Part shown: one piece after another, positions 1-64,000 of the stretch | Position numbering within the stretch: position 1 is the first letter of the stretch | Layout: each line of letters begins with the position of its first letter | Assembly (NCBI GenBank): GCA_033065855.1 | Contig: JAVXUO010000083.1 | Location: forward strand, 211,326-275,325 | Source: Escallonia rubra | Lineage: Eukaryota > Streptophyta > Magnoliopsida > Escalloniales > Escalloniaceae | Length of the DNA: 64,000 nucleotides | Direction of reading: 5' to 3' | The notes under the pieces: model-generated | What the model saw: the letters and a program-made list of their open reading frames with translations, nothing else | The model's database searches: none | Told to the model about the DNA's origin: nothing | Made by a program: the position numbers and the translations under genes

Positions 1-550
1 AGATCCAAATGCATGGAAGGAGCAAGAATGTACACAAAGGAAAACCAACCGATCCAGCTTCTACGTTGCCCACAACAAGAAATGTTGCTGACCCAAGGCA
101 ACAATATCAGCTCCAAGAAGCACATGTACAAGATTTCCTCACCACCACCAGCATTTTCCAATATAAGCCAAGGCAATCCACGTTGCTGGTTTGGCACTTG
201 CCATACTGGTCATCAGTCAGAGTTCTTATCGGGCAAAATCCTATAAGGACTCTGACTCTATGATCTGGGATAGACATGTGATATTCTAGGATCCTAATTC
301 GATACTGATTAGATCTGTTCATAGCCCAGTTCTACTAGGGCTCTTCTTCCTACTCCTATATATATATATAAGGGTCCAACTCCTTAGGTATGAACAAGTT
401 CACACACATATACACTGCATATTACTGCTTTGTCAGAGTTCTACTTTGTTAGCTATCTCTAACTTAAGCATCGGAGCGTTCCCCCGCCGGAACCCTACCC
501 GGCGGTCACTCTATGTTCCCGATCCGATCCAGTTTTTAGCTACAACACAT
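1..550 (+). mobile_element. LTR-like end of a plant LTR retrotransposon
   Basis: No credible gene here. The segment has the layout of an LTR: an alternating TA promoter box near 357-372, followed about 100 bp later by the motif TAAGCATCGGAG at 465-476 and a GC-rich CCGCCGGAACC stretch. I recognise this motif from R/U5 regions of plant LTR retrotransposons, and the same motif occurs on the minus strand near 54357-54372 in the other LTR-like block. The right end could be the CA around 547-549. The left end is not resolved and may lie before the window. No internal coding domain follows, so it is a solo LTR or fragment. Confidence 0.4.
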
Positions 551-1500
551 TCCATGGTTTTTTTTAAAAAGGGTGGAAAATATTCCATAGGTTTGACTCT
601 TTCTTAGTTTTTACAGATTTCTTAAAAGCTTAAACTGTCTTTTACAATTTGCATTATCGAAAAAACAGTATTTGTCGATCATCGTATAATAATAGCCGAA
701 ATCTCTAGCCATAAATTATGTTTTAAGATGTATACGATGTGTATTTGGAGCACTTGCTCAAAGCTCGATTCATCTTTTGTCTGATTAGCGAGAAAACATT
801 GCGTTGCAAAGAAGTTTACTTTTGATGGAGGATAAGATAGAAAGTGATATGAGAGCTTTACTTTAAGTTACAATCTTATTCTAAAGGATGCTTAAGTGTT
901 TTGTGTAATTAAAGTAGAACAACAATATCCATTTCTTGTAGGAAAAGAGAAGGCACAGTTTTTTTGATACTGTGATTTGGACCTTGATGGATTAAACTTG
1001 AACGTGGCCAATTGTCCAGAGACACAGTTTTTTTAATATATATATATATTAAAATTTGATATCCAACCAAAAATCATGCTCAAAAAGGAGGAAAAGTTCA
1101 CAAAGTATAAGAATCGATTTCAATTTCCATGTATTGTTTATGTGGGACTTCAATTAACACCCGCCTCATGCGTGGCGTAAAATATGAGGTAGCGACCTAA
1201 TGACTATAGGGGACGGGCATGGCCTAACTCTAATATTATATCAAAGCCTAATGTCCAGCTCAAAAGAAAGAGAACCCCGGCAAAATTAGGAACGGATCGG
1301 ATCACAGTTCCGGATATTTTCATTAGGTTAGTACTATAATTAACCAATCATTGCATTCAAGCATATCTATTTCCTTGAACAAGCAAGGGGCGGATAATAA
1401 GATAGGAAGGATCTCTTATACTCCGACTTCATGGACGAAGAGAAGAGAATCCCAAGGAGAGAATATATCAAGTTCTAAATCTATCCCCACTTTTCTTGCA
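551..1500. other. AT-rich intergenic stretch upstream of first CML gene
   Basis: No ORF of note on either strand. It contains a short TA run near 1037-1048. The part from about 1038 onward is the conserved upstream region of the first CML gene, listed separately because it recurs at 12.1 kb. Confidence 0.6.
1038..1390 (+). repeat. Duplicated upstream region of CML-A (copy 1)
   Basis: This stretch matches 12136-12495 over most of its length with scattered substitutions and small indels (shared blocks include the CATGTATTGTTTATGTGGGA core and GTAGCGACCTAATGAC). It ends just before the CML at 1574. The second copy has lost the gene, so this is one end of a segmental duplication covering the first two CML genes. 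Confidence 0.8.
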
Positions 1501-1573
1501 CTATACATAGTCTTTGCTTGGTCCCAAGCTACACAGCAAACCTCCCCAAACACAAAATCACCCAGTAGAGAAG

Positions 1574-1849
1574 ATGCCCATCTGGAGTGGTCTTAGAAGT
1601 GCCAGTTTTCCTATGTCCGACGACCAGGTGAAGGGCTTACTTATGAGATATGACACCAATGGAGACGGCAGGCTAAGCAGGAAAGAATTGCAGGCAGCCT
1701 TTCGGAAGCTAGGGTTGCGTTTCAGTGGCTGGAGAGCTCGACGGGCTCTTCGCCATGCTGATGCCGATGGAGACGGACACATTAGTGAAGACGAGATGAA
1801 AGAACTCATCAGATACGCTGCTTCCAAATGGGGATTCACCATCAGTTAA
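1574..1849 (+). CDS. Small two-EF-hand calmodulin-like protein (CML-A)
   Basis: A 91-residue single-exon calcium-binding protein. Two canonical EF-hand loops are visible: residues 27-38 (DTNGDGRLSRKE) and 63-74 (DADGDGHISEDE), both with Asp at position 1, Gly at 6 and Glu at 12, so both should bind calcium. They are joined by a short linker with FSGWRARRAL, the signature of this cluster. There is no signal peptide or membrane segment, so a cytosolic/nuclear sensor is inferred. An in-frame ATG at 1514 would add 20 residues, but it lies close to the TATA-like box near 1503, and paralogs align from 1574, so I chose 1574. Length fits small plant CML/polcalcin-like proteins. The physiological partner cannot be read from sequence. 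Confidence 0.9.
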   Translation: MPIWSGLRSASFPMSDDQVKGLLMRYDTNGDGRLSRKELQAAFRKLGLRFSGWRARRALRHADADGDGHISEDEMKELIRYAASKWGFTIS

Positions 1850-2620
1850 AGCCTTCGGTATCGAGTTATGAAAAACATAGGGTTCATGCATCAAATGCAT
1901 TAGGTGATTATACTGCATATAATAGCGGCAATCACTGCGTGTATTCTGTGCGTGAACTGGTGTATGCATCGTTACTCTTTAGTTGGTCTGTAAAGTATGA
2001 CCTTATGTCATTTTATGAGCAAGGTTGTAAACTCCCAAATTTTCTGTTTCATTTGAGAGAAAAAAAAAATACTTGTGTAACTCTCTCTCTCTCAATCAGA
2101 TACACCAGAAAAAACTCGATCCACATTTATGAAAATTTTCCCCAAGTATTCATCGTAAACATATTTATTTTGCCAAAATATAGGAACGAATCTTACGAAG
2201 ATAAAAGCCTATTCTAAGTTTAAGTTAGATACGGATTACTCTAAGAATGAGCTTAAGCCAGTCATGCATGCAATTAGTGAATCCATGGCTGCGCTTATAG
2301 AATGATGTACATCGTGTATAACATGACTACATCTCATCAACGACATTTTTGTAATTTTGTTACGCATAGGAAGAGCAAACAGAGAGGATACACTTGCTTC
2401 CACGTTCTTATTTTTTTGATAATACGCATAGCAACCTTATCTTTTTCCTGGAAGAACAATTTCGCAATTTCCTGGTTCATTCAATCATGTGGCGCTGTTC
2501 CTCGTATGTGCTCCATTTTCCAAGTATAAAAATATTCTTTTACCAACAAAAGTAAAAGTTTATTCCACCAGACAAGCATAGTTGATGAACTTTAAAACCT
2601 TTCCCAGTCAGTCTCCTCAA
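1850..2620. other. 3' flank of CML-A, no gene seen
   Basis: AT-rich sequence holding the probable 3' UTR of CML-A. Open frames at 1828-2217 and 2302-2529 have no recognisable domain, low-complexity composition and no paralogous conservation, so I treat them as chance. Confidence 0.5.
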
Positions 2621-3260
2621 AATTTTGGTATCAGGCCTGGTGCATGGCTATTGTCAACTTGTGAAGTTAGGTGTTGTTTAGCCTTACTGCAAATTTAAGA
2701 GGAAGTCACTTTTTACACTCTCATCAGTTTCATGCGTATGTTCACACCCTAATTAAGTTACTGCTAAAATGTTAAAAATTTGTTACTATTGCACCTTTAG
2801 CGATAAATGATGACGTGGAAATAGATGCTACCGAATGTAAATTCTTTCTATTCTAAAAATACGTGGTACTGGGTATTCCTGATTGGTCGTTTGACATTTT
2901 GAACCCAGCTATTTATTGAGCAAATGGTGTCAGAAGCCACCAAATTAGCTGCGAAATAGGAGTGACGTCAATTGGGTGACAACCGCATTCATAAAGGAGT
3001 GCTAATAAATCATGGAAAGCATGGTTTGACTGCTTTGCAATAAATTTAACCAGATATATGGAATTAGATTCAAAGCAAATAGGGTTTTAGAATACATTCA
3101 TCTCGCTAAATCACACTCTTTCATTATGCCACTTCTTCCATATCACCGTTATTTGAACACACTGTATAGATCCCTTTCCTCATTCCAAAGGACCAAAAAT
3201 AGCAAGTGGAAGATATTCCTTTTTCATTGATTTGTTTGCCAGAAGTGAAAAAAACATGAA

Positions 3261-3340
3261 GGGTAGATATAGAGATAAGTTCTATCCATGGAAACTTGAA
3301 GGATAGATATAGAGATAAGTTCTATCCATGGAAACTTGAC
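3261..3340 (+). repeat. 40-bp tandem repeat in CML-B promoter, two copies
   Basis: Two adjacent 40-bp units (3261-3300 and 3301-3340) differ at only a couple of positions and contain GATAGATATAGAGATAAG. The orthologous promoter block at 14972 has one unit only, so the duplication is specific to this copy. It lies 40-120 bp upstream of the TATA box and could double a GATA-type site. Confidence 0.85.
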
Positions 3341-3381
3341 ACACAAGAGTACTCGTTCCTTTCCCGTCACTTTTTATTATT

Positions 3382-3388
3382 TATAAAA
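3382..3388 (+). promoter_or_regulatory. TATA box of CML-B
   Basis: TATAAAA lies 68-74 bp before the ATG at 3456, a normal spacing for a short plant leader, and is followed by a CACTCTTCAG-type pyrimidine-rich start region. Confidence 0.65.
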
Positions 3389-3455
3389 GACAGTCTCACT
3401 CTTCAGTTTTACTCACGCCAACTAACAAACCCTAAGTCACGAAACAGTAAGAAAC

Positions 3456-3725
3456 ATGGTTTGGAAGCCTAGATGTGCTAGTTACCCCTTGTCTGAGGAG
3501 GACCTAAGGGGTCTTCTCAAGAGATTTGACACCGATGGCAACGGAAAGCTAAGCAAGAATGAGCTCAAGGTTGCCTTCCACAGCTTGGGCTTGCACTTCA
3601 GTGGATGGAGAGCCGGACGAGCACTCCGTCGTGCCGACGCCGACGGAGATGGTCAAATTAGCGAAGATGAGATGCTAGAACTTGTCAAAATCTGTGCTGC
3701 GAAATGGGGATTTTCAATCAAATGA
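3456..3725 (+). CDS. Small two-EF-hand calmodulin-like protein (CML-B)
   Basis: An 89-residue single-exon EF-hand protein. Loop 1 is residues 25-36 (DTDGNGKLSKNE) and loop 2 is residues 61-72 (DADGDGQISEDE); both have all calcium-ligand positions expected. The linker carries FSGWRAGRAL. The N-terminus MVWKPRCASYPLSEEDL is shared with the broken paralog at 15882. It follows CML-A on the same strand by 1.6 kb, a tandem pair. The 3' UTR from 3726, including CTTCCAACCGCATGAG, also recurs after the broken paralog (20098-20195). The start is fixed by alignment with the paralog and by the TATA spacing. I infer a soluble calcium sensor without knowing its target. Confidence 0.9.
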   Translation: MVWKPRCASYPLSEEDLRGLLKRFDTDGNGKLSKNELKVAFHSLGLHFSGWRAGRALRRADADGDGQISEDEMLELVKICAAKWGFSIK

Positions 3726-3839
3726 TTTAGTCCTCTTTCCAGCATTCATAAACTAAGCTCTTTGTACTTCTTCCAACCGCATGAGACTGGGGAGAACCCT
3801 TATCTACAAGGGCTACCACCTCAGTCTCTAAGTGAGTTG

Positions 3840-4765
3840 TTGTCTAATTCTGTCTTCCTTATCTATTAAAGAGATGCTTTTTTCTTTCTCTTCATACCCT
3901 CTTGATTGATAGATGATAACTTGGTTTAGTCCTCCGAGGGTGAAATGCTTAGCTAGCGAGCCCACTATTGTCCTTGTGGAGCCGAAGGGGGCTAGATACG
4001 TAAAAGAGTATTGAAATAGAGTTAAAAAATGTAAACATGTATAAAAATCTCACGTTTTGCTAGTTCTCTCGTGATGACTGATGGGTCAGATTACTAACCT
4101 AAAAACTTATCACTTCCAGGCAACTTTGAGGGTTTCACACTAGTAATTTACCTATGTCGGTCTACGACATATGAAGGAAAAAAGAGAGGATGATAGTATA
4201 AATCAAACTTGGATTCCATATGTAGTACCACGTCTTCTTCTTGTTCCTCAAAAGTGCATTAAAGACTTAACAAAAATCTTTTAACAACGAATGACGGTAA
4301 AAAAACTACATAACATGATGTAAAAAATGAACATTTTTAAACCAATATATTTGACAAAAGTGGTCACTTAGATTAACTATAAACGATTAATTAGTAGTAA
4401 GTATGATAGAATATGAATACAGGGGAATCGTGCACTTAATCGAGTATATCATGCAAGAGAAGCAGACTCCACAATAACAAAGACATGAAAAGCATGATAA
4501 AGAATATGAATACAGGGGAATCGTGCACTTAATCTGAGTATATCATGCAAGAGTAGCAGACTCCACAATAACAAAGACATGAAAAGCAATTTCACGTGTG
4601 TCACGCTTTCTCTCTACTACTAATTATTCGACTTGTCAGTAGTAAGTACTGGGGTCTTGAATGAAAGATCCAGTTATCATATGGATCTCTCAAATGTGAT
4701 ACTGTTATGGACTAATTAACCTAACCTACGAGAGGTGTTTTTGGCAATAAGTGATTTTTGTGATT
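3840..4765. other. Intergenic, no gene seen
   Basis: AT-rich sequence after the CML-B 3' UTR. Apart from the 93-bp tandem repeat listed separately I see no coding, RNA or transposon signature. Confidence 0.5.
4408..4594 (+). repeat. 93-bp tandem duplication, two copies
   Basis: Two adjacent units, starting at 4408 and 4501 with AGAATATGAATACAGGGGAA, are nearly identical (one inserted T and one A/T change are visible). This is a recent local duplication without coding content. Confidence 0.9.
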
Positions 4766-5104
4766 CAAAAAGCTATTACCAGAGTTCTGCTTCATGTGAT
4801 GTACGACGATTGGACTACGTAGTAACTTGTTCATTAGCTCAAATTGTAAAATTTGTTATAGGCTTTAATGTTACGATCGCTTGTAAGAAACTCAGTGTAT
4901 ATGTGATGTTTTCTATCCCTTTTTTTTTGTTTCAAAATCTTGCTATCAGGCCTGCATATGCATGGCCATGATCAGCTCGTGAAGGAAGGTGTTGGTTAGT
5001 CTGATAGCAAATGTAAGAGAAATTCTATTTTCACACTCTTATATGTTTATTCACACCCTAAGTTACCGATAAAAGGTTATTATTTTGTTATTATTGGACC
5101 TTCA

Positions 5105-6179
5105 AGGCCCCTGCACACTTGTCATGGACTTGGTGCAAACTGTTGAAGCTCATAGCTATGATGAAGTCCCACATATCTTACAAAATTGGTGATGGAACAA
5201 ATACATGGCTTTGGCTGGACAATTGGATGCCAGGAGGTTCTTTATTAGAGAAATTTGGCCAGAGAATGATTTATGATTGTAGACTGCCTATAAACAGCAA
5301 GGTAGCAGCCATTATAGATAATGGCTCTTGGCAGATACCTTCTGTTAGATCACAAGATATGAGGAGATGGAATGAAGAAATGACTGGCCTAGCTCTGCCT
5401 CAGTTGAATACTAAGGATAAAATATGGTGGAATCTGCAAAGGCATGGAAAATTTACCATTAACTTTACCTGGGAGAAACTCAGACATACTGCTAATATAG
5501 CTCCCTAGTGGAAACTATTGTGGTTCCTTGGCCATATCCCTAGATGTGCTCTAATTCTTTTGATGTTATGTAAGGGGGGTCTGAGAACCAGTGATAAATT
5601 GAAGGCATGGAACTACACTATAGAAGATGGTTGCTCTATATGCAATGCTGAGAAGGAAACTGGAAATCATTTATTTGTACAATGCACTTTTGCTAGGAAC
5701 CTGTGGCACATGGTGTTTCAGAAGTTGCAAATTGGGATACCACTGATAAATTGGCAACAGCTACTAAACCAGGCTTCAAGAATGTTCAGAGGGAAAAGCT
5801 TCTTTGCTAGGCTAAGTAAACTAGCTTTGGCAGTCACAGTTTATGCAATATGGAATGAAAGAAACTTGAGAATCTTCAAGCAAGAACAGGGGAAAGAGGA
5901 AGTGTGTTTTCGGTCAATACAACAGATGATTAAACACAGTGTGCTAAGCTGGAACAAGTCTCCTGCAGGACCTGCACACAGCTTAAACCAACAGTTATGT
6001 CATGCATGGGAACTTCATGACTGCATTTTAACACCTGGGAATGAGTAGATGAGTATAATCTGTATACTATGTAATCATGCTACAGTAAATAACTAAGACT
6101 AAGGTTGTATATACTTGTACATAGTAAAGTGTTTTGAGTTCTCATGGAATAAAATGACATTTTACCCACACAAAAAAAA
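5105..6179 (+). mobile_element. 5'-truncated LINE (L1-type) insertion
   Basis: Non-LTR retrotransposon fragment with the C-terminal part of ORF2, a short 3' UTR and an A-run at 6172-6179. It interrupts the second copy of the CML-B promoter block: host-like sequence stops near 5104 and resumes near 6180. Compared with the uninterrupted copies (2800-2825 and 14375-14400), roughly 20 bp of host sequence is missing at the junction and no clear target-site duplication is visible, so integration may have been coupled to a small deletion. Confidence 0.8.
5119..6048 (+). pseudogene. LINE ORF2 C-terminal zf-RVT domain, broken
   Basis: The reading frame encodes the region downstream of reverse transcriptase in plant L1 elements: an IGDGTNTWLWLDNW motif, then the zinc-binding zf-RVT segment with CSICNAEKETGNHLFVQC, then an AIWNERNLRIF motif. 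One in-frame TAG at 5506-5508 (just before WKLLWF) interrupts it, after which the same frame stays open to the natural stop at 6046-6048. The RT and endonuclease domains are absent through 5' truncation. It cannot encode a working retrotransposition protein. Confidence 0.88.
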
Positions 6180-6440
6180 TAGATGCTCCCCGAAAGTAAC
6201 CTCCTATTATTGTAAGAATATATGGCACTGGGTATTCTTGGTCGTTTGACTTTTTGACCCTGGCTATTTCTTGTGCAAACGGTATCAGATGCCATTAAAT
6301 TAGCTGCAAAATAGTAGTGACGTCAATTGGGTGACGACCACATTCAGAATGGAGTGCTAATAAATCATGGAAAGCATGGTTTGACTGCGTTGCAATAGAT
6401 TATTTAACCATTACTATCGAATTAGATTCAAACAAAATAG
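6180..6440 (+). repeat. CML-B promoter block copy 2, gene lost
   Basis: Sequence matching 2845-3090 and 14405-14660 resumes after the LINE. It stops near 6440 and jumps to sequence that in the third copy lies downstream of the gene (6462 matches 20203). The CML coding region expected between was therefore deleted in this copy. Confidence 0.75.
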
Positions 6441-6461
6441 GTCTTTTATGAAAATACTTTC

Positions 6462-6720
6462 TACGGAATATTATATTTGTAATACATATCACTCTTAAGA
6501 GAAGTTACTGCCAATACAGGCAAATGCCTCGCCCCAATCGAGGTACCAGGGAAATTTAGCATTGATTTGATGTTTCTGTTGAAAGACTCGTTAGTTCTTT
6601 TAAAATGTAAAAATAATTTCGCTACACCTGACTGCGAATAACCTTTGGGTTTTGATGTCACAAAAGCAATATTCAGAAACTGGTTAAGTGCACGAGCGAT
6701 GCACGTGAACACCAATATTT
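6462..6720 (+). repeat. Downstream block of a lost CML-B copy
   Basis: Matches 20203-20400 with scattered differences (shared TCGAGGTACC, GTTGAAAGACTC, AACCTTTGGGTTTTGATGTC). At 20.2 kb it lies after the broken CML, which is why I read 4770-6720 as a gene-less third copy of the unit. Confidence 0.8.
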
Positions 6721-7640
6721 AATGGGTTCATATTTAAAAAAAATCAGTTTGCATCACAACAAAAATCAAGTAAGGAATTAAGAGAAAATATATACGCAAT
6801 TCAACATATTGGTTGCTAAGTAATTGACACATGAGAATATGGGCGCAAGTAATTATTTTGCTCATAGAAGGCATTCATAAACATGGAACAAACATGTCAC
6901 CGAAATTTTGACGGACCTGAGCCTTCCCTTAATCCAAATAAAAGCCCCATTTTAATGGTTGGCCTTTCAAAAAAAAAAACAAAGGATTAAAGAAAGCCCA
7001 AAAATTAATAGATATGGCTCCATTATAAAATATTTTTGAAAATATTTCAGAAAAGAGATTGATATGAACTTAGACATATATTCCATCCAAATAAGAAGTA
7101 CATTACATAAGAAGTACTTGGATATTTTTGGATTGGTTGGAGATGGAAAGTCTTTGAGCCTAAGGCTTATCACGTGAAGCCGAAGAGAAGGAAAAGATAA
7201 CCTAAGGCTTATTAACAGGGGTAGTACAATCTTCTGTCGGTTGGATAAAAGGGGAAAAGGAGTCAGCCAAAAAAAAAAAAAAACAACCAAAGAGAGACTT
7301 CGGCAGGAGAGAGAGAAAGGAGGGCCCAGTCGGCAGCAACGAAAAAGAAAAGAAAGAAGAAGAGGCTGTTTGCCTGCTTGGGCAGAAGAGAAAAGGAAAG
7401 GAAAAAAAGGAGAGAGAAGGGAAGAAGAAGAAGAAGAAGAAGAAGAAGAAGAGAGAGATGGGTTCAAGGTGAATACTGTCCTTTTTAATTGTCTTCTCTT
7501 ATTATTTTACGTAAATTTTGATTATATGATGTACTATATTTTCATGCAAAAATGAAAAATTCATATATTCATATTTTATTTAATCGGAGGTCGTCGTGGA
7601 CGTAATTAATGCTTGACTTTTAGGCATATATATATGGGAG
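6721..7640. other. Intergenic with GAA microsatellite
   Basis: No gene recognised. A purine-rich stretch from about 7240 ends in a (GAA)n tract at about 7421-7451; the 104-aa plus-strand and 166-aa minus-strand open frames here are low-complexity Lys/Glu and Ser/Phe strings produced by the repeat. Confidence 0.6.
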
Positions 7641-7747
7641 CTGATTCGTTGAGCGCTAGCAAAATAAGCTATTTTGCAAGCGCGATCTGACCGTCTATCC
7701 TGAAAGATAGACGGCCCAGATTTTGTCTTTTTCGAAAACTGTAAGTT

Positions 7748-8009
7748 GTCCGCGACATAGTGTCGCGGAGGGGATTTTTTACCTTTTTGCCCCTTCTCCC
7801 CTGTCCGCTACACTGTACAGCGGACGCCTTTTAAGTCCTGACATGTATCAGGAAAAGGCGTCTGCGACACAGTGTAGCGGACGCCCTCTAGGCTGACACC
7901 TACCTGTCAGGACATGTCCCGTCACCCGCCAAGAAAGTCTCCCGTTAGGTCTTTATTTCTGCACGTGTCAGAGTGTCGGCTATAATGTCCGCTATATAGT
8001 ATCGCAGAC
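7748..8009 (+). repeat. Four 23-bp imperfect palindromes
   Basis: Four 23-bp sites at 7748-7770, 7803-7825, 7860-7882 and 7987-8009 share the design GTCYGC-KAYA-n3-TRYMGC-RGAC. The first has perfect 9-bp arms, TCCGCGACA / TGTCGCGGA. They sit in the 5' subterminal region of the MULE, some 620-880 bp before the transposase ATG, where transposase-binding or promoter sites would be expected. Function is inferred. Confidence 0.85.
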
Positions 8010-8627
8010 ATTATTATCCCTATACCCAAAAGTTTCCTAATTCTCAGCTCTTTCGACAAAATTTTCTTCTCCTTCAGATTCACTTGCTTCCATTTTCGGT
8101 TCCCCTCAAGTTTCAAGTAACACTTGCTTCAAGTTTCACTCAAGCAAGGTAAGTTTGTGGTACAACACAAGTTTTCTGGGTGGATTGACTGATAAAGTAT
8201 AAATTTTTTTTTGGACAAAAAGTATAGATTTTTTGGTGATGTTCTAGAAATTTGTCACTCTATTCATCAACTTGTGATGTTCTAGAAATTAATTTGTTAA
8301 CTTTAAACAAATTTATTGTAGTTAATTTTGATTTTTTTTTTAGGTTCGCTAACTTCGACACATGTATTCTATTTAAATTCGAATTTTTTGAGATATGTTT
8401 GTTGTATTTTGGCATGATAAATTTGTCTATTTATCTTAATAATTTTAATTTGTTATGTTCAATAAATCTATAATTAGCAAAATGAGAGACTTTTGAGATT
8501 ATGTATATGGTATATTTGTTTTCCTAAATTGGTCTATTCGTCAAGATAATTTTTAGGTAATATTTTCAGTTCAAAATGTCATTTGATTGTTAAGCGTAGT
8601 CTATTTCTACATAGGTTTTGTTTCACG

Positions 8628-10921
8628 ATGTCTGATTTCGTGTCGAGCTCCAACACCCCCGTAGATGCTAGTGATATGTATCTAGGATGAACCTTTCAAA
8701 CATTGGAAGAAGCTGGAGAATGTTTTCGAGCGTATTCATTGAGGGTTGATTTTGGCATTAGAATAAAGACTACAAGAACAAGCAACGTAACGAAAAAGAT
8801 ATGCTATCGCTTATACGAGTGTCATAGGGGCAGAAACCCAGTGCAAAATGAGACACACGTAGGCAACGATGACAGTGATGACGAAATAGGATATTCGCGT
8901 AGAAGACGGGACTGCTTTGAGCGGATGAATTGTCAGGTCAAGATGTTCGTAAGCTATAAACCCAAGCAAGATCATTGGCTTATTACCAGCCTGGAACTGG
9001 CACACAATCACCCGTTAGTAACCCCTTCTAAGGTGAGTCAGATGCATCAACACAAGAAGATGGGTAAGGTCGCGAGGAGCCTGATTCACACAATGAGCGA
9101 TGCGCGGATAGGACCTACCAAGATTGTTAATGTTCTTGCTAAACAGGCTGGGGGAATTCAAAATTTAAACTTTAACACGACAGACGTTCGTAACGCGGTC
9201 CGAACCCATAGCCGAGCCACGTATGACCTCAATGATGTTCAATCCACAATGAGCCTATTGAAACGGATGCAGATGGAGGACCCACATTTTACCTTCGATT
9301 ATAAACTTGACAACGAGCATCGAGTTAGCACAATTTTTTTGGTCGACGGTCGTTCGAGGCTTGCTTATAAGCATTTTGGGGATATCGTGACTTTCGACAC
9401 CACATACCGTACCAACAAGTACTCGATGCCGTTCGCCCCTTTCACGGGCGTCAATCATCATTATCACTATATCTTGTTCGGGTTTGCCTTGTTAAGGGAC
9501 GAGAGCGAGAGTTCTTTTGAATGGTTGTTTAGGGCGTGGCTGGAAGCCATGAACAACAAAACACCGAAAGTTATCATCACCGATCAAGATTTGGCAATGA
9601 AGAAGGCTATTGCCACCGTCTTCCCAGATACTCGACACAACTTGTGCACTTGGCACATAAGCAACAAATACCCTAAACGTTTGCATCACGTGTATGCAAA
9701 GTTTACAGACTTTAAACAGGATTTTGACAAGTGCGTTAGCAAGTCGTTAACGATTGAGGAATTTGAGGAGAGATGAGAAAAGCTTGTTGAGGATTACTCA
9801 TTGCAAGACAACGAGTGGCTCCAACACCTGTATGAGCTCAAAGACCAATGGATTGGTGTTTACACGAAGATGCATTTTTTTGCGGGCATGAAAACGACGG
9901 GCAGGAGTGAATCTATGAATGCCACGTTCGATAGTTACGTGAGTACAACTACCAATTTGAAGATTTTTGTCACATCCGCACAAAAAGCGGTTGCGTCGTT
10001 ATTCGTGAAAGAAAGGGCTGCAGACTTTGCAACCACGTACAAACAAATGAGAAGTTTGCTTGTACCCCGCTGGAGCTGAACGGTGCCAAAGTCTATACAA
10101 AGGAGATCTTCATGCTATACCAAGTAGAGCTGCGAAAATCGAGACGATACTGTATAAACAAGGTGGCAGAAAAGTCTACGCGCGAGTACAAGGTTTATTC
10201 GCTCATGAATGACCTCGTCCCTGAGAAGCTGCACAGAATGTATACGGTGAGCCACGACACATTGACAGACTCGGTGACATTTGTTTGCAAGAAATTTGAG
10301 TTCCATGGCATCCTGTGTAGACACATTCTGCGGTTTTTCACCCAGAAGAATATTAGGACAATCTCCGATAAATACGTCTTGCCACGGTGGACGAAAGGTG
10401 CAAACAGGTTGCACGGTACCATTGCCTTTCCGGAGCACCCGTATACTGACTTTGAAGAATTAGAGACGTTACGGTATAATCATCTGGTGACGATGTTCAC
10501 CCGTTTGTCCGTAAAGGGTGCTGCTACAATGGTCGGATATAAGCATCTCTTCGAGGTAGCTCAGCAGCAAGAGCCCATCGTCGACCAGTTGGAAGCAGCT
10601 TTAGTCACCAATGCGGTTGACACCGAGCCTACGACGGGATCAGAAGATGACGAGCCGGGGGAGGAAGATGACAATGATATCCGGCCTTTGGATCCAATTA
10701 TATCGCAAACGAAAGGCCGCAAGAGATCTACGCGGATGAAAAGCGCTATTGAAACGGCAACTCAACCTAAAAAGTTGAGAAGGTGTGCATTGTGCAACAA
10801 AATGACCGACCACGACAAGCGGAACCATTACAAGGCACTAGGGATAAGTCTAGGGGGTTTGCAAGACGGGGAAGAAGATGACGCCGAAGATGAGGACGAA
10901 CAAGCTGCAGTGGACCTTTAA
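8628..10921 (+). pseudogene. FAR1-related MULE transposase, broken
   Basis: Starts at ATG 8628 (MSDFVSSSNTP). Domains in order: FAR1-type N-terminal DNA-binding region (about 8690-9030, with the C-x-n-C and HNHP-like AHNHP motif), the MULE transposase core (about 9290-9700, including FGDIVTFDTTY, ITDQDLAM and DTRHNLCTWHI), and a C-terminal SWIM-type zinc finger (about 10255-10340, CKKFEFHGILCRH). Lesions: TGA at 8688-8690, TGA at 9774-9776 (in EER-stop-EKL, where relatives usually have Trp), and a frameshift near 10060-10075, where the frame moves from LLVP-RWS to PLELNGAKVYT. The first Cys expected in the SWIM finger is Phe. The tail is acidic with a basic patch. Not functional. Confidence 0.9.
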
Positions 10922-11325
10922 ATGAAAACCAACTAATAAAAACTTTAGAATAATACAGATTTGTTAGATATTAAGACTTAGGAAATTATCTGTGTTTTTT
11001 TACTACCATTGTGATGCACACCCTCCTGGTCTAGTTTCCTAATCAACTGTTATGAACTAGGTCCTGAAATTGGTGTTATGTTAATCCAGTGGCAATCATG
11101 TTGAAACTCCAAACAATGTAGGAAAGAGAGCAAGTATTTCCATAAACCATGAGTACCCAAAAAATACGGTAGCCGGGAAAATTTATAAATTAACTTTAAG
11201 AAAAGTTATTATTGGTTATTGTTTTTTCTTGAAAACATAATAATGTTTAAACTACTCTCAAACCGATCCGAACCGTTCAATTTGAACCGTTTGAACCGTT
11301 CAAACCAAGGTGTCTTGGTTCGGTT
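10922..11325. other. Flank between MULE and plastid insert
   Basis: AT-rich. Near 11255-11330 there is a run of GAACCGTT/AACCGTTC-type short repeats and CGGTTTGGTTT, and similar ACCAAACCGTGCTCACCTCTA follows the plastid fragment at 11765-11790. This looks like the two halves of a small hAT-type element interrupted by the plastid insertion, but I could not confirm terminal repeats. Confidence 0.35.
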
Positions 11326-11344
11326 TGGTTTAAGAATTTGTGAA

Positions 11345-11520
11345 CCGATGTTCATTACTTCGATTCTTTTTAATGAATAGATCCGATCGCAACTTCGAAT
11401 CTGGAATTCAAAAGGATCAAATAGGAAAGGATACTCTGAATCATAGAACTATAATGAAATATACGATCAACCAACATTTATCGAATTTGAAAAAGAGTCA
11501 GAAGAGATGGTTCGATCCTC
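11345..11520 (+). other. ycf2: Nuclear plastid DNA fragment (ycf2 piece)
   Basis: In the frame from 11340, residues [18 protein letters not shown] and the following [14 protein letters not shown] match, from memory, the plastid ycf2 protein, a large essential chloroplast protein of unsettled function. Only about 55-60 codons are present, without promoter or the rest of the gene, so it is a nuclear integrant of plastid DNA (NUPT) and non-functional. After about 11520 the match I recognise ends; 11525-11700 (GGTATGATTATATCCGAGGG and AT-rich sequence) may be a second, rearranged plastid piece. Confidence 0.8.
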
Positions 11521-12135
11521 TTGTCAATATAATGGAATGGTATGATTATATCCGAGGGATCCTTCCATTTTTTTATTATTTCATAGAATTTTTGGATTCG
11601 CCATTCATATTCACGAATCATTCATTAGATTCGCCATTGTATATCGAAATCTATATTATCTATTAGATTAGTATTTATTGTTATTATTTTTGAATCTAAT
11701 AAATAAAAAAATAAAAATAATACGAAGGAAGGATAGGATTCTTTGTGGTTTGACCCTCAAACCGGACCAAACCAAACCGTGCTCACCTCTAATTGCAACT
11801 ATCACATCCGTGGCCAATCATAGAAGGGTTAAGAATTCACAAGCTTCGTACTTGGAGCTATGTATAATTAAAGGTTAAATAGATACCCAATAAGTCTCAA
11901 ATTAAAACCTAAAGTTCTTACTTTATACTGAAAAATTTTCCTTACTGCTAATCTTTCAAATGAGTTGTTATCTAAAGTATTTTGCGTTGTTTTGATTAAA
12001 ATATGGTGACAAAGTGAGATTTTTCAGAATACTATAGTATCTGCTTGGAAACTTTGAACATGGTAATTTTATTGCATTGAAGTCACGTACAACGCGCATA
12101 GGCTAATTCTAGTAGAAAGATAAATAGGTTTATAT

Positions 12136-12495
12136 ATATATAGTATCCAACCAAAAAGCATGCTCAAAAAGGAAGAAAAGTTCACCAAGTATAAGAATCG
12201 ATCTCAATTCTCATGTATTGTTTATGTGGGAATTTAATTAACACCGGCCTCATGTGTGGTGTGAAATATGATGTAGCGACCTAATGACCATAGGACATGG
12301 GTATGGACTAACTCTTATATCATATCAAAGCCTATGTCCAAGTAAAGAAGAGAAGCCCATCAAAACTAAGAATGGATCACAATTATGGTCGATAATTGAT
12401 CCAGGACTTTAACTATAAAAATATATGGTTTAGGATATTTTGGTTAGGTCAGTACTATACTTAAACAATCATGGCAATCAACATATCTATTTCCT
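12136..12495 (+). repeat. Duplicated upstream region of CML-A (copy 2, gene lost)
   Basis: Matches 1038-1390. It is interrupted at about 12494 by a retroposon and resumes for a short stretch near 13827-13850 (GAACAAGCAAG and GGATAAGATA as before the first CML). The CML-A coding region that should follow is absent. Confidence 0.8.
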
Positions 12496-13826
12496 TTTTT
12501 TTTTTGGTAATAAGAGAGTGACATTGATAAGTAAAAGTTATAGAGGCTTTCAAGTTGCCTCCCTTCAGTTTTTCCTATTAGGTCATGACATGATTATGAC
12601 TCTGTATACATGACCATAAAGGTCAAAACTAACAAATTATCTAATAAACTCGTACACATTACAATCAAGCTAAAGCAGAGCAAATCCTACACTATAACTC
12701 AACTTAAAGCAACATGCCAAGCTTAAAGTTTTACAAATAATACTAAAGCAGAACCAATAACCTACAGGCACAAAAGGGGTAACATTAAAGCAGACAACCG
12801 GAAACCGCACAACTCAAAACTGAATTTAACCGTCGATGGAGGCACCAACACACTGATTTTCAACAAGACAAATTTGCAATCTTCCCCTATCTCTTACCAA
12901 AACCGAACCAAACTATCTCAATACTGGAAGGAATGCAGACACAGTACACTCAAACCTCAAAACTAGTAGAGGCCCTAAACACCACACCCCACTGAAACCC
13001 CCTCACCCTCACCCCACCCCACGAATTACCCAAAAAGACCCCAACAGTCAGACCCCTCCCCCTCTCCCAAGGCCCGAAACCCTCCTTCCCCTCCCCCCAA
13101 AATAGAACACCCCCCAAGCCCTTTACCCCCCACCCCTCCCTCCCAAGACACCACAGGACCATAAAGTAAAGCCTAAAAAAGGGGCTAGGACCTTACTACA
13201 ATCACATGTTTTAACCAAACAGTGCCCAAAACCGTCTCACAAACCCGTATTCAAACCATACACACCCCTACACCCAATTTCAACTACCACACAAAATGAA
13301 CGACAAAAGGGAAGATGCAAAATTTGGGGAAACCATTTGAGAAAATCCGGTTAATTGCCAGAAGAATTCCAACCACTGTCAAACTTGCCGGTCACCGTGG
13401 GCCAGAATTTCGGTCGCCTTCGGTGGGAATCCGGTCACATCATCCGAGCAATTGAGGAGATATAGATCTAGCCGATCTATATAGACCAGGCTAGATCAAA
13501 CGAGAACGGAACCTTTCTGGAGAGGGCGCCATCTCCGATCGTTTTAGGAGAGACGACAGCCAGCCTTTCCAGTGATGCGCCATCGCCGATTGGTTCAAAG
13601 GAGAGGCGCCCTTTGTCGTGCCGCCATCGTCATCCGATCAGTGGTGCAGCCGGCCATACCCAGTTCACTCCGCTCATGATACCACCACACAAACTTCACT
13701 ACAAGACTACATTAGGCTGTTGCCGGAGCGGTCGCCGCCCCACGCATGCGGAGGCACGGTGGGGCAGCCATTGTGACCTTTCAGTCGTTAGCTTTTTAGA
13801 GATAAGGGTTTTTTAGAGAGAGAAAA
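12494..13826 (-). mobile_element. Retroposon with poly(A), probably internally deleted LINE
   Basis: Read on the minus strand it starts with a CT-rich leader near 13826 and ends in CTCTTATTACC followed by 13 A (T-run at 12494-12506 on the plus strand), a typical plant LINE 3' end. It interrupts the CML-A upstream duplicate, which gives its limits within a few bases. There is no RT or endonuclease domain; the minus-strand open frame at 12950-13162 is Gly/Val/Trp-rich low complexity. It is a non-autonomous or internally deleted copy. No clear target-site duplication was found. Confidence 0.55.
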
Positions 13827-14029
13827 GGGTTCAACGAACAAGCAAGTGACGGATAAGATACTAAAAAGATTCGTTTTCTGTTTTGCAATGATGATAAAAA
13901 GATTCTTTTTTGTGTATCTTTATTATTTTTTATTTTCGTTTTGGGTAAAATTACTCAAACAGTGAGAAAAAATTGAAAACACCTTCGAGGTATTTTCAGC
14001 TTTTCTCACCCAAACTTAACACAACGTAA

Positions 14030-15044
14030 ACTATTACCAGAGTTTTGCTTCATATGTGATGTACGACGATGAGACTTCATATAGCATGCAACCCATTCAT
14101 TAGCTTAAATTACAAAACTAGTTATAGGCTTTAATGTTATTATCGCTTGTAAGAAGCTAGCTCGGTTTATCTGTTGTTTCAATCTTTATTTTTATTTTTT
14201 TTCGTTTCAAAACTTTGGTATCAGGGCTGGTGCATGGCTATTGTCAACCCGTGAAGTTAGGTATCGTTTAGCCTTATAGCAAATTTAAGAGAAAGTAAAC
14301 TTTCACACTTTCATGCATTTGTTCACACCGTAAGTTACCGTTAAAAGTTTAAAATTTTGTTACTATTGTAACTTTAGCGACAAATGATGATGTGGAAATA
14401 GATGCTCCCGAATGTAAACTCTTTCATTTTAAAAATACATGGTACTGGGTATTCTTGATTGGTCGTTTGAGTTTTTAAACCCAGCTATTTATTGAGCAAA
14501 TGGTGTCAGATGCCACCAGATTAGCTGCGAAATAGGAGTGACGTCAATTGGGTGACAACCGCATTCATAATGGAGTGCTAATAAATCATGGAAAGCATGG
14601 TTTGACTGCTTTGCAAAAGATTTACCGGAACTTTCGGCTCGGATTTAAAGCAAATACGAGTAAGGTTTTAGAATCCGGCTATCTATCTCCTTAAATCACA
14701 CCTGTTCATTGCGCCACGTTTTCCAGATCATCACTATTCCTCTTTTGAACATACTGTGCAAGCAAGTCTAAGATTTTCCCTTTCCATTTATTTGTTTTCC
14801 TACATGGTAAAGCTTGTGATCAGATATTCTTTCTTCATATTCCAGTAGCAATAGGTAATTGAGATAGTTGCACCGTGAATATCTAGCCTAATTAACGTGG
14901 AATCTGCCTCTTTCTTTGGACAGATGACCCCACGTTTTACACTTATATCGTCCCAGAAGTGCAAAAACATGTAGGATAGATATAGAGATAAGTTCAATCT
15001 AAGAAAACTTGACACACAAGAGTACTCGTTCCTTTCCCATTTCA
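14030..15044 (+). repeat. CML-B promoter block copy 3
   Basis: Matches 2625-3360 and the second copy at 4770-5104/6180-6440. It contains only one of the 40-bp units duplicated at 3261. It is cut at 15044 by the LTR, so the TATA box and 5' leader of the gene (as in 3370-3455) are missing here. Confidence 0.85.
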
Positions 15045-15877
15045 TGTTGGAATTTTCCATAAATTAATCCTACCTTATTGAACCTTGTACTACAAGGTTT
15101 AATATGCAAAAAGAATCAATCATTTTGACTGATTGGTTAGAGAGATCTTAAATTTCAAAGATTGACATTTAATAAGGTTGAAAATGATCATGATGTGGGT
15201 TCCCACATGACTTGGGAAATGAAAAAATTAAGGGTATTTAAATAGTCATGTGACATATCATATTGTTCTAGAAACACATTGTATACATGGCCATGTACTC
15301 GCACATGTGCGCGCCCGCGCCGACATAAAGGCGCTTTTAGTGCGCATCGTCGCTAGGAGCCTTCACCCCGAGCCCAGCCTTAACTTTTTGCGATAAATTC
15401 AGTCTGTGAACCTGACTGGGTGTGACTTTTGGACTAAAACAGTGTAACTGCTAGCAAAGTAAACATATTTTTTGTTTCGTTTAAATTTAAATGGCACATG
15501 TTCATGGTGTCTGTTAGTTCATAAGGTGCACCTGTTAGCTGTGTCTATAGATTGTGTCTGTTAAGTGACATCTGCAGAGTCACTTAACTGTCATAACTGT
15601 TTTTACCTAGTCAAGGCACCTTTTGGTGTTTATAAATAGAGCTGATGGTCAGAAGAATTTCACACTTCGAATTTCTCTCTTGCTCTTTCTCAAATTTCTG
15701 TCTGTTGATTGCAATCTGCTGTAATCAGCAGAGTTTGCCTGTTTTATCTTGAGAGGCAGATTTATTGCTACCCTAAGGAGATTATAAGGGAGCAAATATT
15801 GTCTTAAGAAAAGAGTGCAACGTATTCGACTTAGGCTTTCCAGTTCAGTTTTCTCCATACTTCCTTACTTTCCAACA
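15045..15877 (+). mobile_element. Solo LTR (833 bp) at the start codon of a CML copy
   Basis: Begins TGTTGGAA and ends TTCCAACA, an 8-bp perfect terminal inverted repeat with the TG..CA ends of LTRs. A promoter box TATAAATA is at 15631-15638, on the plus strand. Flanks are TTTCA (15040-15044) and TGTCA (15878-15882), a 5-bp duplication with one mismatch. No internal retrotransposon domains follow, so this is a solo LTR. Compared with the intact paralog, about 90 bp of native promoter/leader is absent, so the LTR replaced rather than just split the promoter. Confidence 0.82.
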
Positions 15878-16199
15878 TGTCATGCTTTGGAAGCCTAGAT
15901 GTGCAAGTTACCCCTTGTCTGAGGAGGACCTAAGGGGTCTTCTCAAGAGATTCGACACCGATGGCAATGGAAAGCTAAGCAAGAATGAGCTCAAGGTTGC
16001 CTTCCACAGCTTGGGCTTGCACTTCAGTGGATGGAGAGTCGGACGAGCACTCACTACACCAAAACTGCCCTATGGTGACAAGAAGGCCTACGGTATAAAA
16101 GGAACCGTAGGTACAAGTTATGTATGCCTACGGTTAACATTGTACCGTGGCTATTCGTGCTGCTTCGGTTTGGAAGAACAGTCACGACGGTGCTTACCG

Positions 16200-16700
16200 T
16201 GGGGGCAGAAGTGTGGCAACTCCCTCTCTCTCTCTCTCTCTCTCTTCCCCCCCGACAGACGCACGACTCTCTCTGTCTCTCTGTGACTTGTCTCTCAGTC
16301 TCTCACCCATTACCAAACCGAAGACGGCAGACATCACCCCCGACGGCGACACGCTCACACGCCGACACGGCGGCCGGCAGGGGCTTTCACCTCCACCAGC
16401 CGACTCTCTCTGTTGAGGAGAGCTCAGATCTGGAACGAGTGGTCGGAGTGGAGCCATGGAAGGAGATGGAGATGGACCGGCGAAGAGGTCTTCTTCTGTT
16501 CGAATCTAGAAGTATCAGTGAACGGCGAGTGACAACGACGAGGTGAGGACTCCACCGGCCAAGAACCCACTACCGGCGACGACGCGTCGACGACCGGTGA
16601 CCCGTGACCGGTCAATTAATCAACTGCCTTCATCATTTTCAGATTTAGGTACACATTTCAGATTGTTAATTGATCACTTGCTTGTAGACATTAGTAGTTT
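16200..16700 (+). other. GC-rich captured leader with CT microsatellite
   Basis: A (CT)n run at about 16221-16247 is followed by GC-rich sequence to 16610, then AT-rich sequence. It resembles the 5' leader/promoter-proximal part of a host gene carried inside the transposon. Overlapping open frames (134-140 aa) are compositionally biased and I do not call them genes. Confidence 0.4.
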
Positions 16701-16761
16701 CTGTCATTTCGAGTGCACTACAAAAGTAGAGAGAGAAGAGAAAGAGCAGAGACGAGAGAGG

Positions 16762-17118
16762 ATGTTGAAGTTCTTGTCGAGAGTGCGGATCGAGTTCAAC
16801 GCCCTGGACCCACGCACGGCCGCTTCCATGGAATTCCTAGCACAATGCAACGCCCGCAAGGCCAAGGAGTCCAACCCGGCCTGCCAAGTAGTCGTCAAGC
16901 GCCGCACCGACGACCACCCGCCCCAAATCACGGTGACATTCGTCAACGGCGTCGAGGAGATGTTCGACGCCACCGCCACGACCGCGCAGGACATCCGTAA
17001 TATGATCCTCGAGAAAGGCCAGATGTTAGAGACCGAGCAGATGTTCAAAGAGGCCGGGGAAAAATGGCCTGTTGTTATACCCGAAGAGGAGCTCAGCCAG
17101 TCTTTTCCGGGTACTAAG
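16762..17118 (+). pseudogene. Captured mitochondrial ribosomal protein mL53-like exon
   Basis: The exon encodes 119 residues starting MLKFLSRVRIEFNALDP and containing QCNARKAKESNPACQV, VKRRTDDHPPQITVTFVNG and EKWPVVIPEEEL. I recognise this as the plant mL53-type mitochondrial large-subunit protein (MRP-L53 family, thioredoxin-like fold). The frame is intact. At 17118/17119 a consensus donor (AAG|GTAAAC) marks an exon end; without splicing translation stops at 17148 (128 aa). The downstream short exon was not found. Because it lies inside a CACTA element with CG-rich codons unlike the surroundings, I read it as a captured copy; expression is possible but unproven. Confidence 0.7.
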
Positions 17119-18689
17119 GTAAACTTCCCTTTTTTTTTGCGTAACTAGATGTGGGCAAGTCTCAGTTTTCGGTGGTTGTTTGTGTTTTGGATGAAGCAAT
17201 TGGTCGAACAACTGGTGGGCAATGTTTCTTTCCCTTCGAATTTTAGCTTGATTGTGCCTTGCTTTCCCAATTGCTGTCCTAATAACATCCATGGTTTTGT
17301 TTTCTACTTATTGATGTTGTTTTTAGAAAGACTCTGAATGCCTACAAAGTTATCCAATCTTTTGGGCTTAGTAGGAAATGGAAGTAGAAAACGAAGTAGT
17401 TAATGTCCTAATAACATTTGATGAACTTTAAGTAGTGTCTGCAATTGCATCCGTGTCCACTGGGGCTGTGACCCTGGTCTTGATACATGGATGTAAAGGG
17501 TAAAGCCAAAGTAAGAATTTAGTTTGAAAAGATGTGAACTGAAGTGTTGAAGTTCAAACTAAAGGATGAACTTGCAAAGAGTTACTAAATGTAAAATTGA
17601 CAACCAAGAAGATGGAAGGCATTTCTTTATTCAACATTCATCAAACACAGCACAGGACCAGTACTCTCTACCACCTTATCCCCTTCTGATGTATCCTTTA
17701 GACAAATTACTGGCTCAAAATTCTTATCAACCTAATGCAAATTCACTTGAGCCCCTGATTTTGCACTATCCAGCAGCCTCACTTGAGGAATGTAATTGAA
17801 TACATGTTGCAATTTATGGGCAGCTGGTAGGCCGGGACAAATTCAAAAGTTTGTCCCCTGTAGAGGGTCTTCTGTTAAAGTTTTTGTCTTTGTACTTGCT
17901 AGTTGGAGTCTGAAATAATGACTGCGCGCAGAAAGGCCCAGCAGCTGCATGGAATGCAGTTGTCAATGTACTCTGAGCTGCTGATCCTTGTGCTTCCATT
18001 AAAAATGGATATGCACATTTAATACAGGCGTGTGATTTATTTTGTGATTGATCTTTCTTGAGCTGCTGATGTATCCTTTAGACAAATGGATATGCACATT
18101 CTTGAGCTGCTGATCCATGTGCTTCCACCTAATGCAACATCTGCTGATGTATCCTTTAGACAAATTACTGGCTCAAAATTCTTGTGCATTCATGTGTTGT
18201 GGACTTGAGTGCTTATAAAGTAGCCAATGTATAATTGATGAGTTTTGTTATTGAACTTCTAATACATATACACAATCAAATAATGAGTATATGTTTGCAT
18301 TTGCCGGTGGAATTAGAAAGCGTTGATGAAATGTGATCGGTGCCTTAAATGGTGACGAGATAACTACATTTTGCTTTTGGTTGGACATTGGATAGTTTGG
18401 TAGTCACAAGGCCTTTTGTGGTTGTTATCATTCTAGGCACTTAGAACCAGTGGTTATCTCTAATTTTGGAGTAAATGTAAATTATTCATTTGAGACGTTT
18501 AGATGATATGAGGATTTTGGATGTTATACTTCAATTCACTTTTGTTTTTATCTTCTTATGGTTGCAATGTGTATGAACTAAATTGGGCTACTTGATGTTT
18601 TGATGTGGTACATATTGGAATAGGTGAAGTAGGTATACAAGTATATAAATATTTGTAATTTGGTAAAATGAAAATAACACCATGTTACA
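17119..18689. other. Interior of CACTA element, probably captured intron or 3' gene sequence
   Basis: AT-rich sequence with no recognised domain. A short segment GATGTATCCTTTAGACAAAT recurs at 17687, 18068 and 18145, showing small internal duplications. It may be the intron and downstream part of the captured mL53-like gene. Confidence 0.4.
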
Positions 18690-19085
18690 ACGCTAAGAAG
18701 CGTCCCAAAAGAGTTACTGGGACGCTCTTTAGCGTCGCTACATGACATATTAAAGTATTCTGCTTTAGCACTTTATAGGACGTTTGTTTGCGTTTTGTTA
18801 AGCCTTACTTTTAGGGACGCACGCAAAGACGCTACTAAGTGCCCCAAAAGAGTTATTGGAACGCTCAATAGCGTCGCAATAAGGCATACCAAAGTCTTCT
18901 AGTTAAGCACTTTTTAGGACGCTTATTTTGCGTCTTGTTAGCCTTACCCTTATTGAGGCGCTTTTGATGCGTCCGCATAACTTATTGTGACGGCGTCTAA
19001 TGGGGCGGGGTTACGACGCAATTCAAAACGTCCTTATGTTAAAAGCGTCCTTACATTTACCTTACAACCCAGTTTTGTTGTAGTG
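18690..19085 (+). mobile_element. Nested CACTA-like terminal fragment with GCGTC repeats
   Basis: Ends CCCAGTTTTGTTGTAGTG at 19085, a second CACTA-type 3' terminus inside the larger element. The preceding 0.4 kb has dense GGACGC/GCGTCC motifs in both orientations and two diverged tandem units of about 145 bp (from about 18700 and 18842, both starting with CCCAAAAGAGTTA). These are typical subterminal repeats. I did not find the matching 5' terminus, so it is a fragment or its left end has decayed. Confidence 0.6.
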
Positions 19086-19657
19086 TGTAATGACTTCTAA
19101 TAAAAAGGTTCTGTAGCACTTAAGTCAAAATATTTACCAACTTTGGGAACTGCCTTCACATTTGTGGTTAGTTTCCTTGTAACCGGGCCATCTACATAGC
19201 ATTCAGATGGTTGTTGTCTGCCATGACTTGTTTTTACCTTTGAGGGTTTATAGGAATTCATTTTGCTTATCTTTGCATTTTTTTCTCCTATAATCCGGCA
19301 ACTATTTGGTCTGAAATCTGACGGCATTTACGTCGGTACATCAGGCACGTCAACCCTTTTAGCTAGTGAAAGAGGCTTTACAGAATGGTACGCTATTGAA
19401 GTTTAATACTTGTATCGCATGCTTTTTGTTATTACCTATCTTAACCTTCTTCCACGAGATTGTTATGGATTTGGCTAAACTATAGAGTTAAGTCCCTAAA
19501 ACATTGTGATTTTAGTTAATTTGATTGGCATGATTATGGTTCCCTTACTGGTGCATCTATTGATCTTGCAGTAGCGGTTCTATAAGTTGGTGCTTGGCAG
19601 GGGTGTAGTGATAGCATGAAAATGATTTTGTAAATATTTTTTTTGACAAATAAAGAG

Positions 19658-19950
19658 CTATGCCTACGGTATGTACCGTAGGCATAGGTTGGGAATAAAA
19701 ATAAGAATACAGCTATGCCTACCGCAGTACCGTAGGCATAGCTATAAAAATAAGAATACAGCTATGCCTACGGTAGTACCGTAGGCATAGCTGGGAATAA
19801 GTGGGCTACGGTATAACCGTAAGCATAACCTTCAACCCCCGTAGGCATAGATCTAGGGTATCGCCACTTCTGGCTACGGTATAGTACCGTAGGGATAGGC
19901 TATGCCTACGGGACATGGCACCTATACCTACGGTACTGTACTGTAGGCAT
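19658..19950 (+). repeat. Subterminal repeats of the CACTA element
   Basis: At least five units pair TATGCCTACGGTA with TACCGTAGGCATA, forming short hairpins; two spacers of AAAAATAAGAATACAGC are identical. The same GCCTACGGTA core appears at the left end near 16088. In this superfamily such arrays are transposase-binding sites. Confidence 0.85.
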
Positions 19951-20073
19951 AAGCTGGTTTTCTTGTAGTGACTCCGTCGTGCCGATGCTAACAGAGATGG
20001 TCAAATTAGCGAAGATGAGATGCTAAAACTTGTCAAAATATGTGCTGCGAAATGGGGATTTTCAATTAAATGA

Positions 20074-20400
20074 TTTTTTACCCATATATTTTATTAGTCC
20101 TCTTTCCGGCCTTCATAAGCTAAGCTCTTTGTACTTCTTCCAACCGCATGAGACTGGGGAGAACCCTTATCTACAAGGGCTACCACCTCAGTCTCTATGT
20201 TTGTAATACAATATCACTCTTAAGAGAAGTTACTATGAATACGAGCAAATGCCTCGTCCCAATCGAGGTACCGGGGCAATTTAGCATTGATTTGCTGTTT
20301 CTGTTGAAAGACTCATAAGTTCTTTTAAAATGTAAAAATAATTTCGCGACACTTGACTGCATATAACCTTTGGGTTTTGATGTCACAAAAGCAATATTTA
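20074..20400 (+). repeat. 3' flank of the broken CML-B copy
   Basis: 20098-20195 matches the CML-B 3' UTR at 3736-3830 and 20203-20400 matches 6462-6720. This fixes the order of the duplicated unit as promoter, gene, 3' UTR, downstream block. Confidence 0.8.
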
Positions 20401-21342
20401 GAAATATGTGCTTTTAGTCCAAAGCTCAAAAGTGCTCTTGACTATACTCACTTTTGAAGAGCAGAAGCAATTTCAAACTGGCCGTCATTATATATTGTCA
20501 GATTATTCAGTGTGAACCAATTTTTATGCACCTCTTGATCTCTGGAAAGATTTTCAAGTTAACATTGGTAAGTAGTATAGTTGTAAATATGTAATTTTCT
20601 TTTCCTTTACGTTTGAAGTATTATTTGACAAACAGTCGTCGTATTTAACTCACCAATAAACAATTTTTGATAGTGAACTACATTAAACATTAAAAATTAA
20701 AAATAATGTACTTCCGTACTTTTGGCTAGCATCACTTTTTGCATAAGATCTTTCAAAACTTTGATACTATTTTTGAAGTCAGATAAAACCTACCCATTAT
20801 AACTATATAGGAGTAAGACTTTATCTTAACCCTCCTTTATTAGTATCTATAAAATGTCTGACTTAAATTATTTGTAAGAAAAGGGAATCAATAACCGCAC
20901 CCCATATTTCATCACTCACTTACCAATTTATTCACTAATTAGGTACACATGACCTTCTTTTCCCTTTAATGACAGTTTTAGGTTAACTTTTAGTAATTGA
21001 ACTCAAAATTTGAGTGTGGTTATCAATCCTCTAAATAAAAAGTGTTTCAAACTTGCACAAGAATACTCGATCATATAGGTTTAATGATAAACCATAGCAG
21101 CATTTCTTTTTAGTCAAGCAGAATATATAAATCACATGCATTCATATATTCTCCACGTAGTGCCTTCCCTTTCAATCTTTGTGAAGTGGGAAAAGGAGGA
21201 AAAAGAAACACTGGGAAGCCACCACAACCCACTCCTTTATTTGATGCTAGGCAAAGGGATATTTGATCAAACTTGCAATTGATGGGTTCAATATTCTTCA
21301 ACGATAAACTCGAATCAACGTACAAAAAGAGCAAACAAGTCC
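20401..21342. other. Intergenic, promoter region of next CML
   Basis: AT-rich, no gene or transposon recognised. The last few hundred bases are presumably the promoter of the CML at 21431. A minus-strand frame at 21110-21334 has no recognisable feature. Confidence 0.5.
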
Positions 21343-21348
21343 TATAAA
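21343..21348 (+). promoter_or_regulatory. TATA box of CML-C
   Basis: TATAAA 83-88 bp before the ATG at 21431, followed by a CT/CA-rich leader. Confidence 0.6.
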
Positions 21349-21430
21349 TCAGTAAATAACAAATGCTCTGCTAGCTCTCACACCAACCCCTCATCTTCTT
21401 CTCAAGCAAGAACAACAAAAACACTTCCTC

Positions 21431-21766
21431 ATGGTGGAGAATTATGAAGGCAACGGAAACAACCCTTCCAGCAACGGACGCAAGGCTCCAATGCTGGGCC
21501 ATCATGAGGGGAGCAAGGGTGCAAAAATTCGCCTGACAGAAGAGCAACTGAGGCTTTGGTTCATCAAGTACGACACGAATCGAGATGGCAACCTTACGCG
21601 GGCCGAGCTGACGGAAGCCTTCAGTAGACTCGGCTCGTTTTGGGGTGGTTATAGGGCGATGCAGGCGTTACTCCATGCCGATGCCAACGATGATGGATGC
21701 ATCGATGAGGATGAGATGGAAGAGCTCGTCAGATATGCTAATAAGCGCAAGTATGCTCTTGCCTAG
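21431..21766 (+). CDS. Two-EF-hand calmodulin-like protein with N-terminal extension (CML-C)
   Basis: A 111-residue single-exon protein. A 20-30 residue hydrophilic N-terminal extension (VENYEGNGNNPSSNG) precedes the EF-hand pair; loops are about residues 49-60 (DTNRDGNLTRAE) and 85-96 (DANDDGCIDEDE), both with the key Asp1 and Glu12. The linker has FWGGYRAMQAL, so the usual Trp of the GWRA core is Tyr. A second in-frame Met at residue 21 could serve as an alternative start giving a size closer to the paralogs. It is more diverged than the CML-A/B and D/E pairs. Calcium-sensor role inferred; no localisation signal seen. Confidence 0.9.
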   Translation: MVENYEGNGNNPSSNGRKAPMLGHHEGSKGAKIRLTEEQLRLWFIKYDTNRDGNLTRAELTEAFSRLGSFWGGYRAMQALLHADANDDGCIDEDEMEELVRYANKRKYALA

Positions 21767-22021
21767 GTTTTTAGCGGACTACTATCTTCTCCTTCTTGTT
21801 ATATGTAAGCTGCAGCTTCCTGATGATATAGTCTAGAGAAGCAAATAAGGGATACCTTGTTCCATGTACTATGTACTAATATCCGGGTTTTGAGGTAGCA
21901 AATCTCAATATTTGGAATGATGTATAGATCTGAGTGCAATGTGCTTTAATTTCTGTTTTGGCAGGGGTTGCTCTAACTTTGAAAAGCGATGCCCTAATTA
22001 AGGCTCGTTTCTCACGCATAA

Positions 22022-22677
22022 CTAGTTTTTTAACCCGTGCGTTGCATACGGAATGAATTTTAAGAAATGCCACAGAAAATTAGAATTAAAAAATCATATG
22101 CAAAAGAACCACTTTAGGAGAAAAGATGAGAGAGATAATAGGAGATTTGAATTTTGATTTTCAGTTAGGATATGAAATTACCCTGATTGAGGAGATAATG
22201 ATTAAGAGATAATATAGGAATCAATTTTAAAAGAGAGAAAACAATAGTGGCCAAGGTTGGAAGTTCTAACTGTACGTATACGTACAAAATATTGTATATT
22301 GAAAAGGAAAGAGAATATTTGTGTCAAATAATTAGCATTTCTTATATGACACGTGGCAAGCGGAGAGAACTTGATTTTGGGAATAATTGTGGAATAAGAT
22401 ATTAATTAGATTAACGAGATAATAATCATTATAGAAACTTGGTTAAGGTGTAATAATTACAAATTACTTTTGAAATTTAAATTTAAACTGATAAGAAATT
22501 TTTTAATTGATTGGAGAGAGATAACTAAATTCAAAAATTAAAGTGATAATAGTAAGTAATTAAAGTTAGTTTATATAATAATAAATTAAATCCACATGGC
22601 GAAAAAAGAGAATATACACGTAGGCGGTGACGTGGCAACATTATCTCAACTTTGGCTTTCATATATATATAATTAGA
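22022..22677 (-). mobile_element. Helitron, non-autonomous, 656 bp
   Basis: On the minus strand it starts TCTAATTATATATATATG at 22677 and ends CTAG at 22022, with an 18-nt hairpin region (CCGTATGC/AACGCACGGG, 22034-22051) about 8 nt before the CTAG end. It sits between host A (22021) and T (22678) without target duplication. The paralogous unit has the empty site ATAA^TTAG at 25413/25414. These are the classic Helitron features. No Rep/helicase coding, so it is non-autonomous. Confidence 0.88.
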
Positions 22678-24138
22678 TTACCAATGGTTTCTTGGAGGAT
22701 AAGCCAAGGTTGCGGTAGTAAGAAAACAATCAAAAACCTAAGTATAAAGCTAAAACTATACAAATGATGACACCTATACGTATACACTAATAGTAGCAAC
22801 ACACCTAGGCAGAGCTACATGCTTGGGTTTTGTTATAACTTTATAGCGACAAAAAATTACGATCTTTTTTTTCTATATACTTATAAGCAACCAACTGCTG
22901 AGATGCAATTGAAACCCAACTCCAATTGCAGGAGATCCTTTTTTAGAAGCCTTGTAGCGGGATTCAAATCTACGGCAAAAGTGGGTGCAAGCCCAACTTA
23001 ATATGTTTTTCCTTCACATTTGAAGTATTATTTGACCAACAGTTATACTTAACTCACTCATGATAAACTTCATAGCGGAGATATGGATAAAGGATAGTGA
23101 CATAAATGGGAGCAGAAATAGACTTTTTCTAAAAAAAATTACGAAACACTTCATACTTAGGGATTAATTGTATCCAGCACCTCGTGTTTCTATTTTGATC
23201 ATCAGAAGTCCGTTGGTTTTTCGAAGACAAGACTATTTTGCTTGCCCAGTTTTGTTGACATGGCATCCATGTCACTTCACTCCAAAGAGTGGCGACCCCA
23301 AAGAAAACTTTAAGAAGGGATGGAATGACCAAATATTCATGCTTTGAACGTGTGAAAAGGAAACACATGAACTGTGATGAGAATATTTCCATTTACTACA
23401 AGTGCCTTCTTTATTCTTCTTTTTGGGAATGGATTGGGCACAAAATAAGCTTTTTGGATTCCACAAGCAACCAATCCACTCGTGATGTCATCAATTGACG
23501 CATTGATGCCATGACAATGCACTATACAGATTCATGCATGCAAGGATTAAATTTATGTTTTTCAGAACGTTAAGACATTTGCTACACCATGAAATTTCAC
23601 CGTATTAACTGATAATAGCTTGCAAGTCTATACGTACGCTATCAAGGAATTTTACTGGTTAAGTTATGAAGTGAGTCGATATACAAATTGGTGCATATGA
23701 TCACGTCGTGCAACTTTCGGGGACTAAGAAATATGACTAGGTCTGATGCAAAAGTTGTAATGACATTTACTAAAACAATGTATCACAAACCAAAACTTGC
23801 GATAAAATATTCCAGAAGCTGATATTACTTTGGCAAAAGTCATGACAGCTGTGACATTAAGAGTAACCATATTAGTATATATCTATTAAAGTCCGGCGTC
23901 CAATCCAAAACAAACTCAAGATGAAGAGAAGTCCACCAGATATAAGAATCAACCTCAAACCTCAAATATGGTCGGCGTGAGACTTGACAAGAACCACGCA
24001 TTCTACTTCTTTTTGGTTTGTCAATCACTTCAAGAATCTGGAGGTGTTGGGGGAGGCCGGATATGGTTCTGTCAGGAAGATAAGTAGGAATAAAAGATAT
24101 ATGGATGAGCAAGGAGGAGTGTACTCCGGTCTGCAGTG

Positions 24139-24146
24139 TATAAATA
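24139..24146 (+). promoter_or_regulatory. TATA box of CML-D (broken gene)
   Basis: TATAAATA 69-76 bp before the ATG at 24215; identical in position and sequence to that before the intact partner (30390-30397), so the promoter appears preserved in the broken copy. Confidence 0.65.
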
Positions 24147-24214
24147 TATCCAAGCTCTATATCTATGATGAGCACGGCAAATAGAGTTTCTTTTCTTTGG
24201 GATAACAACTCAAA

Positions 24215-24496
24215 ATGCCTATTGTCACGGTCACGGTGCTCAAGGCTGGAAAAAAATTTCCTCTCACAGAAGAGCAGCTAAAGGGCATCTTCAAACAGAA
24301 CGACAAAAACGGCGACGGCCTTCTGAGCAAGGAAGAGCTCAAGGAAGCTTTCAAGAACCTGGGTGCGCTCTTCCCTGGCTGGAGAGCGTCGCGTGGTCTC
24401 CATTACGCCGATGCTAACGGAGACGGATACATCAGCTAGGAAGAGTTGAACGCCCTCGTGCAGTATGCTGCAAGTATTGGATATACTGTCAAGTAA
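24215..24496 (+). pseudogene. CML-D with one nonsense codon
   Basis: The frame encodes MPIVTVTVLKAGKKFPLTEEQ, EF-hand 1 (DKNGDGLLSKEE), the FPGWRASRGL linker and EF-hand 2 up to DANGDGYIS, then TAG at 24437-24439. The intact paralog at 30466 has AAG (Lys) there. The stop removes Glu12 of the second loop and its exiting helix; beyond it the frame continues undamaged to TAA at 24494-24496 (EELNALVQYAASIGYTVK). Full frame 93 residues; the truncated product would have 74. Promoter, leader and AATAAA (24621-24626) are retained, so a transcript is plausible. Recent loss, or a sequencing error or an allele. Confidence 0.9.
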
Positions 24497-24900
24497 ATGA
24501 TGAATTATACCTTTCATAGCCTTACAAATATGAAGGGTGTGCTTTCATGTCCAAGTTTGTATGTGTGTAACACAGTTGTGTTTCATGTGTGTGCCTAAAG
24601 TTGGGTGTAACAGACCATAGAATAAAGCATCTGGTTACCCTAAAACTGCAAAGCAAAAGTTTCCAATGTATAAGCATTTTGCCCAAGTTCCACCGGCTCG
24701 TCAAATCTGTGCTCATGGAATTAGAATCCAACCAAAAATATGCCAGGTGGACTGACATGGCTAGCTACAAACTAGTTGAACTTGGCCAGTATATCGATCT
24801 TCTCAACCTGGATCGCTATTCAAATGACATTTCCAAATCGTACATAGGCTAACTTCAAATGACCGGAGCTCATAAAGGAGTTGAGCTCTCAAGCTTAAAT

Positions 24901-25227
24901 AGAAGCTTGTTTGACGCGTTTACAAATCCAGCAAGCTCAAACCTCATTTTTGTCATGTGCCCAACGAGCTGAGCTTGACTTGTTTAGAGCTCGTTAATTA
25001 GCCTCCCCTAATAAAGAGCCAACAGAATAACGTTCAGCGAAAACAAGAGTCGTTAAGCATAAGGTCCAAGGCCAAAGAACGTAAGCACATCACAAGATAA
25101 GTTTTGTGACTGGACACATGACGATCTTTGCTTTTTAGATGATAAGTTTGTTATAATACAAATAGCAATCTTTACTTTAATCAAAGCAAATATTCATAGT
25201 TATCTGTCACATATGAATGTGGAGGTG
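24901..25227. other. Intergenic, 3' end of unit 1
   Basis: Continues to align loosely with 31156-31400 (shared GTTCAGC, AACAAG, AAGGTCCAAGGCCAAAGAACG). No gene seen. Confidence 0.6.
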
Positions 25228-26299
25228 AAGCAAATAAGGGATACCTTTGTTCCATGTATTATGTATTAGTATCCGGGTTTTGAGTTAGCAAATCTCAATA
25301 TTTGGAATGCTGTATAGACCTGAATTCAATATATGCTTTAATTTCTGTTTTGGCAGGGGTTGCTCTATCTTTGAAAAGCGATGCCCTAATTAAGGCTCGT
25401 GTCTCACCTATAATTAGCATTGGTTTCTGGGAGAATAAGCCAAGACTGCCAGTCATTTTTTTTAAGAAAACAATAAAAAACCTATAAGTATAAAGCTAAA
25501 ACTATACAAGTGATGACACCTAAATGTATACACCAATAGTAGCAACACACCTAGGCAGAGCTAGATGCTTGGGTTTTGTTATAACTTTATAGTGACAAAA
25601 ATTTAGGATCTTTTGTTTCTATATACTTTTAAGCAACCAATTGCTGGCTGCGATGCAATTGAAACCCAACTCCAATTGCAGGAGATCCTTTTTTAGAAGC
25701 CTTGTAGCGGGATTCAAATCTACGACAAAAGGCAGTGAAGCCCAACCTAATATGTTTTTTCCTTTACATTCGAAGTATTATTTGACCAACAGTTATACTT
25801 AACTCACCCATAATAAACTTTGGAGATACCAATAAATTAAAGGATGGTGACCAAATGTGAGTAGAAATGAACCCTTTCTTAAAAAAAATTGATTGAGCAC
25901 CTCATATTATGGGTCAATTGCATCCAAAACCTCGTACTTCTAATTTTGGTACCCTGCACCTTAGAGCTTTTTAATCATAGTTCTCAGCACCAAATGAAGG
26001 TCATCCACCCATTTGACCACCGTTAGTCATTTTAGGGCAAGACTATTTTGCCCATGCCATCACTTCCCTCCAATAACCCCACAAGGTAAAAACCCAAAAA
26101 CACACCTAACTTCAATTGGTCAAAGGTTATAATGGTAACTTAAACCTAAAAAAATTAAGAAAAATGAAAATACAAACTTTTCTCTCCTGTTCCTCTCTCA
26201 TCGTCTACCCCACCCACCTCAGCTAACCATCGAGAACCAACATTATTGCCCAACCCTCATTTTCCTAAGGCTCCTCCACCGGTCTTTGTACCGTTATTA

Positions 26300-26660
26300 T
26301 CTATACTTCTATCTATATTTATACTATATATAATGAGAAGTCTATTTTTGGTGTAATAACCTTTTGATATTACACTGAGAGTGACTCCGGCGCTGACACG
26401 TGTCCATCATGAGGGCAAAATTGTAAAATATAACTTCTCACTCTCCATAAAATCATTAGTTACAAACACTCGCTCTCTGCAGGTAACTACCCATTTTCTT
26501 CTACATTTCACATTCTCCCTCACATCTGAAGAAAATTCAAATTATAATATGTCAATTGCATTTGTAAGCGATAGTGGGTAAGTAGATTATCTCAAAATAC
26601 TTTACTCATAATTTGCAAGGCATAATTGCACACGCAGCAATGCGTGTGCACGACATCTCG
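26300..26660 (+). mobile_element. Helitron-like element 1 (361 bp)
   Basis: Starts TCTATACTTCTATC after host A and ends CTCG before T, with a perfect stem GCACACGCA/TGCGTGTGC (26628-26649) 7 nt before the CTCG end. The layout is Helitron-like, but the terminal CTCG differs from the usual CTRR. Homologous to the next element: both have GGTGTAA-n-TTTTGRTRTTACACTGA near their 5' ends. Confidence 0.6.
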
Positions 26661-28303
26661 TACTACTTATAAGGAAAACAATACTTTTGGTGTAACACCC
26701 TTTTGGTGTTACACTGAAACTCACTCCGGTGTCGACAAGTATCCATTTTAAGGACAAAAATGTAAAGTACCTCATTATGCACTTTCCACATCTTCAGTTA
26801 CTTCATAGACTCCCACTCTCTGCATTTAATAATTGCATTTCTTTCTTATCAAACTATTTTCCTCCCTTCCTCTATCTCCGTCGCAGATTGAAAATTGGCA
26901 ACTGAAGAGCTTTGATTTGTTTTTTCAAGACTCCGGTGGTAACGCTCTATCTGGCTAAGTGATAATGTTCCAATGAAATATGCATTTTTTTCCTTTTCAT
27001 TTCATGCATCTATTCATTTTTCGGTCTGCATTCCTCTTAAGAAAATCCAATCTGCAGAAACTCCAAAGCCGCATCTCCCGATTGCCAACTTCCATCCCCC
27101 CCAAGTTCTCTCTTCCAATCCATGTAAGCCTCAAGCTTCCAATAACAGGTGTTGTTCAATTATAGATGTGGCTTGTATTTTACACGCAATTTGCAATTTT
27201 CAAGATCGGTCGACGTTGGTGGTGTGGGATTGATGGCCATGTATGGTGGGTTGCGGCGACGGCCACTGGTTGGCTGTTGGCGGGCAGATTGGTCGGTATT
27301 GGTGGCCGACGGTCGAAGATCGGTAGCCGATGGTGTTGACCAACCAATCGAAGGAGCCATCTGTGTCATCTTTCATGATCGGTCGGCGTTGATGGTGTGG
27401 GATTGGTGGCCGGTTATGGGAGGTTACGGCGATGGGCGATTGGTGGCTGTTGAAAGTCTTTGTTATAAGGTATGCCGCGGGAAAAGCCTAAGAGTTTGGC
27501 TATGGATGATGGTAAATGGCCGGCGTCGATAGCGAGTATTCGGAGTTTTTGGGCTGGGTATTCGGTATTTAATTGGTTCGCGGTGGATCATGGGGTCTGA
27601 TCATTTGTCTTTGTGGCCGGCAGTGTCCGACGGTGGTGGCCGCAGTGTTGGGTCGTGGTGATGGGGAGAGTGGTGGCTCCGGAGATAGGTGGTCAATTGT
27701 TGGCCCTCAGCCACTGTCGTGCGGTCGGCGAATCGCCACGGCGGCATCGTTGCGACGCTTTGAAACCATTTATGGGTTTCTGAGTTCTGACTGTTGTTTG
27801 GTGACACAGTACTGATGTGCACCTGATGCAATCTTTTTCCTAGATATCAATATATATCGGTGAAGTTGGTAAAGTGAAATATTGTTCTCTTCACATGGTA
27901 ATCATTTAGCCATTACAGATCGTAGCCGGAGAAGGTGACCGGAAGCTAATCCGGTGGAAGTGTGTATGGTAAGGCTGGTCCACGACAAAACTCCAGTGGA
28001 ATAGCCTTGGACTTGATGCCACGTGTGTGTTGCTAATCGATTTTTTATAACTCCACATGTCATCCATCTTCCCCGTGTCTTAAAATCTTCACGTGCGCTT
28101 TATTCATTAGCTTAATTAAAAAGAACAGTCATAAGATAAACAAGTTTTCTTTGACAGGTAGTAAAGTTAGTAAATAAAGTTGGATTATATGTGTAAAACG
28201 CCCTCTTTGAAATTGATTTTGAGTCAAAATTAATTTATTTTTTATTACTTATGTGTTTGATAAATTTGTGAGTCGCACACGCGATCGTGTGCACGGCAGC
28301 TCG
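26656..28303 (+). mobile_element. Helitron-like element 2 (about 1.65 kb) with GC-rich cargo
   Basis: Starts near TCTCGTACTACTTATAAGG, directly abutting or overlapping element 1, and ends with the stem GCACACG/CGTGTGC (28275-28292) and CTCG at 28300-28303 followed by T. The interior 27140-27830 is G/T-biased and GC-rich with repeated GGTCGGCGTTG/GGTGTGGGATTG stretches; the frames there (for example 27149-27532) are low complexity and I do not recognise a protein. It may be captured gene sequence. Confidence 0.55.
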
Positions 28304-28850
28304 TACATTATAAAGAAGGAGTGAATTGGGTGTTGCTTTTTTGCAAAAATCCTTTTCGATCTAGTAATTTGGCTGAAATTCTTCGATCAGTGATGGATTT
28401 TGTGGTGTTGGTGGGTGGTTGGTTTGACATGGCCGCCATTGTCGTGGTTTTTGTCCTGGTTAACTTGATACGGCTTCGGTTGTGGTGGGTTTTGTGGTGG
28501 TGGTGCTGGTTTGTTTAGTGGGTGCGGTTTTGACGGGTTTGGTGGTGCACGTTTGGTGATGCGGTTGTGATGAGTTTTGTATGGTGATGGGATATGGGAG
28601 GCTGTTGGAAATAGGGAGAGTTAAGGGGGTGCTTGGTGTCGGTGAGTGGGCTTGGTGTACGTTGGTAACAACAAGAGAGGTAGGGCGGGAGTGGGACATG
28701 GTCGGGTTGGTTCTAGGATGATTAGTTAGGGAGAGAGAGGGTGAGGAAATGAGACGGAGGTTTGCGACGTTAATTATTGGTGCCATTTGGAGCTGACTAG
28801 GATGGCAAATGAATTTAACAAGTAAATTAAAGATGCATTTGTCTTAAAAA
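28304..28850. other. Interior of the long-TIR element, G/T-rich
   Basis: Strong strand asymmetry (GGTGG/TTGGTG runs). Open frames on both strands reflect this bias. No domain recognised. Confidence 0.45.
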
Positions 28851-28993
28851 AAAAACTAACAGATATGTGGTCAAAGACTATCTTGAACGTCATGGGCACT
28901 AGAATTTTTAAAAGTACGAAGTGTTGGGTGCCAAAATTAAAAGCATAAGGTGTTGGATGCAATTGACCTCTAAGTATGAGATGCTGGGTGAAT

Positions 28994-29504
28994 TTTTTTC
29001 ACATTTTCTTGGGTCTCACTTAAAACTTACTACTCAAATAATTAGTAAATGATGGAAAACATATATAGCTAGCATAACTATTTCAAGAAACACGATTCGA
29101 AGACTGTGATCTCGTGCACTAATTTGATGTAGGACTTATCTAGTAATGGGGTTCTTGTCGATGATGGAAAAAAGATGCTATCAATATTTCAGCGTACAAG
29201 GATGTGGTGGCTCACAAGCAATATGTTAATGTACATATGAATACTATGATTTGGCTCGGGGAAGCGCCTGATTTTTTTAATGGCAGCTATCCTCCAAGAC
29301 GTACCTGAATTTGAACAATAAAATCGATTCTCCCATCATTCACATTCTCTTGCAAAGTTATTCTTACCCATCCTTAGTATACAGTGGGTTGATAGTTCAT
29401 CCCTTTGTGCACATAATTTGAGGAGGCCATGCAATATCCCTCGTGCCATCTTCAACTATGTTCGCCTTTCTTTTTATTCTTAAATGAGATGCTAAACATA
29501 TGAT
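28994..29504. other. Unmatched insert in unit 2, no gene seen
   Basis: AT-rich sequence absent from unit 1. No transposon ends recognised. Confidence 0.45.
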
Positions 29505-30389
29505 CCACAGCAAAGAATGGCGACCCCAATCTTTTACTATTTGCAAAATAAAATTTTAAGAAGGGAAGGAAAGACCAAATATTCATGCTTTGAACGTGTG
29601 AAGAGGAAAACACATGAACTCTTATGAGAATATTTCCATTTACTACAAGTGCTTCTTTATTCTTCTTTTTGGGAATGGATTGGCCACGCAATAAGCTTTT
29701 TGGATTCCACAAGCAACCAATCCACTCGTGATGCCATCAAATTGACGCATTGATGCCATGACAATGCACTATACAGATTCATACATGCAAGGATTAAATT
29801 TATGTTTTTCAGAACGTTAAGACATGTGCTACACCATGAAATTTCACTGTATTAACTGATAATAGCTTGCAAGTCTCTACGTACGCTATCTGGGAATTTT
29901 ACTGATTAAGTTATAAAGTGAGTCGATATACAAATTGGTGCATATGATCACGTTGTGCAACTTTCGGGGACTAAGGAATATGACTAGGTCTGATGCAAAA
30001 GTTGTAATGACATTTGCTAAAACAATGTATCACAAACCAAAACTTGGGATAAAATATTCCAGAAGCTGATATTACTTTGGCAAAAGTCATGACAGCTGTG
30101 ACATTAAGAGTAAACATATTAGTATCTATTAAAGTCCGGTGTCCAATCCAAAGCAAACTCAAGATGAGAGAAGTCAACTAGATATAAGAATCAATCTCAA
30201 ACTTCAGATATGGTCGGCGTGAGACTCGACATTAACCACGCATTCTACTTCTTTTTGGTTTGTCATTCACTTCAAGAATCTGGAGGTGTTGGGGGAGGCC
30301 GGATATGGACCATATGGTTCCGTCAGGAAGATAAGTAGGAATAAAAGATATATGGATGAGCAAGGAGGAGTGTACTCCGGCCTGCCGTG

Positions 30390-30397
30390 TATAAATA
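30390..30397 (+). promoter_or_regulatory. TATA box of CML-E
   Basis: TATAAATA 69-76 bp before the ATG at 30466; conserved in the duplicate at 24139. Confidence 0.7.
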
Positions 30398-30465
30398 TAT
30401 CCAAGCTCTATATCTATGATGAGCACGGAAAATAGAGTTTCTTTTCTTTGGGATAACAACTCAAA

Positions 30466-30741
30466 ATGCCTATTTTCACGGTTGTGCCCAAGAATGGAAA
30501 CATTGCTCTGACAGAAGAGCAGCTAAAGGGCATCTTCAAACAGAACGACAAAAACGGCGACGGCCTTCTGAGCAAGGAAGAGCTCAAAGAAGCCTTCAAG
30601 CACCTGGGTGCGCTCATCCCCGGCTGGAGAGCTTCGCGCGGTCTCCGTTACGCTGATGCTAACGGAGACGGATACATCAGCAAGGGAGAGTTGGACGCCC
30701 TCGTGAAGTATGCTGCAAGTATTGGATATACTGTCAAGTAA
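30466..30741 (+). CDS. Small two-EF-hand calmodulin-like protein (CML-E)
   Basis: A 91-residue single-exon protein. EF-hand 1 loop about residues 27-38 (DKNGDGLLSKEE) and EF-hand 2 loop about 63-74 (DANGDGYISKGE), both with full ligand sets; linker IPGWRASRGL. It is the intact partner of the nonsense-mutated copy at 24215: most of the protein is identical, the main differences being at the N-terminus (VPKNGNIALTEE versus VLKAGKKFPLTEE). An AATAAA signal lies at 30867-30872. Start supported by TATA spacing and conservation with the duplicate. Function inferred as a soluble calcium sensor. Confidence 0.92.
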   Translation: MPIFTVVPKNGNIALTEEQLKGIFKQNDKNGDGLLSKEELKEAFKHLGALIPGWRASRGLRYADANGDGYISKGELDALVKYAASIGYTVK

Positions 30742-31559
30742 ATGATGAATTATACCTTTCATAGCCTTTCAAATACGAAGGGTGTGCTTTCATGTCTAAG
30801 TTTGTATGTGTGTAACACAGTTGTGTTTCATGTGTGTGCCTAAAGCTGGGTGTAACAGACTATACAATAAAGCATCTTGTTACCCTAAAAATGCAAACCA
30901 AAAGTTTCCAGCGTAGGCATTTTGCCCAAGTTCCACCACCTCGTCAAATCTGTGCTCATGGAATTAGAATCCAACGAAAAATATGTCAGGTGGACCGATA
31001 TGGCTAGCTACAAATTAGTCAAACTTGACCAGTATGTGGATCTTCTCAACCTGGATCGCTATTCAAATGGCATTTCCAAATCGTACATAGGCTAACTTCA
31101 AATGAACGGAGCTCAGGAAAGGAGTTGAGCTCTCGAGCTTGAATAGAAGCTTGTTTGACGCGTTTACAAGTCCAGCAAATTCAAACCTCATTATTGTCAT
31201 GTGCTGAACAAGCTGGGCTTGACTTGTTTAGACCTCATTAATTAGCCTCCCTTAATAAACAGCCAACAGAATAACGTTCAGCAAAAACAAGTCATTAAGC
31301 ATAAGGTCCAAGGCCAAAGAACGTAAGCACATCACAAGATAAGTTTGTGACTAGACACGTGACAATCTTTACTTTTAGATGATAAGTTTGTGATAATATA
31401 AATGGCAATCTTCACTTTAATCAAAGCAAATATTCGCAGTTATCTGTCACAGAGGAATGTGGAGGTGAATAAAGTTGATATAGACAACTTTAATTTGATT
31501 CCTTCTTTATGCCCCTTAAAAAATTGGTTCTTACTCAAAAAAACTAAAGAGAAAAACTG

Positions 31560-31566
31560 TATAAAT
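31560..31566 (+). promoter_or_regulatory. TATA box of CML-F
   Basis: TATAAAT 66-72 bp before the ATG at 31632, the same spacing as for the neighbouring CML genes. Confidence 0.6.
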
Positions 31567-31631
31567 CGAGGTAAGACTCGACAAACTCCACTGCCATCTC
31601 CCAGACTTCTTCTTGCTAAAAACTAGTTAGA

Positions 31632-31925
31632 ATGGCGATTTGGGCTACAACACGCGGTGTCTCTAGGGATGGCAAATTTGAAATGACGATCGAAGAATTC
31701 AAGCAATGGTTAAAAAGATTCGATGCTGATGCAGACGGATTGATAAGCAAAGATGAACTCCGAGACGTCATCCGTGCCAGCGGAGGTTGGTTCTCTAGCT
31801 GGAAAGCCAAACGTGGTGTAGAGTCTGCCGACACCAATCGCAATGGTTTTGTGGATGAGAGCGAGATCAACATCCTTGTGCACTTTGCACTGAAGGAATT
31901 GGGTGTCAGAATCATCGCATGCTAA
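31632..31925 (+). CDS. Small two-EF-hand calmodulin-like protein (CML-F)
   Basis: A 97-residue single-exon protein, the most diverged intact member of the cluster. Loop 1 about residues 33-44 (DADADGLISKDE) has Ala at position 4 and loop 2 about 69-80 is DTNRNGFVDESE; Asp1, Gly6 and Glu12 remain in both. The linker has WFSSWKAKRGV, where the usual Gly-Trp-Arg becomes Ser-Trp-Lys. It ends in Cys (IIAC). It lies outside the duplicated unit, 0.9 kb after CML-E. No signal peptide or membrane segment. Confidence 0.9.
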   Translation: MAIWATTRGVSRDGKFEMTIEEFKQWLKRFDADADGLISKDELRDVIRASGGWFSSWKAKRGVESADTNRNGFVDESEINILVHFALKELGVRIIAC

Positions 31926-33227
31926 GCTGCTAAACTATTTAGTCATCCATGTATGTTGCCATGTTTTCTATATGTAACCCAACTGGTTGAATATGAGCTT
32001 CCAAGCTTGGAAATGGGTACCTCCTTTTTCTTGTATGTGTGTGTGTGTGTGGGGAAGGGGTGGGGGGGGGGGGGGAGGGGGGGAATACAGTCTCTGAAGT
32101 AACTGCATAGGATCAAAAGCCTTGGTATTACCTCACCTAAGAATAGAGTTCTAATATGCAAAGTCAGCTGTGGAGTTTTCTTCAGGAGAAGGTTAAAAAG
32201 CATGGAGTCAAATTAGATCTTAAGTATTACCAACAAAAAAAAAATTAGATCTTAAGAAAACGGCGAACATATATGCAGTATACTGACTAATTAATTCTGT
32301 AATGCCAAAGGTTTATACAACAGTGTTCATGAGACAATACATTGTTCATCGAATTACATGAACATCCTACACAATATACAATTGAACTGATTCGGATGCC
32401 AATTTCATGTATAAACGATTATTTTCTGTCCTTAAGATTCATCTCTAGATGATTCTCAACTGCCGACAAAATAACCAGTACAACACAAGCAGGATATTGG
32501 CAAAAATTGATGTGTCTCTTCCTTTGTGAGTCAGATAAAGACTACTCGCAATTGCCTATATACGAGCCGGTCCAGCACAAACAAGCAAAACGCAGCTGGA
32601 ACAAATCCTTCGCGTAATGGTATATTTGTACAGAATATCTCCATGATTGGATGTCCAGCAATGTGTGAAATCTGCTAATAATTAAGTACCGAGGCATAAC
32701 ATAAAAATATCAAGTGTTAGGTATGTCTGAATGTTAAGGACAATTAAAGGGCAACCCTATCCTAACTCCACTGGTAATCTGGATTTCTAAATTTGTCAAA
32801 GAAAGCAAAGCATCAATGTGCACTTGATTCTACCGAAGAACTGTAAGACTTCACCCACTAATCAGAACTAAGGTCCAAAATAGTTAGTTGTAAGAGGCCC
32901 TAACCATGTCCAGATTACCACTTGCAGGCCTATGTCCAAAATGCGAAAAAGAAGTAGTTGTTTAAGGAGATCAAATTCCTACAGAGGATTTGGTATTTAA
33001 TTTGACGTATTTTCTCTTGAATATTTTTAGAAGGGTTTCCTTCATCATTAATCCTAATTTAGCATTGATGCATATACAACTTATAGAAGGAAAACCCGAA
33101 GTCTATCTTGAGTTTTCTCCATGTAACACAGCTAAAATTAGGAGTAACCTTAAAAGTTTAGGGTAAGCAGGCTGCATCCATTTTCCTCAAACTCCAAAGC
33201 ATTAAGATTGCAAAGACAGTAACACCT
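31926..33227. other. Intergenic between CML-F and the PAH gene
   Basis: Holds the CML-F 3' UTR, a (GT)n/G-run tract (separate entry) and the PAH 3' UTR on the minus strand nearest 33227. No other gene seen. The two genes converge. Confidence 0.5.
32035..32093 (+). repeat. (GT)n followed by G-rich runs
   Basis: GT repeats run to about 32050, followed by G4, G4, G14 and G7 runs separated by AA, T and A. This meets the simple pattern for G-quadruplex potential and is prone to length errors in assembly. Confidence 0.8.
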
Positions 33228-36200
33228 TCAAGTTTCAATAGCAGCAGATGGCAGTTTCCAATAATTCCAGGAGTTAAAGTCTTCCTGGGAGTGACAAGGT
33301 ATGTAAGGTTAGTTGAGGAAAAAGCAGGTAGAACGAGATGAAAGAAATAAATCTAAATAAACGCACTAGGGGAAATGCTCTTGTTCCTATCTTACAAACA
33401 TCACCCGAAAGAGCAAAAAAAAAGGATGCAGAAAGAACAAGATGGGTCGATTTCAGTTAAGCTTAACCTCGTATTTATTAGTTAGTTCTCAGCAAAACGC
33501 TCCTGAATACTTATAAGTTTGAAAAGGAAGAGTTATAAAGAACTAAACCTGCTCCGATGAGGACACTGGTGGAAACATGTCATGCACAAGAGCATGAAGA
33601 TTAGTATATGATTTTGAGTCCACTCGGCGGTTCACAACCACCTCACCCTGCAACCTTGAAAAAATCAGAAGAGCTTCTGATAATAAATTTGCATGTGGGT
33701 TCACTATGTAGTAACTAAGTGAAATTCTTTTGCAAGTACCTTGGGATTAATAATAAAGATCTTTCCTTTGGGTATTCCAACTTTAAGGTAGCTAAACTCA
33801 TCAGTGTCTCTGTTTCCAAAACCGGCATAAAATGGGTTCCTATCAGAAGGAAATAATGCCCTGATATCCTGGATAATAGAAGTATAAATATTAATAACCT
33901 TAAAGTGACACGATACAAAGAATTCTTCCTTCAATCATCCCGTAAGTTCAGCAGTAGAGGAATTAGGTCTATAAAGCATGTAGTTATCAAAGAAGTTCAG
34001 CAGCAATACTTAACTCAGACTAGTACGGCACATTTATTGTCGCCATAGGGAACTTTGGCCAAGTGTAAGTACCCTGTCCCCTATTGCACCCCATACCCGC
34101 AAGTTTGCACTTCTCAGTGACTCGGTGAATGGTGGCCAGCCGTCACAAACTTGGGCAGAAATTATAAACATGGAAGTTGTACGTGCCATAAGCAAGTTGC
34201 CTATGTTTCAAACAAAACAGATACCACAGTGTTTCCATTATAGGCCATAGATTCTAAGCCCATTTGGATATTTTTTTAAGAGACAACATTCACTATGTGT
34301 CATAATAAACTTAAGGCAGATAGGTCGTGCTTCCATAGATTTTATGATCGTATCATTCTCATACAATTTATGTTACTATCTATCTATAAGAAACAGAAAT
34401 ATACAAAAGTTCATGCTGGTCATATGTTTCAAGATATACTTCTAGCAGCCGCAGGTAAGCAACAAGGAACTAACCTCCAGGCAAGAAATCTTAAATTCAT
34501 GAGGAGCTCTTCTAATAACTGCAAAATGAACATGTTATCAGAAACTCTTGCAGTGCATTAAGAGAAGAAATTAACTCTATTTAATAGTTGATATGACTGA
34601 TCTTACCCTATAACGAATGCAGATAGATATATATTTTCTGCCTAGTAATCTCAGAGTGACTATTCACAAAATCGCATCAAAGAGCTCAGAACCTCGAACT
34701 ATAAATTCTAGAGCAGTCTAAAGTGTTGCTCTTGAAATCAAGTCCAATTTATTAGTGAGATTGCAGCTGCGGTGGCTATAGTTTTTCTCTCCAGGAAGAG
34801 GATCAAATCCGAAAATGCAAGAAACTTCAATCACAACCCTCATTACCTTTTTTTATTAAAAGAAATAGCCAAAGATTGAGCAAAGAGAAACAAAAGTCTT
34901 GCAATTTCAAGAACTTGAAACTTCCAGCCTAAAAAACTCACTAAAACAAGACGCAATGAGATGATGCATAGATGACTAAAGACAAAATTTGAAAGTACAG
35001 TATCTTATGGGTTTAGGTTTAGGACGAAAAAACTTGTCAGCACCAAAATACCTCAACCAAGGTTTTTACTAGAAGAGATAGGGAAGGGCGAAAAGATATC
35101 ATAAACAATAGCTAACAAAATGCCAGCAATATATGCAGTAGTGAAAGTAGACCACTGCATTTAGTGTAGGCTCAACCATACATGGTCCACTGCCTCGGAA
35201 AGGAATGAATACACGTCTGTATTCCCAGAGAGATCATTCTGGTACAGAATCAACCATATATAGTGTGTGCACCATCTCATTTCTAGAGGCAGCTCTCAAC
35301 AAGAAAGTCTTTGCTCAGAACTATTGACCACTGGCAATCAGATGTGCAAGCTAGACTTGGATACAGATATGGCATTTTTTTGCAGATATAGGGAATATTA
35401 TGAAGGAAATTTGGGGAACAGGAGAGAGAAGCCAGTTACCTTCTCGAAAGAGAGAAGGAAAAAGTCCATCAGGGGAAATAACAACAGGCCCATCTGGCAA
35501 GGCCTTTCCATCCTGCCAATAAAATTTGTCAGGAAAAGGAAGCGGAAACACCAACAGAAGAAAAGATGCACATTCTTCATTTAATTTGGCAGCAGTAATT
35601 ACAGAAAAAACAAGCCTTTCACTGCTAGGCAAGAGGACTGAAGGCAGAAATCCTACAAAATAATTACCTGCTTGAGGTTAAACAAGAACTGTCTAGTGTG
35701 GTAGGCCTGAGAAATTGCTCGTGCACTCAGAAAAAGAAACTGATACCCATTTTCCTGCAACAAAAAGTAAAATATTAGGATCAGTCAACTGTTGAGGTCT
35801 TCAATCATGATATGGTATGTACATTTGATTAAACATAGGAAAAAAGGATGAGAAATCCAAACACACACATGATGAAAAGCTTTTGCAATCACAAACTGCA
35901 ATGAGATAAGAAATAAAAAAGTGCAATTACATGGGCCTCTGCAACGCTGCATGACCATATACTTTGTAATCTTTAAGATGGGTTGCCAGTGCATCAGATA
36001 TTGCATATGTAGAGCAAATCGCACTATGGAATATCATTTCAAACTGATAAAAGTGATTTAAACTACCAAATATATTTATCACATAGGCGAAGAGTCAACG
36101 AACCTTAATAGCTGTAAAGAGATGTGCAACACCTGTCTGTGACCAATCTTTTCCAACCAAAGGCATGAATTGTCCTAGAAGATCAGATCTTGATACAAAA

Positions 36201-39200
36201 CCAACATAAAAGGAATTAGACAAGCCTAAGGCATATTCACAAACAATGAAGACTAGTGGTCTACAAACTTGACTCAATAAACACAAAAGCAAGAAATAGA
36301 ACCATGAGCAAGTAGGAGGACGGCTTTGGAATACTATCACACAAGTGCACCAACTGGATTTCAAGACCATTACCAATCCTATATGGAGAAGCAACTAGGA
36401 AAACAAACAAAATATCTTAGCCACGGATCCAGGAACCTTTTCTGCCACAAAGATAGCGGAAAAGCATTTTGAAGGGATAGGAAGCAAAGTAAAACTTCAA
36501 CAGCGGAAAAATCCAGGCCACTTTATCCTGAAAGGAAAAAGAACAAACCCACAACTTACACCCAACAATGCGTACAACTATCATCAGGGTTTCAGTAATA
36601 TATGCTGCATACTTTAGCTCATAGCTTTTTCCCTTTCCATTTGCTTTAAACTCATTCAAGGCATGCTCCATTTTATGCATCAAAAACCTCAGTGTTGAAC
36701 TGGATTCTTATTGTGACATCGGAAGTGGGATAGTCTACAATTGGCCTTATAAGACCCTGGCCATGAAATTACAAGTACCTATTTGGCTAGCCTTTCTAAG
36801 GGAGGCATTGCCCTGTAGCTTAGTTGCAGGATCCTTGCAAGAAGCCCGACAATCTCCCTGAGATTTGCAAATTTGTACTTCCAGGGAAAATTCGGATCAG
36901 GATATCCTATTGGGCCCTAGATGAGAGATGGATACCCAAATCGGAGGTGGAGAAACCTATGGTTGGCCTCATAGGACCCAGGTCATGAACTTAAAAGCAC
37001 CTAATTGGCTAGCCCTTTTGAGGGAGTATTGTCCAGTGATTGGACCGTGGACGTGCGTCGTCTCATTTATGTTTTACACCTTTCTCACTCAGAAATCAAC
37101 TCATTGTGCTTGTTGCCGACCAATCTTAGCATGCACCCAAAACCTCTAAATACCTCCACGATGTGCTCTCTCTACACCACGAGATGTGAGGAGTAACATT
37201 CCAGATATTATTTAAATTTTCCTTTTTTCAGCCATTAGGTTCATTCACAAACATTCTTTTGTGAACGTCTCTAGAGTGCTTAACCCTGCACAAATTCTTC
37301 CTTGTTCAAACTCGAGGTTCCCTGATTATTATCCCACTAGCCACAGCCGCAATAAACTCAGGAAAAGAATTAGCCTCATCCCCCTTTTCCAATTTAAAAA
37401 TATATGCCCGTTGTAGAACCTCTCAGACACCAAGAAAATCTTAGTTCGGACCATTCAAATCAACCCACACGGCCACATCTAGCTATTTTTTTTTATCCAA
37501 GAATACAAAATTCTCCATTTTTCTAAAGAGGCAATAATATTTTTGCACCATATAAGCTCCAAAATCACAACAAACAGTTACATTAAGAGAGGAAAACGCT
37601 GTATCACAATTGCACCTATTTAGGTACCATCAAATAAGAGCTTGAATAATATTACATGGTATCATAAAAATTTCACCCAGGTGTTTATAAACAAGCTTCC
37701 TGATCCTGATTTGAATTACAGAAACAAGTACACATGCTCAGACATATCTTGCATTATAAGCATTTCCTACTTGTTTTAATCTTTCCCTTGCTTTGGCTGG
37801 GTCACAGTAAAAGCATAGTATCCTCTCACAGGAGGTATTAAAATGAAACTTAAAGCACCTTAACTAAAATGACAGAGCAACAGCCACATAAGATGACTTA
37901 GAAAAGACAAATGAGGCCATTAACTGCCATTAAATAGTGAAAAGACTGCTGCAGTATATTTTATTCTATAATATGGGAAATGTTGTCCATTGGGTTGTTT
38001 ACGGTTTATATATTTGGTTATTCCTTCGACTTTCTATTGTTTTTCAGAGCAGTAATGAGAACTATGTCAGTCCTTTTGGTCTATTTCACGAAATTGGTAG
38101 AGCATGCTGTCTGATCTTTCAACACAATATTAACACCAGATATCGTTGGACAATTTTGCATCACAAGGAATCAAGTCACAATTCAGGAAGATGTATGAAG
38201 GTCACCAAACTAACTCTTGCCAGTTAAGATGTGAGACATAAACCTAGATATACAAGTGTCACTGGACATTCTTTACCATATTAAAAAACAAGCAAAAAAA
38301 AAATCTATGCCTATTATATTGTGAAAATAACCTTACTTGGTGATTGTCCCGTCAACATCTGAGATCACGACACGCATATCCCATCTCCACAAATAAATTC
38401 TGGCATCAACCTGAGAATTATGTAATCCAAGTAAGCTTGCAATCACGCATAAATACTGGCACATGCAGACGCACATGCGCGCACAAACAACCCAAATTGA
38501 GCAATGCAGCAACAAATGACCTGTTGCTCCCCCAGCATCGAAGTCCAGTATGTGAAGGATACTTTGTTTGGTCCTTCCTTTAGATTCAAGGATGCCAGCT
38601 GTTCAGAAGTTGGGATTCTTATTCTTATTCTCTTCTTATTCACCTTGGGTTTAGGCAGATCTTTTTCCTCGTTCTTGGCACCAGTGCTCTCCAAAGCATT
38701 CTCAGCATCAAAACTTTTTGTACAATCTGAATCAGGTTGGGAAACGTCCATGCTTCTTGATTTTTTGAAAGGAAAGGACCAGCGTCTCCAGCTTCCGCCG
38801 GAGGCATCGAAACTTTTAGATAGATCCCCTGCAAGAGTTTTCCAACTTGGTCAGCAGCAATCAAGCCTTTTGGTTTAACGGCGTTTTACTTTCATATGCA
38901 GGATTCCCAAAAAGATTTCTGAGCTGCATATTATACGAGCTAATAGTCTACAATTCCTAAAAGCTACCATTTTCTACAATCACATCTAATAGCGGCATCA
39001 GGCCCATCCTTAATGCCATGCAAAGAGATACTCTGCATAAGTGCAAGAAACTTGTGACTTCTTGAAGCTCATTAGTTCTATGAGTGTTCCAAACGATGCT
39101 CTACATATAGGAAATGGTATTTCCAATTGTACCATCCTAAATTGATTCAACATTCACTGAATAACACCTTGGGGTATGAGAACTAACAGTAACACCATTT

Positions 39201-42200
39201 GTTAATAAAGACGATATAATATCCAACATCATCATTAGTCAGTTCATATTACTACTTGTTTACACCTTTGGGTAGGAGAAATAACAGCAACACCGTGAGA
39301 AGTTGTCAATAAAGGCAATAAAACATCCAACATCATTTATTCAGTTATACTATTTATTCTGAATGTACAGCCAATTGTACATAAAAATCTCTCTGTGACA
39401 TGCACATAGATATCAACCACCACCACCTCCCCAACAACTTTGTCAAAGTCATCAACCCTGCCACCACCCCACCAATGATTCTCCCTCCCTCTACATATAT
39501 ATAAACATATGCATATATAATACATATACCACACACATGAGCACACGCGGGGTTGTTGTCCCTGTACCTGCACGATCAAAGAGAATGCGAAATGACCAAC
39601 ATTCAAAGAATACTTTGCCCAGCCTTCTATATCTTCGCATGACCTGGATGTTTCAATTTCTATATTAGATGTATGTGTTTTCTGTTGGTCCATATACACT
39701 CCCACTGTCCATAAAGTAATAGACATGTCGGCTTTAGGATGTCCATAATTTTTTCTCATTTGATTTAAGCCACCACACAGGGTTGTTGTCGATGTGGAGC
39801 CTGATGTCAGAACGCTAGATTGTCAGCGGAAAGTACTGTGCACTAATTCCCAACCTCAGCAAAAAGTTTTGGGGGGGTAATTGTTGCAATAATTTAGTAC
39901 TGCTGATCTAGGGTTCTCCTGCATATATTGTACTTTCACACTTTCAGTTCACAGAGTAATATGCGAGAGCAGGAATGGCAACAGCGAGGGAGTTAGGGTT
40001 TTGCATTGTAAAATATTGGTAAATTGTGGAATAGCAATCTGGTAATGCACCGGGGATGTAACCATATAGGTGAACCTCGTAAAATCTTGTATTGTGTGCT
40101 TGTTTCCTCTGTTCGTTTTTCTTCTTTTTATTGCTCGTTGCAGCGTCAATTCGTAACATATTATTAGAAATAAGGATATTTGCAACATACACACACAAAC
40201 ACATGCACGCGAGCATGCACATGTGTGTTTGTGTGTGGGTAAAAAAGTATACACGTACAAATATGAGTATGTTAAAAGCGGCCCGAGAGGGCCTGTACAC
40301 AAGAAGTATAAACAGATGGAGCGAACAAGCTCCCTATTTAAATAAAAAACAAAACTAGTAGGGCCTCAGAGAACAGCCCCAGACCAGCGTTCTTATTCTG
40401 AATCTCCTAAAAAGCCCAGCCATTTTGTTCGGACATATTCAACTTGGGCACTTGGAGGCCTCGGGGGGAAAACTGCCTTTTGGCCAGGTTGACAGGGGAG
40501 AGGAGTCTGAATGAGAGTGGTAAAGATAGAAATAAGTACCTAGCCCAATTAGTTTAAGACAAAGTCTTAACTGACTACCCTTTACCTAAGAAAAGAAGTC
40601 TTAATTGACTTGACCAGAGTCCAGTTTGATGAGTCCAAACTCTTTGGTGTCCTCCTCGACATGTTTACTCCAACGATAGTTAGGTACTCAAAAAATTAAG
40701 ATGCGGCAGGAACTCATCTAATTGTAGTCCATTAGCAAAGACTAAAAAGTAATGGATTTACAAGTTCTTCTAGACGTTTGTGCCAATTCTAAATGGACAA
40801 CCATTGTTCTTTGGTGCGACAAAAACATTTGAGAGGGACAGTGACTTCTATATCAATGCTGTGCCAATATCCCCATACATGGGCCAGATGCAAGTGTTGG
40901 ATCATGGTGGTACACCATGTATGCCTCACCGCGACATGGTGTGAAGACTCAAACCATGCTCTTTGCACCATGCTCTTTGGTGCAAAGGGAGCGTATACTT
41001 ATCACTCACATCATTCCCAACGTAGTCATTGGCATCTTCTTAGAGATGTTGTCAGTCAGAATTAGGAAAACATATGAACAAATGCTAGCTGCTTGTCAAT
41101 CAAACCGAAAGACAACAAATCATGTAATGGTCGTTGAACTGCATCCCATCGGCTGCATAGCAGTGAGGATGGTGAATATACGACCTTTTTTCAGCTTTGT
41201 CTAGGTGGCGCCAAATAACAAGAGTGCTAGAACAGAGGTAGAAGTTGTTGTGTCTGTCTTTAGTTATGACTGAACTAAGTATTTTGAATGAGGATAGCGG
41301 AGAGTTATGATTCCATATTTAGAAGAGGAGAAGAAAACATGGTGGCGGTGGCAACAGGTGGCTGGTGATGAAAAGAAAATTGATAATAGAGGACATGAAT
41401 TGAGCTTTTAGCATTCTGATTCTACAAGAGCTCTCTCTTCTTGTTGAGCTCTTCTTAGGGAACCTCAGGTATCTTCTAAAAAAATTTCCGCCCCAGCGAA
41501 TCTCCAAGATTGCCATGTCTTGCCCCTGGATGGAAATGTGGAGGCAGGCCTTGGGTCCAAACAGAATGTTGATCCACTTTCAAATTCACAATATTAAAAT
41601 TGGTCACAGAAGTAAAGGCCAAGGGAGGTCCGGAAAATTTCTCGTACCACAAGGATCGTTTTGTAGTTTGACCAGCATTAAAGGTGCCAATATATATTGG
41701 ATACAACATTAAAGGTTGTGAGGTTTTGTTTGCTGTTTTTTTATCTTTTGAGGACTTTGTGTCAAAAGTTTAGAATGCTTTTGTTTCAAACTGTACATGT
41801 GTTAACGGGCTTACTGGAATACAAGGACTTTTGACCAAAAAAAATTGGATTCAACATCTAAGCACCCCATGATTGTGAAAAAAAAGGTTCTACCATGAGC
41901 TCTCAAAATCCAGTATATAGTCTGATGCATGACATGAAGAGGAAAATGGGAGATGGAAGGAATAAAAAAAACAGAGACCAATTTCACATGCCACAGAAAT
42001 TATTTGGACAGTTGTGAATTGGTTTCGTTTCTGCAGTATCCAACCATAATAAAAAATTAAGTGCTCCGTACATAATATACAAAAAACTGTTCTCTTACCA
42101 ACTGCAGGGCTGGCAGGTAAATTTCTGAGCTCCTCTAAAGTTTTGGCATCCCCAACTGTGGGCACTGGATTGGACAACTGGTAATCTCGGTCAACATCTG

Positions 42201-44220
42201 ACTCAATACAGCTTGAAACATCTTTTCGAGGCAGCTTCCACTTCGAGGATTTGGAATCTGAATCTAGAGAATGACCCAAAACATGTTGAATATATTGTGC
42301 ATCCACTTCATCTATGTGAGAGTACATGTTCGGTAGAGATTTCACAATCTGGCCAACTTCCTGACCTGCAGCTTTACTAGCAGGGATATCAATGCAACGA
42401 GATACAAGTTTTGACTTTTCTGTTAACTCTTCAACATCATACGGCAGATCCTTTTGTACATAATTGTTTCGAGAAGAATATTTCTCACATTTTGAACTAA
42501 TAGACTTCTTCACAGCTTCAGTGCTTTTTGGTGTCACTGAGGAATGATTTTCTTTCTCCACAGGATCAGAAGAAATCGACTCTACTGATTTAACCCGACT
42601 GAGATTGCCATCATCAAGTTCACCAAAAAGGAACTGCTCTTCCTCTAAACCTTCTGAAGCTGACAGATTTAATGCCTCAGCTATTCCAAAATCACCACTA
42701 ACTTTTTGAGAATCAACATCCCCCAAAGAAGATTCAATTTTGTCAATCTTGTCTTCTTCACTAGAATTTTTGTCATCTCGAGCTTGAAATATAGAATTGC
42801 TGACACTAGAAATGGTACAATCACTACAGGATTCAACTTCGTTGGCAGAACCATTTACCGGGTATACAGCAAGCGTTTCCGAATATGTTTCTTTGAGTAT
42901 ACAATTTGTACATGAAGTAATTCTTTGACTTTCAAGAAGCTTTGCATCATCAAAAAAGCTGCAACAGTTCACGTCTCCTGCAATTTCATGAATGTTCGAA
43001 GACCCTTTTGATACTAACATGCCAGTTTCTGGTTGAGAGTTTACCTCGGATATTTTCTCGAAGGTTTCAACGTGCACAGGGACTTCTTCGCAATTTCCGC
43101 ATGAAATGTCATCCAGGCGAATTTCTGAATTCTCTGAAGTGGCAGGGTAAGTAAAACTTTGGATTCTATCTACACCATTCTCCTCCTTGTACATACTATT
43201 GCCAGACATACCACTATCTTCCCCGTGACAAGCATGTTCTTGAGCAAGTTCCTGGCTGGAGCATGCTTCAGGGGAATCAGAATCAGGACTTTTTGAACCA
43301 GGACAAGAGGTCTCCGAGGTAACAGCTTTTCCATTCTCAACATCATTTGCTTTATCTATTTCCTTAATCTTTCTTGACATTTCAGAATTTAGTTCATTAC
43401 CGCTTCTAAAATGACCTTCAACGATTAAACACGACATATCCACCCCAGAACTAACCTCATGTGGAACGGGATTTTCCAAAGTATTAGTGACTTCATCATG
43501 CGCAAGAGAATCCACCTGCCTCGGTCCATCATCAATCTCAAAATCCTTGTTTGCTTCACTATCTGCAACATCTGAAGCAGAAAACCGTGATGCGTTATCT
43601 TTTCTGTGCCTGCCAGAGGCAAGATTGGTCGACCACTTTACCTCCAACAGATCAGCTGCAATCTCAGCACGCTCCAACGAGTCTGCCCTAACAACGCCAG
43701 CACCGTCGTCTTCCTCATGAAAACTCTTCTCCCTCCTTGCTTTCCTCCCAAAAACAAGCCCCATTATCCGCGACCTGCGGGAACTCGTCCTAGTCACAAG
43801 TTTCGAATTGGTCACATCAATCTCTGTAACCGAACTAGACAGCTTGTCATCGTAATTCAAACTTATGGACTTCATAGGCCTCCTACTACCACCATGCCCA
43901 TCCGTCTCCTCCCCTGAAGACGAAGGTGATAATCCAGATTCCCCTTCAACATCGACCTCTTTGAGAAAGTAGGCTTCTCCCTTGTGATCCAAATACATAT
44001 CAAAGTCTGATTGAACCCCATTGACGGTTATGGTTACAACCTTCTCCTTTGCCTTCAAAACCCCTTGAAACTTCCCGAACCGGACATACCAAGGGGATGA
44101 TTTGAAGCTCCCATCTTGTTGCTCCACCACAACAATGTCCACAGCACCACCAAATGGATGAAAGGGGCCGGAGACAGTACCCACCCCCTTGGTAATGTAG
44201 CTTCCCAGCCTTGCATACAT
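33228..44220 (-). CDS. PAH2: Phosphatidate phosphatase, PAH2-like lipin (ten coding exons)
   Basis: Mg-dependent phosphatidate phosphatase converting phosphatidate to diacylglycerol, a soluble enzyme acting at the ER, where plant PAH1/PAH2 restrain phospholipid synthesis. Coding exons (minus strand, 5' to 3'): 44220-42099, 38828-38521, 38410-38337, 36188-36104, 35754-35668, 35512-35440, 34518-34475, 33868-33740, 33647-33549, 33284-33228. All introns are GT..AG and the join is in frame (1025 codons plus stop). N-LIP domain is residues 1 to about 100 ([20 protein letters not shown]); a long acidic Ser-rich middle follows; then the LNS2/HAD domain with DVDGT at about 828-832, [11 protein letters not shown] and [14 protein letters not shown]. 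Paralog assignment (2 rather than 1) is less sure. A conserved middle segment expected before SWRRWSF was not found. Confidence 0.9.
36189..38336 (-). other. PAH intron 3 with an imperfect direct repeat
   Basis: A 2.1 kb intron. Two related segments, about 36738-36830 and 36951-37045, share TTGGCCTYATARGACCC, ATGAA and TTGGCTAGCC; similar phrasing in other plant DNA suggests pieces of a dispersed repeat. No coding exon seen. Confidence 0.55.
38829..42098 (-). other. PAH intron 1 of the coding region, 3.3 kb
   Basis: By far the largest intron. I searched both strands by eye for the conserved plant PAH segment around an F-P-W-D-A-A-A-P-I core and did not see it. Contains CA-rich microsatellite stretches (about 40184-40230) and, at 41460-41850, a piece ending in an A-run (41838-41845) that could be a retroposon 3' end. 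Confidence 0.5.
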
Positions 44221-45150
44221 CCTTTTAGAATCTCAAATTCTCGTCCGAGATAAAAAAACCCTAGTATAAAATAGTCCCCTTCCTTTCCAAAATTGTGCCT
44301 TTCTAGCTCATGTGTCACTTCTTATCAAGATAATAGAAGAAAAACATTCCATGAACTTCACAACAGCATATTGGGAATTCAAATTCAAATGACACCCACG
44401 AAGACAAACACGAATTTCAAGATCGTAATTCATAAACCCAATTGATTGCCCCACGCAATCTTAGAAAAGTGAAACTATAAACCCAAACCCAATGAGACCA
44501 AATTCAAGAAAACCCAGTTGATTGGTCCACGGAATTGCAAAGCAGATTTTCCAGAAAGCCCACCTCAATGATAGATAAATCAAGAACCCAAATTGATAGC
44601 CCCAGGAAATTGCAAAAGCTAATCAGCTCAAAGCAGAGATGCAAGAATTAGAACAGAGAAGAGTAATCTTGACTTACTAAAACCAAGTTCAAGAAATCCC
44701 ACTCACAATTCGTGCATTCTTACAGGAAACTCTCATCAAGTTCAAAATTTTGAAGGCAACCCCATATGCGGAAAGCTGATGAACAACGAACCGCCAAAGT
44801 CTGGAGAGTGTGTTGGGGGCGTTGAATAACAGTTGGCGTTAAAACTGGAAAGCATATTCGCTTTTAAATTATTCGAATGTGCCAAACACAAATGCAATCA
44901 TAATCATTTGTTTCAAGAAAAAGACAGCAAACTATATTATAAACGTATTGTGCAGTTTAAAGAATCTAGATTTGCATATATAAAGAGAGTTTCAACCAAG
45001 AAGAATTGTTTTAGAGAAAGAACGGCGAGTTTCATGAGAGAAACAAGCAAATGGATCTTTGGCTATCGATGGAGAGAGAGACAGATACAGAGAGGTGGAG
45101 ATTTAATTCTGGTTTTTCTTGGAAATGTCGAGGTTTCTATATAGAAAGTG
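44221..45150 (-). promoter_or_regulatory. PAH 5' leader and promoter region
   Basis: Minus-strand upstream of the PAH ATG. A CTATATAG box near 45136-45145 is a possible TATA element, which would imply a long leader or a 5' UTR intron. If unspliced, an upstream ATG at 44318 opens an 87-codon frame overlapping the main start out of frame. Boundaries are not determined. Confidence 0.35.
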
Positions 45151-45429
45151 GTGCCACGCGTGAGCCGGTGAACAGAAAGCTGAAAATTCTGAGTTAGGTC
45201 GGAATTTAATGTGGTATCATAAACCGCAACTATCAACTCTATCCATCAACTTCAAGGGTCCTTCGAGCAATAAAACATATTGGATAATCCGGATCGATGT
45301 ATTACATACGTCTTCAATTAATTAATTACTCGTATTTTGACTTGTATTCTTATTTAAGATATAAATTATATTTTATCTTTAATTAATTGATCGTATTTGA
45401 CTTGTATTCTTATTTAGGATATGGGTTAT

Positions 45430-45697
45430 ATTTTATAAGTTTTGCATCTTTGCATCCTACCCCAAACAATAGAAAGAGAGAGGGAAGGACGAAAGTGGGA
45501 CATGAAATAAATATAGATCGGTAGAGGATTAAATGTGGATAGAGAAATAAAATAAACAATTTATAAGAAGGGTAATCATGACAAAAATTGTAAAAAGGGT
45601 AAACAAATAACGAATCTTTCTTAATTTGAAAAGTGATCAATTTTTTTGGAATAGCTAAAAAAGATTGTATGATAACTTTTCTGTGAGGGATGGAGTA
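45430..45697 (-). mobile_element. Stowaway-like MITE (copy 1)
   Basis: The right end reads GGGATGGAGTA on the plus strand, i.e. TACTCCATCCC, the Stowaway/mariner-like terminus. The interior TTGTAAAAAGGGTAAACAAA and GAATCTTTCTTAATTTG matches, inverted, the MITE at 52772. The left end is less clear. Confidence 0.6.
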
Positions 45698-45793
45698 TGT
45701 GATTATTTAGTACCACTACATAAATTATAAAATGATTTTATGTATCAAATTTTTCTGGTGATGGCCTCAAATGATCGGAATCACCCCTAAAGA

Positions 45794-45828
<35 letters not shown>

Positions 45829-45830
45829 AA
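45794..45830. repeat. (TA)n microsatellite
   Basis: Alternating TA with one G interruption. Confidence 0.9.
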
Positions 45831-46073
45831 AGAGGAAATACAAGTCAATAAACAATAATATAGGGGTCAAAAAACTAGACTAAATTGCATGATAAATTAT
45901 ATTAGTAAATTACTTGCGACTATATGGTATTCAACTCAAATTGAAAATGACATGGTTAGATTAGATCCAAATGGAGTAACACCCACCTTCTTAGGATAAT
46001 ATGTTTTGAAATTGCATCTAGATACACAATTTGGATCTAAACCGGATAATATTGGCCACTCCTCCTCAGAGCT

Positions 46074-46078
<5 letters not shown>

Positions 46079-46137
<59 letters not shown>
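46079..46137. repeat. (TA)n microsatellite, about 29 units
   Basis: Uninterrupted TA run of about 59 bp. It is self-complementary and a likely cruciform or length-variable site. The open frame through it (poly Ile-Tyr) is an artefact. Confidence 0.95.
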
Positions 46138-46138
<1 letters not shown>

Positions 46139-46172
46139 CCATGATCCTACATATATATAAACTTTTTTGTAA

Positions 46173-46405
46173 TGCTTTAGTTCGTTCGTTCACTCTTTCT
46201 TAAAAGACCAACATATGTAAACTTTTTTGTAATACTTTTACTAGACTTGCAAGAAAAGTTCACCATTTAGCTACAACTATTTTAATTAAATTGCTTTAGT
46301 TCGTTCGTTCACTCTTTCTTAAAAGACCAACATATGTAAACATTTTTGTAACACTTTTACTAGACTTACGAGAAAAGTTTACCATTTAGCTACAACTTTG
46401 TAACA
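46173..46405 (+). repeat. 119-bp tandem duplication, two copies
   Basis: Units start at 46173 and 46292 with TGCTTTAGTTCGTTCGTTCA and are nearly identical through ACCATTTAGCTACAACT. No coding content. Confidence 0.9.
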
Positions 46406-49400
46406 ACATCACTCAATCTCCCTTTTGAAGGACACGCCAACTTTAGTAATTTTTGCTGCTAATATTTTCATATTTGACAAGTTCTTTATGTTCAATCTTT
46501 TTGAAATGTCGAATACAAAAGATAGAAGAATGAAGTGATTCCAACGAGAAAAAAAAGGGTCAAAATGAAGTTTGTAGCCTAAACATTTACAAATGGCGAG
46601 AGTATTTTCGTAATTTATCTTAATATAGTTGTGCTACCGTATCACATAAAGTGATATTTGAGCTTTTACTATTAGCATTTGAGCTCTACAAATATCACTA
46701 AAGAGCATATATAGCGACATTTAACGGACTTCACCGACAAAAATGAAGGTGAAACGATTAAAAAGTGAATCTCAATTCTCAAAAATCAGTTTCGTGTTAA
46801 TCAATCCATTCGCTGTAGAGAGTTTTCTATCACTATCTGCATCCTGCAGGCAACTTGACCCTTAAATTTTTGGGGGTTAAAGATGCAACTTGACTGGTGC
46901 TGAGACTAGTGTTTTGCAGTTGCACTTGAACCAAGACAAATACTATAATACTGTAATGGACAATGGCTGTCTCCTTATCGGCCATGCCAGAATGCGAACT
47001 CATCCTCCTTCAGTTCTTTCTTTTTCTTTTGGTGTGGCAAAATGGTACGGTTCTAAAATGTTGGGAGATTGAAAACTTTAGGCTCCGTTCTGTTGGCATT
47101 TTATTTTACTGTAGTTGTTTTTATTACCTTTCTCTGAAAAATAGTTTCGTTGCTTTTAGTCACCCAATTTTGGTATTTAGCATTCCTATTCCCGCTTTGA
47201 AAACAAAAATATGTTCATTTAGCTTTTTCATGCAAAATTTTTACCATATATTTTACCAATGCCCATGCTTTTCACGTTGTGGTTTACCGAAATATCATTA
47301 GAATCCGAACATATTCCTGAAGTCTGACGCGGCCATTGTTCAGATCTTTCATCTGATCAAACACGGCTTCTTGAATAATCTCAATCCTCTATTTCTTCCA
47401 TCTGTTGTGGAATATGGATCGTTCAGCCTATCACCACCGTCAATACTCATCACCCCCAAACCCCGGTGGTCATGGATGATCTTGTGAGGTTCCTAGTTGA
47501 GGTTGCAGTTGCGGGATTAATCATGAATTGATGGGATGGGTGTAATGGTGGTGATGATTTTTTATGGGTATTTTTCAAATGAGTTGAAGGAATTGATGGT
47601 TTGGTGGTGTTTGTGGGTGGTATGAGAAACAATGACGAGAGTAATGGTTCTAGGATTGTTGAGGGCGGCACCGGTGGTGTAAGTCGCACTGTGCCCATTT
47701 CCCGCCTGAGCGCTTTGATGTTCTGCTGTGCCTGTTGGCTATGCCACCGGCGCAAACAGCGCCCTAGCATTTCCTCCTTTTGTTCATGCCCCCGCACTAA
47801 TTTCGTATGTCACGTTTATGCGTTGTTGCCTTGTCACATGCCCCTTGCATGATAATCATTCGCCGCACCCCTGCGCTATCATTTGGATCTTTTGGAGGTT
47901 AAAATGAAAAAGGCTAATTTTAGGATCATCGCAAAGACTATCGATGTTTTAGAAAAGATCGAGTCGTGGAGATCATAACTTTCTATACCATATTGTTTCC
48001 GGGGCTATGATAAGTTTTGTTGACAGCATCAAACTTGAAGAACTTCAACAGCAATGAGAAGATGATGTCTACAAATCCAAGAAAAATAAATGCTTTTTAA
48101 TACTGTGCTCATTGTTGGAAATCCCAATACCCTATGTATTACTACAACACACCAAGATTTTCATACAGGAGATTACCAGCAAAGAAGTACTTGCTAACAC
48201 TTCGGAAATGTCTGAGATATGCTCGTTAAGAGGTTTACACATAAAAGTAAACAAAGCTGCTATAGTCAGTAGATTACTACATTAACAAAATTACTTATAC
48301 TAAGTAGTCCGAAATATCAATCTTAGCGGAGATCATTTTGAACAAATTTTAATAGGGCCTAAGTACTAGTATTTCACTTAAATGTGGCTGCAAAATTGGC
48401 ATTTGGTGGTTGGTAGAAAGACCAAAGAAATTATACGTATAAGAATGGGAGGAAGTTGGCAAAAAAAAAAAAAAAGGATGGTTTGATATAGTTGACGCAA
48501 CGCAAAGAAGATGCTATCAAGCGATGAATTCATCGTAAGATTAGAGCTTTGAGTCTAGTTATAAAATCAAGCCTCTTTCGAAGGTCACTAATGTACTATT
48601 TTGCTGAACACAACTCTCTATACCGAAATGTCCTTCGACTTTCCTCTATGCCTTGCCAAATCCAGATCAAGAAATTCTTGTAAAGGAAAAATCCGTCATA
48701 TTAATTCTTGGAAAATAACATAACATCTTTAAGGTTGAGGCTAATGAAACAAACATACGTGTTTTCACTTTATTCTACTTGTCTGAATTATTTCTTTTCA
48801 AAATAAAAAAACAAAAAAATAATAATATATTTTCTGTCATCGTTGCAAAATATAAAAACCAAGTACGTAAAGAAACAACCCTTAAACTTTTTCAGACTTC
48901 TATTGTCATAGTTTAGTAATGTTTTCTCCGCACAGGCTCATTATGTTTACACGAAGCCTAACATAGTTAGAGTTGTTACTTCTTGATCACGTCTTAATTT
49001 GTGGTCTTAAATTATGATATTCCCCTCACGGAAACTTACAAGCCTAATCTAATGAAAGCAGCCTAAGCTACAATTCTATATAACAACACGGCTGGTTTAA
49101 GGTTTTAATAAGCTCTTGGTTATAGCATGTTGCAGGGTTAACACGCATATTGACTATTCACAGTTTTGGCGGGTGCCGTAAATTTTATTTTTTTGTTTGG
49201 GTTTTAAGATAGAAGTGCATTAAGTGGGCGCCGTAGTTGAAACTTAGAATCAATTAAGAATTTTTTTTAAAAACAAAGTAAAAGTTATGAGGAAATATCA
49301 GAGAAAATTGATGTTTGGTTATATACATGTTACTTTATTTTCTAATTCAGCTTCTTTTCGATCTCAGATACTCGGGAATGAGGAGTCTGATGTCCAGTTG

Positions 49401-51324
49401 GAACCCATCTATTTTGATATCTGTCAGACGATATGTCTGTTTCACAGTTGTCGCCGCTCATCTAGGACTACTGCTCTTTCTTGTCTCATCTCTCCTCTTG
49501 CACATGTAGCGAAACATCTTTTTGGATAGCTGACTGTGTTTGTACAGTTTGGAGATGATTCCATGGAAGTTTTGTACTCCCAATATTTTGTTTATGCAGC
49601 TTATAGCAATAATCCTGTGCCACAGTAGATTAGACGGATGGGGTCTAAATCTCTGTGTCTGAGATCTTTTAGTCCTTTCTCTGTTGTATATATCTAAACT
49701 TTTTACTTAACCTTTATGAAATGCAGTTCTCTTTAACATAAAAAATAAAAAATAAAAACCCCTGGAAGGGAAGGAGTATAAATAAGTTGACTTTATTTTG
49801 GGCTATGATTGGTTTTAATCTCGCAACCTTACGGATAAATAGTTTGGAAGTGCTATTAAACATTTTACCGAGGAGTCCTCATGTTAGAACTTATGACATG
49901 CATATGTGGATACACAAACCTCCGTATGTGTGTGAAGTCTTAATGACCCATATCGACTACGCATATAAATTGAGTTTGATTCTTATACCTGGTGAGCTTA
50001 TAGTTTTCATGAGTTTGCTTTTGAGTTTGACGACACGCTTTAACACGAGCGAAAGAAAAAAATAATCAAAGATTAATCCAAAATTTTGGCCCTTTGACCA
50101 ACAGGCATTCGACACTGAAAGTAGGAAACAAACCAAAACATAAGGATCGTCTGGGACTATTGCAGATAAGTAGTAGAGCCCAATCTGTCCATGGTAGGAC
50201 TTGGGCCTTATGATCGCAAAGTATATGACCTGGATCCAACAGTGATTTGGGTTCAACAATTGGGTCCAAGACTTCAGCATGCACACCTCCCACTTTTCCT
50301 TTTCTCATACATAAAATGCTTTTGGTCGCCGCGTGATATTTTATTTGTGAAAATAAAAAGGTCTTCAAAATTGAACGAACCCGACCCGTTCTGTTTCACA
50401 TGACTAGTGTTGTCGACTTGGAGTTGGTCAATTCGGTTCCGAAGTATGATCATCATCTTCCTAAAATCATCATACGGTTGTACCTCTAGGGCTCATTAAG
50501 GGTCCTCTTCCAACACGATAATTACCAAGGTAAGCTTTTTGATAAGGTCTATAACTCTCGTACTTTCTCGAGTCCTCCTCTCTCATATTGTGAACCAGGC
50601 ACCAGAGATTACCCCCCTCTCCCCTCTGAGATTCCCATTCGACGAGTCACCGCTGTGTGTTTTGTGATGTGTACTTCTATTCGTTAGCTCTTTGCGGTCC
50701 CTTCTGGTTTGTCCCGCAACAATAGCATTTCGGTGTTGAAACAAATAAGCGTAAAGCTAAAAAATTACGAACAATAATACCCGTATTAATATAGTGAAAG
50801 AACAAGGCTTAGAGGAGTGTAAATGATTTTTTGAGTATAATTGAAGCCTCCCTACGTCAAATGGAAAACTGCTACAATGTTCATCCAAGAGAATTGAAAT
50901 TCTTTACAATGGATCATCTATCTACCGCCAATCTATTAAACGTAAGTATGAAACAACCTTTTTAGTTCATTAACTTTTATCTTAAGTGAAGTTGGTGTTT
51001 TTTAATCGAAACTTTCAACCCTTCACCACCTGTAGGAAAATGTATATTCTTTGATCCATATCAAGTTAAGATCCATCAATGGATCATTACATTGTACTAA
51101 AATATGGGTGAATCTTACCCAAAGGATTATGCATGAAACTAAATTAATGAATTCTTGATTTCACCTAAACAAAATCAATGTTCAAAGAATAAAATCATTT
51201 AAAAACTTGAAGAGTCTTATGTTCACGAGAATTATATTTTGAAAACCAAAATTCAAGAAACTTTATTCTATTTTTCCAAAATAAATAACCAAATTCAAAA
51301 CCCGTTTCATCATCGGCAACATAC
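46406..51324. other. Long intergenic stretch, no confident gene
   Basis: About 4.9 kb of mostly AT-rich sequence. At 47440-47870 a GC-richer patch has overlapping frames on both strands (minus 47450-47797; plus 47601-47852) without recognisable domains. At 49310-49760 a stretch ends with GAAATGCAGTTCTC and an A-rich tail (49739-49758), possibly a processed-transcript or LINE 3' end; its frame (ILGNEESDVQLEPIYFDICQ) is not recognised. At 50530-50730 a pyrimidine-rich leader-like patch is seen. Confidence 0.4.
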
Positions 51325-51790
51325 ATACGATAAGTTGTTTCTTGCGAATACATGTTTTTCACATATCAAGTCATTCTTGCAGACTACTTTTCAAAATAAC
51401 TTCTATATACTTTTGAATCATCATTACATTAAAAGATGTCATTGCTTTCGAATGCTTGGAAGTACAGCTGCTGTTGAAATATAATGCTGATAACATGATA
51501 TCAATGATGAGGACTAAAGTTTCTCCTCGAGCACAATACTGCCGTCACACTTTTTGGGTGGGGCTTCCTCCATAGTTGGCAAAAAGAAGCCCAAGTCGTG
51601 ATTGCGAGCATTACTAGCAAAATTTTCAAAGGTAAATATGCATTCTCATTTGCACGTGAGGCTTTTGTTACCAAATAAAAAGTGAGAAAATGGCGTGAAT
51701 TTAGTATAAACAAGTATAGGTTTTCATAAAGGCGTTCTGGGGTTAACGTTTTAGCTAGTAGCGCGGAAGAACGTCCATTTAGTTTTACTA
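51325..51790 (+). repeat. 0.46 kb dispersed duplicate (copy 1)
   Basis: Nearly identical to 59879-60342 (only a handful of differences). Both copies end at TTTAGTTTTAC, after which the sequences diverge. The shared part includes an exon-like minus-strand segment (next entry). Confidence 0.9.
51514..51613 (-). pseudogene. Terminal-exon-like fragment (NARNHDLGFF...), copy 1
   Basis: After an acceptor-like TTTTGCTAG, 100 nt encode 32 residues, NARNHDLGFFLPTMEEAPPK then KCDGSIVLEEKL, and end in TAG. The composition looks like a real protein C-terminus, and the 100 nt are identical in the copy at 60066-60165. I do not recognise the family and saw no upstream exons in either place, so it is probably a gene fragment spread by duplication. 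Confidence 0.4.
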
Positions 51791-52771
51791 GTAAGGATCA
51801 CGTGATTTGCACGATATATAGTAATTAAAATAAAAATATTGTGAACCTTAATAAAAAATACAGTTAAAATTAATCAATACCACTATTATAATTAAACGAT
51901 AATAATAAATCAGTTGTTAACTGCTAATAAATGACGCGAAATAAGAAAAGTTAATTGCACAAAATATGGTCTTACTTTCAAAACCAAAATTTTCACGCCA
52001 ATTATCACAGATATTTTTCACTATTCATCATACTAATTTCTATCGTCACATCAAATTGCCGTTAAAGAGAATCCTGATTGTTTCATATTATATTTTTTTT
52101 TATCAAAGGTACATTAACATTGTAATTAGTTTCAAACATCTTCCACAAATATCTAACTCTCATGAAACGCTACAAGTTTGACTATACAGTAATAAAAGTG
52201 AAGAAAATATTCAGAGATAATTAATGTCAAGTATATATATTAGAGTTGTCTAATTTCCTAGAATATGTCTTGATGACAGACGTATAAGTTTAGGAAGTGA
52301 AATTGAGAAGAAGTTTGAATTATAATTAAGTGATATTAACGAAAGTTCAAAAATAACCCGAAAAGGATGTCGAAAATAAAGTGTCTACCGGGAAGAAGTT
52401 ATGATTAATAATGTAACAAAGTTTGTAAGACGAAATGAGTTGGGAGTTTAAATTTTGCATCTTTAAAATCAAGAATCAAGCGAACTCAAAAGATCTTACA
52501 GGACACATAGAGAAAGTGAACTGCTTAGGCAATAAATTTAGTAACCTTAGCTTTCAATGATCTTTCTAAAGTTTTTCTATCGTTCACTTTTAGAGTTTTG
52601 ACACGTTTTCCTACAAGCATCACCACTAAAGTTTAAAATATCATCATTTAAGATTTTCAGTATCTTTCATTACCAATCTTGTTTCTTTCTGTACAGTGAT
52701 GGTCATTTCTTGTAACGATAATTATTAGGGGTCAAAATATACTCTGCATTTATTTACATTTGGTAATGATC
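51791..52771. other. AT-rich intergenic, nothing seen
   Basis: No gene or transposon end recognised; the frame at 51966-52181 is AT-biased. Confidence 0.5.
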
Positions 52772-53025
52772 TACTCTATTACTCCTTATGTCCCAAATTT
52801 TTTTTTATCATATTTTCTTTTCGGATTATCCAAAAAAAAAAAAAAATTTGATCAGTTTCCAAGTTAAGAAAGATTCTGCAGATGTTTTTACATATTTACC
52901 CTTTTTATACACTTTTTTTTTTATTCTACTTCTTTCTCCATATTTTAACCTCTACCAATTCATTTCTCTCTACTGAACCACTTTCTTCCTCTTCTTCTCC
53001 CCTTCTCCTCCCACCTTACCCACCC
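52772..53025 (+). mobile_element. Stowaway-like MITE (copy 2)
   Basis: Begins TACTCCTTATGTCCCAAATT, close to the CTCCCTCCGTCCC-type Stowaway end, followed by a T/A-rich segment; GTTAAGAAAGATTCTGCAG and TTTACCCTTTTTATAC match the 45430-45697 copy in inverse orientation. The right end is unclear; it may be lost at the GC palindrome. Confidence 0.6.
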
Positions 53026-53048
53026 CCCGGGGCCCTTCCGGCCCCGGG
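53026..53048. repeat. All-GC palindrome
   Basis: CCCGGGGCC, 5-nt spacer CTTCC, then GGCCCCGGG: a perfect 9-bp stem of only G and C inside AT-rich DNA. Confidence 0.95.
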
Positions 53049-53059
53049 CGGGATAGATT

Positions 53060-54160
53060 AGGAAACTCGTATAATAAGACTCATATGTTCGTTGACCAAA
53101 AGAAAATGCTGAAAGATAAAAAGACCAGAATGTTCACTTAGGAATGTTATTCTTCAAATGTCATTCCCCGTCCCTTCATCTCACCATATAGCCCCACCAC
53201 TACCATTACTTTACACTTCTTCAGCTTCCACACGCACACACACATACACAACTGGCCACAACCACAGCCACAATCCTATCCCACCATCATCGCATTCTTC
53301 AGTTTTCTCACCTTTCTTCAGCCTTATCACCCTAATCACTTGCAACAAACCATCACGATTTAACAAACCAAATGAACAAAATTGAAAATTAGAATTTAGG
53401 GTTCGACATATAGAAGAAGATGTATAAGATTCTTGTTTGCGTCAAACTACTACCCAACACCACCACAGCCGCCGTCATTAACCACCACCAGAGCAGCCTT
53501 TCACCACCACTAATCAGCTTACCACTGCATCCAATCAACGCATCACCTCTTCAATTCACCCACCACCAGCAGACAACCCACCACCACCCCAAATTGACCC
53601 TCTACACACCACAATCGTCATCAATCAACCTTCCATAACCCATCCTCTAATTAACATGCCTACACACACTTAACTAATGTTACAGATTTATGACAAATTT
53701 AGCGGCTTTGAAAACTTTCATGCTTGTGTTGCTGTCGAGGACGTTTACGACGGTGGAGGTATGACCGAATGGGGTGGGATAACATGGAGGCCGACATTCA
53801 CTGGCACCGGGATGAGGCGGGTAGGGCTAAGCCAGTTTGCCCAACTTTCAGGCTGAATGCTTGCCGAGGAAGGTGCGACGGTGGGGTGGGGGGAGAATTT
53901 AGGCTGAAACACTAATTTGAAATTTTAGGATTTATAAATTTTATATTGTATACACCTTGCAGATACAAATGAGGGCAATATTGACATTCATAAAATACGT
54001 ATTGATGACATATGCAAAAAAAAAAAATTAATGGATCAATACGGCTCTACCTTTTGAAACTTAGAGTCATTGATTGTAATTTTACCCTAACATCAGGGAC
54101 ATGAGTTATTTTGATGTTGATAATTTTTAAGGTTGTGTTTTGATAGAGTTTTATTTAAAG
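53060..54160. other. Intergenic, no gene recognised
   Basis: Contains CCA/CAC-rich low-complexity frames (53158-53638). A frame at 53724-53915 is unrecognised. No transposon ends were defined. Confidence 0.45.
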
Positions 54161-54892
54161 GTGATGTCAAGGAAAGTGGGTTCCTACTTACATGGAGGTG
54201 CCACAAAGGCTGCAGTCCGAGTCAGCTTCCAAGTATGTAAAGTGAGAGACAGCAAGGGTGGAACAAGGGCAGAGACCAAGGGCTTCCCAGACAGAGCTTG
54301 AGGGTGGCAGTGCTGCGAGGGCGATAGCGCAGGATGAATATACGACGACAGTCACAGTCCGATGCTTAGGTCCAAAGTCAGGGTCATGTATGTTTCTCTC
54401 TCTAGAATTCTAGAGTGAGAAAGTGAAAATGTTCTGAAAATGTCCAAATGTTATATCCCCTTCTAATGAATTCTCAAGACCTCTATTTATAGAGATTGAG
54501 ATGATGATGTCATTAACCGACACGTGGCGCTCCCCGGGAGTGACACGTCACCGGGGGGTCCACGAGTGCCGGTGCTCCATGGACTATCAGATCGCATATT
54601 CAACCGACCTGCTCCTCACAACGTCGCTCTGTCTGTCTGGAAAGACTGGCTCCAACCGCATCGGTGTGGCCAGAGAACCCCCTTGATCTAGCCTACAATC
54701 CAAGCCCTTGCGGAGTCCCACAGGCCTGGCAGCGGTGGGGAAGACCCGACGCCCAACTGCCAGGTGAACTAGGCGCGATGCCCTCCGAAGACCTGCTCCC
54801 GTCTCGGAGTGACCCGGGGGTCATAGTCCCAAGGGGTGCCGACGCAAGCCCCCAGTGCCGGAGCACATAGGCCATTCACGCATGCACCCTGA

Positions 54893-55410
54893 CGGAGATA
54901 GTGTCCCGGAGGAGTCTTCTATTCCGCAGGCCAAGGTAGCATCCCGGAGGAGCCGTCTACCCGGCCGGCCAAGGTAGCATCCCGGAGGAGCCGTCTACCT
55001 GGCGGAAGGGGAGTTGAAGAGCTCCCTGGCAGAGATAGTGTCCCGGAGGAGTCGCCTATCCCCGCGGGTGAGTCCTTATGCCGGAGCACTCGGAGCATGT
55101 CAAGGTAGCATCCCGGAGGATCCGTCTACCCGACTGGCCGAGGTAACATCCCGGAGGAGCCGTCTACTTGGCGGAAGGGGAGTTGAAGAGCTCCCTGGCA
55201 GAGATAGTGTCCCGGAGGAGTCGCCTATCCCCGCGGGTGAGTCCTTGTGCCGGAGCACTCGGAGCATGTCAAGGTAGCATCCCGGAGGAGCCGTCTACCC
55301 GACTGGCCGAGGTAGCATCCCGGAGGAGCCGTCTACCTAGCGGAAGGGGAGTTGAAGAGCTCCATGGCAGAGATAGTGTCCCGGAGGAGTCGCCTATCCC
55401 CGCGGATGAT
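54893..55410 (+). repeat. 169-bp minisatellite, about three copies
   Basis: Units start with GGCAGAGATAGTGTCCCGGA at 55028, 55197 and 55366 (period 169); a partial, shorter unit starts near 54893. Within each unit a 25-30 bp subrepeat TCCCGGAGGAGCCGTCTACC occurs two or three times. Open frames through it are repeat artefacts. Confidence 0.92.
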
Positions 55411-55510
55411 GTACACTCCGGAGAGTGGGTTGAAGCATGTTCCATGACCAAGGCAAGGTGCGCATGGTGTGATGAATGAGTGTGGTGCCCGGGGGCATGA
55501 TGACATGATT

Positions 55511-55740
55511 GTGGCGCATGGGCGCGATGGAGTGCGTAAGGTGCCGGGGGCACGTTGGTGTCAATGGTGGCGCATAGGCGCGACAGAGTGCGTAAGGTGC
55601 CGGGGGCACGTTGGTGTCAATGATGGCGCATGGGCGTGACATAGTGCGTATAGTGCCGGGGGCACGGTAGTGTCAATGGTGGCGCATGGGCGCGACAGAG
55701 TGCGTATAGTGCCGGGGGCACGGTAGTGTGACAGAGAGCC
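55511..55740 (+). repeat. 56-bp minisatellite, about four copies
   Basis: Units starting GTGGCGCATGGGCGCGA at 55511, 55567, 55623 and 55679, each with GTGCCGGGGGCACG, which is itself a perfect short palindrome (GTGCC/GGCAC). Confidence 0.92.
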
Positions 55741-55863
55741 TGGGGGGCACGGCTGTATCAGCGGCGCGGCGCATGGGCGTGACGAAGTGTTGGAGTGTGA
55801 CGCCCGGACGTCGGTGACGGGGGTCACGGAGACGACGTCCGGGCGACGGATGATGAGCGTCGT

Positions 55864-55942
55864 GGAGTTGTGTCTGGGCGACGGGGTCGCAGAGTTGTGT
55901 CCGGGCGACGTGGTCGAGGAGTTGTGTCCGGGCGACGGGAGG
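55864..55942 (+). repeat. About 27-bp minisatellite, three copies
   Basis: GAGTTGTGTCYGGGCGACG begins near 55864, 55890 and 55917. Confidence 0.85.
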
Positions 55943-55966
55943 TTGTTGCAGGACGGATGTCGCGAG

Positions 55967-56165
55967 GTTGATGTACGAACGTCCGTAAGGTGATGCACGA
56001 CGGACGTCGCGAGGTTGATGTACGAACGTCCGTAAGGTGATCCACGACGGACGTCGTGAGGTTGATGTACGAACGTCCGTAAGGTGATATACGACGGACG
56101 TCGCGAGGTTGATGTACGAACGTCCGTAAGGTGATGCACGACGGACGTCGCGAGGTTGACGTCCG
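55967..56165 (+). repeat. 47-bp minisatellite built from dyads, four copies
   Basis: Units begin GTTGATGTACGAACGTCCGT at 55967, 56014, 56061 and 56108, with a partial unit at 56155. Each boundary places ACGGACGT a short distance before ACGTCCGT, so the transcript of either strand would form a chain of hairpins. Confidence 0.93.
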
Positions 56166-56244
56166 GATGACGGGCGAAGGGCGTCGCGAAGGATGCAAGG
56201 CCTCTTGAAGAGAAGTGAAGGTGCTAAGGATAGAGGCCAAAGGC

Positions 56245-56400
56245 CAACCCTTGGGGGCAGGCCAAGGCCAACCCCAAGGGAAGGCCGAGGCCGACCGCAA
56301 GGGGGAGGCCGAGGCCGACCCCAAGGGGAAGGCCAAGGCCGAGGCCGACCCCAAGGGCCAAGGCCGAGGCCGACCCCAAGGGGGAGGCCAAGGCCAACCT
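56245..56400 (+). repeat. GGCCAAGGCC-type short tandem repeats
   Basis: Irregular 20-30 bp units of GAGGCCGACCCCAAGGG. Frames read as Lys-Ala-Glu-Ala-Asp-Pro or Gly-Leu/Arg-Pro strings and are not genes. Confidence 0.88.
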
Positions 56401-56713
56401 CCTTGGGCAAGTGCCATGGCGCATCGACGGACAACGTGCGAAGTGCGACGGTCGAAGCGTGATGCGGCGTCGCACGATGATGAGTTTCTTGGCGACGAAG
56501 TCGCGTAGAAGAAGTAAGAAGTGCACGTGACTTGAGCGTGCACGCTTTGACCGGTTGTGAGCGTTGAAAATGTCTGTTGCTTGTGCGGACGTGTCATGCA
56601 AAATGGGACCGCAGTGGGCCTTTGGGTGCGACCAGAATAGGTTGGGAACAAAAGGTGAACAGAGACTTAGCATCATATATATATAAGAATGTGTTAGGTC
56701 CACTCCCACATTT

Positions 56714-57929
56714 TTGTCACTTAAAGATGCATTAGTGAACTTTTAACATCTTTAACAGCAAATTATTTATATTTAGCCAAAAATATTGTAGCTTAGTCTC
56801 ACCTTCTTAAAAGTAAAAAACACACTTAATTTTTGTAAACCTTTTATATATAAAAGGGTATTTTTAATGAAAAAATGTTTAGCCATTTTAATCCTTTGAG
56901 ATTATTTTATACGTTGAACTCAGATACTTACTTGTTTTGGTCATATTTATAGTGCTTTGTCACAAAAATATGAATTATTGAATCTCTTTAGCATCAAAAT
57001 GTTTAAAGTTAGTCAAAACAGTAATAATTTATCCTCATCTTTTAAGTGTGAAAATATCTAAAAAAAACTTCTAAACTTGAAAAGAATAGTTAAGGGGAAA
57101 ATTTTGATTATTTAACCCCTTGAGTATCAAAACTTGAAAGTTTTAATCATTTGAGCCGAAATAAATTGGAGTCTTTATCAATTGGGTTCCATCTAATTAG
57201 ATATGAAAAATATAAGAGTAAATTATATCACTTATAAGAGTATATTATACAAAGACAATAACTATATGAAAATTTTGTTATAATGTAAATAAATGATATC
57301 TAGAGATACAGTGGATCATAAAAGGATAATAATCTTGTAAATGATATATTGTAATGCAAAAAAAGGTATTTTAATAAATATAATACAAATATAAAATTAT
57401 GTACTTGCCATGTACTCAAGTTTTGAAGGATATATTGCCATGCAAATAAGGGTATTTCAACGACTTTAATACGAATGTACTTGTCACGAACTCAAATTAT
57501 GATTAGGAGTCGAGAGAGGCTTTACTCTAACGAAAGCATATATTCCAATAAAGATATTTTAATGAAAGAGACTTGATATCATTTGAGATGTCAAAAAAAA
57601 CATTATTTTTTAATCACAGTCTTATTAAAATTAGGTATTCAATGAAAAAACCAAAAGTTTTAAGTCCAAACTCATTAAAAAATCCTTAACTCTAACCTAA
57701 ACATATATTCCAATAAGAGTATTTAAGGAAAGAGGCTTGATATCTTATGAGAAGTCAAAAATACCCTTTATTTTTAAATAACACTAATTTAAAAAGGGTA
57801 ATTAATGGAAAAAATATTATAAGTAAAAAACACCCTTACTCACTCTTAACCTTCAATATAAATATCAATTAGAGAAGGGTATCTTAAGGAAAGAAAAGAT
57901 TAGTCATCTAATCCCATCCGTGCTTTTAT
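56714..57929. other. AT-rich intergenic, degenerate repeats
   Basis: No gene. A diverged local repeat containing AGRCTTGATATC and GTCAAAAAYAC occurs near 57565 and 57735. Confidence 0.5.
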
Positions 57930-58097
57930 AGATGTATGTGCCACATACTCATGCAACATTACTCAACGGACATAATTAGTTTGTTCAATTTAATGCATAC
58001 TCATGCAACATTCGTTGAAAAGCGCATGCATTCTTTCCATTTGCATATTGTGTGGCAACTTGCTGAGATTATTTCCAATTTAAGTGTAAATATTACG

Positions 58098-58341
58098 GGA
58101 AAAAATTTGGCTGCTACCCCGGTTGGAAGAATCTTCCTCCTACCCCTTATATAGCGATAATCAATTGTCTCTAAATATTTTTAGTGACTTTTATTTAGTG
58201 ACGCTAAAAAAGTGTCACTAATAATTGTTGCTAAAAGTGTTAGAAGAAGGGTCGCTTGAAACATCTAGCGACAATTAATTGTCACTATACATGGGGTTGA
58301 AGGAAGATTCCTACAACCCAGGTAGGAGCCAAAGTTTGTTC
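58098..58341 (+). mobile_element. Mutator-type MITE, 244 bp, 9-bp target duplication
   Basis: Terminal inverted repeats GGAAAAAATTTGGCTGCTAC and (reverse complement of the right end) GAACAAACTTTGGCTCCTAC, continuing into CGGTTGGAAGAATCTTCC-like sequence. Flanked by AATATTACG at 58089-58097 and 58342-58350. Unit 2 has AATATTACG once at 60496-60504: an empty site. A 9-bp duplication points to the Mutator superfamily. The interior has AGYGACA/TGTCRCT inverted motifs and no coding. Confidence 0.93.
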
Positions 58342-59556
58342 AATATTACGAGTGTGAGTTTTGTAAAAATAGATAAATGTGTTCATTCGGGGAGGCCTCC
58401 ATTGATTGTTTATGAACAAAATACGAGTCCAAAGCAATTATTGATGCGCTCCTTATCCCTTAAGCAAATGAAGAGCGGGCATGTAGTCTTTTTTGTGTGG
58501 TACCTATGTACAATCATTTACAAACTACAACCCCATGCTGACGGAGTTTTGAAACTACAATTTCCTTTAATGTTTGATTCTTTGGGGTTAATTGAGCTCC
58601 TAAGGCGATCCTTTAATTCGTCATGCTTTTTTCCATGTAAAATCGAAATTTGGTTATAGCCATACAATTTTAATTTTAATTTTTTTTGGGGTGGGGTGTG
58701 TGTGTGTGTGTTGGGGGAGGGGGTTCTATGTAAGCATACTTGGGTTCGAGATACATAATGTGGAGTTAACTGGCATCCCCCTCCTTGAATCCGACAATTC
58801 GTTGTCCACGTGACCGCCGAGAAACTTTATCAACTTGAACTATTAGTCGATCTAATACCAATCTATTTCACGTAGAGATTTCAGACGATTGCAAACCTAG
58901 TCAGAGCTATCACAATTGAAGAGGATATATATATCCATGGCATTTGCTGAACTCATTACAACATAAAATGGCGACCCCAGTCATTGTTGATCATCAATCC
59001 ATCATCACTTCTAAACAAAAAGACCGAGTTGTTGAAACATATTGTTGATCATCAATCCATCACCATCTGCATTATTTGATCAACGTACTGATGATTGATG
59101 GTGTTGTTGCGTACGCACTCCTCATAAAAACAAATGCCTATCAACTCATTAGACCCACGATAACTTTTCACAGCTCCTATCACTTGTTTGTGTCAAAAGC
59201 AAAACGATTTCAATACTTTTAGGGGACAGTTAACTAACTGATCCTCTACTTCTACTCTCATTTTCATACCTTTTCTCTTTTAATACCTCTGAGTGAAGTT
59301 TGGAAACCGTTAAATGATGATGCTCATGGGACCATTGGCAACTTGTGTTATACACTTTTTTGTGACTTAGTAAACTTAAAAAGAAACAATTAATACAACA
59401 CCGGAACGGTAACATTTTCTTTGACACGTAACACTCTTTTTGTTCCGTTAAATATAAGAAACTGTTTGTAAAAGTTGACGATCATGGATGTTTTTTTTTT
59501 TTTTCCGGTTTAGCCTTGTAAAGCTCTCCTACATTCCAACATCAAAAGCAAAGATG

Positions 59557-59751
59557 TTACTTTCTACACATGTGAATGATAAACATTAACACATAACCTG
59601 AAGTATAAAAACAGAGAATTAGCAACAAATTCATGGTGTCCAGGGGATTACAAAGAAGCCCAATTCTTTTGGTTTGGGGGCTCAATTCAAGTTGGTCACA
59701 CTTGCTGACACAGTGATACTCACACTTCGTGCACATATTTGGTCCATTCAT
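59557..59751 (-). CDS. Unrecognised 64-aa frame, Cys-rich start (duplicate a)
   Basis: From ATG 59751: MNGPNMCTKCEYHCVSKCDQ then LELSPQTKRIG, LCNPLDTMNLL and a hydrophobic tail. A four-Cys pattern C-x2-C-x3-C-x3-C is followed by a probable transmembrane-like stretch. The frame is open in both duplicates with a few substitutions. Family unknown; it may be a gene fragment or chance. No promoter or splice evidence. Confidence 0.2.
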   Translation of the reverse strand: MNGPNMCTKCEYHCVSKCDQLELSPQTKRIGLLCNPLDTMNLLLILCFYTSGYVLMFIIHMCRK

Positions 59752-59878
59752 AAATGAGAATCTGGGCACACGTGAAGCTAAATGGACTTTGGTCTATTAT
59801 TTATTTTTCACTTGTGTACAATGAATTGAGAGAAGGGGCCTTCTCCTCTCCAGATAATTGGTTTCAACATCTGCAATG

Positions 59879-60342
59879 TACGATAAGTTGTTTCTTGTGA
59901 ATACATGTCTTTCACATATCAAGTCATTCTTGCAGACTACTTTCAAAATAATTTCTATATACTTTTGAATCATCATTACATTAAAAGATGCCATTGCTTT
60001 CGAATGCTTGGAAGTACAGCTGCTGTTGAAATATAATGCTGATAACATGATATCAATGATGAGGACTAAAGTTTCTCCTCGAGCACAATACTGCCGTCAC
60101 ACTTTTTGGGTGGGGCTTCCTCCATAGTTGGCAAAAAGAAGCCCAAGTCGTGATTGCGAGCATTACTAGCAAAATTTTCAAAGGTAAATATGCATTCTCA
60201 TTTGCACGTGAGGCTTTTGTTACCTAATAATAAACAGTGAGAAAATGGCGTGAATTTAGTATAAACAAGTATAGGTTTTCATAAAGGCGTTCCGGGGTTA
60301 ACGTTTTAGCTAGTAGCGCGGAGGAACGTCCATTTAGTTTTA
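59879..60342 (+). repeat. 0.46 kb dispersed duplicate (copy 2)
   Basis: Copy of 51325-51790; see that entry. Includes the exon-like minus segment 60066-60165, identical to 51514-51613. It is directly followed by the second tandem unit at 60344. Confidence 0.9.
60066..60165 (-). pseudogene. Terminal-exon-like fragment (NARNHDLGFF...), copy 2
   Basis: Identical over 100 nt to the copy at 51514-51613: acceptor-like CTAG, 32 codons, TAG. Unrecognised. Confidence 0.4.
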
Positions 60343-60343
60343 C

Positions 60344-61830
60344 GTATGTGCCACATACTCATGCAACGTTATTCAACGGGCATAATTAGTTTATTCAATT
60401 TAGTGCATACTCATGCAACATTCGTTGAAAAGCGCTTGCTTTCTTACTTGCATATTGTGTGGCAACTTTAAGAGATTATTTCCGACTTAAGTGTAAATAT
60501 TACGAGGGTGAGTTTTGTAAAAATAGAAATATGTGTTCATTCGGGGAGGCCTCCGTTGATTGTGTATGAACAAAATACGAGTCCAAAGCAATTATTGATG
60601 CGCTCCTTATCCCTTAAGCGTATGAAGAGCGGGCATGTAGTCTTTTTTGTGTGGTACCTACGTACAATCATTTACAAACTACAATCGCATGCTGACGGAG
60701 TTTTGAAACTACAATTTCCTTTAATGTTTGATTCTTTGGGGTTAAAGGAGCCCCTAAGGCGATCCTTTAATTCGTCATGCTTTTTTTCCATTTAAAATCG
60801 AATACCAATCTATTTCACGCAGAGATTTCAAACGATCTGCAAACCTAGTCAGAGCTATCACAATTGAATAGGATATATACCCATGGCATTTGCTTAAATC
60901 ATTACAACATAAAATGGCGACCCCAGTCATTGTTGATCACCAATCCATCATCACTTCTAAACAAAAAGACCAAGTTGTTGAAACATATTTATATAGATCT
61001 GGACCAAGTACCATCTGCATTATTGATCAATGTACTGATGATTGATGGGGTTGTTGGGTACACACTCCTCATCAATACAAATGCCTATCAACTCATTAGA
61101 CCCACGATGCCTTTTCATAGCTCCTATCACTTGTTTGTGTCAAAAGCAAAATGATTTCAATACTTTTAGGGGCAGTTAACTACCTGATCTTCTACTTCGA
61201 TCTACTCTCATTTTCATACCTTTTCTCTTTTAATACATCTGAGTGAAGTTTGGAAACCGTTAAATGATGATGCTCATGGGACCATTGGCAACTTGTGTTA
61301 TACACTTCTACGTGACTTAGTAAACTTCAAAAAGAAACAATTACTACAACACCGGAACACGGCGTTTTCTTTGACACGCAACACTCTTTTTGTCCCGTTA
61401 AAAAGAGAAAACTGTTCGTAGAAGTTGACGATCATGGGTGTTTTTTCATTTTTATCCCGTTTAGCCTTTTAAAGCTCTCTCCTCCATTCCAACATCAAGA
61501 GCAAAGATGCTACTTTCTACACATGAAAATGATAAACATTAACACATAAGCTGAAGTATAAAAACAGATAATATGTAACAAATTCATGGTGTCCAGGGGG
61601 TTACAAAGACGCCCAATTCTTTTGGTTCGGGGGCTCAATTCAAGTTGGTCACACTTGCTGACACAGTGATAATCACACTTCGTGCACATATTTGGTCCAT
61701 TCATAAATGAGAATCTGGGCACACGTGAAGCTAAATGGACTTTGTTCTACTATTTATTTTTCAATTGTGTACAATGAATTGAGAGAAGGGGCTTTCTCCT
61801 CTCCAGATAACTGGTCTATGATAAATGGTC
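60344..61830 (+). repeat. Tandem duplication, unit 2
   Basis: Partner of 57930-59875 without the MITE and without the GT-containing segment; carries the empty site at 60496-60504. Confidence 0.9.
61510..61704 (-). CDS. Unrecognised 64-aa frame, Cys-rich start (duplicate b)
   Basis: Duplicate of the frame at 59557-59751 with the same length and stop; all four Cys are kept (MCTKCDYHCVSKCDQ) while several other residues differ. Same caution applies. Confidence 0.2.
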   Translation of the reverse strand: MNGPNMCTKCDYHCVSKCDQLELSPRTKRIGRLCNPLDTMNLLHIICFYTSAYVLMFIIFMCRK

Positions 61831-62770
61831 CCAAGGCAGGCAGGCATACATTCACGAGTGCTGTCTCTTTGAAATATCATCTAATGAGTTGAACCAGAAT
61901 TGAAAGAGGCGCATCAAGAAGGAAAGTGACTACTTCTGCATATCCATGGCTTACGTCTCAATTGAGTTCACCTTAAAATTAGAGGGCTTACGTAAACAAT
62001 TATGTAACTATATCTCAATTGAGTTCACCTTGAAATTAGAGGACTTACGTAAACAATTATGTAACTATAAATCGAGATTCTAAAAAGAAGGACGACTCAA
62101 ACGTACAAGACTTTAACAGTAACTTTTACGTACACCACACTCACCCTCTAAAGCGAGGTGCTATCCACTTTACAATTATGATTTTCACATCATTTAAGAT
62201 AATGGTTACGCATCAAGAAACATGTATGACAAATGGAGAATAGGAAATTGGGACCTCCAATAAACAATGAACAAGCCATTTTGTCCCACATGTATCATCG
62301 TATAGTGGTATACATTGATTATGTAATCCGCATTAGTAAAACCATCAGAACATATATAGAAGGATGTGGGTTATTAAAATCCGAAAGATATAATAATAAC
62401 GTAGGAACATTATCAAAACCAACGAAATTTATGATAAATCAAACATGCGCTTCAAACTTCTCTCCACAAAAAATGCACATATGATTGTGCACTTCACGGG
62501 TTCGTGGCGCTAGAGAGAGAGCGAGAACGGGAGAACGAACAAAGTTGAGATGTAATTATTAGTAATGAGGGCATTAAATCGAGAGCAATATGTAAAAGAA
62601 GGTTCATTTGTTAAAAAAGAAAAAAAAAACTCTGCTGTTTATGAATTATCTCCACTTTATACAAATATGTAGTAACTTTTTTTTATACACAAAACCAATT
62701 CATTTATAGTAGAGCTACTAGAAAATTAGGGAGAACTGAGAATTTAATCCTGAAATCTCCATACCTATTA
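61831..62770. other. Intergenic, 3' flank of BKI1
   Basis: AT-rich; a short direct repeat TCTCAATTGAGTTCACCTT with flanking GAGG-CTTACGTAAACAATTATG occurs at about 61958 and 62013. The BKI1 3' UTR lies just below 62771. No other gene. Confidence 0.55.
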
Positions 62771-63691
62771 TTAGCTAACCTTGGTACTAATCTTCTCTTC
62801 CACTGCAATAGAATTCTTGCAATGAGTAATTGCAGCCTGAATTGCAGCCTGCAGTTCTTCCATGGTGCTGTCACTTGCAGAAGTAGGGATAGGCACAAGA
62901 AGCCCGCTATTTGTCGGTGAAGTCCTCATCGACGCCGGCGCCGAGAACTCCCCTCTCTTCCCCCTCACTTCTTGCTTATAGGACCTCATGCTTATATTAC
63001 CGGAAAACGAATAAGGTTGACGTTCAAACAGTTCCATATTTGACCTCCTCCCTCTGAAAAGCGGCCTCACCATTCTCATGTACCTCTTTATTACATGACT
63101 TACGTCGAATCTCTGCTTCTTCTTCTCTCTCTCGGGCTCTTCCTTGTCACCAACTTCACACCCTTTTCGCCATTTCGAAAACAAAGAAAACGATTTGGCC
63201 TTGGTTCTACAACCCTTTTTCTCACCATCTTTAGGGATGCTACTGCTATCCTTACTGTTTGTGCTAGTTGAGGTGGTGTTGGCGTTTTGTTGGTCATCTA
63301 CGAGCTCTTTTATGGGGAGGGTAAAACTGTCCAATGAGTTGGTGGAGGACCTAGGGGAGACTGGGAGGTGGGAGAGCAGGTGGAGAGGAAGTAAGTGTCC
63401 GTGAAAGAATATCTCATCGGCCGGAGAGAGGTCAATAGCTAGTGAAGCAGGAGGATGAGGGGTGCTTTTGGCCTTATCATGAAGATTTTTTGTGGTAGTT
63501 GGCGGCGGAGTTGGGTGGAGAGAAATGGTGAAGGAGAACTCATGTGAAGGAGAAGAAGAAGCTGAAGGTGGTGACACGGTGGTTGTTTGGGGTGGTACTG
63601 CGCCTTCTTTGCCCTCCTGTTTCGACTTCCCTCCTTCCCTTTTCTTCTCTTCAACTTTGTCTCTCGTCTTCTGGTGATTTTGAGTTTCCAT
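62771..63691 (-). CDS. BKI1: BRI1 kinase inhibitor 1 (BKI1)
   Basis: A 306-residue single-exon protein. BKI1 holds the brassinosteroid receptor kinase BRI1 inactive at the plasma membrane by binding its kinase domain; on hormone perception it is Tyr-phosphorylated and released. Visible features: low-complexity N-terminus; conserved block about 91-126 (ADEIFFHGHLLPLHLLSHLP, then SPRSSTNSLDSFTLP); SFSLFSKWRKG near 167-177; a Lys/Arg-rich membrane-targeting segment near 187-194 followed by KRYMRMVRPLF, with Tyr204 as the candidate regulatory tyrosine; and the C-terminal BRI1-docking motif STMEELQAAIQAAITHCKNS (about 275-294). Slightly shorter than the Arabidopsis protein (about 337 aa). A neighbouring-family MAKR protein is the alternative, but the C-terminal motif favours BKI1. 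Confidence 0.9.
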   Translation of the reverse strand: METQNHQKTRDKVEEKKREGGKSKQEGKEGAVPPQTTTVSPPSASSSPSHEFSFTISLHPTPPPTTTKNLHDKAKSTPHPPASLAIDLSPADEIFFHGHLLPLHLLSHLPVSPRSSTNSLDSFTLPIKELVDDQQNANTTSTSTNSKDSSSIPKDGEKKGCRTKAKSFSLFSKWRKGCEVGDKEEPEREKKKQRFDVSHVIKRYMRMVRPLFRGRRSNMELFERQPYSFSGNISMRSYKQEVRGKRGEFSAPASMRTSPTNSGLLVPIPTSASDSTMEELQAAIQAAITHCKNSIAVEEKISTKVS

Positions 63692-63900
63692 ACCTCACTC
63701 AAATTCTGTATGATTGCCTCCAACCAGATCTGACTCACTTTGCCGTTGTTTTTCTAATTTGGTAAGAGGGAGAACTCTTTGGAGAGAAGAGGAGAAGAGA
63801 GGAGGATAAGAAGATTAGATGACAGTGGGGAGAGGGGGGGGGGGGGAGAGAGAGAGAGAGAGAGAGAGAGGGCGAGGGAGGAGAACTTATATGAGAGAAG
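63692..63900 (-). promoter_or_regulatory. BKI1 leader and core promoter with CT/GA tract
   Basis: Minus-strand CATATAAG at about 63886-63893 is a possible TATA box, about 195 bp before the ATG. Between them lie a (GA)n tract (about 63847-63870; CT-rich in the transcript) and a run of G at 63833-63846. Such Y-patch/GAGA leaders are common in plant genes. Confidence 0.5.
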
Positions 63901-64000
63901 TGTTTACCAAAGTATCAAATTGCTAGGAGCAGTCACATCAAAATTTTCTAATGCAGGTCTCTGTGTCCCACACGAGGAATTTCCGAACCTTAACATTTTT

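Follow-up and report, generated by a model that had tools for sequence, protein, structure and literature searches.

How did an open exon of the mitochondrial ribosomal protein gene mL53 come to lie inside a CACTA transposable element, and does it persist there as a gene or as cargo? The question is raised by one 64,000-nucleotide stretch (G000:C2143:211326-275325; hereafter the window), for which a sequence-only reading had claimed that a CACTA element transduplicated an mL53 exon. Searches of the 566-Mb genome (3222 contigs; to judge by its genes, a plant's) bear out this claim and led to the identification of a native parent gene, relatives of the element that are free of the exon, and 19 further element-borne copies of the exon. 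Very probably, a non-autonomous CACTA element copied a piece of the native mL53 gene and then spread to about 20 places, where the exon drifts almost unconstrained. Because this genome retains the parent, the exon-free acceptor, and the loaded element, separated by 1-2% divergence, the capture can be followed nearly nucleotide by nucleotide, an uncommon situation.

A composite CACTA element in an EF-hand gene

The whole element comprises 3919 bp on the forward strand (16052..19970), as delimited by its terminal sequences, its target-site duplication, and homologous elements at other places. It has three traits of CACTA (En/Spm) elements: (i) inverted terminal repeats (CACTACACC...GTAGTG), with CACTACACCAAAACTG at the element start (16052..16067) and GTTTTCTTGTAGTG at the element end (19957..19970); (ii) a 3-bp target-site duplication, ACT, whose left and right copies lie at 16049..16051 and 19971..19973, respectively; and (iii) subterminal repeats of the CTATGCCTACGGTA type close to both ends. 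The 5' subterminal repeats (16086..16153; GCCTACGGT type, repeat families D3 and D5) match those by the 3' end, where a repeat search located CTATGCCTACGGTA and its complement (19656..19957). On its left side, the element adjoins an EF-hand frame (15882-16049; Pfam EF-hand_6, 3.4e-7). When the two flanks were fused across one ACT into a 29-base pattern, this pattern matched one site in the window, 3616-3644 (3 mismatches; 0 expected by chance), a locus that represents a close paralog of the interrupted EF-hand gene (96% over 56 residues) without the element. This empty site confirms the element ends and the ACT duplication.

The window copy is a composite element. At 17461..19085, it contains a segment in place of 336 bp of most fetched copies, the latter being matched wholly or partly by 14 of the 20 copies. 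The first 1257 bp of the replacing segment are shared by L009, and the first 868 bp by L028. A repeat and terminus scan assigned 18690..19085 to the 3' end of another, distinct CACTA-like element (139-bp subterminal repeats, ...GTTTTGTTGTAGTG), for which no 5' partner was found within the window. The listed open frames of the window element include no transposase frame, and no transposase with its termini was identified.

The captured exon and its native parent

Exon 1 of mL53 occupies 16762..17118 (+ strand) and was matched to the Pfam family PF10780 MRP_L53 (E 3.1e-14; 53.2 bits versus a cut-off of 25.3); its residues 1-119 also match the solved plant mL53 chains 6xyw_AJ (4e-60) and 9evs_1m (5.5e-60). 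The profile search thus upholds the mL53 assignment, and the description of an intact 119-codon exon with a splice donor proved accurate: the exon is stop-free and is followed by the start of intron 1 (17119..17258), with the donor GT at 17119-17120. Without splicing, the frame runs to 128 residues. Relative to the majority of copies, the window copy has one private replacement, P74T (16981 C>A). Exon 2 (nine codons plus a stop in the native gene) lies outside the matched stretch, and the complete mL53 coding sequence is not in the element; the window copy is an mL53 exon and not a whole gene.

A protein search of the genome with mL53, in which every one of the 22 first-look candidates was scored, yielded 22 matches distributed over 21 places (C231 was counted twice because its exon is split by an insert). 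These places comprise the native gene, L017, and 20 element-borne copies (i.e., the window, L009-L016, and L018-L028), all of which border on element sequence. Five further places contain solely a 117-bp piece of the exon end and intron. L017 (G000:C2182:313500-321500), the sole non-element mL53 place in this search, shows that the host gene behind the captured sequence is still present, and with this separate gene in hand the claim of capture stands. It has two exons on the minus strand (exon 1, C2182:317554-317910; exon 2, 314434-314463) separated by a 3090-bp intron, and its 128-aa product, with the C-terminal PRKAEEKKQ, can be aligned over its full length to solved plant mL53.

Capture junctions and the route of capture

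Against the 8-kb L017 locus, the match is confined to element positions 631-1215. The captured host DNA (16684..17258, approximately 575 bp, + strand; match to L017 over 16682-17259) extends from the mL53 upstream/5' untranslated stretch through exon 1 into the start of intron 1. Three exon-free relatives (L029-L031, from 13 places with an 84-bp match and without the exon) were fetched, and in all three the match to the element runs to position 632 (16683) and resumes at position 1208 (17259). Between these match blocks, the relatives contain 129, 144, and 129 bp, respectively, bounded by direct repeats, with the 15-bp repeat TTGCTTTCCCAATTG at both edges. In loaded elements, the mL53 piece at 16684-17258 occupies the place of this inter-repeat stretch. 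Junction homology with the donor, in the simplest reading, amounts to 2 bp on the left and 1 bp on the right. An 8-bp homology by the left junction (ACTTGCTT) was rejected as proof, being chosen post hoc and requiring a 10-bp loss; homology of at least 8 bp as at that site occurs in 0.26% of 5000 random parent-locus windows.

Between the parent and the majority sequence of 19 copies, there are seven differences at aligned sites, including three in the exon. At residue 67, every copy covering the site has Met and the parent has Val; the right junction is identical in 19 of the 20 copies (L016 ends before it). With these two shared features, one capture followed by amplification is the simplest account.

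We propose that a non-autonomous CACTA element belonging to a large family took up the mL53 upstream stretch, exon 1, the donor, and the start of intron 1 when a break between the two TTGCTTTCCCAATTG direct repeats was under repair, the 575-bp mL53 piece replacing the inter-repeat DNA. The loaded element then moved many times, presumably by means of transposase supplied in trans, to about 20 places, and insertion at the window position broke the EF-hand gene. Later, some copies lost the exon start, some swapped the 5' terminus, and some carry other gene-like pieces. In this scheme, the repair route, the supply of transposase in trans, and DNA methylation of the copies are steps that we infer; the parent, the junctions, the relatives, the repeated transposition with fresh target duplications, the swap of 5' ends, and the near-neutral changes are read from the genome itself.

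The position of both junctions at one internal repeat favors repair-type replacement over tandem insertion. The exact junction homologies are short, so the repair route is unproven, and a tandem-insertion model could yield the same junctions. According to that model, described for Arabidopsis Pack-CACTA elements in the available text of a review (PMC13317346), two elements would come to flank mL53 exon 1, undergo complementary terminal deletions, and be excised jointly as a hybrid. Hybrids do exist here: L025 and L027 combine foreign 5' termini with the family 3' end, an exchange showing that joining of the tandem-insertion kind also occurs in this family. However, two junctions at the same 15-bp repeat, approximately 129 bp apart in the relatives, would rarely result from independent truncations, and the 8-kb native locus contains no other element match and, in the orientation scanned, no CACTA terminal sequence. 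We therefore regard tandem insertion as conceivable but unlikely for the mL53 capture and retain repair between the repeats as the preferred route.

The GC-rich leader upstream of the captured DNA (16240..16640, + strand) had been suggested to come from another gene. The leader is present, including in the exon-free L029-L031. When the genome was queried with 401 bp of leader, 423 first-look candidates came up, of which 40 were scored, and all 40 match; among these best 40 of the 423 candidates, 15 are at mL53 places and 25 are at places without mL53. These 25 led us to reject a private second capture. By these genome matches, the leader is family-wide element sequence, possibly captured earlier by the family as a whole.

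Multiplication of the exon by transposition

Both element ends were located in 16 of the 20 copies, and 15 of these 16 have identical 3-bp flanks (e.g., ATG/ATG in L025 and AAT/AAT in L027), the flanks of L013 being nonidentical (acc/aca). L018 and L019 have the same flanks and were counted as one insertion, situated within a duplicated or haplotypic stretch. This leaves 14 distinct insertions with perfect duplications. The perfect duplications in 15 of 16 copies indicate that the exon was mobilized repeatedly; the captured exon was multiplied by transposition. Divergence from the majority sequence of the copies is 1.1% outside the exon (41/3603 bases) and 1.4% inside it (89/6204), which at usual plant rates suggests an age of roughly one to two million years.

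Remodeling of the loaded elements

An open, full-length exon starting with ATG was found in 10 of the 20 copies (the window, L009-L015, L018, and L019), and L016 has a whole exon with ATA instead of ATG. The remaining copies are truncated (9/20): six have an open exon without the 5' part (L020-L025), L026 has an exon split by an insert, and L027 and L028 retain the 3' part only. The GT splice donor is retained in all 20. In all 20 copies, the mL53 part is free of in-frame stops, the stop in L022 and L025 falling ahead of the join and outside that part. Through a deletion common to L020, L021, L023, and L024, an ATG in the leader shares the reading frame of the exon (MEMDRRRW...), and the in-frame reading of L023 opens farther upstream. 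L022 and L025 begin with a different 5' terminus, CACTACAACAAATATGAG, which meets the exon at element position 750; the family's 3' end is present in L025 and L027, and the 5' terminus of L027, CACTACAACAAAACTAGCC, is related to the CACTACAACAAATATGAG terminus. The mL53 exon thus lies behind three 5' termini, which show that captured exons can pass between CACTA subfamilies.

The locus L022 also encodes a tnp2 frame (Pfam Transposase_21, 2.3e-77). We considered L022 as an autonomous mL53-carrying element and dropped this candidate: a third CACTA start, at L022 position 3831, precedes the tnp2 frame, which probably belongs to a neighboring or nested element.

Several loci contain additional gene-like pieces. 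L014 includes an ATG16-like frame (Pfam 6.1e-10; PDB ATG16-1 0.0036). L027, L032, and L033 have a common leader plus a frame that also occurs at 12 or more other places (94-100%) and that presumably resembles a YIP4-type membrane protein. A further 0.8-1.2 kb is common to L020, L021, L023, L027, L032, and L033. This shared piece, searched as two frames of L023, had no Pfam match, nor had the frame of L027, two frames of L016, or one L014 frame; the L022 frame had no NCBIfam match.

Near-neutral changes in the exon copies

To count exon changes, we used 19 copies, with the parent left out and L019 dropped (same insertion as L018). There were 73 distinct changes: 43 nonsynonymous, 30 synonymous, and 0 nonsense, compared with 44.7, 25.4, and 2.86, respectively, expected under the observed mutation classes. 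The nonsynonymous share does not differ from the neutral expectation (P 0.40), and the absence of nonsense changes gave P 0.057. A dN/dS of 0.5 or lower was rejected (P 0.025), and a dN/dS of 0.7 was not (P 0.30). The exon copies appear to be in near-neutral drift, with weak constraint possible, which argues against a maintained protein function.

These counts bear directly on whether the exon copies are selected as genes, with spliced, read-through (128 aa in the window), or chimeric proteins made and used. Such a reading could draw on the stop-free mL53 part and GT donors of all 20 copies, on the leader ATG in frame in L020, L021, L023, and L024, and on soybean Tgm-Express1, whose fragments are spliced into transcripts according to the accessible part of PMC1947982. 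It is nevertheless very unlikely: the nonsynonymous and synonymous changes are distributed as under neutrality, 9 of the 20 copies are truncated, L016 has lost its start codon, and stops would be scarce in any case at 1-2% divergence. We rejected the reading in which the element came to lie around or next to the sole native mL53 gene and captured nothing: for all that the exon is intact with its donor kept, a complete two-exon mL53 gene exists elsewhere without element sequence and 20 copies lie inside elements.

Within the exon, C>T or G>A changes were found at 26 of 66 CG, 13 of 36 CHG, and 16 of 105 CHH chances, an excess at CG plus CHG over CHH (Fisher P 2.6e-4). This decay pattern is that expected of DNA with CG and CHG methylation and suggests that the copies may be methylated. 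Outside the exon, no C>T excess was seen among 30 changes (16 transversions, 4 CG, 2 CHG, 5 CHH, and 3 A/T transitions), some of which are in a poorly aligned poly-T tract. As a more speculative extension, which we consider rather improbable as a whole, the roughly 20 near-identical copies of exon 1 of the genome's only native mL53 gene would be methylated and feed small RNAs matching that gene, with the exon passing between subfamilies and giving in-frame chimeras (e.g., MEMDRRRW-mL53). If this is true, a mobile element and an essential single-copy mitoribosome gene are locked in a lasting conflict. The single native mL53 gene makes the small-RNA conflict directly testable.

Comparison with known systems

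The process is a known one, i.e., Pack-CACTA or Tpn1-like transduplication, of which the mL53 elements are a further, well-resolved case. In the literature available to us in part, we found no description of a capture of mL53 or another ribosomal protein like the present one. Capture has been attributed to two routes: tandem insertion followed by aberrant excision (PMC13317346, in the part available) and abortive gap repair, known here via citing work; the mL53 junctions favor the latter. Epigenetic conflict in maize is the subject of work cited in the same part of PMC13317346.

The following comparisons rest on the available portions of the cited papers. Pack-CACTA elements of Arabidopsis, rice, and maize likewise have non-autonomous CACTA ends, 3-bp duplications, and captured coding DNA that has been multiplied (PMC8903248). 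Most CACTA Pack-TYPE elements are low copy in the species studied there (PMC8903248), whereas the mL53 exon is at 20 places, and the mL53 junction pattern differs in suggesting internal replacement between repeats. The grapevine Cactavine elements also amplified host gene pieces, but the CACTA case described there consists of two copies bearing an antisense pentatricopeptide-repeat gene piece (PMC2528002), whereas the mL53 exon has many copies and is in sense orientation to the leader. Soybean Tgm-Express1, also a CACTA element, similarly bears fragments of host genes whose splice sites can be used (PMC1947982); it differs in having five fragments and studied transcripts, the window element having one recognized fragment. 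The Tpn1 family of Japanese morning glory, for which some chimeric transcripts are described, consists of high-copy non-autonomous CACTA elements that keep their ends and swap their interior for host pieces (PMC5105172). Tpn1 has its own ends, captured gene, and host, and its likeness to the mL53 elements lies in the kind of event.

Two of the elements carrying a copy of the mL53 exon, at L025 (3444-7686) and L027 (2848-6462; both in the exon's sense), are hybrids. Each combines a foreign 5' terminus with the 3' end of the family of the window element and is flanked by a perfect 3-bp duplication (ATG and AAT, respectively), showing that ends have been exchanged between CACTA subfamilies. Inside the mL53 element of the window, 18690-19085 is the 3' end of another CACTA-like element, which carries subterminal repeats of 139 bp; no 5' end matching it was found in the window. 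At L022, the stretch 3831-8001 holds another CACTA start and, downstream of it, a tnp2 transposase frame (Pfam match of the frame, 2.3e-77); this stretch adjoins, or is nested within, an mL53-carrying element.

Other gene-like pieces also occur in these elements. The mL53-carrying element at L014 includes an ATG16-like frame (4559-4810), which is an additional captured gene piece. A second gene-like first exon, putatively YIP4-like, lies at 3021-3329 of L027 and has matches elsewhere in the genome (a dozen or more places, 94-100% alike), having been amplified in CACTA-type elements.

L018 and L019 represent one insertion on two contigs, with flanks 98-99% alike, and are either haplotypes or a segmental duplication. 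In the window, the mL53 element splits an EF-hand gene (15882-16051 and 19971-20072) belonging to a tandem group: 7 of its 13 genomic matches are on the window's contig, 5 of them within the window, namely, the split copy and paralogs at 1592-1747, 3456-3623, 24254-24394, and 30487-30639.
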